Assembly: GCF_921293095.1 (NCBI RefSeq)
Contig: NC_060254.1
Location: forward strand, 57,644,069-57,708,068
Length of the DNA stretch: 64,000 bases
Direction: 5' to 3'
Origin: Ischnura elegans
Lineage: Eukaryota > Arthropoda > Insecta > Odonata > Coenagrionidae
Part shown: one piece after another, positions 1 to 64,000 of the stretch
Layout: every line of letters starts with the position of its first letter
Numbering within the stretch: the first letter of the stretch is position 1
Notes under the pieces: model-generated
The model's input: the letters and a program-made list of their open reading frames with translations, nothing else
The model's database searches: none
What the model was told of the DNA's origin: nothing
Made by a program: the position numbers and the translations under genes

Positions 1-379
1 TACTATTCGATGCAAAATTCTGTCACCCTAGTTTGAAGACCAATTTCTCAAGGAATGCTCATGTCATTTCAAAACAAAGTATTCAATATTTAAGTTCTTA
101 TCTATCTCATGGGGAATATTGTGAAAGAGAATTCCATATCATGGAACGGACATACAATTATCATTTAAGACTCTTCTGAAGTTATGAATCCCATGTTGAG
201 TTTGATAATTAAATAATGACATTTTTGCTCGACCTAGGCATGGAGCGTCGAGACACTTGACAGCCACGTGCCAAGTTAGATGGCTTGCGCTAATAAGAAC
301 AGATAAATACCAGCTACGACAACTCAATATTTGACAGTAGGTAAGACAGTCCCATTTGAACACATAGGTTGAGAAATTT

Positions 380-552
380 TGTAGGGTCCCTAACCAGCCG
401 GCCTCGCCTGCCAAACCTTAAGACGTGGGTTCGGATCCCGCCTCGATAGGTGGTCTCTAACTAGGGCATGGATGTTTGTGTTTTCTTTTGTTAATCCTCC
501 GCTGTGAAGGCCTTTTTGTGCTGTTTACGGGGATGTAATAAATAAATAAAAT
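380..552 (+). repeat. tRNA-derived SINE, family A, copy 1
   Basis: A B-box-like stretch (gggttcggatccc, near 428-440) is followed by a body ending in gtgctgtttacggggatg and an (aataa)n tail. The same body and tail occur at 58555-58775 and, inverted, at 5339-5547. The head is diverged, so the 5' limit is approximate. No host gene is implied. Confidence 0.55.
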
Positions 553-604
553 ATAATTAATAACCTACAAACATACAATATAATTAATGGCTTGCTAAAG
601 GTAT

Positions 605-855
605 TGAGTTTTTTAAGGTCTAGGTCCGACAGAAGCAATAAAATGAGAGGGATATTTAGCCGAACGGATGGGTATAGTGATTTGTTTTAGCCCCGAAATA
701 TTAAGAACTAAAAATTGCTATATGAGAATCAGCAATAAAATCACTCCAACTCACGCCTTCCTTTCTTTTCCGAATTTTTAAACGACTGATACCCCAACAC
801 CACCTGACAAACGCCTATTAAGGTGGCTTGTGGCACATTATGCAGATGTAGATAA
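605..855 (+). mobile_element. 5'-truncated non-LTR retrotransposon, 3' remnant
   Basis: Conceptual translation gives pieces of the reverse-transcriptase C-terminal tail shared by several copies here (SDRSNKMRGIF, then RTDG). The 3' end (aaggtggcttgtggcac, then gcagatgtagat) resembles the ends at 5626 and 6476. It is interrupted by stops and non-functional. Confidence 0.5.
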
Positions 856-1398
856 GCGAGAGAGTAGGTAGATGGATATCCTCAGAAACAGATGCATACC
901 ATGTCGTTAATTGCACACCTGCTTCTCGCGATTGTCAATCGATTCTAACGACCGCAATTCCGATATCTCACGAGTGCGTGAGTGATGGTCCTCAACCACT
1001 TCGCTATACTCGCTCCCTTCCCTAATCTCGATGGCTGACTGTTATTGGTTAGCACCATTGGGGTATGTGAAGGTGGAGTTTGCTGTACTTCATACCGTCG
1101 GTTAAGTTACATTGTTCTACCACAAGAGTAGCAGAAATGCATTGGCTTTTCTGATAAATATGGCCACGATGACTCAATATTTCTTCCAATGAAAGTGCGA
1201 CAATCGCATTTTAACACATCCGTGGAGGCATTTAGTAGAATTCCTAACCTAAAAACATGATTAATGGCCTGCCAAGGTAATGAGAATTCATATTTTTTAT
1301 GAAACGTAAAATGGCAACGTACATTCAGAATGCTAATTACAGTTACAATTCTGGGATTACAGTTAAATTGACGATTTAAATAGCACACACGCCGAAAT
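856..1398. other. No gene recognised
   Basis: AT-rich sequence without a supported coding region. The open frames are short and lack recognisable motifs or splice context. Confidence 0.4.
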
Positions 1399-1752
1399 TG
1401 GCCCCTAAACGGTCAATTTTATTGCTCAATATTTTGGTTTGTGTAATTTAATTGATCGTATGTGGGTAATATTGGAAGGTTGTGCAATTTATTGTGTGAT
1501 TTTCAAAATCTTAAAAATATATTGTGCAAACATGATAATATTGCGCCTTCTGTTGGCAGTATTGGGCAATATAATTTCAGCTGGTCTATAGCGGTGTTTG
1601 AAATAGTCGTCCCAACCACGTGTTGTTGTCATATTAAAAAATGGTGTAAAATTGTCATATAAAAAATTGTGTAAAATATTGACCGTTTAGGGGCCACCAT
1701 TAAAATATTGTGCAACCCAGATTACATAATAATATTGAACGTCTATGGGCCG
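1399..1752. mobile_element. Miniature inverted-repeat element with GGCCCCTAAACGGTCAAT ends
   Basis: The 18-base sequence at 1399-1416 recurs as its exact reverse complement at 1678-1695. A diverged version of the same end (tattgaacgtctatgggcc, about 1733-1751) follows, as if the right terminus were duplicated. The interior is AT-rich and non-coding. Target duplication and superfamily could not be fixed. Confidence 0.55.
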
Positions 1753-2084
1753 CTTAAGAGATAGACAATAAACGTGGTAGACAACAATGGTGGTCGCATC
1801 ATTTAACAGGCTTCGGCTAGATTCACTTTCATGCGCTGATGCCCTCTCCAGAAACGTATATGTACGTCATTGACGCCAGAGTCATCTAGCGCAGCTCCCC
1901 CACAACTCATAACCATCCACTTGAGCGTCACTCTGAACTTGTAACTCAACTCGAAGGGTGATTGGGAGTGGTTTTCCTGAGCCCCCTCGCACCGCCACCA
2001 AAATGACGAGGAAAATATGTAAGCAAAATCATGTTGTCAGTATGAGTAGCAGGAAAAGATATCTCTCAGTGGGAAATGGAGGGC

Positions 2085-2235
2085 ATCATTCTGGAACCTC
2101 AATTTATGTCTGGGTCCGACAAAATAATAAAATAAGAAGGATATTTTTTTGAAAAGATAGGCATAGGAAATTTTTCCCCCGAATAATGAAGCGCCATGGC
2201 ACAATTTGGTATCAGCTAATTTTGAATGCATTATA
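2085..2235 (+). mobile_element. Non-LTR retrotransposon tail remnant
   Basis: Degenerate version of the same reverse-transcriptase C-terminal tail: tgggtccgacaaaataa, then aaggatat, then cccccgaataatgaa match the order of the better copies at 42684-42985 and 5626-5990. Stops and indels throughout. Confidence 0.45.
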
Positions 2236-2635
2236 ATTAATATTTCCTTCCTCTGGAAAAAGTATAGCTACCTTAATTTAAACACTGAAGTTAACTGAAC
2301 ATTTCATTGAGTGTATTTAAATATGTACGTTCAGTAAACGACGAGTAATTCTGTTTCATAAAAAAAAACTTTTTGTGTTCCGTATTGTCCTGTGCTTGTT
2401 TGATGACAAATTTGGCGGCGAAAATATCGAGATCCAGCCGGTACAGTCGGTCTTTCTATTAGGTAAATGTTTTTATTGACCTCCATTTGCTTCCGTTTTA
2501 TCCTGATCATAACCGGTCCACCTTATACTGCACTCAATATTTAGCATTGGGCAGTATATAATTTCAAAACTTTTAGGTATCGGATCGCATACCTCCACAT
2601 TTAATCCAAATATGGATTTCAAATATGAGCCGATG

Positions 2636-2933
2636 CAGGGGAGCAGCTAGGAATTAAGGCTAGGGGGGGTTTAAGGCACAAAACATTGGGGTGTCTGAGG
2701 GTGTGGAATACCCGCCAGGGTAAGCGGGAGGTGCAGGGGGCCCTCCCCTCGAATTTTCAGATAAATGGTTGAAAATGGTGAGTTTTACGGCCTTCTGAGG
2801 GATATTTTATTAATATTTACACTTTTTTATAAATAATATTAATCCAATTAAGTGAAATGGAGTAAAAATTAAAATTTTTCTTATCTCTAGGGGGGGTTTT
2901 ATCCCCCCATAACCCCCCCTCGCTGCGCCACTG
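2636..2933. mobile_element. hAT-like MITE, subfamily 1, copy 1
   Basis: Begins CAGGGGAGCAGC and ends CGCTGCGCCACTG, so the ends are imperfect inverted repeats of the CAGTGGCGCAGC type. It is flanked by an 8-bp target duplication: agccgatg (2628-2635) and agccgacg (2934-2941), one mismatch. A closely similar 297-bp copy lies at 11917-12213. Non-coding. The 8-bp duplication and CAG...CTG ends are typical of the hAT superfamily. Confidence 0.85.
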
Positions 2934-2941
2934 AGCCGACG

Positions 2942-5204
2942 TCCCAATAAAACTTTCAGTTTTTTGAACTAGTAATAAAAGTTAAAATGAGGAGAAAATT
3001 AGTAAATAGTAAAAATTAAGTAAATTTAAAAATACGATAACTTATTTTGATTAACCTAATTTTCCCCGAGAGGTTACAGAACGCCGTTCTGGTGCGTTTC
3101 GGCCGATACTAAGTACTGGCATTGGACAAATTTTAATTATGAAAATTACATCCATAATTTATAAAATGAAATCATCGCACGTTAATACAGTCTGATTTAC
3201 ATGTATTCTGTAAGCCTGTCTCTAAGTTTAGTGAACATATCAGTGTTATATTCCTACCTTTCCAACGATCTATGCATTTTTTATGATAACAAAGGGAAAA
3301 TATACTCTAAAAAATTAGTAGAAGTATGAAAAATATAAAATGGATGATGGACAGTCTTAATTCTAGAAAAAAGGCATTTAAAGTTATTATTAAAGGTTAA
3401 GCAGAACCAGAGGCATCATTTTCAACAGATCTGGACCGTCAGGGGAAGGTTTAAGGTCATATTTGTTAGTTCTGATTGCATAGAGCATAAAATTTAAAAA
3501 AAACCTAGCGGTGTTGAATTGAACTTGAATGGCGACATTCAACCCTGAGCTATTTTCAGTTTGCGATGATTTTATAAAATTTTCGTTATTTCTGAGATTG
3601 AACTCCGTCGATATAGACCTTAATAATCACTTCACATCGGATGAGCACAAACCCCTTCCCTCAATTACGTTGTAATCAAGTATACGCGACACCCATGCAC
3701 GCGAGTGTCTCATTTTCAATTCCACCCCACTTAGTTTCGGGTGGCCTGTTTTATGGAAACGCAAATTTGCCTCGTGTCTCTTCCCACGGTGCAAGGAGAC
3801 GCAAAATCTTGTCCCAAATCAAAAGCCAATCTTTTCTGCTTTCGTTAGATCGGCGGGGCCTGTGTGCCTCCCGTTGGAACTTCCAATATCGCCCTGGGTG
3901 AAACAATTTTAGCATTTTGATTGGCTGCGTAAAACTCCTCTTACGCATCGTCGTCGTGTTATTACGATAGGCAGGTGATTTCGCCGCCTGCCGTTTGTGC
4001 AGCGCGGCGCTAGTTGCTAACGCCTGCGGCGGATCTCGGAGGCTGTCGCTCAGCAATAATTCAGGACTTATACATAATGAGTCACCTGCGATCTTCAGCT
4101 GTTATCGACCCGCAGCGGATTGAATTAATGGTGCTCGCGACTTTTTGCAGCTAATCACTTCGTGTTGAATGGCGTCATGAATATACATTGAGTTGAAGCC
4201 ACTCTCTTCGAGGAGTAATTCCGTAGACTGATTCTCTTTATTACCAGCTACCGTGCAATATTCATATTCCCTTCTCTCTCAATTATACGAATATATTATG
4301 TGCTCGGCCGAGATAATCAATACACGCCAATAACATTTATATGATCGCCACTGGTACAAGGGATCCCACATTTTCACTGAAACTACCTCAGAACTCAAAA
4401 GTGCGATTTTTGGCCTGTAGAACTGAAAGTGTAAATTTTACTTTAAACTGTACTAACTAATTGATACACACGTCAGGATTACTGGTCACTTTCATTTCAT
4501 TACATTTCTATCTGATATCATCTATTACTTTGTCATTACTAAAATTTACCACTATGACTTCGTTATAAACGCTGTCATAAAACACCTGATGATCCACAAT
4601 AACTATTATGTTGTGAGATAATTGGCATTATTCCTTTGAAATTTTGCGACATAAATTCGGTGTAAATTGTCGCCAATGAGCATCTCCGAATATCATCTCA
4701 AGCAATACTCTCTTTGGTCTTTTTAAGTAGGTACCCAAATTTTTTCCTGAAAAGTAAATCCGTAAAAGCTGTAATAAAAAGGGCTGTGTGGTTCGAACTC
4801 CCACTTGTTCCTTTCAATAGTTTTTTCTAGCGTATGCTACTAAAGAAAACTTTCAAGAAGTATCAGGTACTTATCCCAGGTACTTTCGTCAATACCTCAT
4901 TCATATCTGGACAGAAATCCGATAGCATTTTACATCACATTTCTGAAACACCGATTCCCACAAAAGGTTCCTTCCAAAAGTGCAATACTTTATTATCGAC
5001 GTATGCTGACGGATTATGACGACCGCCATTGAAAACTCGAAGACGCCTTCCCATAACCACCTGCTCTTTGGCAGTGCGCTTTCCTCGAGTTTCTCTCGAG
5101 TTTTCACTTGTTTTTCTCTTTACGCAGACACCCCATCAACACGCCGGAGTAGTTAAATACGTATTTTATTACCTCAAACTTTCATTGACAGTTGGAGCCA
5201 CGAA
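2942..5204. other. No gene recognised
   Basis: Mostly AT-rich. Around 3640-4060 the composition is more GC-rich and open frames reach about 100 codons on both strands, but they show no domain, signal peptide or splice context, so none is annotated. Confidence 0.35.
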
Positions 5205-5625
5205 TATTACAAAAGAGGATTCTAAAGTCGGTCTCTATATGTGCGACAAACCACGGCGCATTTGAATATGTTTACAAAAGTCGCCACTAGCGTCGCTGAG
5301 GAGCAGAGCGATCCGAATTACACGGAAAAATAAGCTATATTTTATTTTATTTTTATTTAATCCCATACAACCAAAAACAGCACATTATTGGCCATTTACA
5401 TTGGGTCTTTTCAATAAGTTAACATATAAACGTACACGAACGCTCATGTCCTGGATGTGGGTAACCTACTCAAACCTCTAACTCGAACTCCCAACCTCTT
5501 TTTTGGCAGGCGAGGACTCACCCCGCCGCCGCGCCGCCGAGGCCGGCAAATTATGACTGTTTACCAAATATTTGAATTGGCGATGATATGATCTATCAAA
5601 TTCATAACTTTGCAATAATTTTCAT
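5205..5625 (+). repeat. Dispersed repeat R1, interrupted by a SINE
   Basis: Contains the R1 landmarks cgccactagcgtcgctga and, after the SINE at 5339-5547, gatatgatctatcaaattc. The same order appears uninterrupted at 16090-16350. The family is found at five places in the window and is non-coding. Its class is unknown. Confidence 0.6.
5339..5547 (-). repeat. tRNA-derived SINE, family A, inserted in R1
   Basis: Read on the minus strand, it opens with a GC-rich gcggcggcggggtgagtcctcg head, has a degenerate promoter region, and ends in an A-rich (aaat)n tail at 5339. The head matches ggcggcggggataagtcctcg at 58570. It splits R1, so it inserted after R1. Confidence 0.65.
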
Positions 5626-5990
5626 CTACATCTACATACTACCCCGCAAGCCGCCTAAAAGGCGCGTGGCAGGGGGTGTTAGGACACCGGCCGTTTAAAC
5701 ATAAAAAGGAATTGCGAAATTACGTTTTTTAAAGTCCTTCATGGTTCGGGGGAAAAACGAATTCCCACATGTATCCGTTCAGCAAAATATCTCTCTTACT
5801 TTATCGCTTCTGTCGGACCTAGAAATATTGTGGGGCTCTAATATTATGTTAACCGTATCGCTCTTAAAGAAATCTATTCTCAATTGTTCAAGCAATCTAA
5901 GCCTAGCGCGCAGCCTCCGAGTCTCTGCGACTCCCAGCCTAATTCGTCTAATATCTGGGTAATGCTTTCTGTACGCCGGTAGCAGTTTTC
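5626..5990 (-). mobile_element. 5'-truncated non-LTR retrotransposon, minus copy
   Basis: Minus-strand translation gives ETRRLRARLRLLEQLRID, then SDRSDKVREIFC, then NSFFPRTMKDF. This is the C-terminal tail found after the reverse transcriptase in Jockey/CR1-like elements. A short 3' UTR follows, ending in a tgtagatgtagatg tail at 5626. It lies head-to-head with the plus-strand copy at 5991-6476. Confidence 0.65.
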
Positions 5991-6476
5991 TGACTTCTTA
6001 GATAAACTCGGATGGAAATCTCTGGCAGAAAGTAGATTGAAAAATATAATAAAACTTTTAGATAAATTCAAGAGCATTGTCTTTTCGAGCGAAGTTAGCC
6101 ATTTCCTACGAACGCCAACATACTACGGAAGATCAGATCATAAAATAAGAGAGATAGACTGTATAACTAATAGATTCAGAATGTCTTTTTTTCCTCGATC
6201 AATAAGAGATTATAACGGCAGCGTTAGAACTCACAAATAGATCAGATGACTTTTAGTGTAGCCCACTAACTTATGTATAACTTAATGCATGTTTACTAAT
6301 TTTATTATTATTTATAACAACATGTGGTAGTATAATTTCTTAGTATGAGCGACGCTTTTTAGACCGTGTGGCGTGCATGTGGGAGTCCAATTGTATGCTG
6401 CTTGCTGGTGATTGATCACCCCCCGCCAAACACTCTAGAGGTGGCTCGCAGGGTATTATGTAGATATATGCCATAC
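5991..6476 (+). mobile_element. 5'-truncated non-LTR retrotransposon, plus copy
   Basis: Plus-strand translation gives LLDKFKSIVFSSEVSHFLRT, then YYGRSDHKIREIDCIT, then SFFPRSIRDYNGS, then a stop. A 3' UTR ends in aggtggctcgcagggtat and a tgtagatat tail. It is the same module as the neighbouring minus copy but from a diverged subfamily, so two separate insertions are more likely than one inverted insertion. Confidence 0.65.
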
Positions 6477-6479
6477 AAG

Positions 6480-6600
6480 TTGTCGCAAGTATGAGTCCCA
6501 CCTGGACAGGTTGCTCCTAACCTGCCCAGGGCATGGATTGTCATGTATTTTTAATTGTTACCTTGTTGAAAAATACCGATGTCCAAGGAAAAAATTCTGT
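6480..6600 (+). repeat. Degenerate SINE-A fragment
   Basis: The stretch ctcctaacctgcccagggca followed by tggattgtcatgta resembles the body of the copies at 380 (ctctaactagggcatggatg) and 58650. The promoter half is too decayed to define. Confidence 0.35.
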
Positions 6601-7719
6601 TTTCGGTTGTATGGTCGATAAATCATTAAATATTGATAACAAGTGGTCCGACCGGAATTTAACCATACTCAAGTCCTCGATCGACATTTAAGCGATGAGT
6701 TAACTATGTCTTAAAGATATGCTAAACTACCGTATGTATACGTGTGTAAACTCGGTAACTTTGTGATACAAATGAAGAAATCTTTCAATGCAGGCTGGTA
6801 ATTCACACCCGTCTCCTACTAGGCAGTTATCCTCATTCTGTCGTAATAATTCACCACGTCTTCATGAATATTCACGACTATCCCACTCAATTTCTAACTA
6901 GATTCCCGTTTTGACGAGAATGTAGACATTTAAGCCTTTCGAAACCATAAATGAATTTCCTGAGATTTAATGAAAGCTTAAAAACATCATATTCTCAACT
7001 ACTTGTACCACTATGTTCTCGAATTACATTACCAATACTAAAAATGAGTGAAAACCCTTTTAAATGGCTATTTCATGCTTCAAAAATCAAAACTTCATAT
7101 GGAGAAAGATACACGAAAATTTTTCATCGACGTTGAAAAGCTTCATCATCATGATAAGAGCGACAATACATATAGTGGCCAATTCCTTAACAAAATTTGT
7201 GATCATGATTTTGCGTTTATTTTTTTGCATACAAAAAGTGTTCTGTGCGTCCAAAAAGTCTGAGCTTCAAATATATTTCCTTCAGTTGGCCATAATACCC
7301 ACCAGTGGAAATCTAAGTTCATCCTTTTGACCGTGAAGGTCAACGAAAGCAACTTACAATTTTCAAACTAGAAAATAAAAGTCGTCAGATGACCTTCAGC
7401 TTTAGCAATAAGACTGAAATTCTTCCACGCGGAAGAATTAGTATCGAATGATTGTGGTTCAGAAGGACGGCGATACATTTGGTCAAAACCAGCTCCCGTG
7501 AACATCATCCTTGCATCTTATCTTCCTGGGAATTGGCGCTGACACGATGGGTAGTAGATCAAACTCTCATCAAACACATCCTGAGGGCTTTTTGCCCTCC
7601 GTTCACGCTGCGAGCGAAGAAAAAGATTTCATGCCTTTCATTCGAGCAAACTCGGCGATAAAAATGGCATTCAGGTTGAACCAAGACAAAGCCAAACACT
7701 TTTCTTAAAGGCACGAATG
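6601..7719. other. No gene recognised
   Basis: AT-rich. Overlapping open frames of 60-90 codons at 6951-7330 lack motifs and a compositional coding signal. Confidence 0.35.
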
Positions 7720-8440
7720 TTACAATAGATGATCCTCAAGTTGGCAACATAATATGCTCTCGACCGCCGCGCATTTAAATGGGTTTATGAAGTCGCCACT
7801 AGCGTCGCTGACGGACGAAGTGATACAGATTTCATGCAGAAATAAGGTATAATTAGGGGATTTAACCGAAATTTATATACATGATGATGTGATCTATCAA
7901 ATTCATTACTTCCCAATGCTATTCCTCGCCAGGGGCGCCGACTTATAAAAAATATTGGGGGGGCCCATATCGGAGGTTTTTCCCCGGGAAGAGGTTAAAT
8001 TCAAAGTGTGTCGCAGCGCCGAAAAGCTGTCATGATTCACACCACCTGATTCAGTTAACCTGCTTAACCTTATAATTATTTGTTTAAAACGCATTGTTGA
8101 ATTTATTTTAAAATGTAACTATCGTACAACATGGGAAAAAAATTACCAATATATTTTTGTGATTTCACAAAGCATAATATAACTTAATTATTTTCTTGAA
8201 TTATTGAGGGGGCTCCGCCCCCCCCCCCCCCCAAACGAATCTTTGAGGGGGCTCGGGCCCCCTCAGGCCCCATGGAGTCGGCGCCACTGTTCCTCGCAAT
8301 AAAAAACATAGTAATGCAAAATATTGAAAAAGAGCGGATCGCATTGCACTCATCACCGCGTCTTGGACGTTTATGATAACCTATTAAAATGCGACCGAAG
8401 CGGCAGCAGAAATTAGCCTTCTTTGGCTCGAATTTTTAAG
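7720..8440 (+). repeat. Dispersed repeat R1, interrupted by a hAT-like MITE
   Basis: Starts gatcctcaagttggc, carries gcatttaaatgggttta and cgccactagcgtcgctga, continues to gatgtgatctatcaaattc, and after the MITE resumes with gcggatcgcattgcactcat. It is the longest R1 copy and defines the element's order. Confidence 0.65.
7930..8289. mobile_element. hAT-like MITE, subfamily 2
   Basis: Ends are CAGGGGCGCCGACT and AGTCGGCGCCACTG. The flanking 8-bp duplication ttcctcgc is perfect (7922-7929 and 8290-8297). It interrupts R1 exactly within its attcctcgcaat segment. A long C tract lies near 8217-8232. Non-coding. Confidence 0.92.
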
Positions 8441-9404
8441 CATCGCGTGATTTAGCGATGACGTAGTAGCAAGCATTTTTGAAGAATTTTTAGGAGTGAA
8501 CATTTGAACATTTTCATATTAGCGTAGATACCCCTTCAGTTGAATAATTAACTATGTATTTCATTTTCAGTAGATGATTTAAGACAATTTGCACGGTTTG
8601 GCAGTCAATTATTATGATTGGCAGCGTGTTTTAAGAATATCGTGGTACAAGCAATTGAGGATTTGAAAATTTAAATTTGGTTTTCATCTACGGAAATCAT
8701 TTATGGTTTCAAAAGGCATAAATGTCTGCATTCTCGCCGCAACGGGAATCTAGTTAGACATCGAGTGAGGGCGTGAATATTCATGAAGATGCGGTACAAT
8801 CTTATAATTGAGCGATGGGAAGGGTCTCATAGGAGACGGGTGTGAATTACAAGTTGGCAATGAAAGCTTTCTTCATCTGTTTCTGAATTTTACCGTGTTG
8901 CCTCATCTACACGCGGTACTTTAGCATATCTGAAAGTATTTCTCATTGTTTACGTGAAATTTAACTCTTCTAAAATGAGATTTATTTGGTAAATTATTGT
9001 AGTTTACACTCTGGGAGGACCTAGTATTCATAAAAACTGCTGTAATGTTTATACAACATATCACATGTTCATATCTATTAAAAACGCTATCGTCTACAGA
9101 GATATCCATAAAATATATGTATTCAAATCTATATCAAATAATAACGCTATCATCGACAGATCTGTACTTGATATTATTTGATAAAAATTATTTGAGAAAA
9201 ATTATTTGATATTTTTTTCATCTATATCTCATTTACGTACATTTAGATAAGTCCAACATCTATCGATGATATCGTTATCTAAAAAATTTTTATCCCAAAA
9301 TGTTATTGCTTCTATTGAAAAATATCAAAAAATGTTTTTTTTAATTTTCAGAGTTTGGTATTAGCTCCAGGCGATCCAACCAATAGGCATTACGTGTGAT
9401 TTTT
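8441..9404. other. No gene recognised
   Basis: AT-rich. 8921-9300 contains short degenerate repeats of tatctattaaa/atcgtct type. No coding signal. Confidence 0.35.
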
Positions 9405-9489
9405 TTTCACCTGGTTAGGTGCTGCGAGGCACCTTCTTTTAAATTCCGGTAATGACAAATGATTTTTTCTCTGTGAAATTTTCACTCCC
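9405..9489 (+). repeat. SINE-C fragment
   Basis: The run aatgattttttctctgtg is shared with the SINE at 53807-53935, immediately after a degenerate B-box-like aaattccggta. Only the 3' half of the head is preserved. Confidence 0.4.
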
Positions 9490-9493
9490 TTAA

Positions 9494-9719
9494 AGCCGTT
9501 TTACACGGGGCACGGAATTGCGCAGGTTAATTTCTAAAATGGCGAGGGATTGCAAGAATACATGAACGAAATTAGAACGGGGGCTATTTTGCCATCTCAC
9601 GTCCACGCATTCTCGCATGTGTCCTAGCAAGTCACCGCTTTACACGACGCTATTTTGACTGCGCCTTCGTACTCACGTCAGATTGTGCAAGCAAGTACGT
9701 GCCCCGTGTAAAACGGCCT
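9494..9719. mobile_element. TTAA-site MITE (piggyBac-like)
   Basis: Inverted ends are AGCCGTTTTACACGGGGCAC and the complement of GTGCCCCGTGTAAAACGGCCT, flanked on both sides by TTAA (9490-9493 and 9720-9723). It is 226 bp long and has no coding capacity. TTAA duplications are typical of piggyBac-type transposases. A distant relative lies at 54761-54988. Confidence 0.85.
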
Positions 9720-9766
9720 TTAATGTCTTTGTGGGTTATTACGTAATGGTGTACCACTGTTTAGTC

Positions 9767-10154
9767 CAGAGGTCTCCAAACTATGGCCCGCGGGCCACAT
9801 CCGGCCCGACAGATAATTTCATCCGGCCCGCCAAACAAATGACTGTTTGTTGTGTGTTGGTTATAATTGGCTTACGTAATCTGGAACCTGGTTTTAATAA
9901 AATTCGTTAGTCGGAACTACAGTATCATTCGTCACACTAATTCGGTTACATAAAACTAAACACAGGAATCTATTTAGTTTAGCCTAATTTTTTCCGACAA
10001 GATATTTTTTATTTTTTCCATATTTTTACTCTAATTTTTGAGGAAATTAAATTACTGGCACTGATTTGTTTTTATTATCTTTTATTCATTCGGCCCACAT
10101 AAATGTGGAAAATATGTAACGTGGCCCTTAGATTGAAAAGCTTGGAGACCCCTG
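9767..10154. mobile_element. hAT-like MITE, subfamily 3 (CAGRGGTCTCCAA ends)
   Basis: Left end CAGAGGTCTCCAAAC and right end GCTTGGAGACCCCTG are inverted repeats. The 8-bp target duplication gtttagtc is perfect (9759-9766 and 10155-10162). The internal ggcccgcgggccacatccgg motif is common in hAT elements of many animals. 388 bp, non-autonomous. Confidence 0.93.
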
Positions 10155-10162
10155 GTTTAGTC

Positions 10163-11510
10163 CATGGTTATTTCCTAAAAAATAAACAATTTTTCCGCCT
10201 CCGTAGTCATTTAGATATTTGCAGTGAATATAATAGGGGTGGTTGTTGATACTCTAAGTCTAGTATAATATGCTGAACGAGAAGAGACTAATTACATTCT
10301 TTGAAATTATTATTCCGTATTTCCCAATCGCAACTAGTAGACGCACATGCGTACAAGCCCAATTACAAGTAGTTACGGCCATATTGGATGTTAGATGCTC
10401 ATATTGAATTAAAATTTCCTTAACCAGCTGAGGTAACCTGGTTGACCGAAGAAAAATTCCCTTACACTTGTCATTATATTTTCAAATTACTAAATATTTT
10501 GATAGAATGATTTCTTGTTTGTCTTAAACCACGGTCTATCAAAGCTTAATTTTTTGCCATCATTCGGACAATAAAATATATTTAACAAATTATAACCAAA
10601 TATATTTGCGGAAACGGTGGCAAAGAACTAAATACTTTTATTGATCAAACGTCAAGATAAACGAGAAAACATTTTATTAACTTCGTCATCAAAGAAGTAC
10701 AGCCGCCCGTATCGCCACAATTTACTATCGCCATTGATATCGCTAATTTTATTTAGGCCATTATCGCTAATTGGCCATTCATGGTACGTACATTGTCATC
10801 ATACAATTCCAACTTAGCACCTACGAAAGCAAAATATTTAAAAAATCAATAACAGCGCATTAGAAGATGAGTCCTTATTTGTTAAGAATTATACGTGTCA
10901 TGATCGGTTAAAATCATTCAGATGAAATAACTGTGGCGTGCAATATCATCCAATAAACACTATATGTTATCTAGTTAAAAATGCTACGTGGGGTAATCTC
11001 ATCAACCCCCTTAGTAGTGTGAGAATTAGAGGAAGTGTTCGTATTTCTGCGAGACAAGCCGCTGAATTCAAAAGCAGCCACGGTACATCCGGAGGAGGCC
11101 ATGAGAAAGAGGGAGACAAATGAGGAGCGAAGTCGTGATGGATGCACCCAAGGCCCGCTTCCCAAGGACGACGCCGGGGGGCAGGGGGGGCAACTTGACC
11201 GCGCCAAGGACTCTCTCTGTCAGAGCAGCACCATAAGGCGTTCCCGAAAAAATCGCTCCAAAAATGATGCAGCTGACGTCTCTTCAAATCCTATGGCGAT
11301 GCTGAATCTGCGGCCGAGAGAATTACATTTGCAGTGAAAGCTCCAAACTATGCCGTAGCAGCTCGAATTATTCTGTCATTTCTCTCGTTTTTTAATCGGT
11401 TTTCGCAACCGTCTGTCGGCAATAAACGCACAGTGATCCTTTAATTCCCAATATTAGCGATAAATTATTTTTAACTGCGTGAATTGGGAGAAAATTCGTA
11501 AGAGAAAAAA
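10163..11510. other. No supported gene; GC-richer patch near 11.0-11.3 kb
   Basis: 10163-10930 is plain AT-rich sequence. 10967-11340 is GC-richer and open on both strands (up to 106 codons). The predicted peptides are low-complexity with no domain or splice context. An exon fragment is possible but unsupported. Confidence 0.3.
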
Positions 11511-11516
11511 ATCGTT

Positions 11517-11595
11517 CGCCTTGGCCGGGATTCGAAGCAGTATCCCCCGAACTCTGGTTGAGTGCCATAGCCAGGTAAGCTACTGTAAGCTCTAT
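11517..11595 (-). repeat. tRNA-like SINE head
   Basis: On the minus strand, an A-box-like tagcttacctggctatgg is followed about 30 nt later by a B-box-like cttcgaatcccgg. The acceptor stem does not pair fully and U33 context is poor, so it is read as a tRNA-derived repeat rather than a tRNA gene. Confidence 0.45.
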
Positions 11596-11916
11596 ATAAA
11601 TTTTTGGACTGTACAGGACAAGATTTAAAAGAGATGGATTGACGAATTGGTTTGATAGATTCAAGAATATTAAGGATTGTCAACCCCGCTGCTCGAATTG
11701 TTGTCGCTTTAATTTATTTTCCTAAATCGCCACTCGCGGATCTAACAGTCATCTATATCCACTTTTAACGAGGAAATACACCGAAGTAATATGTAAAGTA
11801 GCCAATCAATCGTATAAACTACACCTCTAACGCATGTGAGACGATTGTCAACAAAAAACACGCACATTAAAAATGAGCAACAAGATAAAATACACCTTCT
11901 CTATCGTAGGCAGTAC

Positions 11917-12213
11917 CAGGGTCGCAGATAGGAATTAAGGCTGGGGGTGGATTAGGTGCAACTAATACCGGGGTATGTGGGGGTACGGAATACCCACCAG
12001 GATAAGCGGTAGGTACGAGCTAAATAAATTGCGGAATTTTAAGATAAATGGTTCAAAATGGTGAGTTTTACGGCTATCTGAGGGATCTTTTATTAATCCT
12101 TACACTATTCTATTAGTAATACCAATCCAATTAAGTAAAATGGATTAAAATTAAAAATTTCTCTGAGCTTTGGGGGGGTTTTATCCCCCAAAACCCCCAT
12201 CGCTGCGCCACTG
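11917..12213. mobile_element. hAT-like MITE, subfamily 1, copy 2
   Basis: Begins CAGGGTCGCAG and ends CGCTGCGCCACTG, flanked by ggcagtac (11909-11916) and ggcagtgc (12214-12221), one mismatch. The interior matches the copy at 2636-2933 almost along its length, for example the shared gtgagttttacggc and a G tract near the right end. Confidence 0.85.
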
Positions 12214-12397
12214 GGCAGTGCAGTAGGCAGACTTCGTTTTCGCAAATAATCGGCACAGGGCCGAAGAAGCGCTAATTTAATAGACCTTTCTGAAACTGTA
12301 GACAAAAGCACGAATTATTGTGTGAACCAGAGTGCAACTTCGGATATTCTAATATAGGCCGCACGTTAAAATGAATAATTAGTATTCAGTTGAATCG

Positions 12398-12780
12398 CTT
12401 ATACGTGGTTCTTCAAGGGTACATTCCTTTATCTCAGTGAGTATGTAATAATACTATCGTGAGTGAAATAGTTATTCATATGAATTTCCAGCAGAATTTC
12501 CAGCCTCCAGTGATTTTATTTTCAGGCTGAATTTTTTTCTGAACTGGCTATCTTTGAAGTTAACAAGAGCTTGAAATTTACCACAATGTATATTTATCAG
12601 TATTTTTACATATCATTTTGAGTTACACAAGTTTGTCCATTAATTCTACGATCATTCATCTCCCTATGCATATATTTATGTCACAGAATTATAATTTCAT
12701 TGTTTGCAGGGCATTCATATGAATAACTATTTCTCTCGCGACAGTATTATTACATACTCACTGAAGAACCACGTTTAAAG
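12398..12780. mobile_element. Long-TIR miniature element
   Basis: The left arm (12403-12486) carries acgtggttcttca, then cagtgagtatgtaataatac, then gttattcatatgaat. The right arm (12713-12774) is the reverse complement in the same order. The left arm alone has about 20 extra bases between ttcaa and cagtgag. The centre is AT-rich and non-coding. No clear target duplication was found. Confidence 0.7.
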
Positions 12781-14330
12781 GGTTTTGCGAGTATTTTATT
12801 TTGCTTTGATCGGTCAATTTATGAGCTTAAAAATAGCGTTTGAATTTTACTTTATCGTAATTAGAACAGGAGTTACAGACATTAGCATTCACTAGAGTTA
12901 GTTATTTTCTTAGGAATAGGATACATTTTGTATTGCTAATACCACGGGCAATATTCATTGCTGAAATCTGAATATTGAAATCATTATATGTGTTCATCAT
13001 ACTCAGGACCGGATTTTCCTATAGGCTAACTAGCCGTCAGCCTATGACCTCAAGAACAAGAGGGGACTACATTCAAATTGTTGGCTAAATTAAAATAACT
13101 CTATAATAAATGCAGTGAACACTAAAACACTGAACCCGAAAACAATGAGAAATTCTATGCATAAATAAACGTAAAAATCATTTGTTAAGATCAACGCGTT
13201 GGCTCATTGGGTCTGTTCGTTTGTCTATGCTAGATTACAGCAAAGTATAATTCATAGGTTTATTGATTGGTATGACAAATATAGACATGGATTACACAAC
13301 TAAGCTCTGGTTAGTTCTTACATTTAAAGTGCATAATGCAGTGCTGGAAGGAAAGAAAAAAATGAATTAGCATGAATGAATGAATGAAAAATGATGAAAA
13401 AATGAATTTATGAACATGAAAAAAAATCAATTAGCAGAAAAGCAATCGTATTCAAATATGTGAGGTTGAAAATAGTGCAATGAAGAAACGAAAATTTAAG
13501 AGTTACAAAAGTGCAATTTCAAAATAATTCATGAATTCAAAGAAGAAAAGAAAAAATTGAGAAACATTTGAAAGAGTAACATCTTTTAGCAATGAAAATA
13601 TAAAAGAAATAACAAATGAAAACATTCAAGATTGCGCAACATCTTTTACCAATTTTTCAAAAATGTTCACTCCCTTGGGATCGGAGCCAGTGTTTAAATT
13701 TATCCAGAAAGAAAGTCATACAATTTTGACTCAATAGCTCAACCTGGAGCAACAGAACAATGCCATTTCAAGGGAAGTGTATGTACACTAATGTCCATAA
13801 GTTGTGCATAAGTTACGAACAAGCAGGGGGGACAGGAAATAGACCGCAAACCGCTTGACACAATCATCTATCAACCTTACGTGATTGCTCTGCATAGGAA
13901 AGGAGTATTCACTGCTTTTAGTAGTGGCGTAGGTGCAAGGTAAACACGGCCAGTGCCTGAACCCCATATTCCCTCAGTCGTGAATATTTTGCAGTGGAAG
14001 ACATTGCCAAGTTTTGTAAATTGTTGTCAAAGGTGTACCTTAGCTGTCAGAACCTTTCTGACACTGTTTTTTTTTCACAATTTGAGTGACATTTGGTGTG
14101 CGATTCATCTTCCGTTTGTTCAGCAATCCGTCGGATATTCCTATCAGGCGGTATGGTATCGTTTAGTGATCATTCTTAACTTTTGGACACTAGTGTATTT
14201 TTAAGGCTTCACTTTTGGGAAAATTGGCATGGGATTACTCAAATCTGCCATTGGATTCCGGGTTCGCGAGTCTCGCCAATTTTTTTTGTGTGGACAGGTG
14301 AGTGCTTGTATACAAGACGCTCTCCCCCAC
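12781..14330. other. Upstream of gene 1; no gene, short transposon end and A-rich tract
   Basis: caggaccggattttcc at about 13005 looks like one end of a transposon whose other end is missing. A similar end in the opposite sense (aatccggccctggg) sits near 41715. 13370-13640 is A-rich with aatgaatgaatgaatg iteration. Confidence 0.35.
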
Positions 14331-14460
14331 CCACTATCACTCCGCCCCCTCCCACCTCCCCCTCACGCCCCTTTTTCCCCACCCACATTGTGGCCCGCCC
14401 TGGCGTAGGCCATAGTCACCTTGAGAGGCGGATACCACGCCCACCTCTCGCGGACCAGAG

Positions 14461-14467
14461 TATAAAA
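14461..14467 (+). promoter_or_regulatory. TATA box of gene 1
   Basis: TATAAAA stands 71 bp before the start codon. An initiator-like atcactt about 30 bp downstream puts the transcription start near 14494 and gives a 5' UTR of about 38 nt. The 130 bp upstream are C-rich and include accacgcccacctc. Both spacing and context are those of a focused insect core promoter. Confidence 0.8.
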
Positions 14468-14531
14468 TGGGCCGCAGACTTTGGAAGAGCATCACTTCGA
14501 CAGGGAAACCGAAAGAAGAACTCTCTCAACC

Positions 14532-16004
14532 ATGTACAAGCTGGTAAGTGAGCCATTTTTCTTCTCGGACCAAGTCTTTGACTTTGGGATCCAATCATTT
14601 CTGGCCCAACTAGACTCAAGCCTCATCTTAAGGGCTAGTGGAGCACTTGTGACTCTGAATAGCAAAGTTTTTCATAACGATAGCTTATTTGTTCAGCAGA
14701 AGTTGTTCAATTCCGACTTATTCCCGTATTTGAAGGCACTTTTGTGGTATTGAAGATAGCTAGACAGCTGGCAGTCAACTTGAAATCAAGAGAGGGGAAG
14801 TAAATTTTCCAAAGCCTGAAAGATCCCTAGCAATTTCTTCAGATACTTTTCTCTGTTTGTGTCCCGATAACATGATTTAGCATGAAATAAGTCTTTAAAG
14901 CCCATTTTCATAAGAGGGTTTAGGTTCTTAAGAGAATTTATCCATGCTTCTCGATCAGTTGTATTTTGTCTTCTAAGGCGGCTTATTGCTCATTTATAAC
15001 TTAAATCACTATTCTATATAATTAAACAATTTTACAACCGTCCTTTTTCAAAATTTTCTCGACTGTATCAAAATTACTCTCTAAGTGATTCAGCCCTGAG
15101 TTTAGTTTGCACAGGTGATGGTAGATCTCTTCCCCTGCTGAGCCAGAGTCGTCTCTATTTCGTACATTCAGGGTAGTGAGGCCATTTCCTTTTCCTCCTC
15201 GCACTTCGAGGATTTAGTCCTACGATACCTGAGGGCTTCACCCGTGATCTGAACCTGGGGCGCTTTGATCAGCATTTAATTACTCTACCCACTAAGCTAC
15301 CATGTTCCTATGTCTTTCAAGAATATAGTCCACGAAAATGGAGATGAAAATTTTTCAAATTCAATATATAGGCAAACGTTTCCCAGGGACTACTTTATAT
15401 AACCAGAAAAAATGACTGTTTCTCGCGATTATTTTCCACTATGGCTCGAGTAATGGACATATCCCTTTTTCCATCACTCAGTACGTCCCTTCTCCTCAGC
15501 TGAAAGTATTACTGGCACCGTCTTTCAACCGATCAGAAAACACGGTCGCTTAAAGAGACTGTATCGCCACGCTTGGTTTTCAATTGAACGACAGTTGTAA
15601 ATATGGGAAGTGACGGAATAAGCGTTGGAAAGAGGGAAACGATTCAGAAAATGATAAGTTGAGCGATTATTTCTTTGTTCTATGAAAAGCTATCGTTTGA
15701 GCTATCATTCTGATGGACGGAAATAATCATTGTATGATTCAGGCTTTGTATATACATGTATAATCTCCGAAAAATTGCTCTTGACATGAGAGTACTCATT
15801 TCTCTTGTCCTTCTACAGGCTCTTCTCCTGCTGGTGGCCGTTCTGGCCGTAGCTTCTGCTCAGCTGCTCGTCAACCCATACACCACCACATACGGACTCA
15901 GGACTGGCTACTCCCCATACGTCAATGCCTACTCCGCACCCGTTGTCCGCGCCGGATACGGAGCCTATCCCTATGCCTACGGAGCCGCCCTCCGCTACTA
16001 CTAA
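14532..16004 (+). CDS. Gene 1: small secreted Tyr/Pro/Ala-rich peptide (cuticle- or Nplp4-like)
   Basis: Two coding exons, 14532-14543 (MYKL) and 15819-16004, encode about 65 residues. The start is chosen because ATG lies 38 nt past the initiator and its exon ends at a good donor (CTG|GTAAGT). The acceptor is ttctacag|GCT, phase 0. The intron is 1275 bp. Residues 1 to about 18 form a signal peptide (Leu/Val/Ala core, ending AVASA), so the product should be secreted. The mature part, about 47 residues, starts QLLVNPY and is dominated by Tyr, Pro, Ala and Gly (SPYVNAYSAP, YGAYPYAYGAA), ending RYY. There are no cysteines and no Rebers-Riddiford cuticle consensus. Short Y/P-rich secreted proteins with a first coding exon of only a few codons are usual among insect cuticle and neuropeptide-like-4 genes. 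An unspliced reading from an ATG at 15756 would add a poor leader and is less likely. Function beyond secretion is inferred. Confidence 0.82.
14544..15818 (+). other. Intron 1 of gene 1
   Basis: GT-AG intron (GTAAGT donor, ttctacag acceptor). It holds a tRNA-like repeat at 15238-15308 and otherwise no recognisable feature. A 90-codon frame starting at 14481 runs through the donor and is an artefact. Confidence 0.75.
15238..15308 (-). repeat. tRNA-like repeat in intron 1 of gene 1
   Basis: On the minus strand, tagcttagtgggtagagtaa (A-box-like) precedes ccaggttcagatcac (B-box-like). The spacing suits a tRNA-derived SINE head, but the stems are not complete enough for a tRNA gene. Confidence 0.5.
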
Positions 16005-16063
16005 GTCCAACGCACCTGACCACGAATGAGGCTACCACACAATTCTCTCCCAGCATTCCCATG
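16005..16063 (+). other. Gene 1 3' UTR part 1 with likely splice donor
   Basis: The TAA stop at 16002-16004 is followed 59 nt later by ATG|GTGAGT, a strong donor. This suggests that the 3' UTR is spliced to 17493. Stop and donor are a little over 50 nt apart, near the usual limit at which downstream introns trigger decay. Confidence 0.55.
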
Positions 16064-16089
16064 GTGAGTAATTCAGTCATTAATATTTC

Positions 16090-16670
16090 AAGAGAGGATC
16101 CTCAAGTCGGCCTCTAAGTGTGCTGTCAACCAGCGCACATTTAAATGGGTTTACAAAAGTCGCCACCTGCGTCGCTGACGGACAAAGTGATCCGAGTTTA
16201 ACGGGGAAATAAGGTATAATTTGGGGTGCCAACCGAAATTTATATTCATGATGATACTATCTATCAAATTCATAAAAAGCTTCATGCTACTCCTCGCAAT
16301 TAGAATCATTGCACTGCAATATATTGGAAAAAGTGGATCGCATTGCAATCATCGTGGAAATTTTTTTTTACAAAAGTCGCAAATCGCGTCGCTGAATCCA
16401 AATTTCATGGAAAAAGAGCTATAATCATGGCTATTAACAAAATTTATATTACTAATGCTGTGATGTATCAAGTTCAAGACTTTCAAATGTTCAAATATAC
16501 ATCGTTGCCCTCTGTGCATTTAAATGGGTTCATATAAGTCGCCACTCGTGTCGCCGACGGAAGAGCAATCAGGATTTCATTGGTAAAAAGCTCAACATAG
16601 GGCTCTTAACTGGCTTTAATATTCATAATGATGTAATCTATCGGTGTCATAACCTCTCCATGCAAACACT
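16090..16670 (+). repeat. Three adjoining R1 repeat copies inside gene 1 intron 2
   Basis: The landmark cgccac-tgcgtcgctgacgg recurs near 16160, in a decayed form near 16375 (cgcaaatcgcgtcgctga), and near 16540 (cgccactcgtgtcgccgacg). Each is followed by the segment with gatgtaatctatc-like ends. The first copy is the most complete, the other two are shorter. Confidence 0.7.
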
Positions 16671-17492
16671 ATGTTGCAAATACTTAATGGTAAATATTGA
16701 GAATAATGGGCCGGTCCACACTCGTCTAACTTTAAGTAGTGGACATTTTTCAAAACGATTTCAGTGCATCTTAAACGCAATTGGCAGCATAGCATCTACG
16801 GGTGGGATTGTGACCTCTTTGAATTCAGAGTACGGGAGTCGGGAATTTGATTGATCTGCTCTTATGCTGTTTAGTGCGTTTTCGTCCTTCCAGGATGCTC
16901 TTGAAATGAGTAATGTTCTTCTTAGTTAAATCCGTGACGGGAGGATTGAAACTGAATCGTTGACGCTGGCTCTTGAGTGATTGCGAAATTCTCCTACAAA
17001 TGGCGCAACATTGAACCATTGTGATCACCACGCCGCCACTTTGGAACTAAAAACGTCGAATGTGTTAGTTTAAGCCTCGGTTAAAATACAAACAAGAGCA
17101 CATACATACAAGAGGCTGGTTAATGGCTAAAAGCCGAGTCCAACATTAGGACAACTGTCATTTCATTTTGGGAAATGTAACAGTTAGGAGAGTTAATAGA
17201 TTATATTAAATTTATAATACTTTTCATTCTTTCTTGGCAGCAAACTTAAATTTGTCCGCTAAGTTGTCCTCTACGGACGAGTCTCGTCAATACCTAAAAT
17301 AGAGTCATGCTTTGTTTGCGTAAGTGACGAAAGTAAGTGTCACCAAATCTAAAGAATCTTATTTAGGGTAGAATAGTGCGTGCGAATGTAATTTAATACA
17401 ACGTCTATGCAATTTTCATCTATGTTTAAAAAGTTTTTGTGATAAAGTAATATTACAAAAATTATTAATGGTTTTTTTCTTTTCATTTGCAG
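16671..17492 (+). other. Rest of gene 1 intron 2; no other gene
   Basis: AT-rich. A 68-codon minus-strand frame at 16825-17031 has no supporting signal. The region ends in a pyrimidine tract and ttttcatttgcag acceptor. Confidence 0.45.
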
Positions 17493-17580
17493 TTGGTTCC
17501 AGTTTGATTTCGGCCATGCATTACATTTGAAAATTTAAATTTCTGTATTTTGGTAAATAAAAATCTCTTGTATTTTTACA
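17493..17580 (+). terminator. Probable terminal 3' UTR exon and polyA signal of gene 1
   Basis: A strong acceptor (gtttttttcttttcatttgcag) opens a short non-coding exon. AATAAA stands at 17556-17561, followed by a T-rich downstream stretch. Together with the donor at 16064 this gives a complete three-exon gene. It is inferred from signals only. Confidence 0.55.
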
Positions 17581-17952
17581 ATCAATGTTTAATCATTCAA
17601 ATCATTTTCCTTGCCCCACCGAATACCTTACTTACACTTACCTTAGCTTTAAAGACGCCATGTAACATTTATAACGAAATAATGCTGCGATTTCAATCTG
17701 GTTCAGAATTGATCTTTTAGGGAGTCAAAATTAAATTATGAGTTTTCAATGAGAGTAAATTGTAAGCTATGATCGAAATTGTGAGGTATTGCAAATATTT
17801 CTGGATATATTAAGGCACAAAAGCATAATAAAGTTCCATAGCATAATCACAAGAGCAAAATAATTACAACTCATCTGAGTTGAGTTCTGACATACGCATG
17901 AGTTCCAAGACGGACAATATATTCAGTGAATAACAGCAGAATTACATAAATA

Positions 17953-17990
17953 CTGATGACGACAAACGAGTCTGTATTCGAAACGTTATG
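17953..17990 (+). ncRNA. Degenerate hammerhead-like motif (Penelope-type repeat)
   Basis: CTGATGA (17953-17959) is followed after 20 nt by GAAAC (17980-17984). The intervening helix is poorly paired. Core order and spacing match the better motifs at 57.2 kb and 31.0 kb. Probably an old terminal-repeat fragment, not active. Confidence 0.35.
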
Positions 17991-19001
17991 GGATATGAAG
18001 TGATTCAATCGGTGAGATACCTGATAACATGTCACTTAAACACTTTAAATGCTCAATATTTATTGAATAAAAACGGTTTTGTCCACTTACGGCAATGTTT
18101 TGTATCCCAGTTCGTGCTTTTAACTGCACGTTACCACTCATCCTGTTCTTCTAAACAGCCATTGCATTAAACCTATTCATTAATAACAAACCCTCCAAGA
18201 TAATACATTATAAATGTACGTGAACGTTCATCTCATTCTCATAAAAAATTACTTTCAAGTGAAAAAACGCTCAATGCTCTAAACTTGAGTTTAGAGCGGA
18301 TTTTGAGAATTTTTTGTTTGCCGCTGTGATTTAAATGTTGGCTTGCTAACCATGTCTCATTCCTCAAAGGCATTTCATATGGTCCAAAGAAGCACTTGAG
18401 TAAAATACGCGTAGGAGGTATGAAAAACCCTCTTTCATTTGGATCTAAGAAACGTTCAAGAGAGGGAACTAGAACAAAATGTCAGCAAATTCACGACAGT
18501 ACATTTCTTGCGTAGACGTCTTTGCGTCCCTAAATTTATGCTGCGGATGAAGTTAACGAAAAGACTTCAGATGAAATTATATATTTGGAAGTTACCATAA
18601 CTGAAAATCTATCGTGAGGAACCCCAGAAAGAAATGTTTGTGGCTGAACATTGTTGCTGCAAGTCCACGGAGAGTTCATTGTCTAGAGTGATACGAGAAC
18701 ATCATCTTAAAAACACACTTTATTACCTGGTCCTATAGAAACAATAATATAATAGATATGTTTTATAGATAAGTAACGGATAAATATCGAAGATAGTTTC
18801 TACTTAAGTAACCATAGAATTTCATATATGCTAGGTGGAACTCAGACATTCAAATCAAATCGTACATTACATGCACAAACATGTATTTAATTCTTATTTG
18901 TCTTTCTTGTATTCTCTTAGAGTTAAAAGTCTGGTTACTAAATCGTCCCTCCCTACGCCTATCGAAGTAGTTTGTGGAGTAGTGTTAGGGTAGCCTTTTA
19001 A

Positions 19002-19299
19002 CACATCTTGGTTCGGCACCCCTTGCATTTGAACATCCCTGGCGGCCGGCCACTTTTAACATTTTTACTGGGCCGGCACAACTTTACATTTTCACAACTC
19101 ATGAACTCACACAACTCACGAACTAATGCACATTTTTAAAAAATTTCTTAAATGCATATTTTTGCAAGAGTAAGAACTATATCCAATTATTTTAAAATAA
19201 ATCCGTAGAAAGCCACTGATTTAAATGCAAAAACACGTGACCGGACCACTACCGCTGGAGTCGAAAAGACGTACTTTTACGTAAGCGGACCATCGAGTG
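19002..19299. mobile_element. TTAA-site element inserted in the mariner terminal repeat
   Basis: It is flanked by TTAA at 18998-19001 and 19300-19303. Its ends are CACATCTTGGTTCGG and CGGACCATCGAGTG, imperfect inverted repeats (CAC..GATGGTCCG type). Excising it with one TTAA restores continuity of the mariner inverted repeat. No coding capacity. piggyBac-like by site choice. Confidence 0.8.
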
Positions 19300-19389
19300 T
19301 TAAGTGTCGGGAATGGAGAAAAATACAAGTGGTACAATAACGCAATTTTTTATTGTTTTTAAAAGTAATGTCCACGATAGTCAATGCAC

Positions 19390-20431
19390 TTTTGTATTCC
19401 ATGGAATCAGTCGTTATAACATTTATTCGATTCCGAAGTAGGGGTAGTCAAAATGGCTGTTTTGTAGGCATCAACCGCTTCTTCAGACGTCTGGAAGAGC
19501 TTTCCTCGTATCATATTCATGATTCTGGGGATGTGAAAAAATCATTGGGGCTTAAGTCCGGGCTGTATTAAGGATGATCAAGAATTTAGACGTTTTTCTG
19601 TTCCAAAAACGACTTTATGACTCGAGCGGTGCGTGAGCTTCCATTGTCATGATGGAGCGTAATGCGTCAATTTGGGTTATCTTTCCGGAGCTCGGCGATC
19701 ACTGCAGGCAAGCAAATGGTCGTATAACATTGATCATTAACTTACCTTTGATTTTCTAGAGCAATCGTCGCTACATGTCCTGATTTGGCTACGAACGATG
19801 CGAGCATTTTCTTGGAAACGCTGCGAGAGCGAATAACTTTTGTCGGTTTGAGCTCACTTAGGAAGACCCATACTGAAGATTGGCGTTTTGATTCAGGCTC
19901 GTATCTGTAGATCCACGATTCATCACCACTTACGATGCTGTGGACATGCTTTGATGCTTCTGTGTTGACTCGTTGTAGGGTGTTTCGACACCATTTAACT
20001 CTAGCTGCTTTCTGTTCTTCTGTGAGGAGGTGCGGTATCGAGCGGGAAACCAATTTTTTAACACCTAACTCTTCTTGTAAGATCCTTTGAACTGAGGTCG
20101 CTGAGATATCCAATGATACCAGAATCACACGTTATGTAACATGACGATCTTCCATAATCATGTTACGTACAGCATTCACGTTTTTTTTAGTGACGGCGGT
20201 TTTTGGTAACCCTTCACGCAGTTCCTCACTGAGGCTAGAGCGTCCTCGCTGAAACTGTACATACCAGCGATAAGCGGTCGTCTTTGATGGTGCTTCTTCG
20301 CAAAAAACAACAAAAAACACAGTAAAGCATTCTTTCTGGGTGAGGCTTCGTCGAAAGTCATAGAAAATTATGGCGCGGTACTGTTCATGACTTGATTTCA
20401 TCTCGTACAGCGACTTGGGAAACGTTGACAC
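19390..20431 (-). pseudogene. mariner transposase pseudogene
   Basis: Cut-and-paste transposase of the mariner family, transcribed on the minus strand. The N-terminal helix-turn-helix half is visible (EQYRAIIFYDFRRSLTQKE, then APSKTTAYRWYVQFQRGRSS). The catalytic half follows, with all three acidic positions discernible: VSGDESWIY, LHHDNGSS, and YSPDLSPNDF, consistent with a D,D34D triad. At least two in-frame stops break it, one after EDRHVT and one after LENQR, with more damage toward the C-terminus. The length would suit the usual 340-350 residues, so it decayed by point changes rather than by large deletion. It is non-functional as it stands. Confidence 0.9.
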
Positions 20432-20569
20432 GCCACCGTTTTAGAACTATCAGGCCAATCCTAATGAAACTTTGCATGGGCATTAACCAACTCAAAAAGT
20501 TGTTTATAAACACCTGTTGCTAGGTGATATGGAACGTTCTATTCCCGGCACTTAAAAGGCTACCCTGGT

Positions 20570-23500
20570 GCGTAGGTGAAATTGTGAATTAAATGATTCA
20601 TTAATGAAGAATAAACCTAAGATTTTCTTTGGATATAAAATTCATTAAAATGTACTTCAATTGCACCACTCTTCAACTTTATCGCTATCTCTGGCTTGCA
20701 AGCGTCCGAAATCTTGCCCCTCGTTTTCATGGTGCTCTTTGGTTGACTGAAATCCGATAATCCGTGGTCACAAGAAGTAATTGAGCAAAGCCGGCCAGCA
20801 AATCGATGGAAATTGAGGACAGAGTAAACACTCTAAAAAAGTGAGTTCATTCAACCCAATTGCACACCAAATTGCCAGCTCGTTGGTCGTGCAAACATAA
20901 TATTCATAATTTTTTAAAATGAAATGCACTGATATATTTAGAAACATGTACTTAGTATTACTATGGTAGGTAGGGATTAAAAAATATTTTCGATAAGAAT
21001 TGCTTATTCATTTACAAAAAATAATATCAACAATTATTAGGTTATGAGGATTATAAATTCATAACTTCACCAAGAGTGCGCAGATGAGTTTCTCTCAAGA
21101 ATATTTTAATCATTAGAAGAAATTAAAATCGTACATTATTTTTCCATTAGTGTTTTGTCTTAAGGAGCATTTCAAAACGGGTGCAAGAATAAAAAATGAG
21201 TTAATGGTGGACCAGATTTTTGGATCAACTCTTATAATTACAAGTGTACTAACGTATGTAGGACGCCTAAGTTTTTATTTCATGAGGTAAATATAATCCA
21301 TTAACATCATTTAGCACAAACTTATTGGCATTGGACACAAAGGATTGAAAAATAATTTTTTATCTATTAACTGAACGGATAAGATATCGGTCTTTATGAT
21401 AAGAGGTCAGGAATTGATAAATTTATTTGAAATACGGTTCTCCTCATGATACCTCCTTGTTTTTATATGAAATTCATTTTACATTGCCATTATTTTGCTC
21501 CAGTTTGTTTTAATTTTGCATTCAAATATTGATTGAGTCACTATTTTATTGACCGAAAATTTAAAATTCCAAAATAAATTACAGCCAAAAATCTAGTTAC
21601 TTATATGTCAGTGTAAACAGAATCTGATTTAATAACTTCTACAAAATTTATTGACAATACTTATAGAGACATACATTGTTTCTGTTGATTATGGTACATG
21701 CTATTGTCTTTTGCCCCTATATACGTCTATCAATACACTATAATGAATGATTTTTGGATTTTCTTTGTGTCTATCTGTAATACTTTACCTCATACTGAAA
21801 GATCTCATTGTCAGTGTGTTCACAAGCACGTCCTAAGAGGAAACTTAATTTTTAGCGGTCAAAATTTATATCCTAACGTTTCTGCGACCCACATTCTATT
21901 AAAGTGTTGCGTGTTGCATACTGCTTCATCAAGGAGATGCACTTCGCGCTTCAAGACGCTTTCAAATAAAAATCGTGTTTGCCGCTATCCTTTATATCTA
22001 TGTAAGCTATTTAAAATAAAGGAAAATTTTATCCCAAAACACTTAAATTTGAACAAACATGAATACATGTCTAAAAACATTTCCTGGTGCATAAAATTTT
22101 CTTCTGCTGAAAGACAATAATTTATTTGTCAACATTTGCTATGTTTTACATTTTATTTATTTTAAAATACCATTTTGAAAAAGATGTTGGTAAATGCAAA
22201 TTTATTTCAAAGTGTTGCATTATTTTATAAGTATTTAGTACTATATTATTTTCCCAGATAACTCATAGAGCATTCTTATCGTATTCACTGCATTTCTCAC
22301 TTAGATTTTCCTCCAACGAGACATTTCTTCCTTCAGCGACGCTAATTATTCCGCCACGTATGTCTGAGTACTTATCTCACCAAACTGATGTTTTTATAAA
22401 ACTCGAGCACTTCCTCTTTTTAGGCTCGGCGCCAAAAACAAATGAAAGGCGACGAGCGGTTAAGAGCATCAGAGAAAACGCGTTATGAGAGGTCTATAAT
22501 TACAGGGATGATAAAAAGGAAAAAAAAAGCGTCAAAGGGAAAATAAATATCAGAGGGGAAAACGTTGGCGTGGATGCTGGAGGCGGCGGCATGAGACGAA
22601 ATGACAATATAAATGCAGATGTGGAAATATTAAGAGACCCATCTCTGCTGGTCGGCCATCAGACGCCAAACCCGGCATTTGCTTTAATTTAAAAAAATAG
22701 ATTGAAAAAAGAATTAGTAAAATTGGAAAACAGAAATAGAGATAACTAAGACATGGGTTAAAAAAACACTTCAATGATATACTGAGAGTGAGTCATTTTG
22801 AAATAAAAATTGTATTTACCGCAGTAATTTTTTGCATAAGTGACTTAACATTAAGACAAATTTTATCCCAAACACTTCAAAGTGAACAAACATTTCGAAA
22901 GGTATTTCATGTTTTTTTTAAATTTTCTATAGCTGAAAAAGAAATTCTACCAGCAGATGCACATTTTCCTTTATTTTAAATTACAAATTTGAAATTAAAT
23001 CGAAACTTGAAGCTTGTACGTAGTGGAAGGGAATATTATCAATAACAGGCACTTTTTTATTTCCACAACGTATTTAAATAATTTTTTTAAATATATTAAG
23101 AGATGTAAAAAAATGTCCGTTATTTATAATACAAATTTGAAGATTACAACAAAATTACCTAAAAGTAAAAAATATACTAAATAGCATAATGTAAAATAAA
23201 TATAAAAATAATCGAAGTAAAAAATAGATTTCTCATAATTGTACAAAGTTACCAACAAGTTGCACCATTTAATTTGTCGTAAATCTAGTCGCTTTCCGGC
23301 GCCATTTTGTCGTTTACTGTTATTTCCTCCTAATTTAAAGAGTGCCAAACTCGCTCGCTTGTAGCGTGCATTTTATTTTGCCTTCAGTCAAACTGGAAAG
23401 TTAAGAGCATAGAAATGTAATTGGTTTTGAGCTCTCGTCCCGGCTGCGGAAGGTTTTGAGCCAACATGAGATCACGTGATTGTTAACAAACGTCATGGCG

Positions 23501-26080
23501 ACGCGTAATCAATTACTATGTTACCCAGTATTCGCGGTGATGAACAGCATTGGTTATATTCGTGGCTTTACACATCTTTAAACCCACACCGTTATTGATA
23601 AATGCGCAAAGGCATATTAGCCATACGAGAATAAAATAAGAGACAACTAAATATTTCCGGAATGAAAAAAGCAAAATTCGAGGCAATTAAAATAACTACC
23701 AACTGCAAAGCTATTATCTCAAGATTAATTTCATTGGATTAAGAATTAAAACACCAAAAAAGCCCGAGAATATCCTAAGTTGTGAGTAACGGGATATTTT
23801 CCGAGAGAAAAAGTACATCAAAGCATAACTTGCGTTAACGAAAGCATTTTCTCCGATTAAATCTGAATCCTTCACCCACTAGAATTACGTACTTGAATAA
23901 TTAAAGCATTAATTAGCATACTTTATATGTAAAAATATGAAAAAAGATACCACTATACAGCTCGGATCCCGGCCCACTCAATCCAACCTTATCTTCTCCA
24001 TCTCCATCAACACCTTTCCAGCAAACGCGTCCTTTTTTTCTCGCCAGGCACTTTGCTTCACCTCTCTCCGTTTTTTTTGCACCTTCCAGGAATCCGAGGG
24101 CACGAGGGCCCTCCCTTTCACAAAGCAATAATACGTTCCAGGAATCCTGGTGCTCAGTTCAACTCATCACTCACAGAGGTGAGCCCGCGCGGGTCAACTA
24201 CAAAATCCGGGATGATGTAATCCCGTTTTCTTTTGTGTTTGTTCATTATATACAATTAAAAAACATTTATTTGCTTTCCTACTTGAAAATACGGCAATGA
24301 GCTCTTCAGTTTTTTTCGTCATCTTCAATTCCGTGTTTTCAATAATTATTGATATAAATACATGCAATTGTTCACGATGATAATATAATTATTCCTTTCA
24401 ATGCAAGCATTTATTTCAATATGGAAAATTTCCACTCCCCCACGCTTAAATATTTGGATTTTACTCTTCAATTGTTGACAGATAAATGAGACAAAATCAC
24501 AATTTCCGTCGTAGTTATGTGAAAATTGTTCGTGTTTAACATAATGAAATCACATAGTCTCATTTCCACACTTTTATTTCGACCGACCGAAGTTTCAGCA
24601 CATAATGCCATTTTCAAGTTAAAAAAGAAATATTCCTCATATCCATAGAACACTAAGTAGTATATGTCCTTGGTAAAAAGCAATAATAACTAAATTAAAC
24701 ACTCCAATTGCGACAATTATAGTCCCGAATTCGTAAAATTATATTGAATTCCACTTCATAAACTCTGAGCTTTCTTCTTCAATGCTGACCTCTCCTTTTC
24801 GAAGCGTCGAGAATAGTCGGTTTCTTCCAAACTTGAAAACATCATTCAAAGAACGTCATTAACCACCTTGAAAATGGCTTTAGTGCTGAAATCTTGGTTG
24901 GTTGAAATAAAATATTGTGGAAATAAGATAAAGTAATTTCACTATGTTGGAGGTCTATAAGCTTTCTTATCTAATTCCTTCCCAACATAATTGTCTCCAC
25001 GAACTTCAATTTAAAATTTCATCACTGAATTTAAGCTTTAATGATAAGGTCGCTAGCGTAGACCCAAAATCGCATTTAATCGATAGAATTCCCTAGATGG
25101 ATGGGCAAAATACGTTTCCACGAATACTGTAATCATGCTCATTCGGCCACTTTCTCGTAAGTAAGGTATATTTCCAACCTGCCGTGTTAACGGTAGTGAA
25201 CTTCACAATAATTTCCATGTGATAAAGTTCCTCTGAACCGCGAATCTACCACGAATCTTTGGTTCTCGGTAACCACTGCGCGGGCCATTGTGCCTGTTAA
25301 TTCCCATGATTATTTACCGAGGTTCGTGAAACACAACTCTTATACAATGAGTTTTCAAGAAGCCATCCTTCATGACCATTTTCTTTAAATTGGAGCCACT
25401 TATTATTTTCGAATGCCAAGAAATACCATGTAAGTCCGTGATGGTTAACATATTTTTTACCAAATTATTTAGTTTCCTCAAAATACCAATAAAAGTTATG
25501 GTAAAGTTAGGGTAAAAAGCATGTGTCAAATTAACATAGCCGTTATTGAGTTAATGCTCGTATTTAGTAATTATACTTCATCGTAAAGGTTCAGAATTTG
25601 AATAATTAATTTTCTTACTTGGAAAGTAATATTCATCTATGAATGTTTATTCATGAACATAATTTATATTTTTCAAGTACTGATTAATAAAATAGGGTGA
25701 GAAATCAATCGGTAATACCAATAGAAAAATGTTTCGCTGCTGCAATGGCTCCCACCGACCGAAATGAGTGGTGACATTCATGCTCTGTATTGAAATTTAA
25801 TGCTCTCTATTGTTGGATATTATTCTTTGGCCATGCAAAGTAAGGAGGGTAGCATGGTATCTAATGAATTTGTTAAGTTTTTAATAAGAGAGCACAATTT
25901 CGCCGAATATCGCTTGATTGCCTTGAAGAAAATAAATTATATTTATGGATATTCAATCGTTCTCCTAGGTTTTCTTAAATTATAGAAAATCTACCATCGA
26001 GGCAATGAATCCGTTAATAAGACTTAGGTTTTAATTTCCAACTTCAATTGTTTGGCTGTGAATGACATACAACAAAATAT
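20570..26080. other. Long AT-rich stretch without recognised genes
   Basis: No open frame here shows a domain, signal peptide or splice structure. The longest (21698-22120, 140 codons, plus) is AT-driven, Cys/His/Ser-rich and unsupported. 23480-23560 and 24000-24200 are somewhat GC-richer without other signals. Confidence 0.35.
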
Positions 26081-26089
26081 ATGTTGTTG

Positions 26090-26770
26090 CTTGTTATTGT
26101 TAGCATTTGCGTTCACGATTTTTTCCACGATTTTGGTCCCTATCTGGACCTTACCTCCACTTTTAAAAAACAACAAGGTGTAAAGAATTCGCGAAAATCA
26201 GAGAGTTGATTTCGATCTTCAATTGTTTAGCTCTGAATAACATACAATAACGGAGAAATTTAAATCGCGTAGATGACGCCCTTCTAATTTCAGGAAACTG
26301 TTTTGTCCTACACATATAGCAGTACATGAAGGACTAAACGCAGTTTGGACATCTCTTCCTAGGTGACAGTTGAGGAGGTGTAGTTCCCGAATCGGGTGCG
26401 AAAGGGTGAACTGGGTGCGGTCGGTCCGGGGGACACGTGGCGCCGCGCCGCCCCGCTCCGCCACCTGAGCCGGCGGCGCGGCGGGGGAGTGTGAAGAGAG
26501 GGGATAGGGATGGGCGTGTGCTTCCGGGAATCGTGCGGGGGCGGTGAGAGGAGTCAGACGGCGTGGAGGCGGAGCGGCAGACTACGTACGACCCATTTCC
26601 CTGTGCCGCCGCCTGACCCACTTGACTCCTTCCCTGAAACGGCGCCGCCCGGATCGATGCCTTCAAAGCAATGGGGTCAATTACATCCCGTTCCTTCTTT
26701 GCTTTAATCCCGTCTAACCGGCTGCGAAAAGATAGGGAGCTACTTGCTTCCAATATATAGTATCTTCTGT
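26090..26770. repeat. Diverged local repeat unit, copy 1
   Basis: Contains ccacgattttggtccctatc and cttccacttttaaaa-like sequence, then a GC-rich insert, then ggatcgatgccttcaaagca through taatcccgtctaaccgg. The same blocks in the same order occur at 27690-28080. Non-coding. Origin unknown. Confidence 0.55.
26375..26645. other. GC-rich, CpG-rich island inside a repeat
   Basis: About 270 bp rich in gcggcgcggcggggg-type sequence, in sharp contrast to its surroundings and absent from the sister repeat at 27.8 kb. A 156-codon minus-strand frame crosses it but is of low complexity (Pro, Ser, Arg, Gly). It could be an insertion, an exon relic or a promoter-like island. Confidence 0.4.
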
Positions 26771-27128
26771 ATAGATACCTTTTTCTCAACTTATACGCAA
26801 CCAAACTCTACAAATGAGGTACTAAATTTCACATAATTTATCAGAGAACATGCGACGGCGTATCTTACTTCCTAAATATTGCTATTGTTTCCGAACATTG
26901 GTTTTTAAATAAATAAAACAAGTTTTTTTTTATTAAAAAAAACTATAAAACCAAAAACCTATATATTCCTGACGTTAACGGCGCACAAACTGATACATTT
27001 GTTCATTTGCAACAATATCTCGCATTCTTTAAATAACTTTTATCAAAATGCGGCTGATTGCACATTCAAGTCTCCTGTTGATACGTAAGTATGAGTCATC
27101 ATGTGCGCTTAACATAGGATATTGTAAT

Positions 27129-27242
27129 ACTTCCAATGTTGTGTTTAAAGAGGTTCTCAGACCTCAATTTGTACATGAACATTTTACTTCCAATGTTGTG
27201 TTTAAAGAGGTCCTCAGACCTCAATTTGTACATGAACATTCC
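27129..27242. repeat. 57-bp tandem duplication
   Basis: Two copies with period 57, beginning acttccaatgttgtg, with one obvious difference (aggttctc versus aggtcctc). The near identity indicates a recent event. 57 is a multiple of three, so the frame through it stays open, but no gene is supported. Confidence 0.9.
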
Positions 27243-27329
27243 AATTTAATCTGTGCATAAGACTCTACCTTTTTTTCGATTAGAAAGGGTTAATAGCTTT
27301 GATAATGATATTAGTATGGTATGGTATTT

Positions 27330-27605
27330 TGAAGGAGGCGACCGACAGCTGAGGTTAACTGCGCCATGAGGGAAGGGTATGGAAGGAAGGGTGGAGAGAA
27401 ACCTGGCGTCGGCATTAGCCTGCTCTTAACGAAAGGCGCCAAGGGGAACACGGCTTAACGTCCCATCCGACGGACGGAGTGTCCTCCACACAACATTCAA
27501 GCAGGGATCGGGCAGTCTCTGAAAATTCTCTGACACCGCCGGGATTTGAACCCGAGCCCACGGGGAGGGAAGCCAACACTCTAGCTACCACAACAACCCG
27601 ATCCC
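27330..27605 (-). repeat. tRNA-derived SINE, family B, minus copy
   Basis: On the minus strand the head carries the B-box complement of ccgggatttgaacccg (about 27539-27555). The body contains the complement of cggcttaacgtcccatccga. The same head and body occur on the plus strand at 51950-52180 (gggacgttaagctatggtgc). 5' and 3' limits are approximate. Confidence 0.7.
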
Positions 27606-27689
27606 CACGATATAAGTATCAAAATAAATGCTGATAAATTGTCAGCATGGAAAAAAATATGAATCTTCTCGTGCTTCATATTTTTTTCT

Positions 27690-28600
27690 TAACCTACACT
27701 ATTGTTAGCATTATCGACGTTATCCACGACTTTGGTTCATATTTGGGCCTTGCTTCCACTTTTAAAAATCACCAAGGAGTAATGAGCGAAAATTGAGGAG
27801 CCCCAGTCATAGTACGTGAAGGGAAGGGCTAAACAAACGCAGCTGAACAATATTTTCTTTGATTTCCCAGCTTCATGATGCTTCCAAAAAACTATGCCGA
27901 AAATATTAAGCTGTTTCCAGATTATGTCAAACAAATTTGTTTCCAGATAGTGAAGGGCGTCTGGATCGATGCCTTCAAAGCAATTAGGTCAATTACATCC
28001 CGTTCTTTGCTTTAATCCCGTCTAACCGGGTTGGAAGGAAAGGAAGCCACTCGCTTCCTATATATTCTATATATTCACGTCTTTACTGGGCGGGTAGGGG
28101 AGAAATTTAATTTTATTAGTAAACGGGAAGATAAGGAACGTGTGAAATCACTTTAGCCTTGATTTGGTGGAAATTCGATGATAAAATAATAACTACAAAT
28201 GGTAATTTACACGCTTTAATGTTTAACTCCACCACCAACTATGGTTTTGACATTGTCATTTTCAAGGCCTTGATTTGGTCGTTTGTGGATTTTTATATTA
28301 AAATGTGAAAATAACCATTTGAAGTTAATATTTTATAAGGAAGATAAGAATTTACTTCGTACGCTTCACTTTGACAATGTTGTGCAGACGACGGCTTCGA
28401 TAGTTATGAAATTATGGAGGTTGTAATACCTTTGATAATAAAATTAATGTCGAAACAAATGTAGATAAAATGTCACCATGGAAAGAAAAATATGAATATT
28501 CTTTTCCTACGTCACTCTTCCACAAAATTAAGCCCAAAATGTTAAACGGTTTACAGTAAATTTAAACTGTTTTGTTTGCAGATAACGAGAGAAAAGAATT
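27690..28600. repeat. Diverged local repeat unit, copy 2 and partial copy 3
   Basis: 27690-28080 repeats the blocks of 26090-26770 without the GC-rich insert. 28440-28600 again carries the segment with caccatggaaagaaaaatat and tttgtttgcagata, matching 27640-27950. Pieces are diverged and partly rearranged. Confidence 0.5.
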
Positions 28601-30040
28601 TTCAAAATTTTTTGTCCTTTGAACACGATGACCCAATTCCTTTTACCGTGGATTATCTATTTCAAACTTCATGGTTATGCATCGAAAAAATTCACTTAAA
28701 TCATTGCTCAAAATTACCATGATAACAATAAAAAATTACAATTTTATTTCCTGAGTCAAACTATAATATTGTTTAAATCTTCATCTTCCTTTCCCTTCCT
28801 ACAGGTTGATTCACTGTTTCCAATTTTCAAGTTGACGCAGGCTATGATTTAATGTGAGTAAAAAGTTAATTATTTTTAATACTAATTTTTGGCGGCTCCA
28901 AAATATATCTTGGAAACTCACGCATTGCCCCATAAAAACTCTGCAAAAGATCGTCTCCCCAAACATCTCGCTACGCATTGAATATCAGTCGTGATTCGAC
29001 TTTGCTGAGTACACTACAACCTTCCTTTCTCTTCTCTCCCCACTCTAAGCTCAACTTTTTTTCTCTCGTCCTTTGTTTCGCCAGTGGCGCCGCATTCCAC
29101 GAAATTCCAACGACAGGGTCTGTTCGCCTCCCACGCCCTCTGTTATTCATTTCTTTCAAGCCCCGATCTTTTCCCTCTCTGTGCTCAAAGGGGTTCGTTC
29201 CTATTTCCAGAAAAATAGCTTCTACTTCCCTTTAGCTCTGCCCACGTTCACCACCCTGAGCCTACATATTGAAAATAAAACTTCAAGCATATTGCTTTCT
29301 CGGAATGTAATATTTCGTCAAAAGATAGGAGTTCATTTAATATTTATTTTATATGTAATGGTAGCTGGCGTGACTTCGCAGAAAACCTTTATCGTAGGAG
29401 TTCATTGAATTAAAACTTGCCAATTTCCACATAATGAATTGATGAGGGTAACTTCAGCTAAATGCTCAGCTTCCTTCCTTGGGATTCTCCGGAAAAACAA
29501 AGTTTTCATCATTTGTCATCATGTGGAAAAAGCAAAGTTTTAATTCCGTCAACTCATATTATATTTATGCTACTGTTGAATTCGTTGCAACTTCGTTTTT
29601 CAAATAGATTATTCAAAAAGTAAATAGGGGCAGCTCTAGTGGTATAGTTCTAAGTTTATTTTACTTCTTTGTGAATGCTGAATGCTGATGATGTCAAAAA
29701 ACCTTTCATTAACCGACAGCACCATCAGTACTTTTAAGGTATTATGAGGTATTTTCAATTATTTCGCAGATTATTATTCTAACTTAATTGCTCTTTAAAA
29801 TGGATGTAAAAAGGATAGGAAAAGACATCGATTCTATTTTCACATACTCATTAGTACGCATACTTCATGCGTAATTAGTAGGACGTGGCCCACTGTATTT
29901 TCATATTTTGCTTACTGCTGAATATAGCGAACATATAACAGCGTAGTAGTAAGGAAACAGTTCATCAGAACTTAGATACATAGCGACACCTCCACCGCTC
30001 AAGCGCTTAATAATCGCTCACCGAGTCAAATCCGCTCATC
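28601..30040. other. No gene recognised
   Basis: AT-rich. Open frames at 28978-29408 overlap each other on both strands and lack motifs. Confidence 0.35.
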
Positions 30041-30045
30041 TAGGA

Positions 30046-30198
30046 GCTCAACAATACGAATGCGCTCAGCTGGCAGTAGCCGGAGGATAAACCTCACCAC
30101 CTCCAATTCTCTAAAGAGCTCACCTCCAATTCTCTAAGCTTTAGAGGTGAGCGTACTGCTCCGCCTACTGCCAGCTGAGCGTATTTGTATTGCTGAGC
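30046..30198. repeat. 34-bp inverted repeat (hairpin)
   Basis: Arms 30046-30079 and 30165-30198 pair along 34 bases with three mismatches. The core is gctcagctggcagtag. The 85-bp centre holds two direct copies of cacctccaattctctaa. Likely a small foldback element; no coding content. Confidence 0.75.
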
Positions 30199-30571
30199 AA
30201 ACAAAGCAGCAGATAAAGAAACAAGGAGAGGATGTACGAATATACAGTATATGGCTGGCAAATCGTATCCTTCATTTGAGAATCACTTCTCTATGTTATT
30301 GATATTATAGATTATTCATATATTCACATACTTGCACTACACACATACAGTAAAAAAACAATGTAAATAAATCCCATGTATTCTCATTTTCTATACATTA
30401 CTTTATAGATTACACCACATATATTACGAGCATGACGATAGGGAAGCGAGACTTTTATAGAAAGGCGATTTATAATTAGTAACGAACAAAAACTGAAATC
30501 GTACTAGAGAAATACCTATAGCATGACTATAAGGATAGAATAAAACTTTGCAAGTCGCTCAATGATTTATA

Positions 30572-30912
30572 CAATAGCGACCGGTTTCCATACAATGCAT
30601 TATCTTCTGGCAGAATTCATAAAATTGTCTCATGTTATATAGGGGTATGGACAGGGAAAAAGGTGAGGTAGAGGAGAGGGGGAGAAGGCGGAATGCTGGT
30701 AGGCGTTAAGGGCGGAAATCCGGTATATAATTGTCAGCTTCCGATAGTTGCTAGCCTTCATGGCGTTGCAGACGCTCTTAATAAACGCAAGGGTTTGGGG
30801 CGTTACTTGATGGAACTCCTTCAGGACTATCAGGAAAGAATAAAAATTTTCTTGTTCCACAAATAATTGATTCGCTCGTGGCCGGTTTTGGTACAATTTA
30901 TCATCATCTTCT
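30572..30912 (-). repeat. Two direct copies of a degenerate hammerhead-like terminal repeat
   Basis: Minus-strand cores at 30609-30572 (CAGAAGAT ... GGAAACCGGTCGC) and 30912-30873 (CAGAAGAT ... AAAACCGGCC) share the layout of Penelope-type terminal repeats, but the expected CTG is CAG in both. A 98-codon minus-strand frame spans them without recognisable domains. Confidence 0.4.
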
Positions 30913-30938
30913 GGCACAGTTTGCAAAATTCTCTCATG

Positions 30939-31189
30939 TTAACAAATGAAAAGAAAAACTGTGTATATTTCCACCAATTCATTCTCGCGGTACAACTAGT
31001 TTCGACGCAGCGGCGTCATTATCAGGTACAAGGGGTCTCGTAAATCTGCTTCTTTTGTCTCTGGTTTGGGATTTTTGAGAAAATGTACAAGAACCCTTGT
31101 ACATGATGATGACGCCGCTGCGTCGAAACTAGTTGTACATCGAGAATAAATTGGTGGATAAATACAATGTTTTACTTTTCATTTGTTAA
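30939..31189. mobile_element. Penelope-like terminal-repeat hairpin (snapback) 1
   Basis: Arms of about 96 bp, 30939-31034 and 31094-31189, surround a 59-bp loop. The inner 64 bp differ at five positions. Each arm carries a hammerhead-like layout: CTGATAAT (minus arm) or ATGATGAT (plus arm), a perfect 5-bp helix GACGC/GCGTC with loop CGCT, GAAAC, and palindromic ACTAGT. Both copies have a damaged CTGANGA box, so neither is expected to cleave well. Confidence 0.65.
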
Positions 31190-31890
31190 AATGCACTTCC
31201 ACAAAGTTGAACCACAGACTATAGGAATTTTCTCATGTTACTTACAAAATTCTCTTTGTTATTTTTTGGTAGTGTCTTCAAAAATAGGTCAACAAGTGTG
31301 CAGCATAGAGTTTAGAGTTTGGAACCGCATATTCATGTTTAAACGTCAAAAAATTAATACCTCGAGGTACATCACGGTACAATTCAAGTAAAAAGTTCTC
31401 AGAACTTAGCTTTACAATTGTCTTCCTCAGATGGTCTTATCGGAAAAATCATACGTTAAATACACGTTGAACACAGTAATATCTTGACCCTGCACACTTC
31501 AACAGCTTTGCTAACCATCAATTTCTTGTTCACTTTTGATGTCAGCACTAGAGGGTAGCGCACGTTTTAATCATCGTCGTGTGAATGCACGATAGTTACA
31601 ACGAATGCTGGAACAATCGTAGGGAAAGAATAGTTTACAAAATTCTCACATGTTACTTACAAATTTATCTTTGTTTTTTTCGGTAGTGTCCTCAAAAATA
31701 GGTCATCAAGTGTTCAGCATTGAGTTCAGATTTTGGAACCGAATATTCATGTTTGCACTTTAAAAAAATGAACAACTTGACGTAAATCAAAGTAAAACTC
31801 AAGTAATAAGTTCATGGAACTTAACTATAAAATTTTCTTTTTCACAAGGTCTTTTCAGAACTAAAGTGACGATATGGTTGAGATGTTCGA
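31190..31890. repeat. Diverged tandem unit, copies 1 and 2
   Basis: 31190-31440 and 31600-31890 share atgttacttacaaa, then ggtagtgtcttcaaaaatag, then tggaaccg.atattcatgttt in order. A third copy lies at 33370-33850. Non-coding. The unit adjoins or contains terminal-repeat hairpins. Confidence 0.55.
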
Positions 31891-31899
31891 TATTAAAGG

Positions 31900-33369
31900 T
31901 GCAATTATCGCGTTTTAAGCGATCATTTCACCTTGTTTTAGGGTTTTTCTGTTTATTCACCAAATTTTTACGCGACTTATCCGTCACCAAAAAAAGGTTG
32001 GCCGAAAAGGAAGAGTCTGGACTATCCCGTTTAAGTATTGCATTACTATTCGGAATGTATGAATAATGTGGCATCCTGAGAGCACCTCAAAATCTGCATA
32101 AACCAGACAGATTTCCAGCCAACATGCGGTTAAGTGTATACTCTTCAATTTTAATGAAAACTTCAAGATATCGAGCCGAATGAATAATTTTTATCAAAGA
32201 TTGATCGTAGACAGGCATGTTTTATTTTATTTTATTCATTCACACAAAAGATAAATGCAAATTTTCAAAAATTGAGTACAAAAATATGTTTTAGCATATG
32301 GAAAAAGCACATCAAGGGAATGAAATGTTATTTCGACAATGGATAATTGACAGATTGTTGATTTTCCATTTTCTTGGTGAAACAACTTGATTTCTTCCAA
32401 TAAGGTTGATAGATGTTATTATTAAACATTTGGAAGTTCTGTATCGGTATTCAGCTACGTCAAAAGCAATCTTTAAATCATCCTGATGGATGAATTTGCT
32501 TTCGTAGGTTCTAAGACGAGTGTGGGTAATAACTCTATCAGATTAATATAAACACCATCCAACACAATAAGTTGCTTCAAAGGATTCAGCACAAGATAAT
32601 GCAGTACCTGAAAATAAAGGAAAATACGGTTTTAAAAATGGTAAATAATTAATCTTGTTTGAGGCAAAATTGTGGCAATTGAAATTTTCATTGTAATTGA
32701 TCAAAACTATGGACCTTCAATGAAAATCAGAAAGTAAACAATTACTTTAACATCACAAAGTGGACTTTCCAGCAATCTTTTTAATCAAAGTAAATTGTCA
32801 ATGCGTGGATACAATAACTTCCAGAGAATTCAGAGAATGAAGATACTGATTTATTTCTCGATTAAAACTTTATTTGTAAGACAGGTTTTCATATACTGAG
32901 TACAAAAATAATTGTTCAATATATGGAAAAGACACAGTAAGGAAAAGGAGTACTAGTTTTATACTGGATGAATGACAGTTGGCTCACTATAACCAATCTC
33001 TCCACAGGTTCCCCTTAGTTTCTATAGCCAACGACTGAGGGCGTTGTCGAAAGCACCAATAAGCAAGTTAAATTGTTTCCAGGTTCTATTGAAAACCATG
33101 GCCGCAATTAAGGAAATCAATGTAGCGGTCATCGCCGAGCTGAAACAAATGATCATCGACATTCTAATTGTAACCATAGTACCGCAGTCAATTAACTACG
33201 CTATGACCGCAAGATGTCCCCTCTGTAGTGGGCAGTTAGGAAAGTGTCACATGAGATCAATATCCTCCATTATCAAGAGAATTCGAAATCGAGTTAACTA
33301 GAGAGTTTTTGCTCTCGAAAACGCAATTTATCAGTGTGATGGATTTAGTAAGCTAGTTAGTGATTATGG
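31900..33369. other. No supported gene; further diverged repeats
   Basis: 32225-32340 and 32865-32960 share gagtacaaaaata and atatggaaaa segments. An 85-codon frame at 33044-33301 contains one CPLC pair and a helical N-terminal half but has no recognised family, and its boundaries lack splice support. Confidence 0.3.
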
Positions 33370-33850
33370 GAAAGTTAACAGCTGGTTTTTTTGGTGGTGT
33401 CCTCAAAAATAGGCCGCATTAGGTGGACAACAATTAGTTCAAAGTTTGTATCTGCATTATCATGGTGAAAAGTAAAAAACTTTGTAATTGGACATAAATT
33501 TATTTATGTACGACCTAGATTTTGACGTAGAATGTTATCATCTGGTATATTTGAATAGATGATGACAAGATGGTGACGTGCCACTTCGCAACCTAGGTGA
33601 TGCATAAATAAATTCATGTGGAACTACAAAGTTTTTTACTTTTCATTATGTTAATCCGATTCCATGAAGTTCCTGATGCAACAAATAATACTGCATTTTC
33701 ATGTTTTCACATCAAAATAAAATTAATATTACCGTATAATTCTAGCGAAAAGTACATGGAGTCTTTACTGGAAAATTGTCTATTTCAGAAATTCTCTTCA
33801 GAGATTAGGTGACGGCACGCGATATGCTTGAGATGTTCGATATCAACATT
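33370..33850. repeat. Diverged unit, copy 3, split by a hairpin
   Basis: Begins ggtggtgtcctcaaaaatag and ends gagatgttcgatatcaa, as at 31873. Between them lies the hairpin at 33461-33650, which is absent from the middle of copies 1 and 2, so it probably inserted into this unit. Confidence 0.55.
33461..33650. mobile_element. Penelope-like terminal-repeat hairpin 2, diverged
   Basis: Arms pair from gaaaagtaaaaaactttgta (left) to its complement (right end near 33650), with further pairing through aaatttatttatg and acctag. Degenerate cores: CAGATGAT on the minus arm and TAGATGAT on the plus arm. The GAAAC box is decayed in both. Inactive. Confidence 0.5.
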
Positions 33851-35589
33851 GATACTCTGATACGAAGATGTCTTCACTTCCTCTCGGTAGCAATAGTTTT
33901 TCTCCCAATCATTATCCAAACCACTTCGCCAAGTAAAGTCTCTGGCATAGAAAATCGCTGAGGCCGGTGTTTTCAGGTCAATTTCCCCAGGGAAAGGAAG
34001 TCGGTTTGTCGATAAACCGAGATATTTATTCCGCCCCGCCGAGTGCAATAAGAATTCAAAATGATTGGGACAAACTCAGCGCACATAAAGTTCCCGATAA
34101 AAGACCCATTTAACTCTTGTGTGTACACCAGGACAGATAAATCGTCGAAGAATTCAAAACGCTTTAATCTTCTGAGAAATAGTTCACTCCCAGACCTCCA
34201 GGATCCCAACAAAATATCACAAATTTGAACAGAAACACTTCAAAAAGTTACTTAACGCAAAAAATAAACCAATTCGTAGAAATTCGTCGTATAATTCGAT
34301 GCGATTGTCTGAAAAATTTATTTTTGAGCTTAATTGAACGAGAGCTTTGGGACACTAGCAACAATGCGATTACGCAAGCCACTCCATCGATCCCACCCAT
34401 TTTGAGAACGATCGTTTCAGATAATTATAATCACACGTTTTCATTCAGTCTTAATTATTTAATATCCTTAAAATGTATTGAGTATTACATAGTGTCGGAA
34501 AGGGTGGAGACCCAAGAAAAACCATTTTCATGGTAACTGCAAATTGCTATCTAACAATATTTGCGTTGCCATAGCTCAGTAACTAAGGAGTTGCGACCTT
34601 ATGTTTATTAGACAAAAAATGCTTAAAATTATCTCCCCTAACACCTCCTTAAGTAATTCAGATTGCTCCTGAAACACCCAATATCATTATACCTAGCATT
34701 AATTCTAATTATAAAAATATAACGTATTATAAATATGAAATCATAATAAATTTCTAGTATGAATTTAGTATTTCATGAGTAAGGCACCACTCGTTATCAG
34801 GCTCGACGAATCCAGCATCAGATAAAGTTCTTTTTCCTCCGATGAAAAATCTTCACATCCCTCATTTTCAGACTAAATAATGATTTGGCGATAATTTAAG
34901 TTAACTATGTTATTTACTATTTTTATAATAAAATCTATGTATGTATGTAAATCTATCTATATATGTAAAATGTATCACACCCCAAAACTGGTATGTGCAA
35001 AACGAAAATGCAATTAAAAACGAGTAAAAAATAATTTCCGCGCAAAAAATCGTATATTTTCAGTGCAATAAATTAATTTTATTGAAACTTTCTTCATAGT
35101 ATTAAATTGTCTAAGAACCATATCAAATGACTAACCGATAAAACTGTAAATATATCGTACAATTTATCTTTGCTCCTTGGTTACCCGAGTACCCAGGTGT
35201 GCATAGGGGTAATAAATTCCAGTTAATCACACGAGGATTAAGCAAGACCATCGTTAAAACATAACTGGTGTGTTTTAACCAACAAGCCAATTTTTTACTT
35301 TACCTGACACATTATTTCGATTAGATAGAGTTTGACTTGTGGACGACATGAATTCTCCAATAATCCTCGCGTAAATTTAAATCTATAAGAAATGAGATGA
35401 TTCACATTTTAAAATATTTAACATTCTTTTATCCTGTTAATTATTAAACTTATAACCCTCTAACTTTAGCAGGAGCAATTGAAATAATCACAGGAGAAAC
35501 TCCAGAGCTGATACATATAATTCTTGGTATCCCTGTAAGTCAAAAGCCGTGAAATGTAGAATGTGCATAAAAATTAGCAACTCATGCAG
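33851..35589. other. No gene recognised
   Basis: AT-rich. A 103-codon frame at 34225-34536 has no motif or splice signal. 34930-34970 contains a tatgtatgta/tatctatata microsatellite-like tract. Confidence 0.35.
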
Positions 35590-36385
35590 CAGACGATATC
35601 CATTGGATATCTATATAAGGTTGATGTATCCTAAACAGGTTGTTATAATACGATGGATATTTTGAAACCGCTACATAAATATCCTATTTGTAACAGCAAC
35701 GACGAGTCGTGAAAATAACGCCTCATAGATATCCAAGTTCTTATATCTGTGATATTAAAAAATTGTTATAACAAATAGTATCCATCAGTGGCGTAACTAT
35801 GAGGGAATTAAGGGTGTATCCCCCCCGCCCCCCAAAGCCTCATAGAAATCGTAAAATTATTTAAAAATCTTGTCTGGATTTGAGATATAATAACTGCCTC
35901 TGCTTAAGGTTAAATTTTAAGTGCAAAAATGATATAAAATGCATTTTCGGGCATTTTATTTTTCAAAAATTTTCCTGAACTCCCCGTTTTATGGGGGGGT
36001 AGCCCCCACTAACCCCCTTCATCCCTCCCAAAGCCCCCACATCCCCTCCACCCCCCTAAATCGGATTCCTAGTTACCCTACTGGCATCCATAGGTTGCAT
36101 ATGTTCTGTACAGAATTGAAAAGCACAAATGTTTTGTCTTTATGTCCGGGGATTACCAAAAACCATTTTAATCACACCCATTATGTACTCACTAGATGTT
36201 GTGAAGATAACTAAGTTATTTTATATTACGATCATGTCCTCTGTTGGTCATTGCTGCAACGTTGTTTCGAGGGTCCTATGGATATTTTTCGGATATCCAT
36301 GCAACGTTTATTGGATTAACATGGTTATTGCACGGATGTCGTACGATAACACAGAAAATGCTGTCTGGATGTCGTAGGGATATTG
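35590..36385. repeat. Region of scattered GGATATCCA-type motifs, split by a MITE
   Basis: Short motifs such as attggatatc, gatggatattt, catagatatcca and cggatatccatg recur on both strands at 35600-35780 and 36090-36380. The two halves may be one older element interrupted by the MITE at 35786-36083. Confidence 0.4.
35786..36083. mobile_element. hAT-like MITE, subfamily 4 (CAGTGGCGTAACTA ends)
   Basis: Left end CAGTGGCGTAACTA, right end TAGTTACCCTACTG. Flanked by gtatccat (35778-35785) and gcatccat (36084-36091), an 8-bp duplication with one mismatch. C-rich tracts near both ends, no coding capacity. Confidence 0.88.
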
Positions 36386-36389
36386 ATTA

Positions 36390-37280
36390 CTGCTTCGGAA
36401 GTTTCTTTTCGGGACTATAATTGTCTTAAATCTATTTAAAATTTTGAGGGAATATTATGCTATTACTACTAGCGTATACAAGTCAGATACAGCGACTCCA
36501 TATTTCTCTCGTTATTGTTAAAAGGCAGTTGAAATTATTGAATTCTTGGTGTAATCCAGCTGTAAAATCATTCCCTAAGTCTGGCTATTCAATATTTCAT
36601 TTTACGAAACATAAAAAAAGGTTCACCACTTCCTAACCTCAGGTTGAAGCCATTCAATCCAACAAATTTGTTTTTTAGCGAATCCATTTTTAACACGTCA
36701 TTTACATACTAATTTCTTGTGAAAGTGAAGGGGGCTACGATGACCTCGCTTCATTTTAAAAGTTTACGTCATAATCTCCAAGGGTTAATAATAGTTTACG
36801 GAGCAGAAGTGACGTCAGAGTCGCTGGTTCGCCCATCGCATATTTTTTTACCGCGCCAAAATTGAGATGCCGTCCGCGTAATGAATATCAAACCAAGGTG
36901 ACCGCATGGAGGAGGCCCCAGTGCGTCCCGAACAAGCTTGATTAATACTGTCCCTTCACTCACTTGTTCATCGGTTTTCATAAATGCCCAGAGCGCTGCG
37001 ATGAGCGTAGAATGATCCTAAAGTCCTCTGGATTACCATGATGATGGATTAATGGTGTGAGTGCAAATTTAGAGTACTCTGAAGTGATCTCAATCTAGAG
37101 TACTCTGAAATTATCCTCAAAGGCTGTCATAGAGGTTTTTCGCTCCCGGGGATAGCATTACAAATTAATGTATTCAATAGAATATGTCATTACGAATATA
37201 TTCCTCAGTTATGTAACGTCAGACGTTTGTTTTTTTTTTTAATTCTCTTTATTTTCTCAAAGGTGCAGTTTATTTTTGCC
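36390..37280. other. No gene recognised
   Basis: AT-rich. Two copies of tagagtactctgaa occur near 37070 and 37096. Nothing else is recognisable. Confidence 0.35.
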
Positions 37281-37289
37281 CCTCAACTA

Positions 37290-37695
37290 CGCGATCATTT
37301 GTTTCATTACTCTTATTGTTAGTAATGACTTGAGCGATCGCTTTTCGGGACCGGAAAAGTAATCGCTCGAGTGATCATTATTCTGAATCACGCGGTACCT
37401 CCCGCCGTCGCTTCTCGCATCATTTCCGATATCACAGCTCTATGTCGTTACCGATGTCGTTCCCACGGTCGTCAAACGTTGTGCTGCAATCGCTCCATAC
37501 GAGCATGCGTTCTGATTGGGTGATATAGGGTTTCAGTGACGGTTTCAGTGACAGAAAAAGCGATCAGGCGACCGATGAAAAAATTATGGGAGTCCTCATC
37601 ATAAGAGAGATCGCGGAAAACAATTGAGCGCGACGATAACTTACGAGTGATCACTCGAAAATGACGAAAAAAAATTATCGTGTGATTCAGGTTTT
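37290..37695. mobile_element. GATCAC-rich foldback element, copy 1
   Basis: Right end reads gagtgatcactcg, then gacgaaaaaaaattatcgtg, then tgattcagg. The left part has gagcgatcgctttt and tctgaatcacgcgg. The interior (tcccgccgtcgcttctcgca, then gcatgcgttctgattgg) matches 50610-51055. The left terminus is decayed. Confidence 0.6.
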
Positions 37696-37739
37696 ACAGC
37701 CAAAAATCGCGCATCAAATAAAGAGCAAATGAAACAGTT

Positions 37740-38210
37740 TTGCTTGTTGGCAGCAATGCCTATGTGCACCCAATGTTTCCGCCGCCATCCATTAGAAAGC
37801 AATAGTAGCAAAAATGGCGACTAGTGACCAGAAAGGTTTTTGTGTTTTACGGATTGCAAAGACAGAATCAGTAGTTATTGTGTAATGCGCGTTCCGCATT
37901 AAATTCCATTGTGATCCTCCAGGTGATAATAGAAAACGTGACTCCACTACCAGCTGACCATTCCGAATTAAGAAACAGGATTGAAGCAGTTTTTGCAACA
38001 ATTACTCGAGAGAAATTGATCAATTTTTGGGAGGAACTCGCCTAACATCTTTACGCGCGCCGTGTGACGAATTTTCGTCGCATTGAACACTTCTAGACTG
38101 TTACGTAAAACTGTTTGAGTTGCGTTTTCATTTAATAAATGATTTATAGCTATAGTTTTAGTTTAATCTATATTAGAAAGTGTTAAAAACCCCCATTCAT
38201 TTCGAAACAT
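37740..38210 (+). mobile_element. Internally deleted Tc1/mariner-like transposon, copy 1
   Basis: The unit matches 39428-40210 (minus its insertion) along its length and carries the joined start and end of a transposase gene (37814-38096). Flanking non-coding parts, such as ttggcagcaatg and tatattagaaagt, are shared. Terminal inverted repeats were not identified. Confidence 0.65.
37814..38096 (+). pseudogene. Transposase remnant: N-terminal helix-turn-helix joined to C-terminal tail
   Basis: Translation starts MATSDQKGFCVLRIAKTES, typical of the N-terminal helix-turn-helix (DUF4817-type) of Tc1/mariner-like transposases common in insect genomes. It has a stop where the family has Gln, continues AFRIKFHCDPPGDN, then shifts directly to a tail starting LRNRIEAVFATITREKLIN and ending VTNFRRIEHF, the family's usual C-terminus (RVTNGAHIE type). 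Everything between, including the DDE catalytic domain, is missing. About 280 bp remain of an expected gene of roughly 1.1 kb. The same junction in the copy at 39503 shows that the deletion came before the copies spread. Confidence 0.75.
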
Positions 38211-38214
38211 CCGG

Positions 38215-39394
38215 TACTAAAGACCTAGGCGCTCATCAAAATGTTCATCACTTCGTCGTCCTGACCACCCCTCCAACAAAAGTCCTTTGTTGAGTGCATT
38301 CTCTCGGCAAAAGCAGAAGGGTAGCGGAGAGCGGAGCGCTGTATATCCATGGGAAGCTATTTGGGCGCGCTGATGTCCTCATAAGGACCGCAACAAAATT
38401 CTCTCTCCCTTAATGGATTCACGCCCTGCGGCGCCAACTTATATTAGCGCCACCCCTGAACACACTTAATTTCCCACTCCCCGTGGCCTTTCTTCTTCCG
38501 ACGATATAACGCTCCCGTGACGTTGGCTGCCCCATTAGACCGCCCACGGTTGCCAAACTTACGAAATTTTCATAGGGGATTTATCATGTTTTTGAACTTC
38601 CATTGTCAGTATTAAAGTACTTTACCGGTTATAATTATTCCACATAATAGATTTTTTGCGAATACTAAATTGTAACCATCACTTTAATTTGCAATGAAAC
38701 CTATACTCTTTTATCATTTTCATAAATGCTCTTCAAACATTTTTTGTTAAAAAACTTTTTTGGTTTCATTGCTGGAATTATTTCCTACTTAAAGATCACT
38801 AATACATTAATAAAGCGATAATATTTGAAAGCATATTCCATTAAAAGCGTATTTGGCTGCATAATTAATTAACATTTATATGGTAATATGCGGCCTCATT
38901 GCACTGAAATTTTTTTATCATTTTCACGCATCTCAGAACCATGCACTCCTAAAAATAAATTTGAAATTTCGTAAATAAAATGATGAAAGTTGTAATAATA
39001 ATTAATTAAAACCATGGTGACCGTAGTTGCAAATTATATATCTAGATGCGTGGTGAGATCTAAATTCCGCAGCAAAAAGTCACTGTTCAGGACAACTTAA
39101 CGCTCTTATCATGCGCACAGCTCCTGGCAAAATGAGTGAATGCGAGTGAGCGCCCGTGACTCGCAAGAGTAACAGACTAATGGAGACTTCGTGTTTCCTC
39201 CCGCCTCTTGACTCTCCCCCCACCTCCTCAAGCAAGTAAGAAACATACACGCCTCCAGATTCCCTTTCTCGTAAAGCCAGCGTCCGAGGGTCTAACGAGA
39301 GTCATTCGTGGAATTAATGAACCTATATAAATGTGTTTCAAAATGAATAGCGGGATTTCAACGCTTTATAATACTTAAAAAGCTTAACTTACTG
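38215..39394. other. No gene recognised
   Basis: Mostly AT-rich. 38280-38560 is GC-richer. A short ggcgccaacttatattagcgcc stretch near 38430 resembles joined ends of MITE subfamily 2 but has no target duplication. Confidence 0.35.
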
Positions 39395-39502
39395 ATATAA
39401 ATGGTTCATCAAACGAAAGAGCGACTCAACAGTTCTGTTTATTGGCAACAATGCGCACACGATGTTTCCGTCGCCATCCGTTAGAGAGCGCTAGTGGTAA
39501 AG

Positions 39503-39783
39503 ATGGCGACAATAGAAAAGGAAGATTTTTGCAAAGATGGAATCTGTAGCCATTGTGCAAATTGTGTTCTGCATTAATTTTCGTTGTGATTATCCTGATA
39601 AAAATAACATCTGTGCCTCCACTACCAGGTGGGATGTTTGAATGAAGAAACAGGATTGAAGCAGTTGTTACAACAACTACTCGAGTTACATTAATGAACG
39701 TCGTGGAAGAACTCGCATGTCTTCTTGACGTGCGCTGCGTGACGAATGGTGCTCACATTCAAAATTTGTATGTTTTTATGTAA
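39503..39783 (+). pseudogene. Transposase remnant, copy 2
   Basis: MATIEKEDFC, then after a small deletion AKMESVAIVQIVFCINFRCD, then a jump to RNRIEAVVTTTTRVTLMNVV and LDVRCVTNGAHIQNLYVFM ending at TAA (39781-39783). The N-terminal recognition region and extreme C-terminus are kept and the catalytic centre is absent, as in copy 1. The tail is better preserved here, with the VTNGAHI signature readable. Non-functional; could at most move by a transposase supplied elsewhere. Confidence 0.75.
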
Positions 39784-39813
39784 AAATGTTTGAGTTAATC
39801 TTTCATTTAATGC

Positions 39814-40139
39814 ATCTACCGATTCGATCGATGGATTTTTCTTCCTCATAGGAAAATCCACTAGGATTGGTAGAACATTAATAGCTCACGCTTGGTTTCG
39901 CTAATTAGTAGGGCCTCCTTCGCTTCTATAGCGTTGGGGTGTTTTTCCCTCGTCCCGTCCCTTCCGCTCCTATCCCTTCCCAGAGGCGTCGGCGGGCTCC
40001 CATCGCGGCGGCGCCTCTATCCTTTTTCCTTCCTCTCCAGCCCCTCCCCGGGTGATCGGGCATATAAGCCACTGGCTTGGTTCCTGGCCCCGGTGCGTGG
40101 TATCCTTCGAAGGCTTCACCTAGAACCTCACCTCAAACT
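39814..40139. mobile_element. 326-bp insertion with 14-bp target duplication, unknown source
   Basis: Flanked by ctttcatttaatgc (39800-39813) and ctttcatttgatgc (40140-40153). A 14-bp duplication suggests target-primed retroposition of an RNA. The insert is GC-rich and pyrimidine-rich and holds gggcatataagcc and ccttcgaaggcttc. It lacks an obvious A tail and matches no RNA gene that I recognise. Confidence 0.65.
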
Positions 40140-40230
40140 CTTTCATTTGATGCTTCATTTATAGCTTTAAGTCTAGTACATCAAGTATTAGAAAGTTTAA
40201 AAGCCTGGCTATTGATTTTGAACCGCCCGT

Positions 40231-40725
40231 TTTCCGATCTTTCCATCCAATTGTCCCGCGACGATTGTCTTAATCAAGCCATCATGTCACAAGATATTGC
40301 CTATAAGGTTATTCAACCTCATCTCAAGGGTTTCATGAAGCTTTCCTCCCAACTCTTCTCAGGTCTTCTTCATTACTTACTCGAATCACCCCTTTGGATC
40401 CTCATCATTCTTCTGTAACACCACATTTCGAAGGCCTCTACCCTTTATTTCTCCGCTGCTGTTATTGTTCATGCTCCACTTTCGCAGAGAAGAATACTCC
40501 AAATGTAAGTTCTGACCTAGCACTATATTGCAAATTAATGAGAATGGATTAATCGCTCTTTACTCACTACAGCGCTGCAATTTTTTTCTTAACGGATCAA
40601 AATTTTCTAGAAGTGGCAACATAAATTAAGCTTCTTCAGGATGGACTGGGACCTCCTCTATGTCTTGTATGTAGTCCTCCACACCAACAGGCTAGTTTAT
40701 GCTATACGAGTAGTCGGGAATTTTA
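40231..40725. other. No gene recognised
   Basis: A 113-codon frame at 40077-40418 begins inside the insertion and runs through the transposon remnant, so it is not a gene. Confidence 0.4.
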
Positions 40726-41160
40726 CATCGTCTGAGGTTACCAATGCATGCATGAGGCACAGAGCTCAGGGAAACATCTCTTAATAATCACCTATTAAAA
40801 TTGCTTACGGTCGGAAAGTTTCCTTCGTTTGATAGGGTATTAATAATCCTTATTTAAGCCAAGCGCTACCGGCCAGCTGGGTACTCTGCTACCCGCTAGC
40901 AGCCTACATCGTAGCGGCGCTCATAGTCTCGCACCAAGGTTGCCGCACACGGCGGCAGCCGAAACCAGAATGAGGTCACACGGGCTTTTCCCAGAATTCA
41001 TACTTAGCCGTCGCGTTTTCGCGCGCTTGAAATTTTTCACTTTTCATTTAATCGCGAAAAATAGTTATCGTCATTCAAAAATCTAAAGGCGTGAAATGCG
41101 TACTCCAGGAGTAATAACCTTTCGGTTTAGGCAAAAATAATAGGAAACCACCCTATTGGC
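40726..41160 (+). repeat. 430-bp direct repeat, copy 1
   Basis: Shared with 44157-44594: accaatgcatgcatga, acagagctcagggaaacat, cgtcgcgttttcgcgcgctt, actccaggagtaataa, ggaaaccaccctattg, all in order. The middle (GC-rich part) is more diverged. Non-coding. Class unknown. Confidence 0.8.
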
Positions 41161-41790
41161 TTGAAGGGAGCTAGAGGAAGTTACGTCAGCGTCCATCACG
41201 TCTTTGAGGCACTCATCGTCGCCTAATACGTGACCACGAGTCAAATGAGCCTAAGAGCAAATGACGATCGAGCACGCATTTCAGCCGCACGCACACACGC
41301 ACGCATATTTATTTTCGTGGCTTTCGATCACCTCACGCATTTACGGTCTGGCATTGTGCTCTCTGCGTATGAAGCGGCGGAAGACGTCAAGGACAACATT
41401 TCAAATAACACGCTCGCTCTTTTGGGGTACAAGTCTATCGAAAGGCGCTACCAAATGGGACTATACAATGTAGAGAAATTTTTAAATATTTTACACGTCT
41501 ATGTGTCTTTCGTATTCCTTAACCTTCTTCTAATCAGGACCGCATTTACCCAAAGTTACACTATAAGCACTTCTCCCCATTGCGCGCCCCTCCTCACTTG
41601 AGCCCCACCCCCTCCCCGATTTTTATGATAAAGCATAGCCAATCGCATGACGTAAGAGAAGGTGCCCCTTGGAATGCGACGCCCCTATGCACGTGCCTAT
41701 TTTTCCTTGCAGTAAATCCGGCCCTGGGTATAATTAGAGGTTTTTATTAGTTCTTGCATTGTTAAGGTAATTATTGTTCCATTGTCTTGG
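41161..41790. other. Between repeats; no supported gene
   Basis: A 123-codon frame at 41230-41601 has no recognised domain. Near 41707-41720 agtaaatccggccctgg looks like a single transposon end without a partner. Confidence 0.3.
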
Positions 41791-42014
41791 AAATTTTTTT
41801 GACACGACCCTATTTTCCCCGAAAGGTGTCCAAAGAAAATATTTTCCTGTCGAAATTAAGAACTGTGCAGCACTTATCCTAGTCTTAATCAGAAACGCAC
41901 TCAATTTTTTTGACACGGCCCTATTTTCCCCGAAAGGTGCCCAAAGAAAAGATTTTCCTGTCGAAATTAAGAACTGTGCAGCACTTATCCTCGCCTTAAT
42001 CAGAAACGCGCTCG
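41791..42014. repeat. 111-bp tandem duplication
   Basis: Two copies, period 111, marked by gacacgaccctattttcccc (41801) and gacacggccctattttcccc (41912), with only a few differences. 111 is a multiple of three, so frames on both strands (142 codons minus, 110 plus) stay open. The resulting repetitive peptide has no other support. Confidence 0.9.
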
Positions 42015-42340
42015 TTTTCCCAACACAGGCCAAGCACTCAGGAAAACAACACGGAAATAACAAGTATGGTACTACTAAGGACACGAACATGCCGCCATTC
42101 AAATAGAACTGCTGTAGGTATTTATAGAAAAAATTATTGCAGTAAATGACCATGTATTCCAAGCATGAAGGAACAGCTTCTTAATTTGATTTAAAGCTAT
42201 CACAGTTTAAAATAAATAAAAAATTGTGAAAGAGCCATTTTTCACATTTATGAACATTTTCGAGTTACTTTCATTGCTATTTAAATTAATCTTCCGAATA
42301 TAAGCCATTTTGCACAGCAGATTCATTCAGACATACTTAC

Positions 42341-42366
42341 AGATGACTTGACGTTATTCCAGGCGT
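42341..42366 (-). other. Gene 2 3' UTR start with likely splice donor
   Basis: 26 nt after the stop, the minus strand reads TCATCT|GTAAGTATG, a strong donor, so the 3' UTR of gene 2 is probably spliced, as in gene 1. The last exon was not located. Confidence 0.5.
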
Positions 42367-45300
42367 TCATCCAACGACGTAAGGATAGGCGGCGTATGCA
42401 TAAGGGCTGTATACATGCGGAGAGTAGACGTAAGGACTCGTGTACACGCTGTAGGGCGTGTGGTAGCTGTAGTACGTCGGGGCCGTGTAGTAGAGCGGCG
42501 CTGCTATCGCCGCGGCCACCAGTAGAAGTAGAAGAACCTGAGACGAGGTGTAGATACATATCAATGAGCTTCTGAACTTATTTTTTGAAATTGCACAGAA
42601 AAATTCTCTGCGCTGAGTAGTGCATCATAAATATTTTGTTATCAATTGGGCCAATGCATGCGGCGGAAATAAATTTAAAACAGTGGATGAATTGAAACAG
42701 GAGAGGAAACACAAAGACTTCTGCGGGCGTGCAGAAAACGTTACGCAGATGTTAAGCGAATTAGGCTTGGTGCCGCTAGAAACTAGAAGGCTGCGCGCTA
42801 GGCTTAGATAACTTGAGCAATTGAGAATGGATATCTTTAAGAGGGACACTGAGAACATCATATGAGAACCCCACTATATTTCCAGGTCCGTTAGAAACGA
42901 TAAATTTAGAGAGATATTTTGTCGAACGGATAGATTTGGGAATTCACTTTTTCCCCGAATCATAAAGGACTTCAATAAATTCTAATCGCAATTTCATTAG
43001 AGAATTTATTTTTAATGAGTAAGCGGTCATTTATCGGAAAAGAATTTTATAGTATATCAAGAAATTAAAACACATTAGCAATATCCACAAGCACTTTAAT
43101 CCCATGACCATTTTTAATTTTCAATAAATTTTGTACTACCGTCAGGTGACTTCAACTAAAAAAATTTTGTTTTTCGAGGATATTAATAGGCAAATTTTTG
43201 TGTTGAAATCACCTGAAGATGAAACATAATGCATTGAAATGGGTCGATAGATTGGAAAATTGCCCGTAACTTTTAAATTACTCCTTCTTTTCCGCTACGC
43301 TTATCCAAGTGGATCGAAAATGTGGTAGGAATCTCGCAAGGTCGCACTCCTGAGATGGAGTTTCAATCGACTTTGTACCTCATGCGCGGGAGCATGCGGA
43401 AAGAAAAAAGGACGATAAGAGCTTCGGCGAAATTCGACGAATACAGGGTCCGCAATTTCGTATCGTAGAAGCCGAAAATACAACAACTACGTCATGACAG
43501 TTGATGAGAATTGACAATAGCGAACCATCTAATAATAATATTGTAAATTTAATGAATTATTGCAAAAGGTTTACCAGTAGTTTAAACACGCTGAGTTTCG
43601 AAAAAAATGCAACGTGGTCAATCTTTGCAAAATTTGTTCAAATTTGACGACATGTATTTTGTTTAAAAAGGTAACTTGAGAAAAACGGAATGCGTCTAAG
43701 CATGCCGAAGTGCATTGACGATTGCTGTGCAAAGTTTCGAATTCCTTACTCAAGAAAAGATTTTTGAGGTTTCGTCCAGCTTTTTTTTTATTTTTGTGCA
43801 CTGTGCACCGCTTTTATTGTGAGTCCGAAGGCTCTCCATCGACTACGGACAGAAGATGAACGATATGGAATGTAAGAGTCTCACGCCGTCTTTGAGGCGT
43901 CGCAAGCTACTACTGGAGAATCCACAATAGGGTAGTTTCCTTCATCAAAGAAAACAAAAGGCATTGATGGCGATTCGTTACCCACCATTAGTGTATTCAT
44001 AATACACAAATTATTTGGTTTTTGAAATACCGGTTTAGACGAATGGCAAGGGTCAAATTTTATCCTCATTTGAAAAAGGCCAGATTGGCGCCCATGCGAT
44101 TCCACTCCACGTGACGTCACAGGGACCTAGTTTCTACACGAGAGGATAGGAGTTATGCATCGTCAGAGGCTACCAATGCATGCATGAGTCACAGAGCTCA
44201 GGGAAACATGTCTTAATAATCACCTATTAAAACTGGCTAAGGTCGGAAAGTTTTCTTCGCTTGATAAGGTATTAATAAACCTTTTTTAAGCCATGCGCTA
44301 CCATACAGGAAGGTACTCAGCTACCCGTTAGCATCCTGCGTCCTATCAGCGCTCAGAGCCTCGATCAAGGTCACCTACCAGGCGGGAGGGGGAACCAGAA
44401 ATGCGTCGTAGGAACTGTTTCCCTTCATTCCTACTTACGCGTCGCGTTTTCGCGCGCTTGAAATTTTTCACTTTTCATTTGATCGCGAAAAATAGATATC
44501 GTCATTAAAAAATCTAAAAGCGTGAAATACGTACTCCAGGAGTAATAATCTTTCGATTTAGGCAATAAAAAAATAATAGGAAACCACCCTATTGATTCTC
44601 TCAGATACAGAGGAGATCATTCCATGGAAGAGGTGGTCGAGAGATTTTTCTTCAGATTCGGAGGAGCCAATCAGATCCCGTCTCGAACACGACCGGTGCA
44701 AGTCTCGCCGAACCGGAAGTGGGTGATGCGATTCCCCACTGCCTGATATCCGAGATGTGAAAATTATAGGCAAGTACTTAAACAAAATTAAAGAATACAT
44801 TGTATGAATAGAATATGAATGAGTAAAATGGAATTAGAATGAGTTAAATATACTAAACACTAGAGTAAACTGCAAAAACATAGAAAAAAAAATAAGAATC
44901 ACTACTACGTTCAATGGTTTCCGGCTCAACTTTGTGGAAGTTGAAGCTCACAAATTACAATACGACTTCGTTTTCTTCCGCGGATTTATTTTGTTGGTGC
45001 AACATGTTTCAACCTCAAGCGACACTTGAAAACGACCTCTTGAGGTTGAAAAATGTTGTACCAACAAAATAAATCCGTGGAAGAAAACGAAGTCGTTTTA
45101 TCATTTGTGAAGAATCACTAAATTCGCTGATGCGAAGTTATTATTGAAAAATAATAAAAGATATTCAAACATCATCAATAGTTTGATTTAAAAAATAAAA
45201 AAAATAATTTTTTAAATATAAAAATAAATATCTTTACATTTAAAAAAATTTCGAGTGCATTTTCATCTTATTACTTTTATGCATTATTTTCACACAAACA

Positions 45301-46428
45301 ACACAAAAAACGACAACGATAAATATGTGCCATTATATTTATTGCTTTTGTAAACTGACTGGTTGAGAGGTGAGTAAGGACTCACCGGAACAGTAGAAGT
45401 GTACGCGCATTCGGCGTGATCATGACTAGTGAGGAAGTGAGGCCTCACCGAACGAAATTTTTAAAAATATCATTTTGAATCGATACCTCCACCACAAAAG
45501 CGCACTAAATTCTTCATATTGAAATAAAAAATGTTAATGACACACTCGACACAACATTGAGCGAAACGACTTTGACATCTGTGTCATTAACTAGGTTCAT
45601 AAACAGAGAACGACCAATCAAAACCCGGGTCGGTAAGTGTAAAAAAGTGCTGTGTGGAGTTCGCTATTATATTTCATGAAGAAGATGAACAACTTCCACG
45701 AAGTATCGCTGAGGCAAATGTCTTAAATTTGCTCAAAATTTGTACGCCGGACCAAATTCGCTCATATGGGACCTCGTCAATAACAATACATGCAGCTGGC
45801 ATCAGTAAGAGAACAAACATTCGACGCTAAATGCTTCCAACCAACCCACTCAGCTGTGCAGACTGTTTTAAAACCCGAAAAATTGCGAATTTTGGATACT
45901 TTTGTTTTATCGTCGAAATTGATACAGCATTTAGTACATATTGCACCGCAAGCCGCCTCAATAGACGTGATAGGACATGAGCTATTGGCAATAAAAAGGA
46001 AATGCTCTAACAAAGTTCGCTTAGTATTTATGAAGTCCTTAATTGTTCGGGGGAAAAACGAATTCCCACACCTATCCGTTCGGAAAAAAATGTCTCTCCC
46101 AGTTAATGGATTTTACGGACCTGAATATGTAATGGCGTTCTAATATGATGTTCTCCGTGTCGCTATTAAAGATAATCTATTCTTATTTACGCAAGCAATA
46201 TAAACCTAGCCCATCCTCTGAGTCTGTAGTGGCTCCCAACCTAATTTGCTTAACATCTGAGTAAAACTTCCTGTACGCCCCTGTCAATCTATGACGAATC
46301 ACGCAACACTGAGGGTCTAATGATGGCATTTATTGCACTCGATAGCATGGCATTGGTACAAAGCAATCAAACAACATAAATATGTGCAAATAAAGAATAT
46401 ATATACTCACGGCTCCTCTGAGGAACAT
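42367..46428 (-). CDS. Gene 2: small secreted Tyr/Pro/Ser-rich peptide (cuticle- or Nplp4-like)
   Basis: Two coding exons on the minus strand, 46428-46411 (MFLRGA, ending GCC|GTGAGT) and 42537-42367 (acceptor tcgtctcag), encode about 62 residues. The intron is 3873 bp, phase 0. The signal peptide, residues 1 to about 19, has a VLLLLLVAAAIAA core. The mature part starts PLYYTAPTYYSYHTPYS and is almost wholly Tyr, Pro, Ser, Val, Ala and Thr, with YSPHVYSPYAYAA repeats and the end PYVVG. No Cys, and no chitin-binding consensus. ATG at 46428 is chosen because it lies 92 bp past a TATA box and its exon ends at a clean donor. A frame starting at 42564 without splicing is less likely. Layout and composition parallel gene 1 in the opposite direction. 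The product is probably a cuticular or secreted structural peptide; function is inferred. Confidence 0.82.
42684..42985 (+). mobile_element. Non-LTR retrotransposon tail remnant in gene 2 intron
   Basis: Plus-strand translation gives AENVTQMLSELGLVPLETRR then LRARLR, one stop, LEQLRMDIFKRDTENII, then NDKFREIFCRTDRFGNSFF and PRIIKDFN. This is the best-preserved example here of the C-terminal tail that follows the reverse transcriptase in Jockey/CR1-like elements. It lies antisense to gene 2. Confidence 0.7.
43144..43250. repeat. Small hairpin with hammerhead-like box
   Basis: caggtgacttcaac (43144) pairs with gttgaaatcacctg (43203-43216). CTGAAGAT (43213-43220) is followed by ttGAAATGGGTCG. 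The layout is that of the Penelope-type motifs, but the helix between the boxes is weak. Confidence 0.35.
44157..44594 (+). repeat. 430-bp direct repeat, copy 2
   Basis: Second copy of 40726-41160, inside the intron of gene 2, same orientation, with small indels and a diverged centre. Confidence 0.8.
44948..45110. mobile_element. Penelope-like terminal-repeat hairpin 3
   Basis: Two 72-bp arms, 44948-45019 and 45039-45110, with a 19-bp loop. Arms contain acgacttcgttttcttcc, ggatttattttgttggt and the complement of gaggttgaaacatgtt. GAAACATGTT is present on the minus arm. The CTGANGA box is lost or damaged on both arms, as the loop cuts into it. Confidence 0.65.
45935..46290 (-). mobile_element. 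Non-LTR retrotransposon tail remnant, minus
   Basis: Same block order as 5626-5990 read on the minus strand: agcctcaatag-type 3' end near 45950, gttcgggggaaaaacgaatt at 46043, tatccgttcgg, gatgttctccgtgtcgct, then the tail region. Heavily decayed. Confidence 0.6.
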
Positions 46429-46519
46429 GGCGTAAACACAATCCGAGAGCACTGATCAGAGAAGACTTAGCGCGACGACTCCTGGTCACAGCGTGCGTAG
46501 AAGAGCACGCCGGGACGTC

Positions 46520-46527
46520 CTTTTATA
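46520..46527 (-). promoter_or_regulatory. TATA box of gene 2
   Basis: The minus strand reads TATAAAAG, followed by ggacgtcccggcgtgc. Transcription should start near 46497, giving a 5' UTR of about 68 nt before ATG at 46428. No strong initiator is at that spot. Confidence 0.75.
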
Positions 46528-46718
46528 CGAGGCACGCGTGGGACAGACACACGTAATAGCACGATCACGCATATCATCATCTCCACATGCACACGTCCGC
46601 CAAGGTGCGTCGGTAGGTATATTTTTTTTCTGTTGGGATTACATAGTGTTCGTTGGGGGAGGATGGGAAGGAGGATGGGTTATATTGGATGGGAGGCGAT
46701 CAAAAGTGGGAGGGGGAC

Positions 46719-46790
46719 GGTCGCATAGCGACGCGTCCGATGTTGGACGGGACGGAAGCTGGTTGGCTTTGGTTGTTGGGGAATCCCGCT
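46719..46790. promoter_or_regulatory. Repeated upstream block of gene 2
   Basis: A 24-base segment (46719-46742) with the hairpin gtcgcatagcgac and an 18-base segment ttgttggggaatcccgct (46773-46790) both recur at 51446-51469 and 51492-51509. The block lies about 200 bp upstream of gene 2's TATA box. It could be a control element or part of an unknown repeat. Confidence 0.5.
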
Positions 46791-46847
46791 GGTGTCATGG
46801 ACATCCGTATCATAAGTGATGTCTGTTAAGGCGGGTTCATAAAATAA

Positions 46848-47412
46848 TCTTAACATAAATAAAAGAGGATGTTTGTTTGTCTATCCGTCATACATTTCCA
46901 TATGGCGGCACGGATTTCAACCAAATTTTGTTCGTAGGCGCATTTTATGCTCCCAAAGCCCGTTGTGGTTGTGTCCGACGCGTTCTTTGCGTCGTTTTCT
47001 CATTACTGTTTGTTACGTCTCGTCATACAATTTCTGTTGTTTTATATCCTGCCGGGTAGGCACACCTCTTGGCATGCCCAAAGGGAAAACCGCTCAAATT
47101 ATTCTACACTTGATATATAATCCTCTCCGTGCAAACCTTTATGCTGGGTTATGCGTTCACACAGCTTTTTTTGCCTACGCACGTATGGACACATAATGGT
47201 CAATGCATACGGGGTATAAGCTGATCCTGTGCGCGGTATACGGAATTCGTTTTATTCCATTGTTTGCTGTTACGTATGTATACCATATCTGCTTTGTTCT
47301 TTTTCCTAAAAATCCTATCATCTGACCATTAATTTCAAGTTCCAAGTCTCGGTGGTTAATGGACACATTTATGGTTACTATCCTTACCAACCCACGCCGG
47401 GTGGCCTGCTAG
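46848..47412 (+). mobile_element. Probable non-autonomous Helitron
   Basis: The 3' end has a short GC hairpin (ccac-gccgg-gtgg) just before terminal CTAG|T. The 5' part starts TC and continues aagaggatgtttgtttgtct, a leader common in insect Helitrons, and a atttcaaccaaattttg segment follows. No inverted ends or target duplication, as expected. No Rep/helicase is encoded. The 5' boundary is uncertain. Confidence 0.5.
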
Positions 47413-48620
47413 TTAGCACTAAATATAAATTAGTACTTACCGAAAAAACTATCATTTCTTTACAGCTTCAAGACGCGCCACACGCTTGCCGCGTCGCCAT
47501 ACTCTCCGCCGCCGCCGGCCAGAATATTAGTCGGCGAAGATTGTACATTACTAAAATTACAGGTCAAAAATGACACACGACCCTTGGGTCAGTCTGTATT
47601 TAGCCAAACGACGCGCCGTTTTGTTATATATCTATGCCTAATGATAAAATATTATTTTACTGTTATTATATCAATATTTGTACGTATACTTTAAATTTGC
47701 AAGGGAGAAGCTTCGTGGAAAGGCTATGTTAAGTCACTTGGAGGAACTTGGAGGAAGTAACTACTTTTTCACTAAGTTTATGACCAAAAATTAGCTTAAT
47801 ACAATCTCCTCCTTATTTTATATAATTCTCCAAATGGAAGAGAAAGAAGTGTTCATTGGCATGAAAGAAAGAAAGAAAGATATTTATTCCACTGCCCCAA
47901 AATATTACTACATGTACATACATAACCAGTGAAATAGACACCCCTTAAGACATGTCTTGAATAGGGGTTGCCATTACATAAAATATGGCAATGCTCGGCA
48001 GTACATTCTTGTAACCTTTAAACAAAACAAAAGAGGCTCTTCTATGAGTCTTTCATAGACACATTTGTCCATGTGTGCATAAACAATCTTTAAAGCATAC
48101 AAAATACAATTAGAATAAAGTAATAAGAAAATTAACATGAAATAAATTTATAATAAATTTGGTAACAAAATAGGTTTAAGCAACTAAACGAAATAAATGA
48201 TATAATATTTTTATTAATAAAAAAATTCATGAAACCACTGCAAGAGGATGAATTCGGCAAAGTATGCACCAGTTATTTTAAAATATTAATACGAATCTTC
48301 AACTTCCTAGCTAAAAAAAAAGCTTTTGAAGTTGCGGTCAGCTATTTTCGATTCCAGTCCACTGAGGAGCGTGCATGGAATTTAGTGTTAAATAGACGCT
48401 ATCTATCATTCTTTCGCAGAACTATAACAGCACATTGCCGCAGGGTCGCACGTAAGGCTCTGAAATTGAGTTAAGCGCGATTTATTTTTGGGAGTTTACA
48501 CTCGTAACGCTATATTATATCCAAATTAATTTTCATTCCGATGTGGCGTCTTTCACGCTTCACTGCAAGGGGACTGCATAGAGGAGGCCCGATTCCATCA
48601 CTCAGAAGGCTGATTTCTGT
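47413..48620. other. No supported gene
   Basis: 47470-47520 is GC-rich. At 47868-47885 a gaaagaaagaaaga tract precedes tatttattccactg, which looks like the inverted tail of a LINE or SINE. An 81-codon frame at 48229-48474 has no recognised family. Confidence 0.3.
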
Positions 48621-48980
48621 TGCCCCTTGTGGCGCATTTTAATCTGTTTTCAAAAATGTCCGCGGCGCGGTGATGAGTCCAATGCGATCAAATTTTTCCC
48701 AAAATTTTGCATAAAAATGTGTGCAATTTTGAGGAATAGCATTGAAAAGTTATGAATTTGATAAATTATACCACGATGTATACAAATTTTGGATAAAACC
48801 GCTAATTATACCTCATTGCGTGCTTTCCGTTCATGCGACTCACGCGTCGACTAGTGTCGACTCGCAGTAACTGTTTATAACTCTCCAATTCCTGCGCGTT
48901 ATAGTTTGTTGACTTGTGTCACAACAGTCGGCGACACACACAGGATGGAACACGTGTGCCATAATGGGCACTTTCTCAAT

Positions 48981-49074
48981 CCCTCCGAGACTCAACCCCT
49001 CTGAGACTCGACCCCTCTGAGACTTGACCCCTCTGAGACTTGACCCCTCTGAGACTTGACCCCTCTGAGACTTC
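48981..49074. repeat. 16-bp minisatellite, about six copies
   Basis: Unit gacccctctgagactt, the first copies slightly diverged (ctcaacccctctgaga). It lies inside the 727-bp element and creates a repetitive 143-codon minus-strand frame that is not a gene. Confidence 0.9.
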
Positions 49075-49377
49075 ACCACGAGGAGACGATTCGCGAGCTC
49101 CTGAGTACCAGTCTCGCGAAGCTCCAGAGTACGTCGTGCCTGGCTGACCCACGCGGGCCGCTGATCCTCGCGTCCTGTGAACTGCTCACAATTTATAGTG
49201 AATTCCCCAACGGTGTCGACCTCTTTACGGCATGTGTGAACTTCAATTACCCTCCGCCACCGTCTACCCAATTGTAAGGTGAATCGTCAGCCTGAAACCT
49301 GTTTCCCCTCCTCTGCCTACACCTCCCCTCTCACGCCTGCTTCGAGCGCCGCCGCGAATCTTGCAAGCGGTCTGGCG

Positions 49378-49404
<27 letters not shown>
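49378..49404. repeat. (CT)n microsatellite
   Basis: Uninterrupted CT tract of about 13 units within the 727-bp element. Confidence 0.95.
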
Positions 49405-49409
<5 letters not shown>

Positions 49410-49665
49410 ATATTGTTTGTTAATTTTTCACTCCTAACCACCTATATTCTCGTCAATTCGTTCTCGCGACGTGTGTGCGTTGCACACGAAAACCGCGACG
49501 CAAGTCGACTTGTGTTGACGTGTGTCGATGAATGGAGAGCACCCATTTCCTCGTGAAACTCGGATCACATTGTCCGTCAGCGACGCGAGTGGCGTCTTTT
49601 GTAAACCTATTTAAGTGGGCAGGGGGTGACAACACATTTGGAGGGAAACTTGAGGATCCTCTTCT

Positions 49666-50402
49666 GTTATATTCGTGATTCAAGGTTAGAGTAAACAAAA
49701 CACGGTTGCAAAACGCTTGAAAAAAATAACTGCGACACAGCGAGTTCCATTATTCCCCGATGATTCTTCCGTTGATTCAAAATCGACCAACCCCCACGCT
49801 ATTTTTTGCGTGAATTCGCCAGATTCCACGCAAAAGTAAAGCCTCGAATTCTTTACATAGAGCAATGATAATGGATTTCAAAGAGATGAACTAGGTAGGA
49901 TAAAAATAGAACCTGATTGGAGGCTCTGAATCTACACAAATCTCGGTATGCCACCGAGAACCACACCTAGATCCAAATAATAGGATACAATTGGAAGCGT
50001 TTGAAAAGAAGAGTTCCAGACGAATACTGGAGATCAAATACATCCATGGAACGCATAATGGGGAAGTCTTACGAGAGAAAGGAGAAATTCTTTTGAGTAC
50101 ATCAAGAAGAAGGCGTGAAAATCTCTTAAAAACAAGTGAACTGGAAGAACGAATTATTCGTCCTCCCATTCGTCCTGCCGTATTTTTATCTTGTATTCGG
50201 TGTCTATTTCTGGGTTGCGCTATAATTTATCATAGAATTTTTCCGGATATATATGTAGTGGAACTGGTAAAAATTTGTCTGTTTACCAATATATATTGAG
50301 CGATGATAAAGGATATTAAAGATATTTTCTACCTAAGTTTGAAAATATAACGTCGAATGTCGCAACGTCGTAATAAAGACGTACAACGGTCCTATTAATG
50401 GT
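49666..50402. other. No gene recognised
   Basis: AT-rich, with open frames of about 100 codons on both strands over 49891-50299 but no motif, splice or compositional support. Confidence 0.35.
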
Positions 50403-50475
50403 TGGTGGTGCAACTGACAGCATGCCTGACTAGCAATCGGAAGATCCGGATTCAAATCGCAGCTAAGCTACCTAA
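50403..50475 (+). repeat. tRNA-like SINE head
   Basis: tggtgcaactgacagcatgc (A-box region) and gatccggattcaaatcgcag (B-box region) at tRNA-like spacing, followed by an aatgatttttttcatgg body start resembling SINE-C. The acceptor stem is decayed. Confidence 0.45.
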
Positions 50476-50609
50476 TGATTTTTTTCATGGCGAATGTCAT
50501 CCTTGGTGTACATTGGTTTTATTTCATTTTGAAAAAGGAAGTTATGTTGGCGCACCCTGTACGACTCGCAAATTCTATTCCGTCTGCACTGAAGCCTCTC
50601 CCGACCAAA

Positions 50610-51055
50610 AGCCTGAATCACACGATCATTTTTTTTCGCCGCGAAAGTGATCACTATCGCGATCACTTTTTCCGTCGCGAAAAGCGATCGCTCTAGTGTT
50701 CATTTTTCTGAATCACACGGTCACTCCCGCCGTCGCTTTTCGCATCATTTCTAATATCACAGTTCGTTGTCATAGGATCCGCATCACGAAAATATATAGC
50801 GTGTTTGTTTATCTATGTCATTCCCACAATTGTCAAACGCTGCGCTGCAATCACACCATAAGGTCATGCGTTCTGATTGGCTGATATGGGGTTTTAGGGA
50901 CGGTTTTAGCGACGGAAAAAGCGAAAGGAATCCTCATCGCGATCGCGATCGTGAAAAACAATTGCCGGCGACGATCATTTTGTGAGTGATCACTCTAGTG
51001 ATCGCGATAGTGATCACTTTCGCGACGAAAAAAAATGATCGTTTGATTCAGGCTT
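50610..51055. mobile_element. GATCAC-rich foldback element, copy 2 (most complete)
   Basis: Left end AGCCTGAATCACACGATCAT and right end ATGATCGTTTGATTCAGGCT are inverted. Each arm then runs through an A/T tract, gcgaaagtgatcac and tatcgcgatcac. A second internal pair (gcgatcgct, tctgaatcacacgg) lies inside. About 446 bp, non-coding. TTAA follows the right end but the left flank is ccaa, so the target duplication is uncertain. Confidence 0.8.
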
Positions 51056-51445
51056 AAGACTCATGATTTCTGTCTCGCTTTCAGTGCTCTGAAGGCTATT
51101 CGAAAGTTGCCATGTTCTTTTCCTTCGGACATTTTCCAGCTTTTTATCAAAGCTATTTCGGCAAGTTATGCACAATTTAGTTGAGAATTTCTATGCGAAG
51201 TTTAAACTTCCAAGCATAAAAAAAGTTTTTGACGGTTTTTGCCGACTTTTATCGGTTTCAAACCACTGCGTACCGTTGCGTATTCGGCCGAACAGACATT
51301 TTATATGGAAATTCCTTTTTGAACATGCTTTATCGTATTACCTTCATTTGTATTTCCTTCATCGCGACAATTCATCACGCATTTGGCAAGTAGCTGTCGC
51401 TGCATGTGGTGGAGAAGGGGAGGCGGCTGTGTTTGGGAGAGGGAG
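51056..51445. other. No supported gene
   Basis: A 95-codon plus-strand frame at 51168-51455 has no recognised domain. TATAAAA occurs on the minus strand near 51300, but no signal-peptide exon like that of gene 2 follows it. Confidence 0.35.
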
Positions 51446-51509
51446 GGTCGCATAGCGACGCGTCCGATGGAGAATCCATGGGAGGCAAAGATTGTTGGGG
51501 AATCCCGCT
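51446..51509. promoter_or_regulatory. Second copy of the gene 2 upstream block
   Basis: Holds the same 24-base and 18-base segments as 46719-46790, in the same order and orientation, 22 rather than 30 bases apart. No gene was found next to it. Confidence 0.45.
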
Positions 51510-51681
51510 ACAACCACGGATAAGAGAGAAGTGCCCTGTGTGAAGCGTCACATGGAGAGTCACTTCGTCGAGAGAAATAAACAGGGATGCCTTCACGGAC
51601 GAATCAATCATCATCACAAAATAGTAGAGCAAAAATATTAACGAACGCTAAAATGTGATTCAGTAATTCAACCCGTAAGTT

Positions 51682-51864
51682 GATATGGATAGGTGAGGGT
51701 AGAGCTAAGTTCGAACTTGATATTCCAAGAAATTAATTATTTAGCAGGAAACATACATGTTTGGCTGCAGGCAGCTACGCATATGCAGAATTCTCAAACT
51801 CAGTGATTCAACCCACAGGATGTAATGGATAGGCTAAGGTTTAGAACATTTTTCAAAATAAGTG
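51682..51864 (+). repeat. 180-bp diverged direct repeat, copy 1
   Basis: ttatttagcaggaaacatac, gctacgcatatgcag and ggataggctaagg recur in order at 52410-52594 (ttatttagtaggatgcatg, ctacgcatctgcagg, ggataggtaaggg). Confidence 0.6.
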
Positions 51865-51949
51865 ATAGTATGTTTCCAATTCTCGTATTATACATTCCAC
51901 CTTTACGTAAAAACTAAAAAAAAAACAAAAAGTAAAGAATAAATCAGGG

Positions 51950-52180
51950 AATTAGTTCGTTGCGGTAACTAGAATTCTTGCTTCCCACCCAGTGGTCCCG
52001 GATTCAAAACCCGGCGGTGGCAGCCATTTATCAGAGACTGCCCCATCACTACTTCACTGGTTTGAGGAAGGCAATTACAGCACTCCGTCCGTCGCATGGG
52101 ACGTTAAGCTATGGTGCCCTAGGCGTCTTTCGTTGACAGTAGCCCACTGCTGACACTGGGTTCCTTTCAGCCCTTCCATC
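51950..52180 (+). repeat. tRNA-derived SINE, family B, plus copy
   Basis: Head ttgcggtaactagaattctt, B-box cggattcaaaacccgg, then body gggacgttaagctatggtgc and agcccactgctgacactggg. It matches the inverted copy at 27330-27605. It sits between the two direct repeats at 51682 and 52410. Confidence 0.7.
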
Positions 52181-52409
52181 CCTAATCATTGCTTAAAGCG
52201 CAAATATCCTCAACTCTCGGCCTCCTACAGCGTTTACCATAGCAGCATTCCATGATGTTTAAGATATTAGCTCCGTCGATCTTTGCTTCCATTCTTAATC
52301 TCATTACCACATTTTTAGCTTCTCTTTAAATATATTTGCCGTTATTATACTCGAAAACCATTAAAATAAGTCAAAAATCAATCCGATTCAGGGACTAAAG
52401 CATTAGGTT
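52181..52409. other. No gene recognised
   Basis: AT-rich spacer between the SINE and the second direct repeat. Confidence 0.4.
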
Positions 52410-52594
52410 GGTTTTGATGGGTGAAAGCAGAGCTCAGACCGACATTGACATAATAAGAAGTTGATTATTTAGTAGGATGCATGCGATGCTTGGAAGCAGG
52501 CGGTTACTACGCATCTGCAGGATCCATACACGAAGTGATGAAACCCGAAGGTTGTTTTGGATAGGTAAGGGTAAAGCATTCTTCAAACTAAGTC
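52410..52594 (+). repeat. 180-bp diverged direct repeat, copy 2
   Basis: Second copy of 51682-51864, about 730 bp downstream in the same orientation. Confidence 0.6.
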
Positions 52595-52637
52595 ATATAC
52601 GAAGAATGATCGTAGGCTTTCCCGGCGTATTGAATTG

Positions 52638-52756
52638 TGGAAGGCTACACGGGATTTCCACCGGGTCAGGTTCTCCAACTCCATCTCGCCCATCGAAACG
52701 CCGGCCGAGATGGAGTTGGAGAACCTGACCCGGTGGAAATCCCGTGTAGCCTTCCA
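52638..52756. repeat. Perfect 51-bp inverted repeat, 17-bp loop (snapback 4)
   Basis: Arms 52638-52688 and 52706-52756 are exact reverse complements over all 51 bases. The loop is cccatcgaaacgccggc, which keeps a GAAAC box, and the arms carry ccgggt and ggaaatcccg seen in Penelope-type ends near 57090. The absence of any mismatch points to recent origin or gene conversion. Confidence 0.92.
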
Positions 52757-53444
52757 TAAGTCATAGACGAGTGGATTTTACGCATTCATGATAGAGAGAT
52801 CATTTCCTTCCCCGAGGCTATCTTGCACTTCTTAGTGTCAGAGGATTTTTGGGTGGGATATCCGAAGACTTTCCACCCGAGATTCGAACACTGTACACTT
52901 AGTCACTATCCAAACGCTCAACGCACTTTGTTACGGCGCTACCCAGTTCAATGATGGTGGGCAAAAATCACCCTTATGTAACGTTAATCAACTCAGGTAA
53001 TCAAGATTGCATCAGCATTCTTAGTCCCACAGATGCAAAGCGGAGCAGTTTCAAGTCATTACGGATGCACTCTGCCTACACATCCGTACATTGATACAAC
53101 GAAGTCGATACTTAATTATTTCATCGGCAATGAGCATAAATTCTCTCCAACTGTCGTGGTAAATTAATGGTATGGAAGAGATAGAACAGCATTGTGGAGA
53201 CTTTGGGCTTCTTACAGTGCTCTGGCGAGTGAGCACTTTCCAATCGAAGATATGGGCGACCTTCACCATAGACTTGATCGTCATCCATCACTGGTGACTC
53301 AATAGTAGCTAGGTCCGCAAGCGAAGTATGCCCGTTGCTATGCTGAATCACACAGAAGTGTATCTATGGAAAACAAGGCTGCAATTTCGCTAGTAGAGAA
53401 CAAGCAAGTGGACAATATAGAACAACTCCCATCCGGGTATTCAG
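52757..53444. other. No gene recognised
   Basis: Overlapping minus-strand frames at 53051-53351 (under 80 codons) have no motif. Confidence 0.35.
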
Positions 53445-53740
53445 CCGGAATCACACGAGCTTTTTTCCATCCCTTAGAATGATAGCTCCAGCGGTAGCTT
53501 TTCAGGGACCAAAGAAATGATCGCTCGATCCATCATTTTCTGGATCACACGGTCATTCCCGCTATCCCTTTTTCCATCGCTAATTCCGTCACTTTTCGTA
53601 TCCAACTGTCATTCAATTAAAAACTAGGCGTGCCGTTGAAATCGCTGTTAGCGGGCGTGCGTACTGTTTGGATGAAGGATGGTGAAAGCTATGGTTTCAA
53701 CTAGGGAAAAAGGGACGTTCCTAGTGATGGAAATTACAAC
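53445..53740. mobile_element. GATCAC foldback element, decayed copy 3
   Basis: ggaatcacacgagct at the left, then gatcgctcgatcc and ggatcacacggtcattcccg inside, in the order of 50610-51055. The right arm is largely lost. Confidence 0.5.
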
Positions 53741-53806
53741 CCTCGAGCCATCCCGCAACCCGCGAACATCTTGTCCGGTAGTGTCCGAAAATATCTACAG
53801 GGAAGA

Positions 53807-53935
53807 ATGACGCCTCGACAGCTTAACTGGCTAAAGCACTCGACCGGAAATCGGGGGATCCGGGTTCGAATCCCGGTCAAGGCGAATGATTTTTTCTCTG
53901 TGGATATTTCGCACCTCGAGCCATCGCGGAAAATG
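53807..53935 (+). repeat. tRNA-derived SINE, family C
   Basis: The head forms a near-complete cloverleaf: gcctcga/tcaaggc acceptor with one mismatch, D arm, anticodon stem ctcga/tcggg around loop ccggaaa, and a perfect T arm (ggttcgaatcc). Position 33 is C rather than U and aatgattttttctctgtgga follows directly, so it is a SINE head rather than a working tRNA. Confidence 0.7.
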
Positions 53936-54089
53936 GTTGCGAGAAAACGGTCGTTTTTTCCAACATCGCTGGAGCTGTCCCTCCGAAGGGATGAAGAAGA
54001 TTATCATGTTTTTCATGCTTTGTCCTAGCGGAGAGGACGGGCGCAAGTGTGCGAACTCCGGTCGCTTGAAGACCGAGGCGCGCTTCATT

Positions 54090-54276
54090 TGGTACTTTCC
54101 ATTCATCGACACAAGTCGACTTGTGTCGACTCGCGGTTTTCGTGTTCCATTCTATGTGTGCCGCCGACTGTTGTGACACAAGTCAACTAACGGTTACGCG
54201 CAGGAATTGAAGAGTTTAAACAGTTTGCTTGAGTCGACAATACTCGACGCGTGAGTCGTATGAATGGAAAGCACCC
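54090..54276. mobile_element. 187-bp inverted-repeat element with ATT duplication
   Basis: Ends TGGTACTTTCCATTCAT and ATGAATGGAAAGCACCC, flanked by ATT (54087-54089 and 54277-54279). A palindromic acaagtcgacttgtgtcgac stands inside the left arm. A short relative of 48818-49544. Confidence 0.8.
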
Positions 54277-54760
54277 ATTCCTGTGAAAATGACGAAGCAC
54301 TGTCAATTTTGGTCGTAACAAGTTGAATTTTTATTAAAATATTGCCTTGCCAAACATGCTAAAAACATTGATAGAGTGCATTGACTTCATTTTCGGCGCC
54401 GTTTTCCTGAAAACGTAAATTTTGGCCAAATGGCACTTCTAATATTCCGAGACATTTCCACGTGTGACGAAAAATAATTTTCAAACATCATTTATTTCTA
54501 AAAAGCTCAGGACTACAGTGAAAATATGAAAAGACGTTGATACCAGCAATTTACTCCTTTATTTAAGAGAAAATAGCATATGTTTAACTACGTCGCCATA
54601 TTGGAAGCCATCCTAAATACTTCACTTCAGGTCAAAAATTTGTGATGTTAAGGATCACATTCGTATTCAGCGGCAATTACACGCTTGAATTTTTTACAAC
54701 TGTTCCTCTGAGCTCAAAATAGGAATAGCGTAAGTATTAACATTGCTTGCCAATCCTTAA

Positions 54761-54988
54761 GGCCTGTTTACACGGTACATTAACCCGTACGAGTTAATAT
54801 GTATGAACGTGAGAAATAAAACGAAAATTCTCAGTATAACTACCCAACTTGCGTGAATGCATGAACAGAAAATAGAATTTGTTCTAATTTGGATCATGCA
54901 TTCGTACATGTTCCGTTCCGGTCCACAAAAATAATTCACGCAAAGAGACATTAAACTCGTACGTGTTAATGTATCGTGTAAACAGGCC
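54761..54988. mobile_element. TTAA-site MITE, second family
   Basis: Ends GGCCTGTTTACACGGTACAT and the complement (atgtatcgtgtaaacaggcc), preceded by TTAA (54757-54760) and followed by ttca, a decayed TTAA. 228 bp. The ends resemble those at 9494-9719. Confidence 0.8.
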
Positions 54989-54992
54989 TTCA

Positions 54993-56416
54993 CTCACCTA
55001 TCTGGCTCCTCCACCGTCATTTCTAACAAACCTAACTAGCACCCACGCTTCTTTCTCCGAGTGATGAAAAGCTAATTTTTAGGGCATTTTTTATTGTTTT
55101 TGGAATAATCATGTCTTTAAAAAAATCTTTTATCATTATATTTTTATGTTTTCATTGTAGCCATTTGTTGCGATGGCTGTATGAGGATTGAAATTTTGCG
55201 TCATAACCTATCTTTCTCTTCCATCTTCCGAATTCTTTTAATGAATTACAACTTCGCGTCTGAGCGAACGACCCCCATTATGTTAGATGACCAAGCCATT
55301 AAGGAAAATGAAATTTCTGAGTGATGTGATGACCCTCCTCACCTTCCCCTAATCCATCTTCTTCACTTGTTATCCATCGTTATACAATTGAAATAGCGAA
55401 GTTAAAACTCCCGCCGGCCATCGCTCTCAGCCATTATTTCTTCATGTCAGGATGCTGCCTCTGCCTCCATTATCTTTACTTCACCCCTTTATCAGATTTA
55501 TTCCAGTTTTGTCAGCCGCTTTACATACGATTTACATTCGATTTGCTCCGCTAAGGAAATTTTTCAAAATTAAAGTTCCTAATTTCAACATATACAAAAA
55601 TATGGATCTTAATCGAAAGCAAAATTAATGCAAAACGCTTTAAAAAATTCTTTATTAGGGTACGAATCGCCACCCAGAATTACGAGTAGAAAATGTGAAA
55701 AAATGAATTGTTACCATTCAGCAGCCAGATCAGCGCTTTACTTGTGGGCGCAAAAGTTTGAATTCATTCAGTAAAAATAACTCCACCATTGCTAGTTGAA
55801 AACTTAATTTAAAATTGCACTAATTATTCTCCACATCACAGATATATTTGCGCACTTCTATCGACATAATATTTCCGTCAGCGCCATGATGAATCACAGT
55901 ATCAGGTTTCTCATCCCACCGCAAACTCGCTGTTGTACATCATTCAATTTTTTTTCTTTTACACTTCTTTAATATAGTAGTTAAAAATAGCCTAATGCGG
56001 GATTAACGTAAAATTTTAAAAATAAAAATTTTCAGCACTAAAAATATAGCTATTTTAAAGATTCTAAAAAAAAAGAAATGAAATTCAGGTTCGGAAGGAT
56101 TTTCAGATTATTACTGATGACTCAGACATATGATTCAGAAAATGTGTTGAATCGATATATTCGGCTTTTACTTTGTGAAAATTCATGCTGAATGAATGAA
56201 AACAACCTTTTATTTCCCACAGAAATTTTTTGCGTAACACCACTGAAAATTTTCTGTGGAAATTATAATTTTAGTTCATTCATGTGTTGACTCACCCATC
56301 GCAAAACCATAGAAGTCCTTAGATAAACTTTTAACTCCATAAATATAATGCTGAAACATATCATCGTCATTAGTTAAATATGATTTGATGTTTTACCAGC
56401 GAATAATGTAGGTCAA
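54993..56416. other. No gene recognised
   Basis: AT-rich, with no open frame of interest and no repeat landmark. Confidence 0.4.
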
Positions 56417-57109
56417 TTCTTCCTGTGATTCTCACCAGGTTATATTATCCATAGAGAAGGACGGATCCAGAATTTTATTCGGATCCGGATTCGGATCGGA
56501 TCCTTGATTTTCGGAGCCGGATCTTTAGGATCGGATATTTTCGGATCCAAATGCATTTTCAAATTCCTGACGCTGAGATTCCCCCGATGATTGTTCAATC
56601 TCTTGGGAAGATTCACACTATGTGCCAGTCGTATTTTGATATTTTTATTTTCCACAGCTAAAATTCTCCTACTTACCCTCTGCGAGAGCTTTCATACAAA
56701 ACGGTTCATGAGCAGGACAAGAATAGCATGCGAAGGCGCATTCGAAGATAGAATCGGAACTCTTTCCACCCTGATGGGGCGTTCCATTCACTGAAGCTAT
56801 TATTCAAAATTTCGGATCCAGATCCGATGTCTTCCGCGACTTTGGATCCGATGTATCCGATGAAGGGCAATATCCGCGGATATTTGGATCCGAGGTATCC
56901 AATCCGACCATCCCTAATTATCCACATTAGCCAACCTTTTGAGCTCCTACTCGGGACTCATCCTCAGAGCTACTGTAGGTCGTTTAATTTGTTTATGGTT
57001 GCCGTTCATTGTTGTTGTTGTTGACATTCAGCAGCCCTGAGGATGAGCCTTGATTCGGAGCTCAAAACTTTGGCTGATGTGGATGATATAACCCGGTGGG
57101 AATCCCAAG
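56417..57109. mobile_element. Penelope-like terminal-repeat hairpin 5, split by a MITE
   Basis: The left arm is 56417-56451 plus 56917-56967, separated by the element at 56452-56916. The right arm is 57037-57109. Arms share ccacat.agccaa, tgagctcc and catcctcag. Core on each arm: CTGAGGAT, a stem, then tcaaaa in place of GAAAC. Probably inactive. Confidence 0.65.
56452..56916. mobile_element. hAT-like MITE with TAGGGATGGTCGGAT ends
   Basis: Left end TAGAGAAGGACGGATCC and right end ggtatccaatccgaccatccctA are inverted. The 8-bp duplication attatcca is perfect (56444-56451 and 56917-56924). Both halves are arrays of ggatccgat-like motifs on opposite strands. Non-coding. Confidence 0.9.
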
Positions 57110-57215
57110 AAGAGGTTACCCATCATTATTAGCTGTCTCCAAAATTGGCTTAGTTGCAGTAATTTCTTGAATGAAATAAAATAACTTTGTTTTATTCCAC
57201 ACTTTATTTTAAATA

Positions 57216-57256
57216 GCACGACCCGGGTTTCAACATCTAGTGTTATCATCAGGTAC
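57216..57256 (-). ncRNA. Hammerhead-ribozyme-like motif, all core boxes present
   Basis: On the minus strand, in order: GTAC (helix I), CTGATGA, T, helix II AACA/TGTT with loop CTAGA, GAAAC, a short palindromic helix III (ACCCGGGT), triplet GTC, then GTGC, which pairs with the opening GTAC through one G-U. This is the layout of minimal type I hammerheads described from Penelope-like elements, which self-cleave after GTC. One unpaired T between the CTGATGA box and helix II departs from the standard core. Cleavage is not shown. Confidence 0.6.
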
Positions 57257-57391
57257 AATTAGATGGGTGGCATGCTCTTAAATGGGTAATCGTGGGTAGA
57301 AGGGGGTGGGGGACCGAAAAGAGCCAAGAGCATGATTTTTTTTATGTGATATACATGAATTGATATGTAAGAGCATGCCACCCAACTTATT

Positions 57392-57432
57392 GTACCTGAC
57401 GATAACACTAGATGTTTAAACCTGGGTCGTGC
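57392..57432 (+). ncRNA. Hammerhead-like motif, partner copy, damaged
   Basis: GTAC, CTGACGA, T, AACA/TGTT helix with loop CTAGA, then TAAAC where GAAAC is required, ACCTGGGT, GTC, GTGC. Only the G-to-T change in the GAAA box breaks the core. Confidence 0.5.
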
Positions 57433-57482
57433 TATTTAAAATAAAGTGTGGAATAAAACAAAGTTATTTTATTTCATTCAAT

Positions 57483-58312
57483 AATGAAGCAATTCCACAA
57501 AATAACGCCTGAAACCGTGTTTTACAGTAATTTTTTCTTTATAGGTGTTGTCTACGAACAAGGCAAATTTGAGATTCTGAATAAATATTCATTTTCGCCC
57601 GAACCTTATCTTCATCATTGATGACATCTAGCCTTAAGATGAACTTCAGAGCTGCTATCTGCCGCTCATCAAACTCGTGTATTGTGTTGGGAATCGTACA
57701 TGAGTCGGGCGTGTCTTCTTGTATAAATCTCCGCCCAATCAATTTTAGGGAATGGATTTTTTATTCCCGCGAGTGTGTAATTTGGGAGGAAGCAGGAACG
57801 TGATACCTTTATGAGGGCATTGACGCATGGGTGCGGTTTTTCAAGGGCAATGTAACCGCATTTAAGGACCTTATAAGCCTTAATTTCAGCTCGCTGCGAA
57901 TGGTAATGTGATCGATCATCCCTCATCAAAATACGCACGTACCACATCCTGAAAGTCACCCTCGGTTACATGCATAAATTCCTTCGTTGCTACGAGCAGA
58001 CAGAGAGCTTTATATAGCTTTTATTCACATGGATTGGGTTGGAAGCCGGTTGTAGATTCGGAGGCTATGTGCTCCGTTTAATTATTTGAAAATTTCAGAA
58101 CAGAAATCTTTCACAGCGATAGAGAGGAAATCATTTTCCTACCTTACTATAATTCCATGTCTGAGAATAAATGTAATATAAAATAAATAATTAAAGATGA
58201 GGAATCCTATTTTCATCTAAGAATATAGAACTATAATAAATTCTAGCCAGTAAAAATGAACTTAACAACGAATACTTTACGTTTTTTAAATATAAGCATG
58301 TTAACAGCTCCA
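57483..58312. other. No supported gene
   Basis: Minus-strand frames at 57539-57742 and 57669-57959 overlap in different phases. The first (67 codons) is rich in charged residues but shows no domain or splice frame. Confidence 0.3.
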
Positions 58313-58345
58313 TTTACATCTACTCCCGCCGCACGTCTATTGAGG
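58313..58345 (-). mobile_element. 3' end fragment of the non-LTR element
   Basis: catttacatctactcccgcc then gcacgtctattgaggc matches the inverted 3' end at 5626-5670 and 45944-45970. Only the tail is recognisable. Confidence 0.4.
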
Positions 58346-58554
58346 CCGATGAATATATCAAAAGCATCTTGAACATTACTGAACAGAATGCAGTTTTATT
58401 AGCATGTAATTTACTGCAGTTCCCAACTGTACAATTGGGCATCATCATTAGTCAACAACCCTAAGATTGGTTTGACGCACCTCTGCACTTCTCTCTCCTA
58501 TCCGCTAGCCTTTTCATAGCGAAGTATTTCTTCCCTTCAACTGCCTTAATAACC
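58346..58554. other. No gene recognised
   Basis: AT-rich spacer with attagtcaacaaccctaaga; nothing further. Confidence 0.3.
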
Positions 58555-58775
58555 TGTCCTATGTAACTGAAATTGTCGGCGTCGGTGGCGGCGGGGATAA
58601 GTCCTCGACTACCATACCGATGATCGCGGGTCCGAGACCCGCCTGGATGGGTCATCCCTTCCAGGACATGGGGTTGTGTGGTCGTATTGTTGATTGTTTA
58701 AATTCCCGATGTAAATGCCACGTTGTGCTGTTTTCGGGAGTAATTGACATGAACAAAAATAAATAAATGTTTTAA
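58555..58775 (+). repeat. tRNA-derived SINE, family A, best copy
   Basis: GC-rich head gtcggtggcggcggggataa, B-box cgggtccgagacccgc, body ttgtgctgttttcgggagta, and aaaaataaataaatg tail. Used as the reference for the copies at 380, 5339 and 6480. Confidence 0.7.
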
Positions 58776-59104
58776 AAAATAACTCATTCGGGGCCGTCCC
58801 TCGCCCTTCTTCCCTTCCAACAGCCCTTCTACGACTGTTTTCAACTAGCAATCATGTCTCAGAATGAGGCCAACTAAGTTGTCCCGTCTTCTTCTTAAGG
58901 TTTTTAGGAGGCTTCTCTTTTCTCCAACTCTTCTTAAGGAGTTTAAAAAAAAGTTGATTTATATAATTTATTGCCATGGATAAGTTGCGTTCTTCCGTAC
59001 TACCTTTATAAAGCCACTGACACCAGTCCACCATAAAATGAAATAACATGTACGTTGGAATTATTTGACTACTCAGTTCCACTACTCAGTACTGAAGTCC
59101 TTTA

Positions 59105-59215
59105 TAGCTCCAAGGTGGAGATGGGGAATCGATAAACCTATCCGTTCGGAAAAATATTTCTCTTATTAAATCACTTGTCTTATCGAAGCTTCGGACCCGG
59201 AAACACAATCATAAT
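59105..59215 (-). mobile_element. Non-LTR tail remnant, minus
   Basis: aacctatccgttcggaaaaa then tatttctcttatta matches the tail block cctatccgttcggaaaaaaa at 46072. Strongly decayed. Confidence 0.4.
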
Positions 59216-59930
59216 AATAATATTTATTGGCTCTGGATATAATACCCATAAGAGCACCAATTTAGCAATAGTGGTTTATTCTTCGCTTCAGAATCAAAAT
59301 ACTTAATAGATATGTTTATGCACCAGCCACAGTCCCGATGTTTGAATGAAGGTGTTTCAAAATTCTACAGAATAGATATCATATTAAAGTAACTGTGAAA
59401 AAATACAAGAAAAGCATTGAAAATTGAATATAAATATACAATCAGAATATGTCATGCACAATAAACCAAAGGGAATGAAACATTCTTAACAAAATGGCAT
59501 TATTCTTCCATTCTGAATAAAAAAAAGAAACTTTACTGGATTACTGAAGAAAGAAAATATTTATAATACCTTTGTAAATCAATACGATCAAAAACATTTT
59601 CATTAATAATAAAATAATGACAAAACAGAAGAAAAAAATCGCCTCTGATTCTTTTTGGTATAATCTGGGGCAAATAACAAATGCTGTACAACAGCGTCAC
59701 AGCATCAATTTTCGTGTATAATGAACTACTGAACTGTGCATCTATGTAGTAGGATAGAGTAAACTTTTATTGTGAATGTTTGCGTACAGAAAATATTCTT
59801 CAGGTCAATAGGGAGGGAATTCCATAATTTCGTAGATTTGACCAGGAAAAAGTGATGATACTTAAATCGAAACTTGAAACTTGTACGTGGTGGAAGGGCT
59901 CCATATTAATAAAGAAAGACAATTTTTTTC
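59216..59930. other. No gene recognised
   Basis: Begins aataataatatttattggct, which looks like the inverted tail of a retroelement. The rest is AT-rich. Confidence 0.35.
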
Positions 59931-59939
59931 TTCCACAAG

Positions 59940-59990
59940 TTTATAAAAATTTCTATTTTATTACCGGTTTCGGCTATTACACCATTATGA
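59940..59990 (-). repeat. Terminal-repeat fragment with GAAACCGG box
   Basis: The minus strand reads CATAATGGTGTAATAGCCGA then AACCGGTAATAAA, a decayed form of the Penelope-type motif seen at 30.6 kb. No pairing partner nearby. Confidence 0.35.
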
Positions 59991-60049
59991 TAAACAACTT
60001 TTTTTAACCTTGAGGAAGCAACAAAGTGTCTTTCATTATTAATGTGATG

Positions 60050-61030
60050 ACACTTATTTGCTCGATGGGCGGGGCAATATAGGTCTGAGGGCGCACTTCG
60101 TGTATTCATACTTCGGGACTGTGGTTGCTGCATAAACATATTTATCACGTATTTTGATTCTGTAGCGGAGAATAAAGAGATGAGGAAGACACATAGCGGG
60201 GTACCGAGATGATGTTCTCCGTACCGCTCGGTGAGACATTTATTTTTAAGTTCTCAAGCAATCTAAGCCTAAGACGAAGCCTCTGGCTCTCAAATCGCTG
60301 ATTTTATAGACAGAGGCTTCATAAATTTTTTGAAAACGTGAAAAAGAGTTTTTTGATTAAATACGCAGCTTTCCCTTGTGTTTTAAAAAGTGTACGAATT
60401 AAATCTTTTTGAGCCGGTTCACAAACGCTAGATGGACAGAAAAGATGTGGTGCAATGAATGCAAAATATCCGAAAATATTCCGAAAAAACACTCGATGAA
60501 TCTTTGCTTCTTCAGGACTCGGCCAAAAACCTTTCATTTAAGTGTTCCCCACGATAGGTTTGAAATTAGCGTAACTTCTAGGCATTTGACTTCATCTTAC
60601 GCCTATCTGTTAGTAGCATTACACAACATATCAATGGGGATAGTAGACGTTCTTTGCAAGAAATGTTCTGCCGTGCATGTGCTCAGATTGAGGTCTAGTC
60701 CTCACTCTTGACTCCACACGTGGACATTGTTTTGCTCCGATGATAGAATCTTAAAGTCAGATCGATCACTAATTTCGACAGCGTCATCGAAATTCAAACG
60801 TTTTTTGCTTATCAATCCGTAGCAGAGGTCATTTATGTTCGCAATGAACGAAAGGGGTCCGATTGCGCTTCCTTGTGGGACACCAGATGCGGCTTTAATT
60901 ACATCAGAGCTAATTTCGACGATATTTAAGCTGAGAAAGACGTTATGGTGTGTGAAGTATGTGCAATGGACTGAAAGCGGTGAAAAGCATGGCTCTATTA
61001 ATTCTACCCTCGAGTAGGTATCCCTCGTGA
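60050..61030 (-). pseudogene. Non-LTR reverse transcriptase, 3' part, decayed
   Basis: Minus-strand translation shows ASGVPQGSAIGPLSFIANIN then DLCYGL, the conserved SGVPQGS block of LINE reverse transcriptases. A damaged catalytic box follows (LNFDDAV where F-A-D-D is expected), then WSQE, stop, GLDLNLSTCT. Further on are fragments of the thumb and the tail (ESQRLRLRLRLLEN region near 60265) that the truncated copies elsewhere share. Stops and frameshifts are frequent. It links the tails at 605, 5626, 5991, 42684 and 45935 to a Jockey/CR1-like element. The full protein would be about 900 residues; roughly the last third is represented. Confidence 0.75.
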
Positions 61031-62035
61031 AAGGAGTTTGGCGCGGCGCGCGCGGGGTCTGGTCGAGAGAACTCATTCGTGGAATAGTGGCGCCCGCGTG
61101 GGTATAATGAGGCGCCGCGTCGAAAGTGAACGGCTTTCTGGATAAGTCTGGCGAGTGAACGGAAAATCCAAGCCTACTTCCGACTTCTTTTTCGGTTGAT
61201 GAGGATAAGAGACGTCTGAAAGGAAAAGGGGTTCACTAGCGGTCGAAGAAAGAATTCTCAGGTCTCATTAAGAGGCACCTTTGCGGCCTCAGTGCTTATA
61301 TTCGCGAGTGGATTCGAAGGAGAATTATTCGCCTATTGCTTCGCATGCTGCGGAAGGGATTTTCACCCACCCATTGGACGCTAAGCAAAAGTATACGATA
61401 AAGGAAAACGGAAATGGAAAGTCAAATTAGTACCACCGAGATTTCGAAGATAAATGGATTGAGTAAAAAGCAAATTATTACTAATTCTATCATGACTGAT
61501 CTTTTAATTCAATTGACTGTTATATTTAGTATTTAGTCAACAAATAACTTTAAAAGACTTACAACCTTTATTTGATAATTCATTCAAGTTCAAGTTTAGT
61601 GATTAGATCGAAAACTTCAGCGGTGAATTAATTTATTAAAATTCTCAAGCCCACAAAATGAAATAAGGTAGTTTGCGAAACGTTTGCATGGGGTTAATTT
61701 AATGAAATATAACGACCCCACTCCAAATTCACGAGCTGATAAACTAATTCCTCTAAAAAAATACAACGGTTGGAGGGGTATTGATGCGTCCACTTCAGGG
61801 CCTCAGTAAAATAGTCACATGTATACATATTATTAATTGCTTGTCAACGGAAATAACCATCCATCATCTTAATGAAATACATAATTTTAATGTTTCTATT
61901 GAACATGCCGGTAGCCACTAAAGACACAAAATTGACTATCTATTTTGCGCGCCATCTGGCGGGAAACACGGCAAACGCGGTAGATAATATGGCGGCCGCT
62001 CCGGTAATAGGCTTATAACAGATTCACGTTTATAT
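61031..62035. other. No gene recognised
   Basis: 61035-61140 is GC-rich (gcgcggcgcgcgcggggt); the remainder is AT-rich. No open frame with motifs. Confidence 0.35.
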
Positions 62036-62610
62036 AAGGGATGGTAATCGAAATTAAACGAAATTCTATTCTTGTAGAATTTCAAAAGTTTCATTCCCGG
62101 GAGCGAAATATAGAAACGAAAAAGAATAAAACCGGTGAGCTAAACTCAGGGTCGAAACGAAATCGGAGTCAAAACTACTTCGGGTCGAAACTAAACTAAA
62201 CCTCTAGGACGAAACGAAACACAGATTATGTTGAATGAAGTAGAGGTTCGGCCTACCGCCATTCAATACATGAGGCACTCATATTTGGACCACAAACAGG
62301 AGAACGGTGAACGCAAACTGGTCATTCGATTTATCAGCTCAATGCTTTAACCCATCTAAATTCTATCATGAAATGGGTCGAAACTATTCCCTCTTTTCCC
62401 CCTGCACTCAACTTTTGGGATCGAAACTTAGCCATGAGCAGCGAAGTTTCGATTAATTTAGTTTTGTTCCTGGGATTAAGTTTCGTCGAGGATCGAAACT
62501 AAATTCCTTGGTGATTTTAATTTCGTGTGGAAACGAAACTAAACCTAGACCTCGTATATCCGTTTCCCTCGAAACGAAATATTTTCGTTTCGTTTCAATT
62601 GCCATCCCTG
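62036..62610. mobile_element. hAT-like MITE with AGGGATGGYAATYGAAA ends
   Basis: Left end AAGGGATGGTAATCGAAA, right end TTTCAATTGCCATCCCTG. The 8-bp duplication gtttatat is perfect (62028-62035 and 62611-62618). Both halves iterate cgaaactaaa-like motifs. 575 bp, non-coding. Confidence 0.9.
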
Positions 62611-62618
62611 GTTTATAT

Positions 62619-64000
62619 GCTCACATCTTCTCCAAAAACCACAACGGCCATTATATTGAGGATAAAAATTATCGCCGAAAAAATATTTCTTTATCTTCGT
62701 GAATCTAGAGTAGTTCGTTTTAAGCAAATAAGAGAAAATTTGTGTGATTCATGAAACATTTACTTCCCCATAGTTTTTTATTAAAAGTGATACCGTCATA
62801 TAGCTCCCTTAAAAGATATTACAGATTTTTTGGTGAATGACGAAGTTCAAGTGCGCCCATTCATATTACATCAGCGTCAAAAAATAAGTCTCTGCTCTTA
62901 ACAACTTGGTGTAACTTATTAAGACCCAGATATATGAATTACAAAATTCGTCTATGGCAGTCAAAGCGGCACATAAATTGTAAAATTGATAATAAAGTAC
63001 GCGATATATTTTTTATTTATCTCGACAGAATAAAACTTTTTGCCGAATAGTTTCGCAACAAATTAGACATTTTATCATTTGATGAATATGCAAAGTCAAA
63101 TTACGCTATTTTAAGTTGTTGTGAATCAACAGACGGTCTTATTGAGGGTCAACTCCATTGTAACGCTAGTTAATTAAGAAGTAATCAGTAGTAACAGAGT
63201 AAAGTAACACAGTAAAGTTAACAGCAGTTAAGTAACATAGTAAAGTTAAGTCAAGTTTAGTTGTTGTGAACAAGGCTTAATCCTTAGCGTAACCATGAAG
63301 TTGAAAACTCAAACAAAAGGCTATCGCTCCCCAACAATTTATAATGGTGTATGCCGACGGGATAATCATTAGCTGAGAAAAGTTCAAATTTCTCTTGTAA
63401 TTAACGAGAAGAAGAAAAATATTTTTGCCTATGGAGAGAAATAAAGACTAAATTAAGATGTCTGGCAGTGATTTCAATATTGGTTGTGATTGAAGGAATA
63501 TGTCATTAATTTGTCTTATCCTTTTAAAATCAAGTTACGCCGAGTTAAGTTGTTTTGAACGGGAAACTAATTTATATCCTATTCAGTAAACATGCTTCTG
63601 TTGCCTTCACTTCTCATCCGCTTACGCCCTCTCCAGATACATCAATGGTAACTCCAGTTTCCATGGCAACAGTTCCCTGTGGAGACGCGCGCCTTAGAAC
63701 CACCTTCCCCCCCCCCCCCCCTTACTTCATTCATCCACTCCATGCATCCGAGCTGCTTTTCGGAGGTTTTGAATTTGAGCGGCTTTTACGTGGTCGCCAA
63801 TTTTTAATCTTTTCTCCAAACGGAGCACTTCTTATCTGCTAGTTCGTTCACCTCTCGTCTACTCTCTCTCCGGTTGCCGACCAACGCCTCCATCTCTCGC
63901 TCTCTCTCGCTCTCTCTCTCTCTCTGGGCGCGCGAAAATGAATTCCACCACGCCTTGAATGGGACTTTGACACTTTTGAGTCAGTCACTCGAAGGAGAGC
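62619..64000. other. No supported gene; C tract and CT-rich tract
   Basis: 63120-63260 iterates agtaacatagtaaagttaa-like motifs. A C homopolymer lies at about 63708-63721 and a CT-rich microsatellite at about 63893-63925. The 95-codon frame at 63555-63842 crosses the C tract and is unsupported. The last 150 bp are C/T-rich and could precede a promoter outside the window. Confidence 0.35.

Follow-up and report, generated by a model that had tools for sequence, protein, structure and literature searches.

The 64,000-nucleotide stretch of DNA analysed here (the window) carries on its minus strand a minimal type I hammerhead motif, with the following parts as read from the sequence:

57215..57257, minus strand: minimal type I hammerhead motif (56.4 bits, E 6.9e-17; all 43 positions, 1-43, of the covariance model are matched)
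57256-57253 with 57219-57216, minus strand: helix I, GTAC with GTGC
57246..57252, minus strand: core box CTGATGA (C3 to A9)
57245, minus strand: additional T separating A9 from helix II
57232..57244, minus strand: helix II, AACA (57244-57241) with TGTT (57235-57232), loop CTAGA
57227..57231, minus strand: core box GAAAC, the GAA part being 57231-57229
57221..57228, minus strand: helix III, ACCCGGGT, self-complementary
57219..57220, minus strand: predicted cleavage site between C17 (57220) and G (57219), by analogy with known hammerheads

The conserved core of hammerhead ribozymes consists of CUGANGA, GAAA and UH, arranged at a three-way junction. By sequence and by covariance model this core is present in the window motif, in which the boxes, read from 57257 to 57215 on the minus strand, follow one another as GTAC-CTGATGA-T-AACA/TGTT-GAA-ACCCGGGT-C|GTGC. 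An earlier note on this DNA had named CTGATGA, a helix II, GAAAC, a palindromic helix III and GTC; all were located, and in the correct order. Helix I likewise closes as GTAC/GTGC across the putative cleavage site, at the coordinates listed above. The 5'-OH base, which had been put at 57220, needs to be moved by one position: the cut is predicted between 57220 and 57219, and the 5'-OH base would therefore be 57219.

The motif is far more abundant than expected by chance. The window contains two occurrences of the pattern CTGATGAN{5,25}GAAAC, where shuffles lead one to expect 0.19; 1 of 100 shuffles reached two. Across the genome searched (1.72 Gb, 110 contigs) it was found 12,428 + 12,402 times, as compared with 1,242 + 1,285 for the reversed pattern; with GTC added, the counts are 5,026 + 5,204 against 207 + 202 reversed (10,230 vs 409, or 25-fold). 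A pattern with GTG in place of GTC (2,191 + 2,289 vs 196 + 207) was rejected as a test of the H17 rule, because its gap allows GTG to lie within the downstream strand of helix I (GTCGTG).

At the gathering threshold, Rfam returned only a tRNA and no hammerhead from the window, and no hammerhead family was reported for 57000-57600 at E-values up to 10. The Rfam hammerhead models also matched 0 of 17 other motif-bearing loci and were judged uninformative for this class; a dedicated covariance model was therefore built. The motif sample derives from 100 listed occurrences of the GTC pattern, of which 96 were kept after four second parses were dropped; these comprise 64 distinct motifs. Every one of them lies within the first 19 Mb of contig C1, and each was taken with its flanks. 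Thirty-four of them have a helix II region of 14-15 nt. The model was trained on the 28 of these with at least three helix II pairs, all found elsewhere in the genome and without copies of the window family, and all 34 (the unselected set) were counted separately. It matches the window motif with an E-value of 6.9e-17 and a copy in the opposite arm of an inverted repeat with 37.6 bits (E 1.9e-10), and is only partly independent, because one of the families used for training is a sister family with the same downstream GTGCTATTTA. Four matches in the window score lower (19.7, 17.6, 13.2 and 10.2 bits) and probably reflect chance or decayed copies. Of the outcomes that the earlier note had listed against the motif, one did occur, the lack of an Rfam match, which is equally the result at the 17 other loci.

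In the unselected 34 motifs, 85.3% of the cells in the helices are paired and 75 cells are changed on both sides, compared with 23.6 in shuffles; the covariation score is 0.446, against 0.184 when shuffled and at most 0.147 when slid (the selected 28 motifs give 88.6% and 0.502). Four pairs of helix II show changes on both sides. Helix I is the weakest, with 66.2% of its cells paired. It has at least three pairs in 25/64 motifs, versus 1, 1 and 3 at shifts of one to three bases, and at least four pairs in 11/64, versus 8.3% (about 5/64) with swapped flanks, so that it is weak across families and exceeds its control only modestly. The covariance model and the covariation of the unselected set together support the identification as a hammerhead, with covariation present in the three helices.

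Helix II does not begin directly after A9, which departs from the standard hammerhead criterion. A helix II of at least four pairs starts after 1 nt in 38 of the 64 distinct motifs, after 0 nt in two, after 2 nt in one and after 3 nt in none; exchanging halves among the motifs, which are in part related to one another, still leaves 11% in the one-base register. Among the unselected 34 motifs, 94.9% of helix II cells are paired in the one-base register versus 21.3% in the canonical one. This value was preferred to a figure of 95.6% obtained by sliding the helix by +1, which was rejected because that slide pairs the extra base with G12 and omits the innermost pair. The extra base is T in 29, C in seven and A in two of the 38 motifs (a pyrimidine in 36/38), and T in 45/45 copies of the window family, a set that itself required 14-nt spacing. 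The same T is found elsewhere in the window, in a pair of motifs at 30989-31030 (minus) and 31098-31139 (plus) that reads T-GACGC...GCGTC. The dominance of the one-base register lends strong support to the proposal that the extra T is a feature of the lineage rather than decay.

Helix III is an exact palindrome in 43/64 distinct motifs, with six different sequences of 4, 6 or 8 nt: ACGT (13 motifs), ACCCGGGT (10), ACCGGT (8), ACCATGGT (6), ACGCGT (5) and ACCGCGGT (1). Since ACGT is palindromic by construction of the search pattern, the informative set is the 30/64 that are longer. Of the copies of the window family, 34/45 have ACCCGGGT as helix III, 5/45 have ACCGGT and 6/45 a near-palindrome; the exchange of ACCCGGGT and ACCGGT is, by its letters, a balanced change and was counted in favour of the dimer reading. 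Helix III of the window copy can form 2 bp and a 4-nt loop in cis, and an 8-bp duplex between two copies. An ACGT helix III has no loop and can therefore pair only with another copy; in the families represented by L115, L116 and L047, all with ACGT, a hairpin in cis is impossible.

Taken singly, the window RNA does not fold more stably than shuffled sequence (z 0.11), and its minimum has a structure other than a hammerhead; monomer folding was accordingly rejected as support for the hammerhead. A designed double hammerhead of the window copy has a computed energy of -18.9 kcal/mol; two monomer minima together come to -12.0, and the hammerhead form of the monomer to +0.9. The unconstrained dimer minimum of the same copy is a different fold at -21.4, which lies 2.5 kcal/mol below the double hammerhead. 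At L044, the double hammerhead is itself the minimum of the unconstrained dimer. Of the 34 motifs, only 11 have an unconstrained dimer minimum that includes the complete helix III duplex, seven of them with helix II as well. The dimer through ACCCGGGT that had been suggested thus finds backing in palindromes of varying sequence and length and, in part, in predicted folding energies. For these hammerheads in general, the energies computed for dimer action are mixed.

The same helices bear on an explanation in which conservation of the motif stems from its coding for the initial residues of the Penelope ORF, its resemblance to a hammerhead being secondary. ATG always lies inside CTGATGA, and Penelope pseudo-LTRs are described as containing the first ORF codons (parts of PMC3846280 and PMC11167929). 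Such coding would not account for helix II, in which the partners covary and four pairs are changed on both sides, nor for helix III, which varies among palindromes of 4, 6 and 8 nt and so shifts any frame that runs through it; we regard this explanation as very improbable.

The window motif is contained in an inverted repeat, the features of which are as follows:

57164..57283, minus strand: left arm, a pseudo-LTR piece read leftwards, without tail (from arm complementarity and 3' ends near +85 to +92)
57365..57521, plus strand: right arm, read rightwards, with a 'tail' of about 37 nt past the mirror of the left end (from complementarity and 3' ends)
57391..57433, plus strand: second hammerhead copy, in the opposite arm (37.6 bits, E 1.9e-10; C3 at 57396)
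57154..57168, no strand: probable left target-site duplication, TTGCAGTAATTTCTT (13/15 match to 57522-57536)
57522..57536, no strand: probable right target-site duplication, TTACAGTAATTTTTT (13/15 match to 57154-57168)

The 120-nt arms that pair with each other (57164-57283 and 57365-57484) are 94% complementary, and their 3' ends both point outwards. Homology of the left arm to its family extends on the minus strand to about 57320, many matches beginning at query position 161 (57320). The 13/15 match between the flanks was equalled by 7/3000 random zone pairs in the window. G12 is a catalytic base of the hammerhead core, and position 7 is free. The opposite-arm copy has C at position 7 and a G12 to U change (TAAAC) as its sole core lesion; with G12 lost, it is predicted to be inactive.

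The published anatomy of Penelope elements includes head-to-head inverted pseudo-LTRs, one of which may carry a 31-bp tail, and a duplication of 8-10 bp at the target site (part of PMC3846280). Judged by its sequence, the window insertion fits this anatomy, with a probable duplication of about 13-15 bp that is longer than the 8-10 bp of the rotifer elements (part of PMC3846280). Asymmetric tails of inverted pairs were considered as a novelty and dropped, a tail on one inverted pseudo-LTR being on record already (part of PMC3846280). The head-to-head arrangement is frequent: counted by eye among the 100 motif occurrences listed, at least 11 head-to-head pairs lie within 1 kb; all are minus-then-plus, and none is plus-then-minus. 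Fourteen loci, twelve of them around head-to-head pairs, were searched with the covariance model (L105-L107 and L113 were also tested with Rfam or served as examples). L115 and L116 are tight head-to-head pairs with matches about 20 bases apart, for which the model scores are weak (18.6 and 11.9 bits). Two further motifs in the window form the pair with the shared extra T mentioned above:

30989..31030, minus strand: hammerhead belonging to a second family of Penelope type, with ACTAGT as helix III and G8 changed to A (32.2 bits, E 1.4e-8)
31098..31139, plus strand: head-to-head partner of the second family, C3 changed to A (32.6 bits, E 9.4e-9)

Separately, decayed cores were seen at 17953-17984 on the plus strand (the other hit of the GAAAC pattern in the window; hammerhead-like CTGATGACGACAAACGAG..., then GTTATGG, with a poorly pairing helix II region) and at 33507-33549 on the minus strand (CAGATGA-TAACATT...TCTAGGTCGTAC; 10.2 bits, E 0.45).

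A DNA search for the window family gave at least 107 matches (40 of 765 candidates scored). When 37 copies were compared, most were found to end, on the 3' side, at about 85-92 nt after the core start, or at about 130 nt with the tail; their upstream reach is variable, up to 570 nt of the 600 nt examined, with the exception of one duplicated locus pair. Among 45 distinct copies, CTGATGA and GAAAC are both intact in 39, helix II is AACA/TGTT in 42 and the compensatory AATA/TATT in one, and position 17 is C in 44 and A in one. Helix I is GTAC/GTGC in 28, GTAC/GTAC in seven, GCAC/GTGC in three, GTGC/GTGC in one and GAAC/GTTC in one, with fewer than four pairs in five.

Longer copies connect the family to Penelope coding sequence. 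At Pfam cut-offs of 22.6 bits for GIY-YIG (PF01541) and 29.6 bits for RVT_1 (PF00078), ORFs for GIY-YIG, the C-terminal endonuclease of Penelope-like elements, lie upstream of the family hammerhead at L040 (26.7 bits), L120 (26.4 bits) and L119 (22.7 bits, barely past the cut-off). An ORF at L042 is similar to the GIY-YIG ORF of L040 and has no Pfam match. At L039, which is the same place as L117, an ORF resembles the Penelope RT thumb by eye, and L120 has an RT-like frame with YVDD, again by eye only; neither of these RT-like frames upstream of a hammerhead is scored as RT by Pfam. L118, a related copy that is 83% identical to the RT-thumb piece of L039, does pass the RVT_1 cut-off (34.2 vs 29.6 bits), and no hammerhead was detected in it. 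At L041, neither a GIY-YIG nor an RT-thumb-like ORF was found among the listed frames, and L127, from a more distant family, has a GIY-YIG score under the cut-off (20.0 bits). Called with at least three helix II pairs and at least two helix I pairs, a hammerhead is present in 7/12 loci from L117 to L128 (L117, L119, L120, L121, L122, L125 and L126) and in none of the other five (L118, L123, L124, L127 and L128). The GIY-YIG frames upstream of the hammerhead at L040, L119 and L120, together with RVT_1 in the related L118, uphold the placement of the motif in a Penelope terminal repeat. The Penelope-like features, namely pseudo-LTRs, head-to-head inversion, optional tail and a probable target-site duplication, are all present.

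These data also bear on whether the short inverted unit could be a non-autonomous DNA transposon (MITE) with a captured hammerhead. Inverted arms with short flanking repeats are what such a transposon would display. The arms nevertheless differ in their 3' ends, one with and one without the tail, 5' truncation points vary from copy to copy, and the longer copies continue on their upstream side into coding sequence for GIY-YIG and RT-like frames, which leaves this origin barely credible.

With the L039 piece as protein query, at least 150 matches were obtained (150 of 4,020 candidates scored). At least 10 of these 150 have stop-free open frames of 803-869 aa, on C2, C3, C4, C5, C7 and C9, and apparently intact Penelope elements are therefore present in the genome; all of the long frames belong to more distant families, at 43-48% identity. 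It is conceivable, if on balance unlikely, that the window motif is a relic, that is, a decayed copy of a source-element ribozyme which acts nowhere in the genome today. The partner copy has lost G12, both window copies of the second family have core lesions, and helices are broken in many sampled copies, as a relic would predict. The family as a whole speaks against general decay, with CTGATGA and GAAAC intact in 39/45 copies and C17 in 44/45, as do the long frames, albeit in distant families. Intact cores and long open frames together make active source elements plausible. For the single window copy, the relic explanation may well be right.

We conclude with considerable confidence that the window motif is a hammerhead ribozyme of a Penelope-like retroelement, situated in a dead, 5'-truncated, head-to-head double pseudo-LTR insertion, and propose that such motifs pair via helix III and cleave after GUC in transcripts of full-length elements. 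The boxes, the covarying helices, the extra U after A9, the palindromic helix III and the link to GIY-YIG and RT are all read from the genomic sequence. In full-length transcripts, two copies of the motif, residing either in a pair of direct pseudo-LTRs or in two separate RNAs, would pair via helix III and form a double hammerhead, probably aided by the element's own protein; cutting after GUC would then free a unit-length RNA. The head-to-head pair, in turn, could arise if the element protein cuts and extends both target strands and the two inserts are joined at their 5' ends. Cutting of both strands and a tail have been published for the Anolis Penelope element (part of PMC11167929). The window copy, opposite a defective antisense partner, is probably inert now.

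Dimer-acting Penelope hammerheads have already been published, and the kind is not new. Lunse, Weinberg and Breaker in 2017 and Cervera and de la Pena in 2014 reportedly described small, dimer-cleaving variants of the hammerhead in Penelope-like elements. Reviews describe Penelope hammerheads as minimal, abundant, located in pseudo-LTRs and possibly cutting as dimers (parts of PMC7761336 and PMC6466107), and their role has been called a mystery (part of PMC7761336). The motifs described here share with the published outline the type I topology, the reduced helix III, the pseudo-LTR location, the presence of thousands per animal genome and the proposed dimer action, and differ from it, as far as that partial outline goes, in that the sampled motifs as a rule have one additional base following A9.

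A close comparison is the Anolis Penelope hammerhead PAc, the one such hammerhead assayed, which was seen to cut only with the element's protein and the cleavage of which was dispensable for insertion in vitro (part of PMC11167929). PAc likewise lies in a pseudo-LTR by the ORF start, in an element with RT and GIY-YIG and an optional tail of 30-40 bp; it comes from another species and has another sequence, and its cleavage has been shown with protein (part of PMC11167929), whereas that of the present motif is predicted. A palindromic stem III/loop III was proposed to pair in a dimer for hammerheads of Aedes aegypti and others, the 2011 Aedes model having a 10-bp stem; in the part of that description considered here, there is neither a Penelope link nor an extra base after A9 (PMC3088659). 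Newt and axolotl retrozyme hammerheads resemble the present ones in their weak helix III, a palindromic loop (in one axolotl class) and better performance as dimers, but are tandem, non-LTR and equipped with loop-loop contacts, where those here reside in Penelope pseudo-LTRs (part of PMC7229834).

One unpaired base directly after A9 is also found in the plus-strand hammerhead of Chrysanthemum chlorotic mottle viroid, which is a single case with A, in contrast to the U or C that mostly occurs here in many retroelement families (part of PMC3705267). A hammerhead survey reports rare core insertions elsewhere, U10.1-U11.1 mismatches and three deviating viroid cores (part of PMC3088659). The literature passages searched, the scope of which excluded two primary papers (Lunse 2017 and Cervera 2014), contain no statement of a fixed extra base after A9 in Penelope hammerheads; given those exclusions, no priority is claimed for it. 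Among the features of these hammerheads, the fixed extra base has the least documentation.

The extra U of the window copy forms a U-G pair with G12 in the minimum predicted for the monomer. An extra pyrimidine paired with G12 would remove G12 from the core, and such a form should be inactive. As a tentative suggestion, which may be correct but for which we would not claim the better odds, these elements may represent a Penelope radiation with a distinct core variant, in which the extra base is obligatory (nearly always a pyrimidine) and the ribozyme acts only as a double hammerhead; the pyrimidine-G12 pair may hold the core inactive until two RNAs of the element come together on the protein, tying cleavage to dimerisation. 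About ten thousand motifs, in which the sampled families mostly share the extra base and a self-complementary helix III and differ in sequence, constitute a natural data set on the coupling of cleavage and dimerisation. The failure of Rfam at 17/17 loci means that such motifs escape standard annotation.

The window contains several other features. A tRNA-like gene lies at 53812-53884 on the plus strand (52.5 bits; a gene or the head of a SINE), and a transposase-like fragment at 19742-20131 on the minus strand (a weak PF01498 match, below the cut-off). The ORF at 60702-61232 on the minus strand contains VPQGSAIGPLSF, which is RT-like, and has no Pfam match. At 41792-42013, a 111-bp unit is present in two tandem copies with 94% matches.
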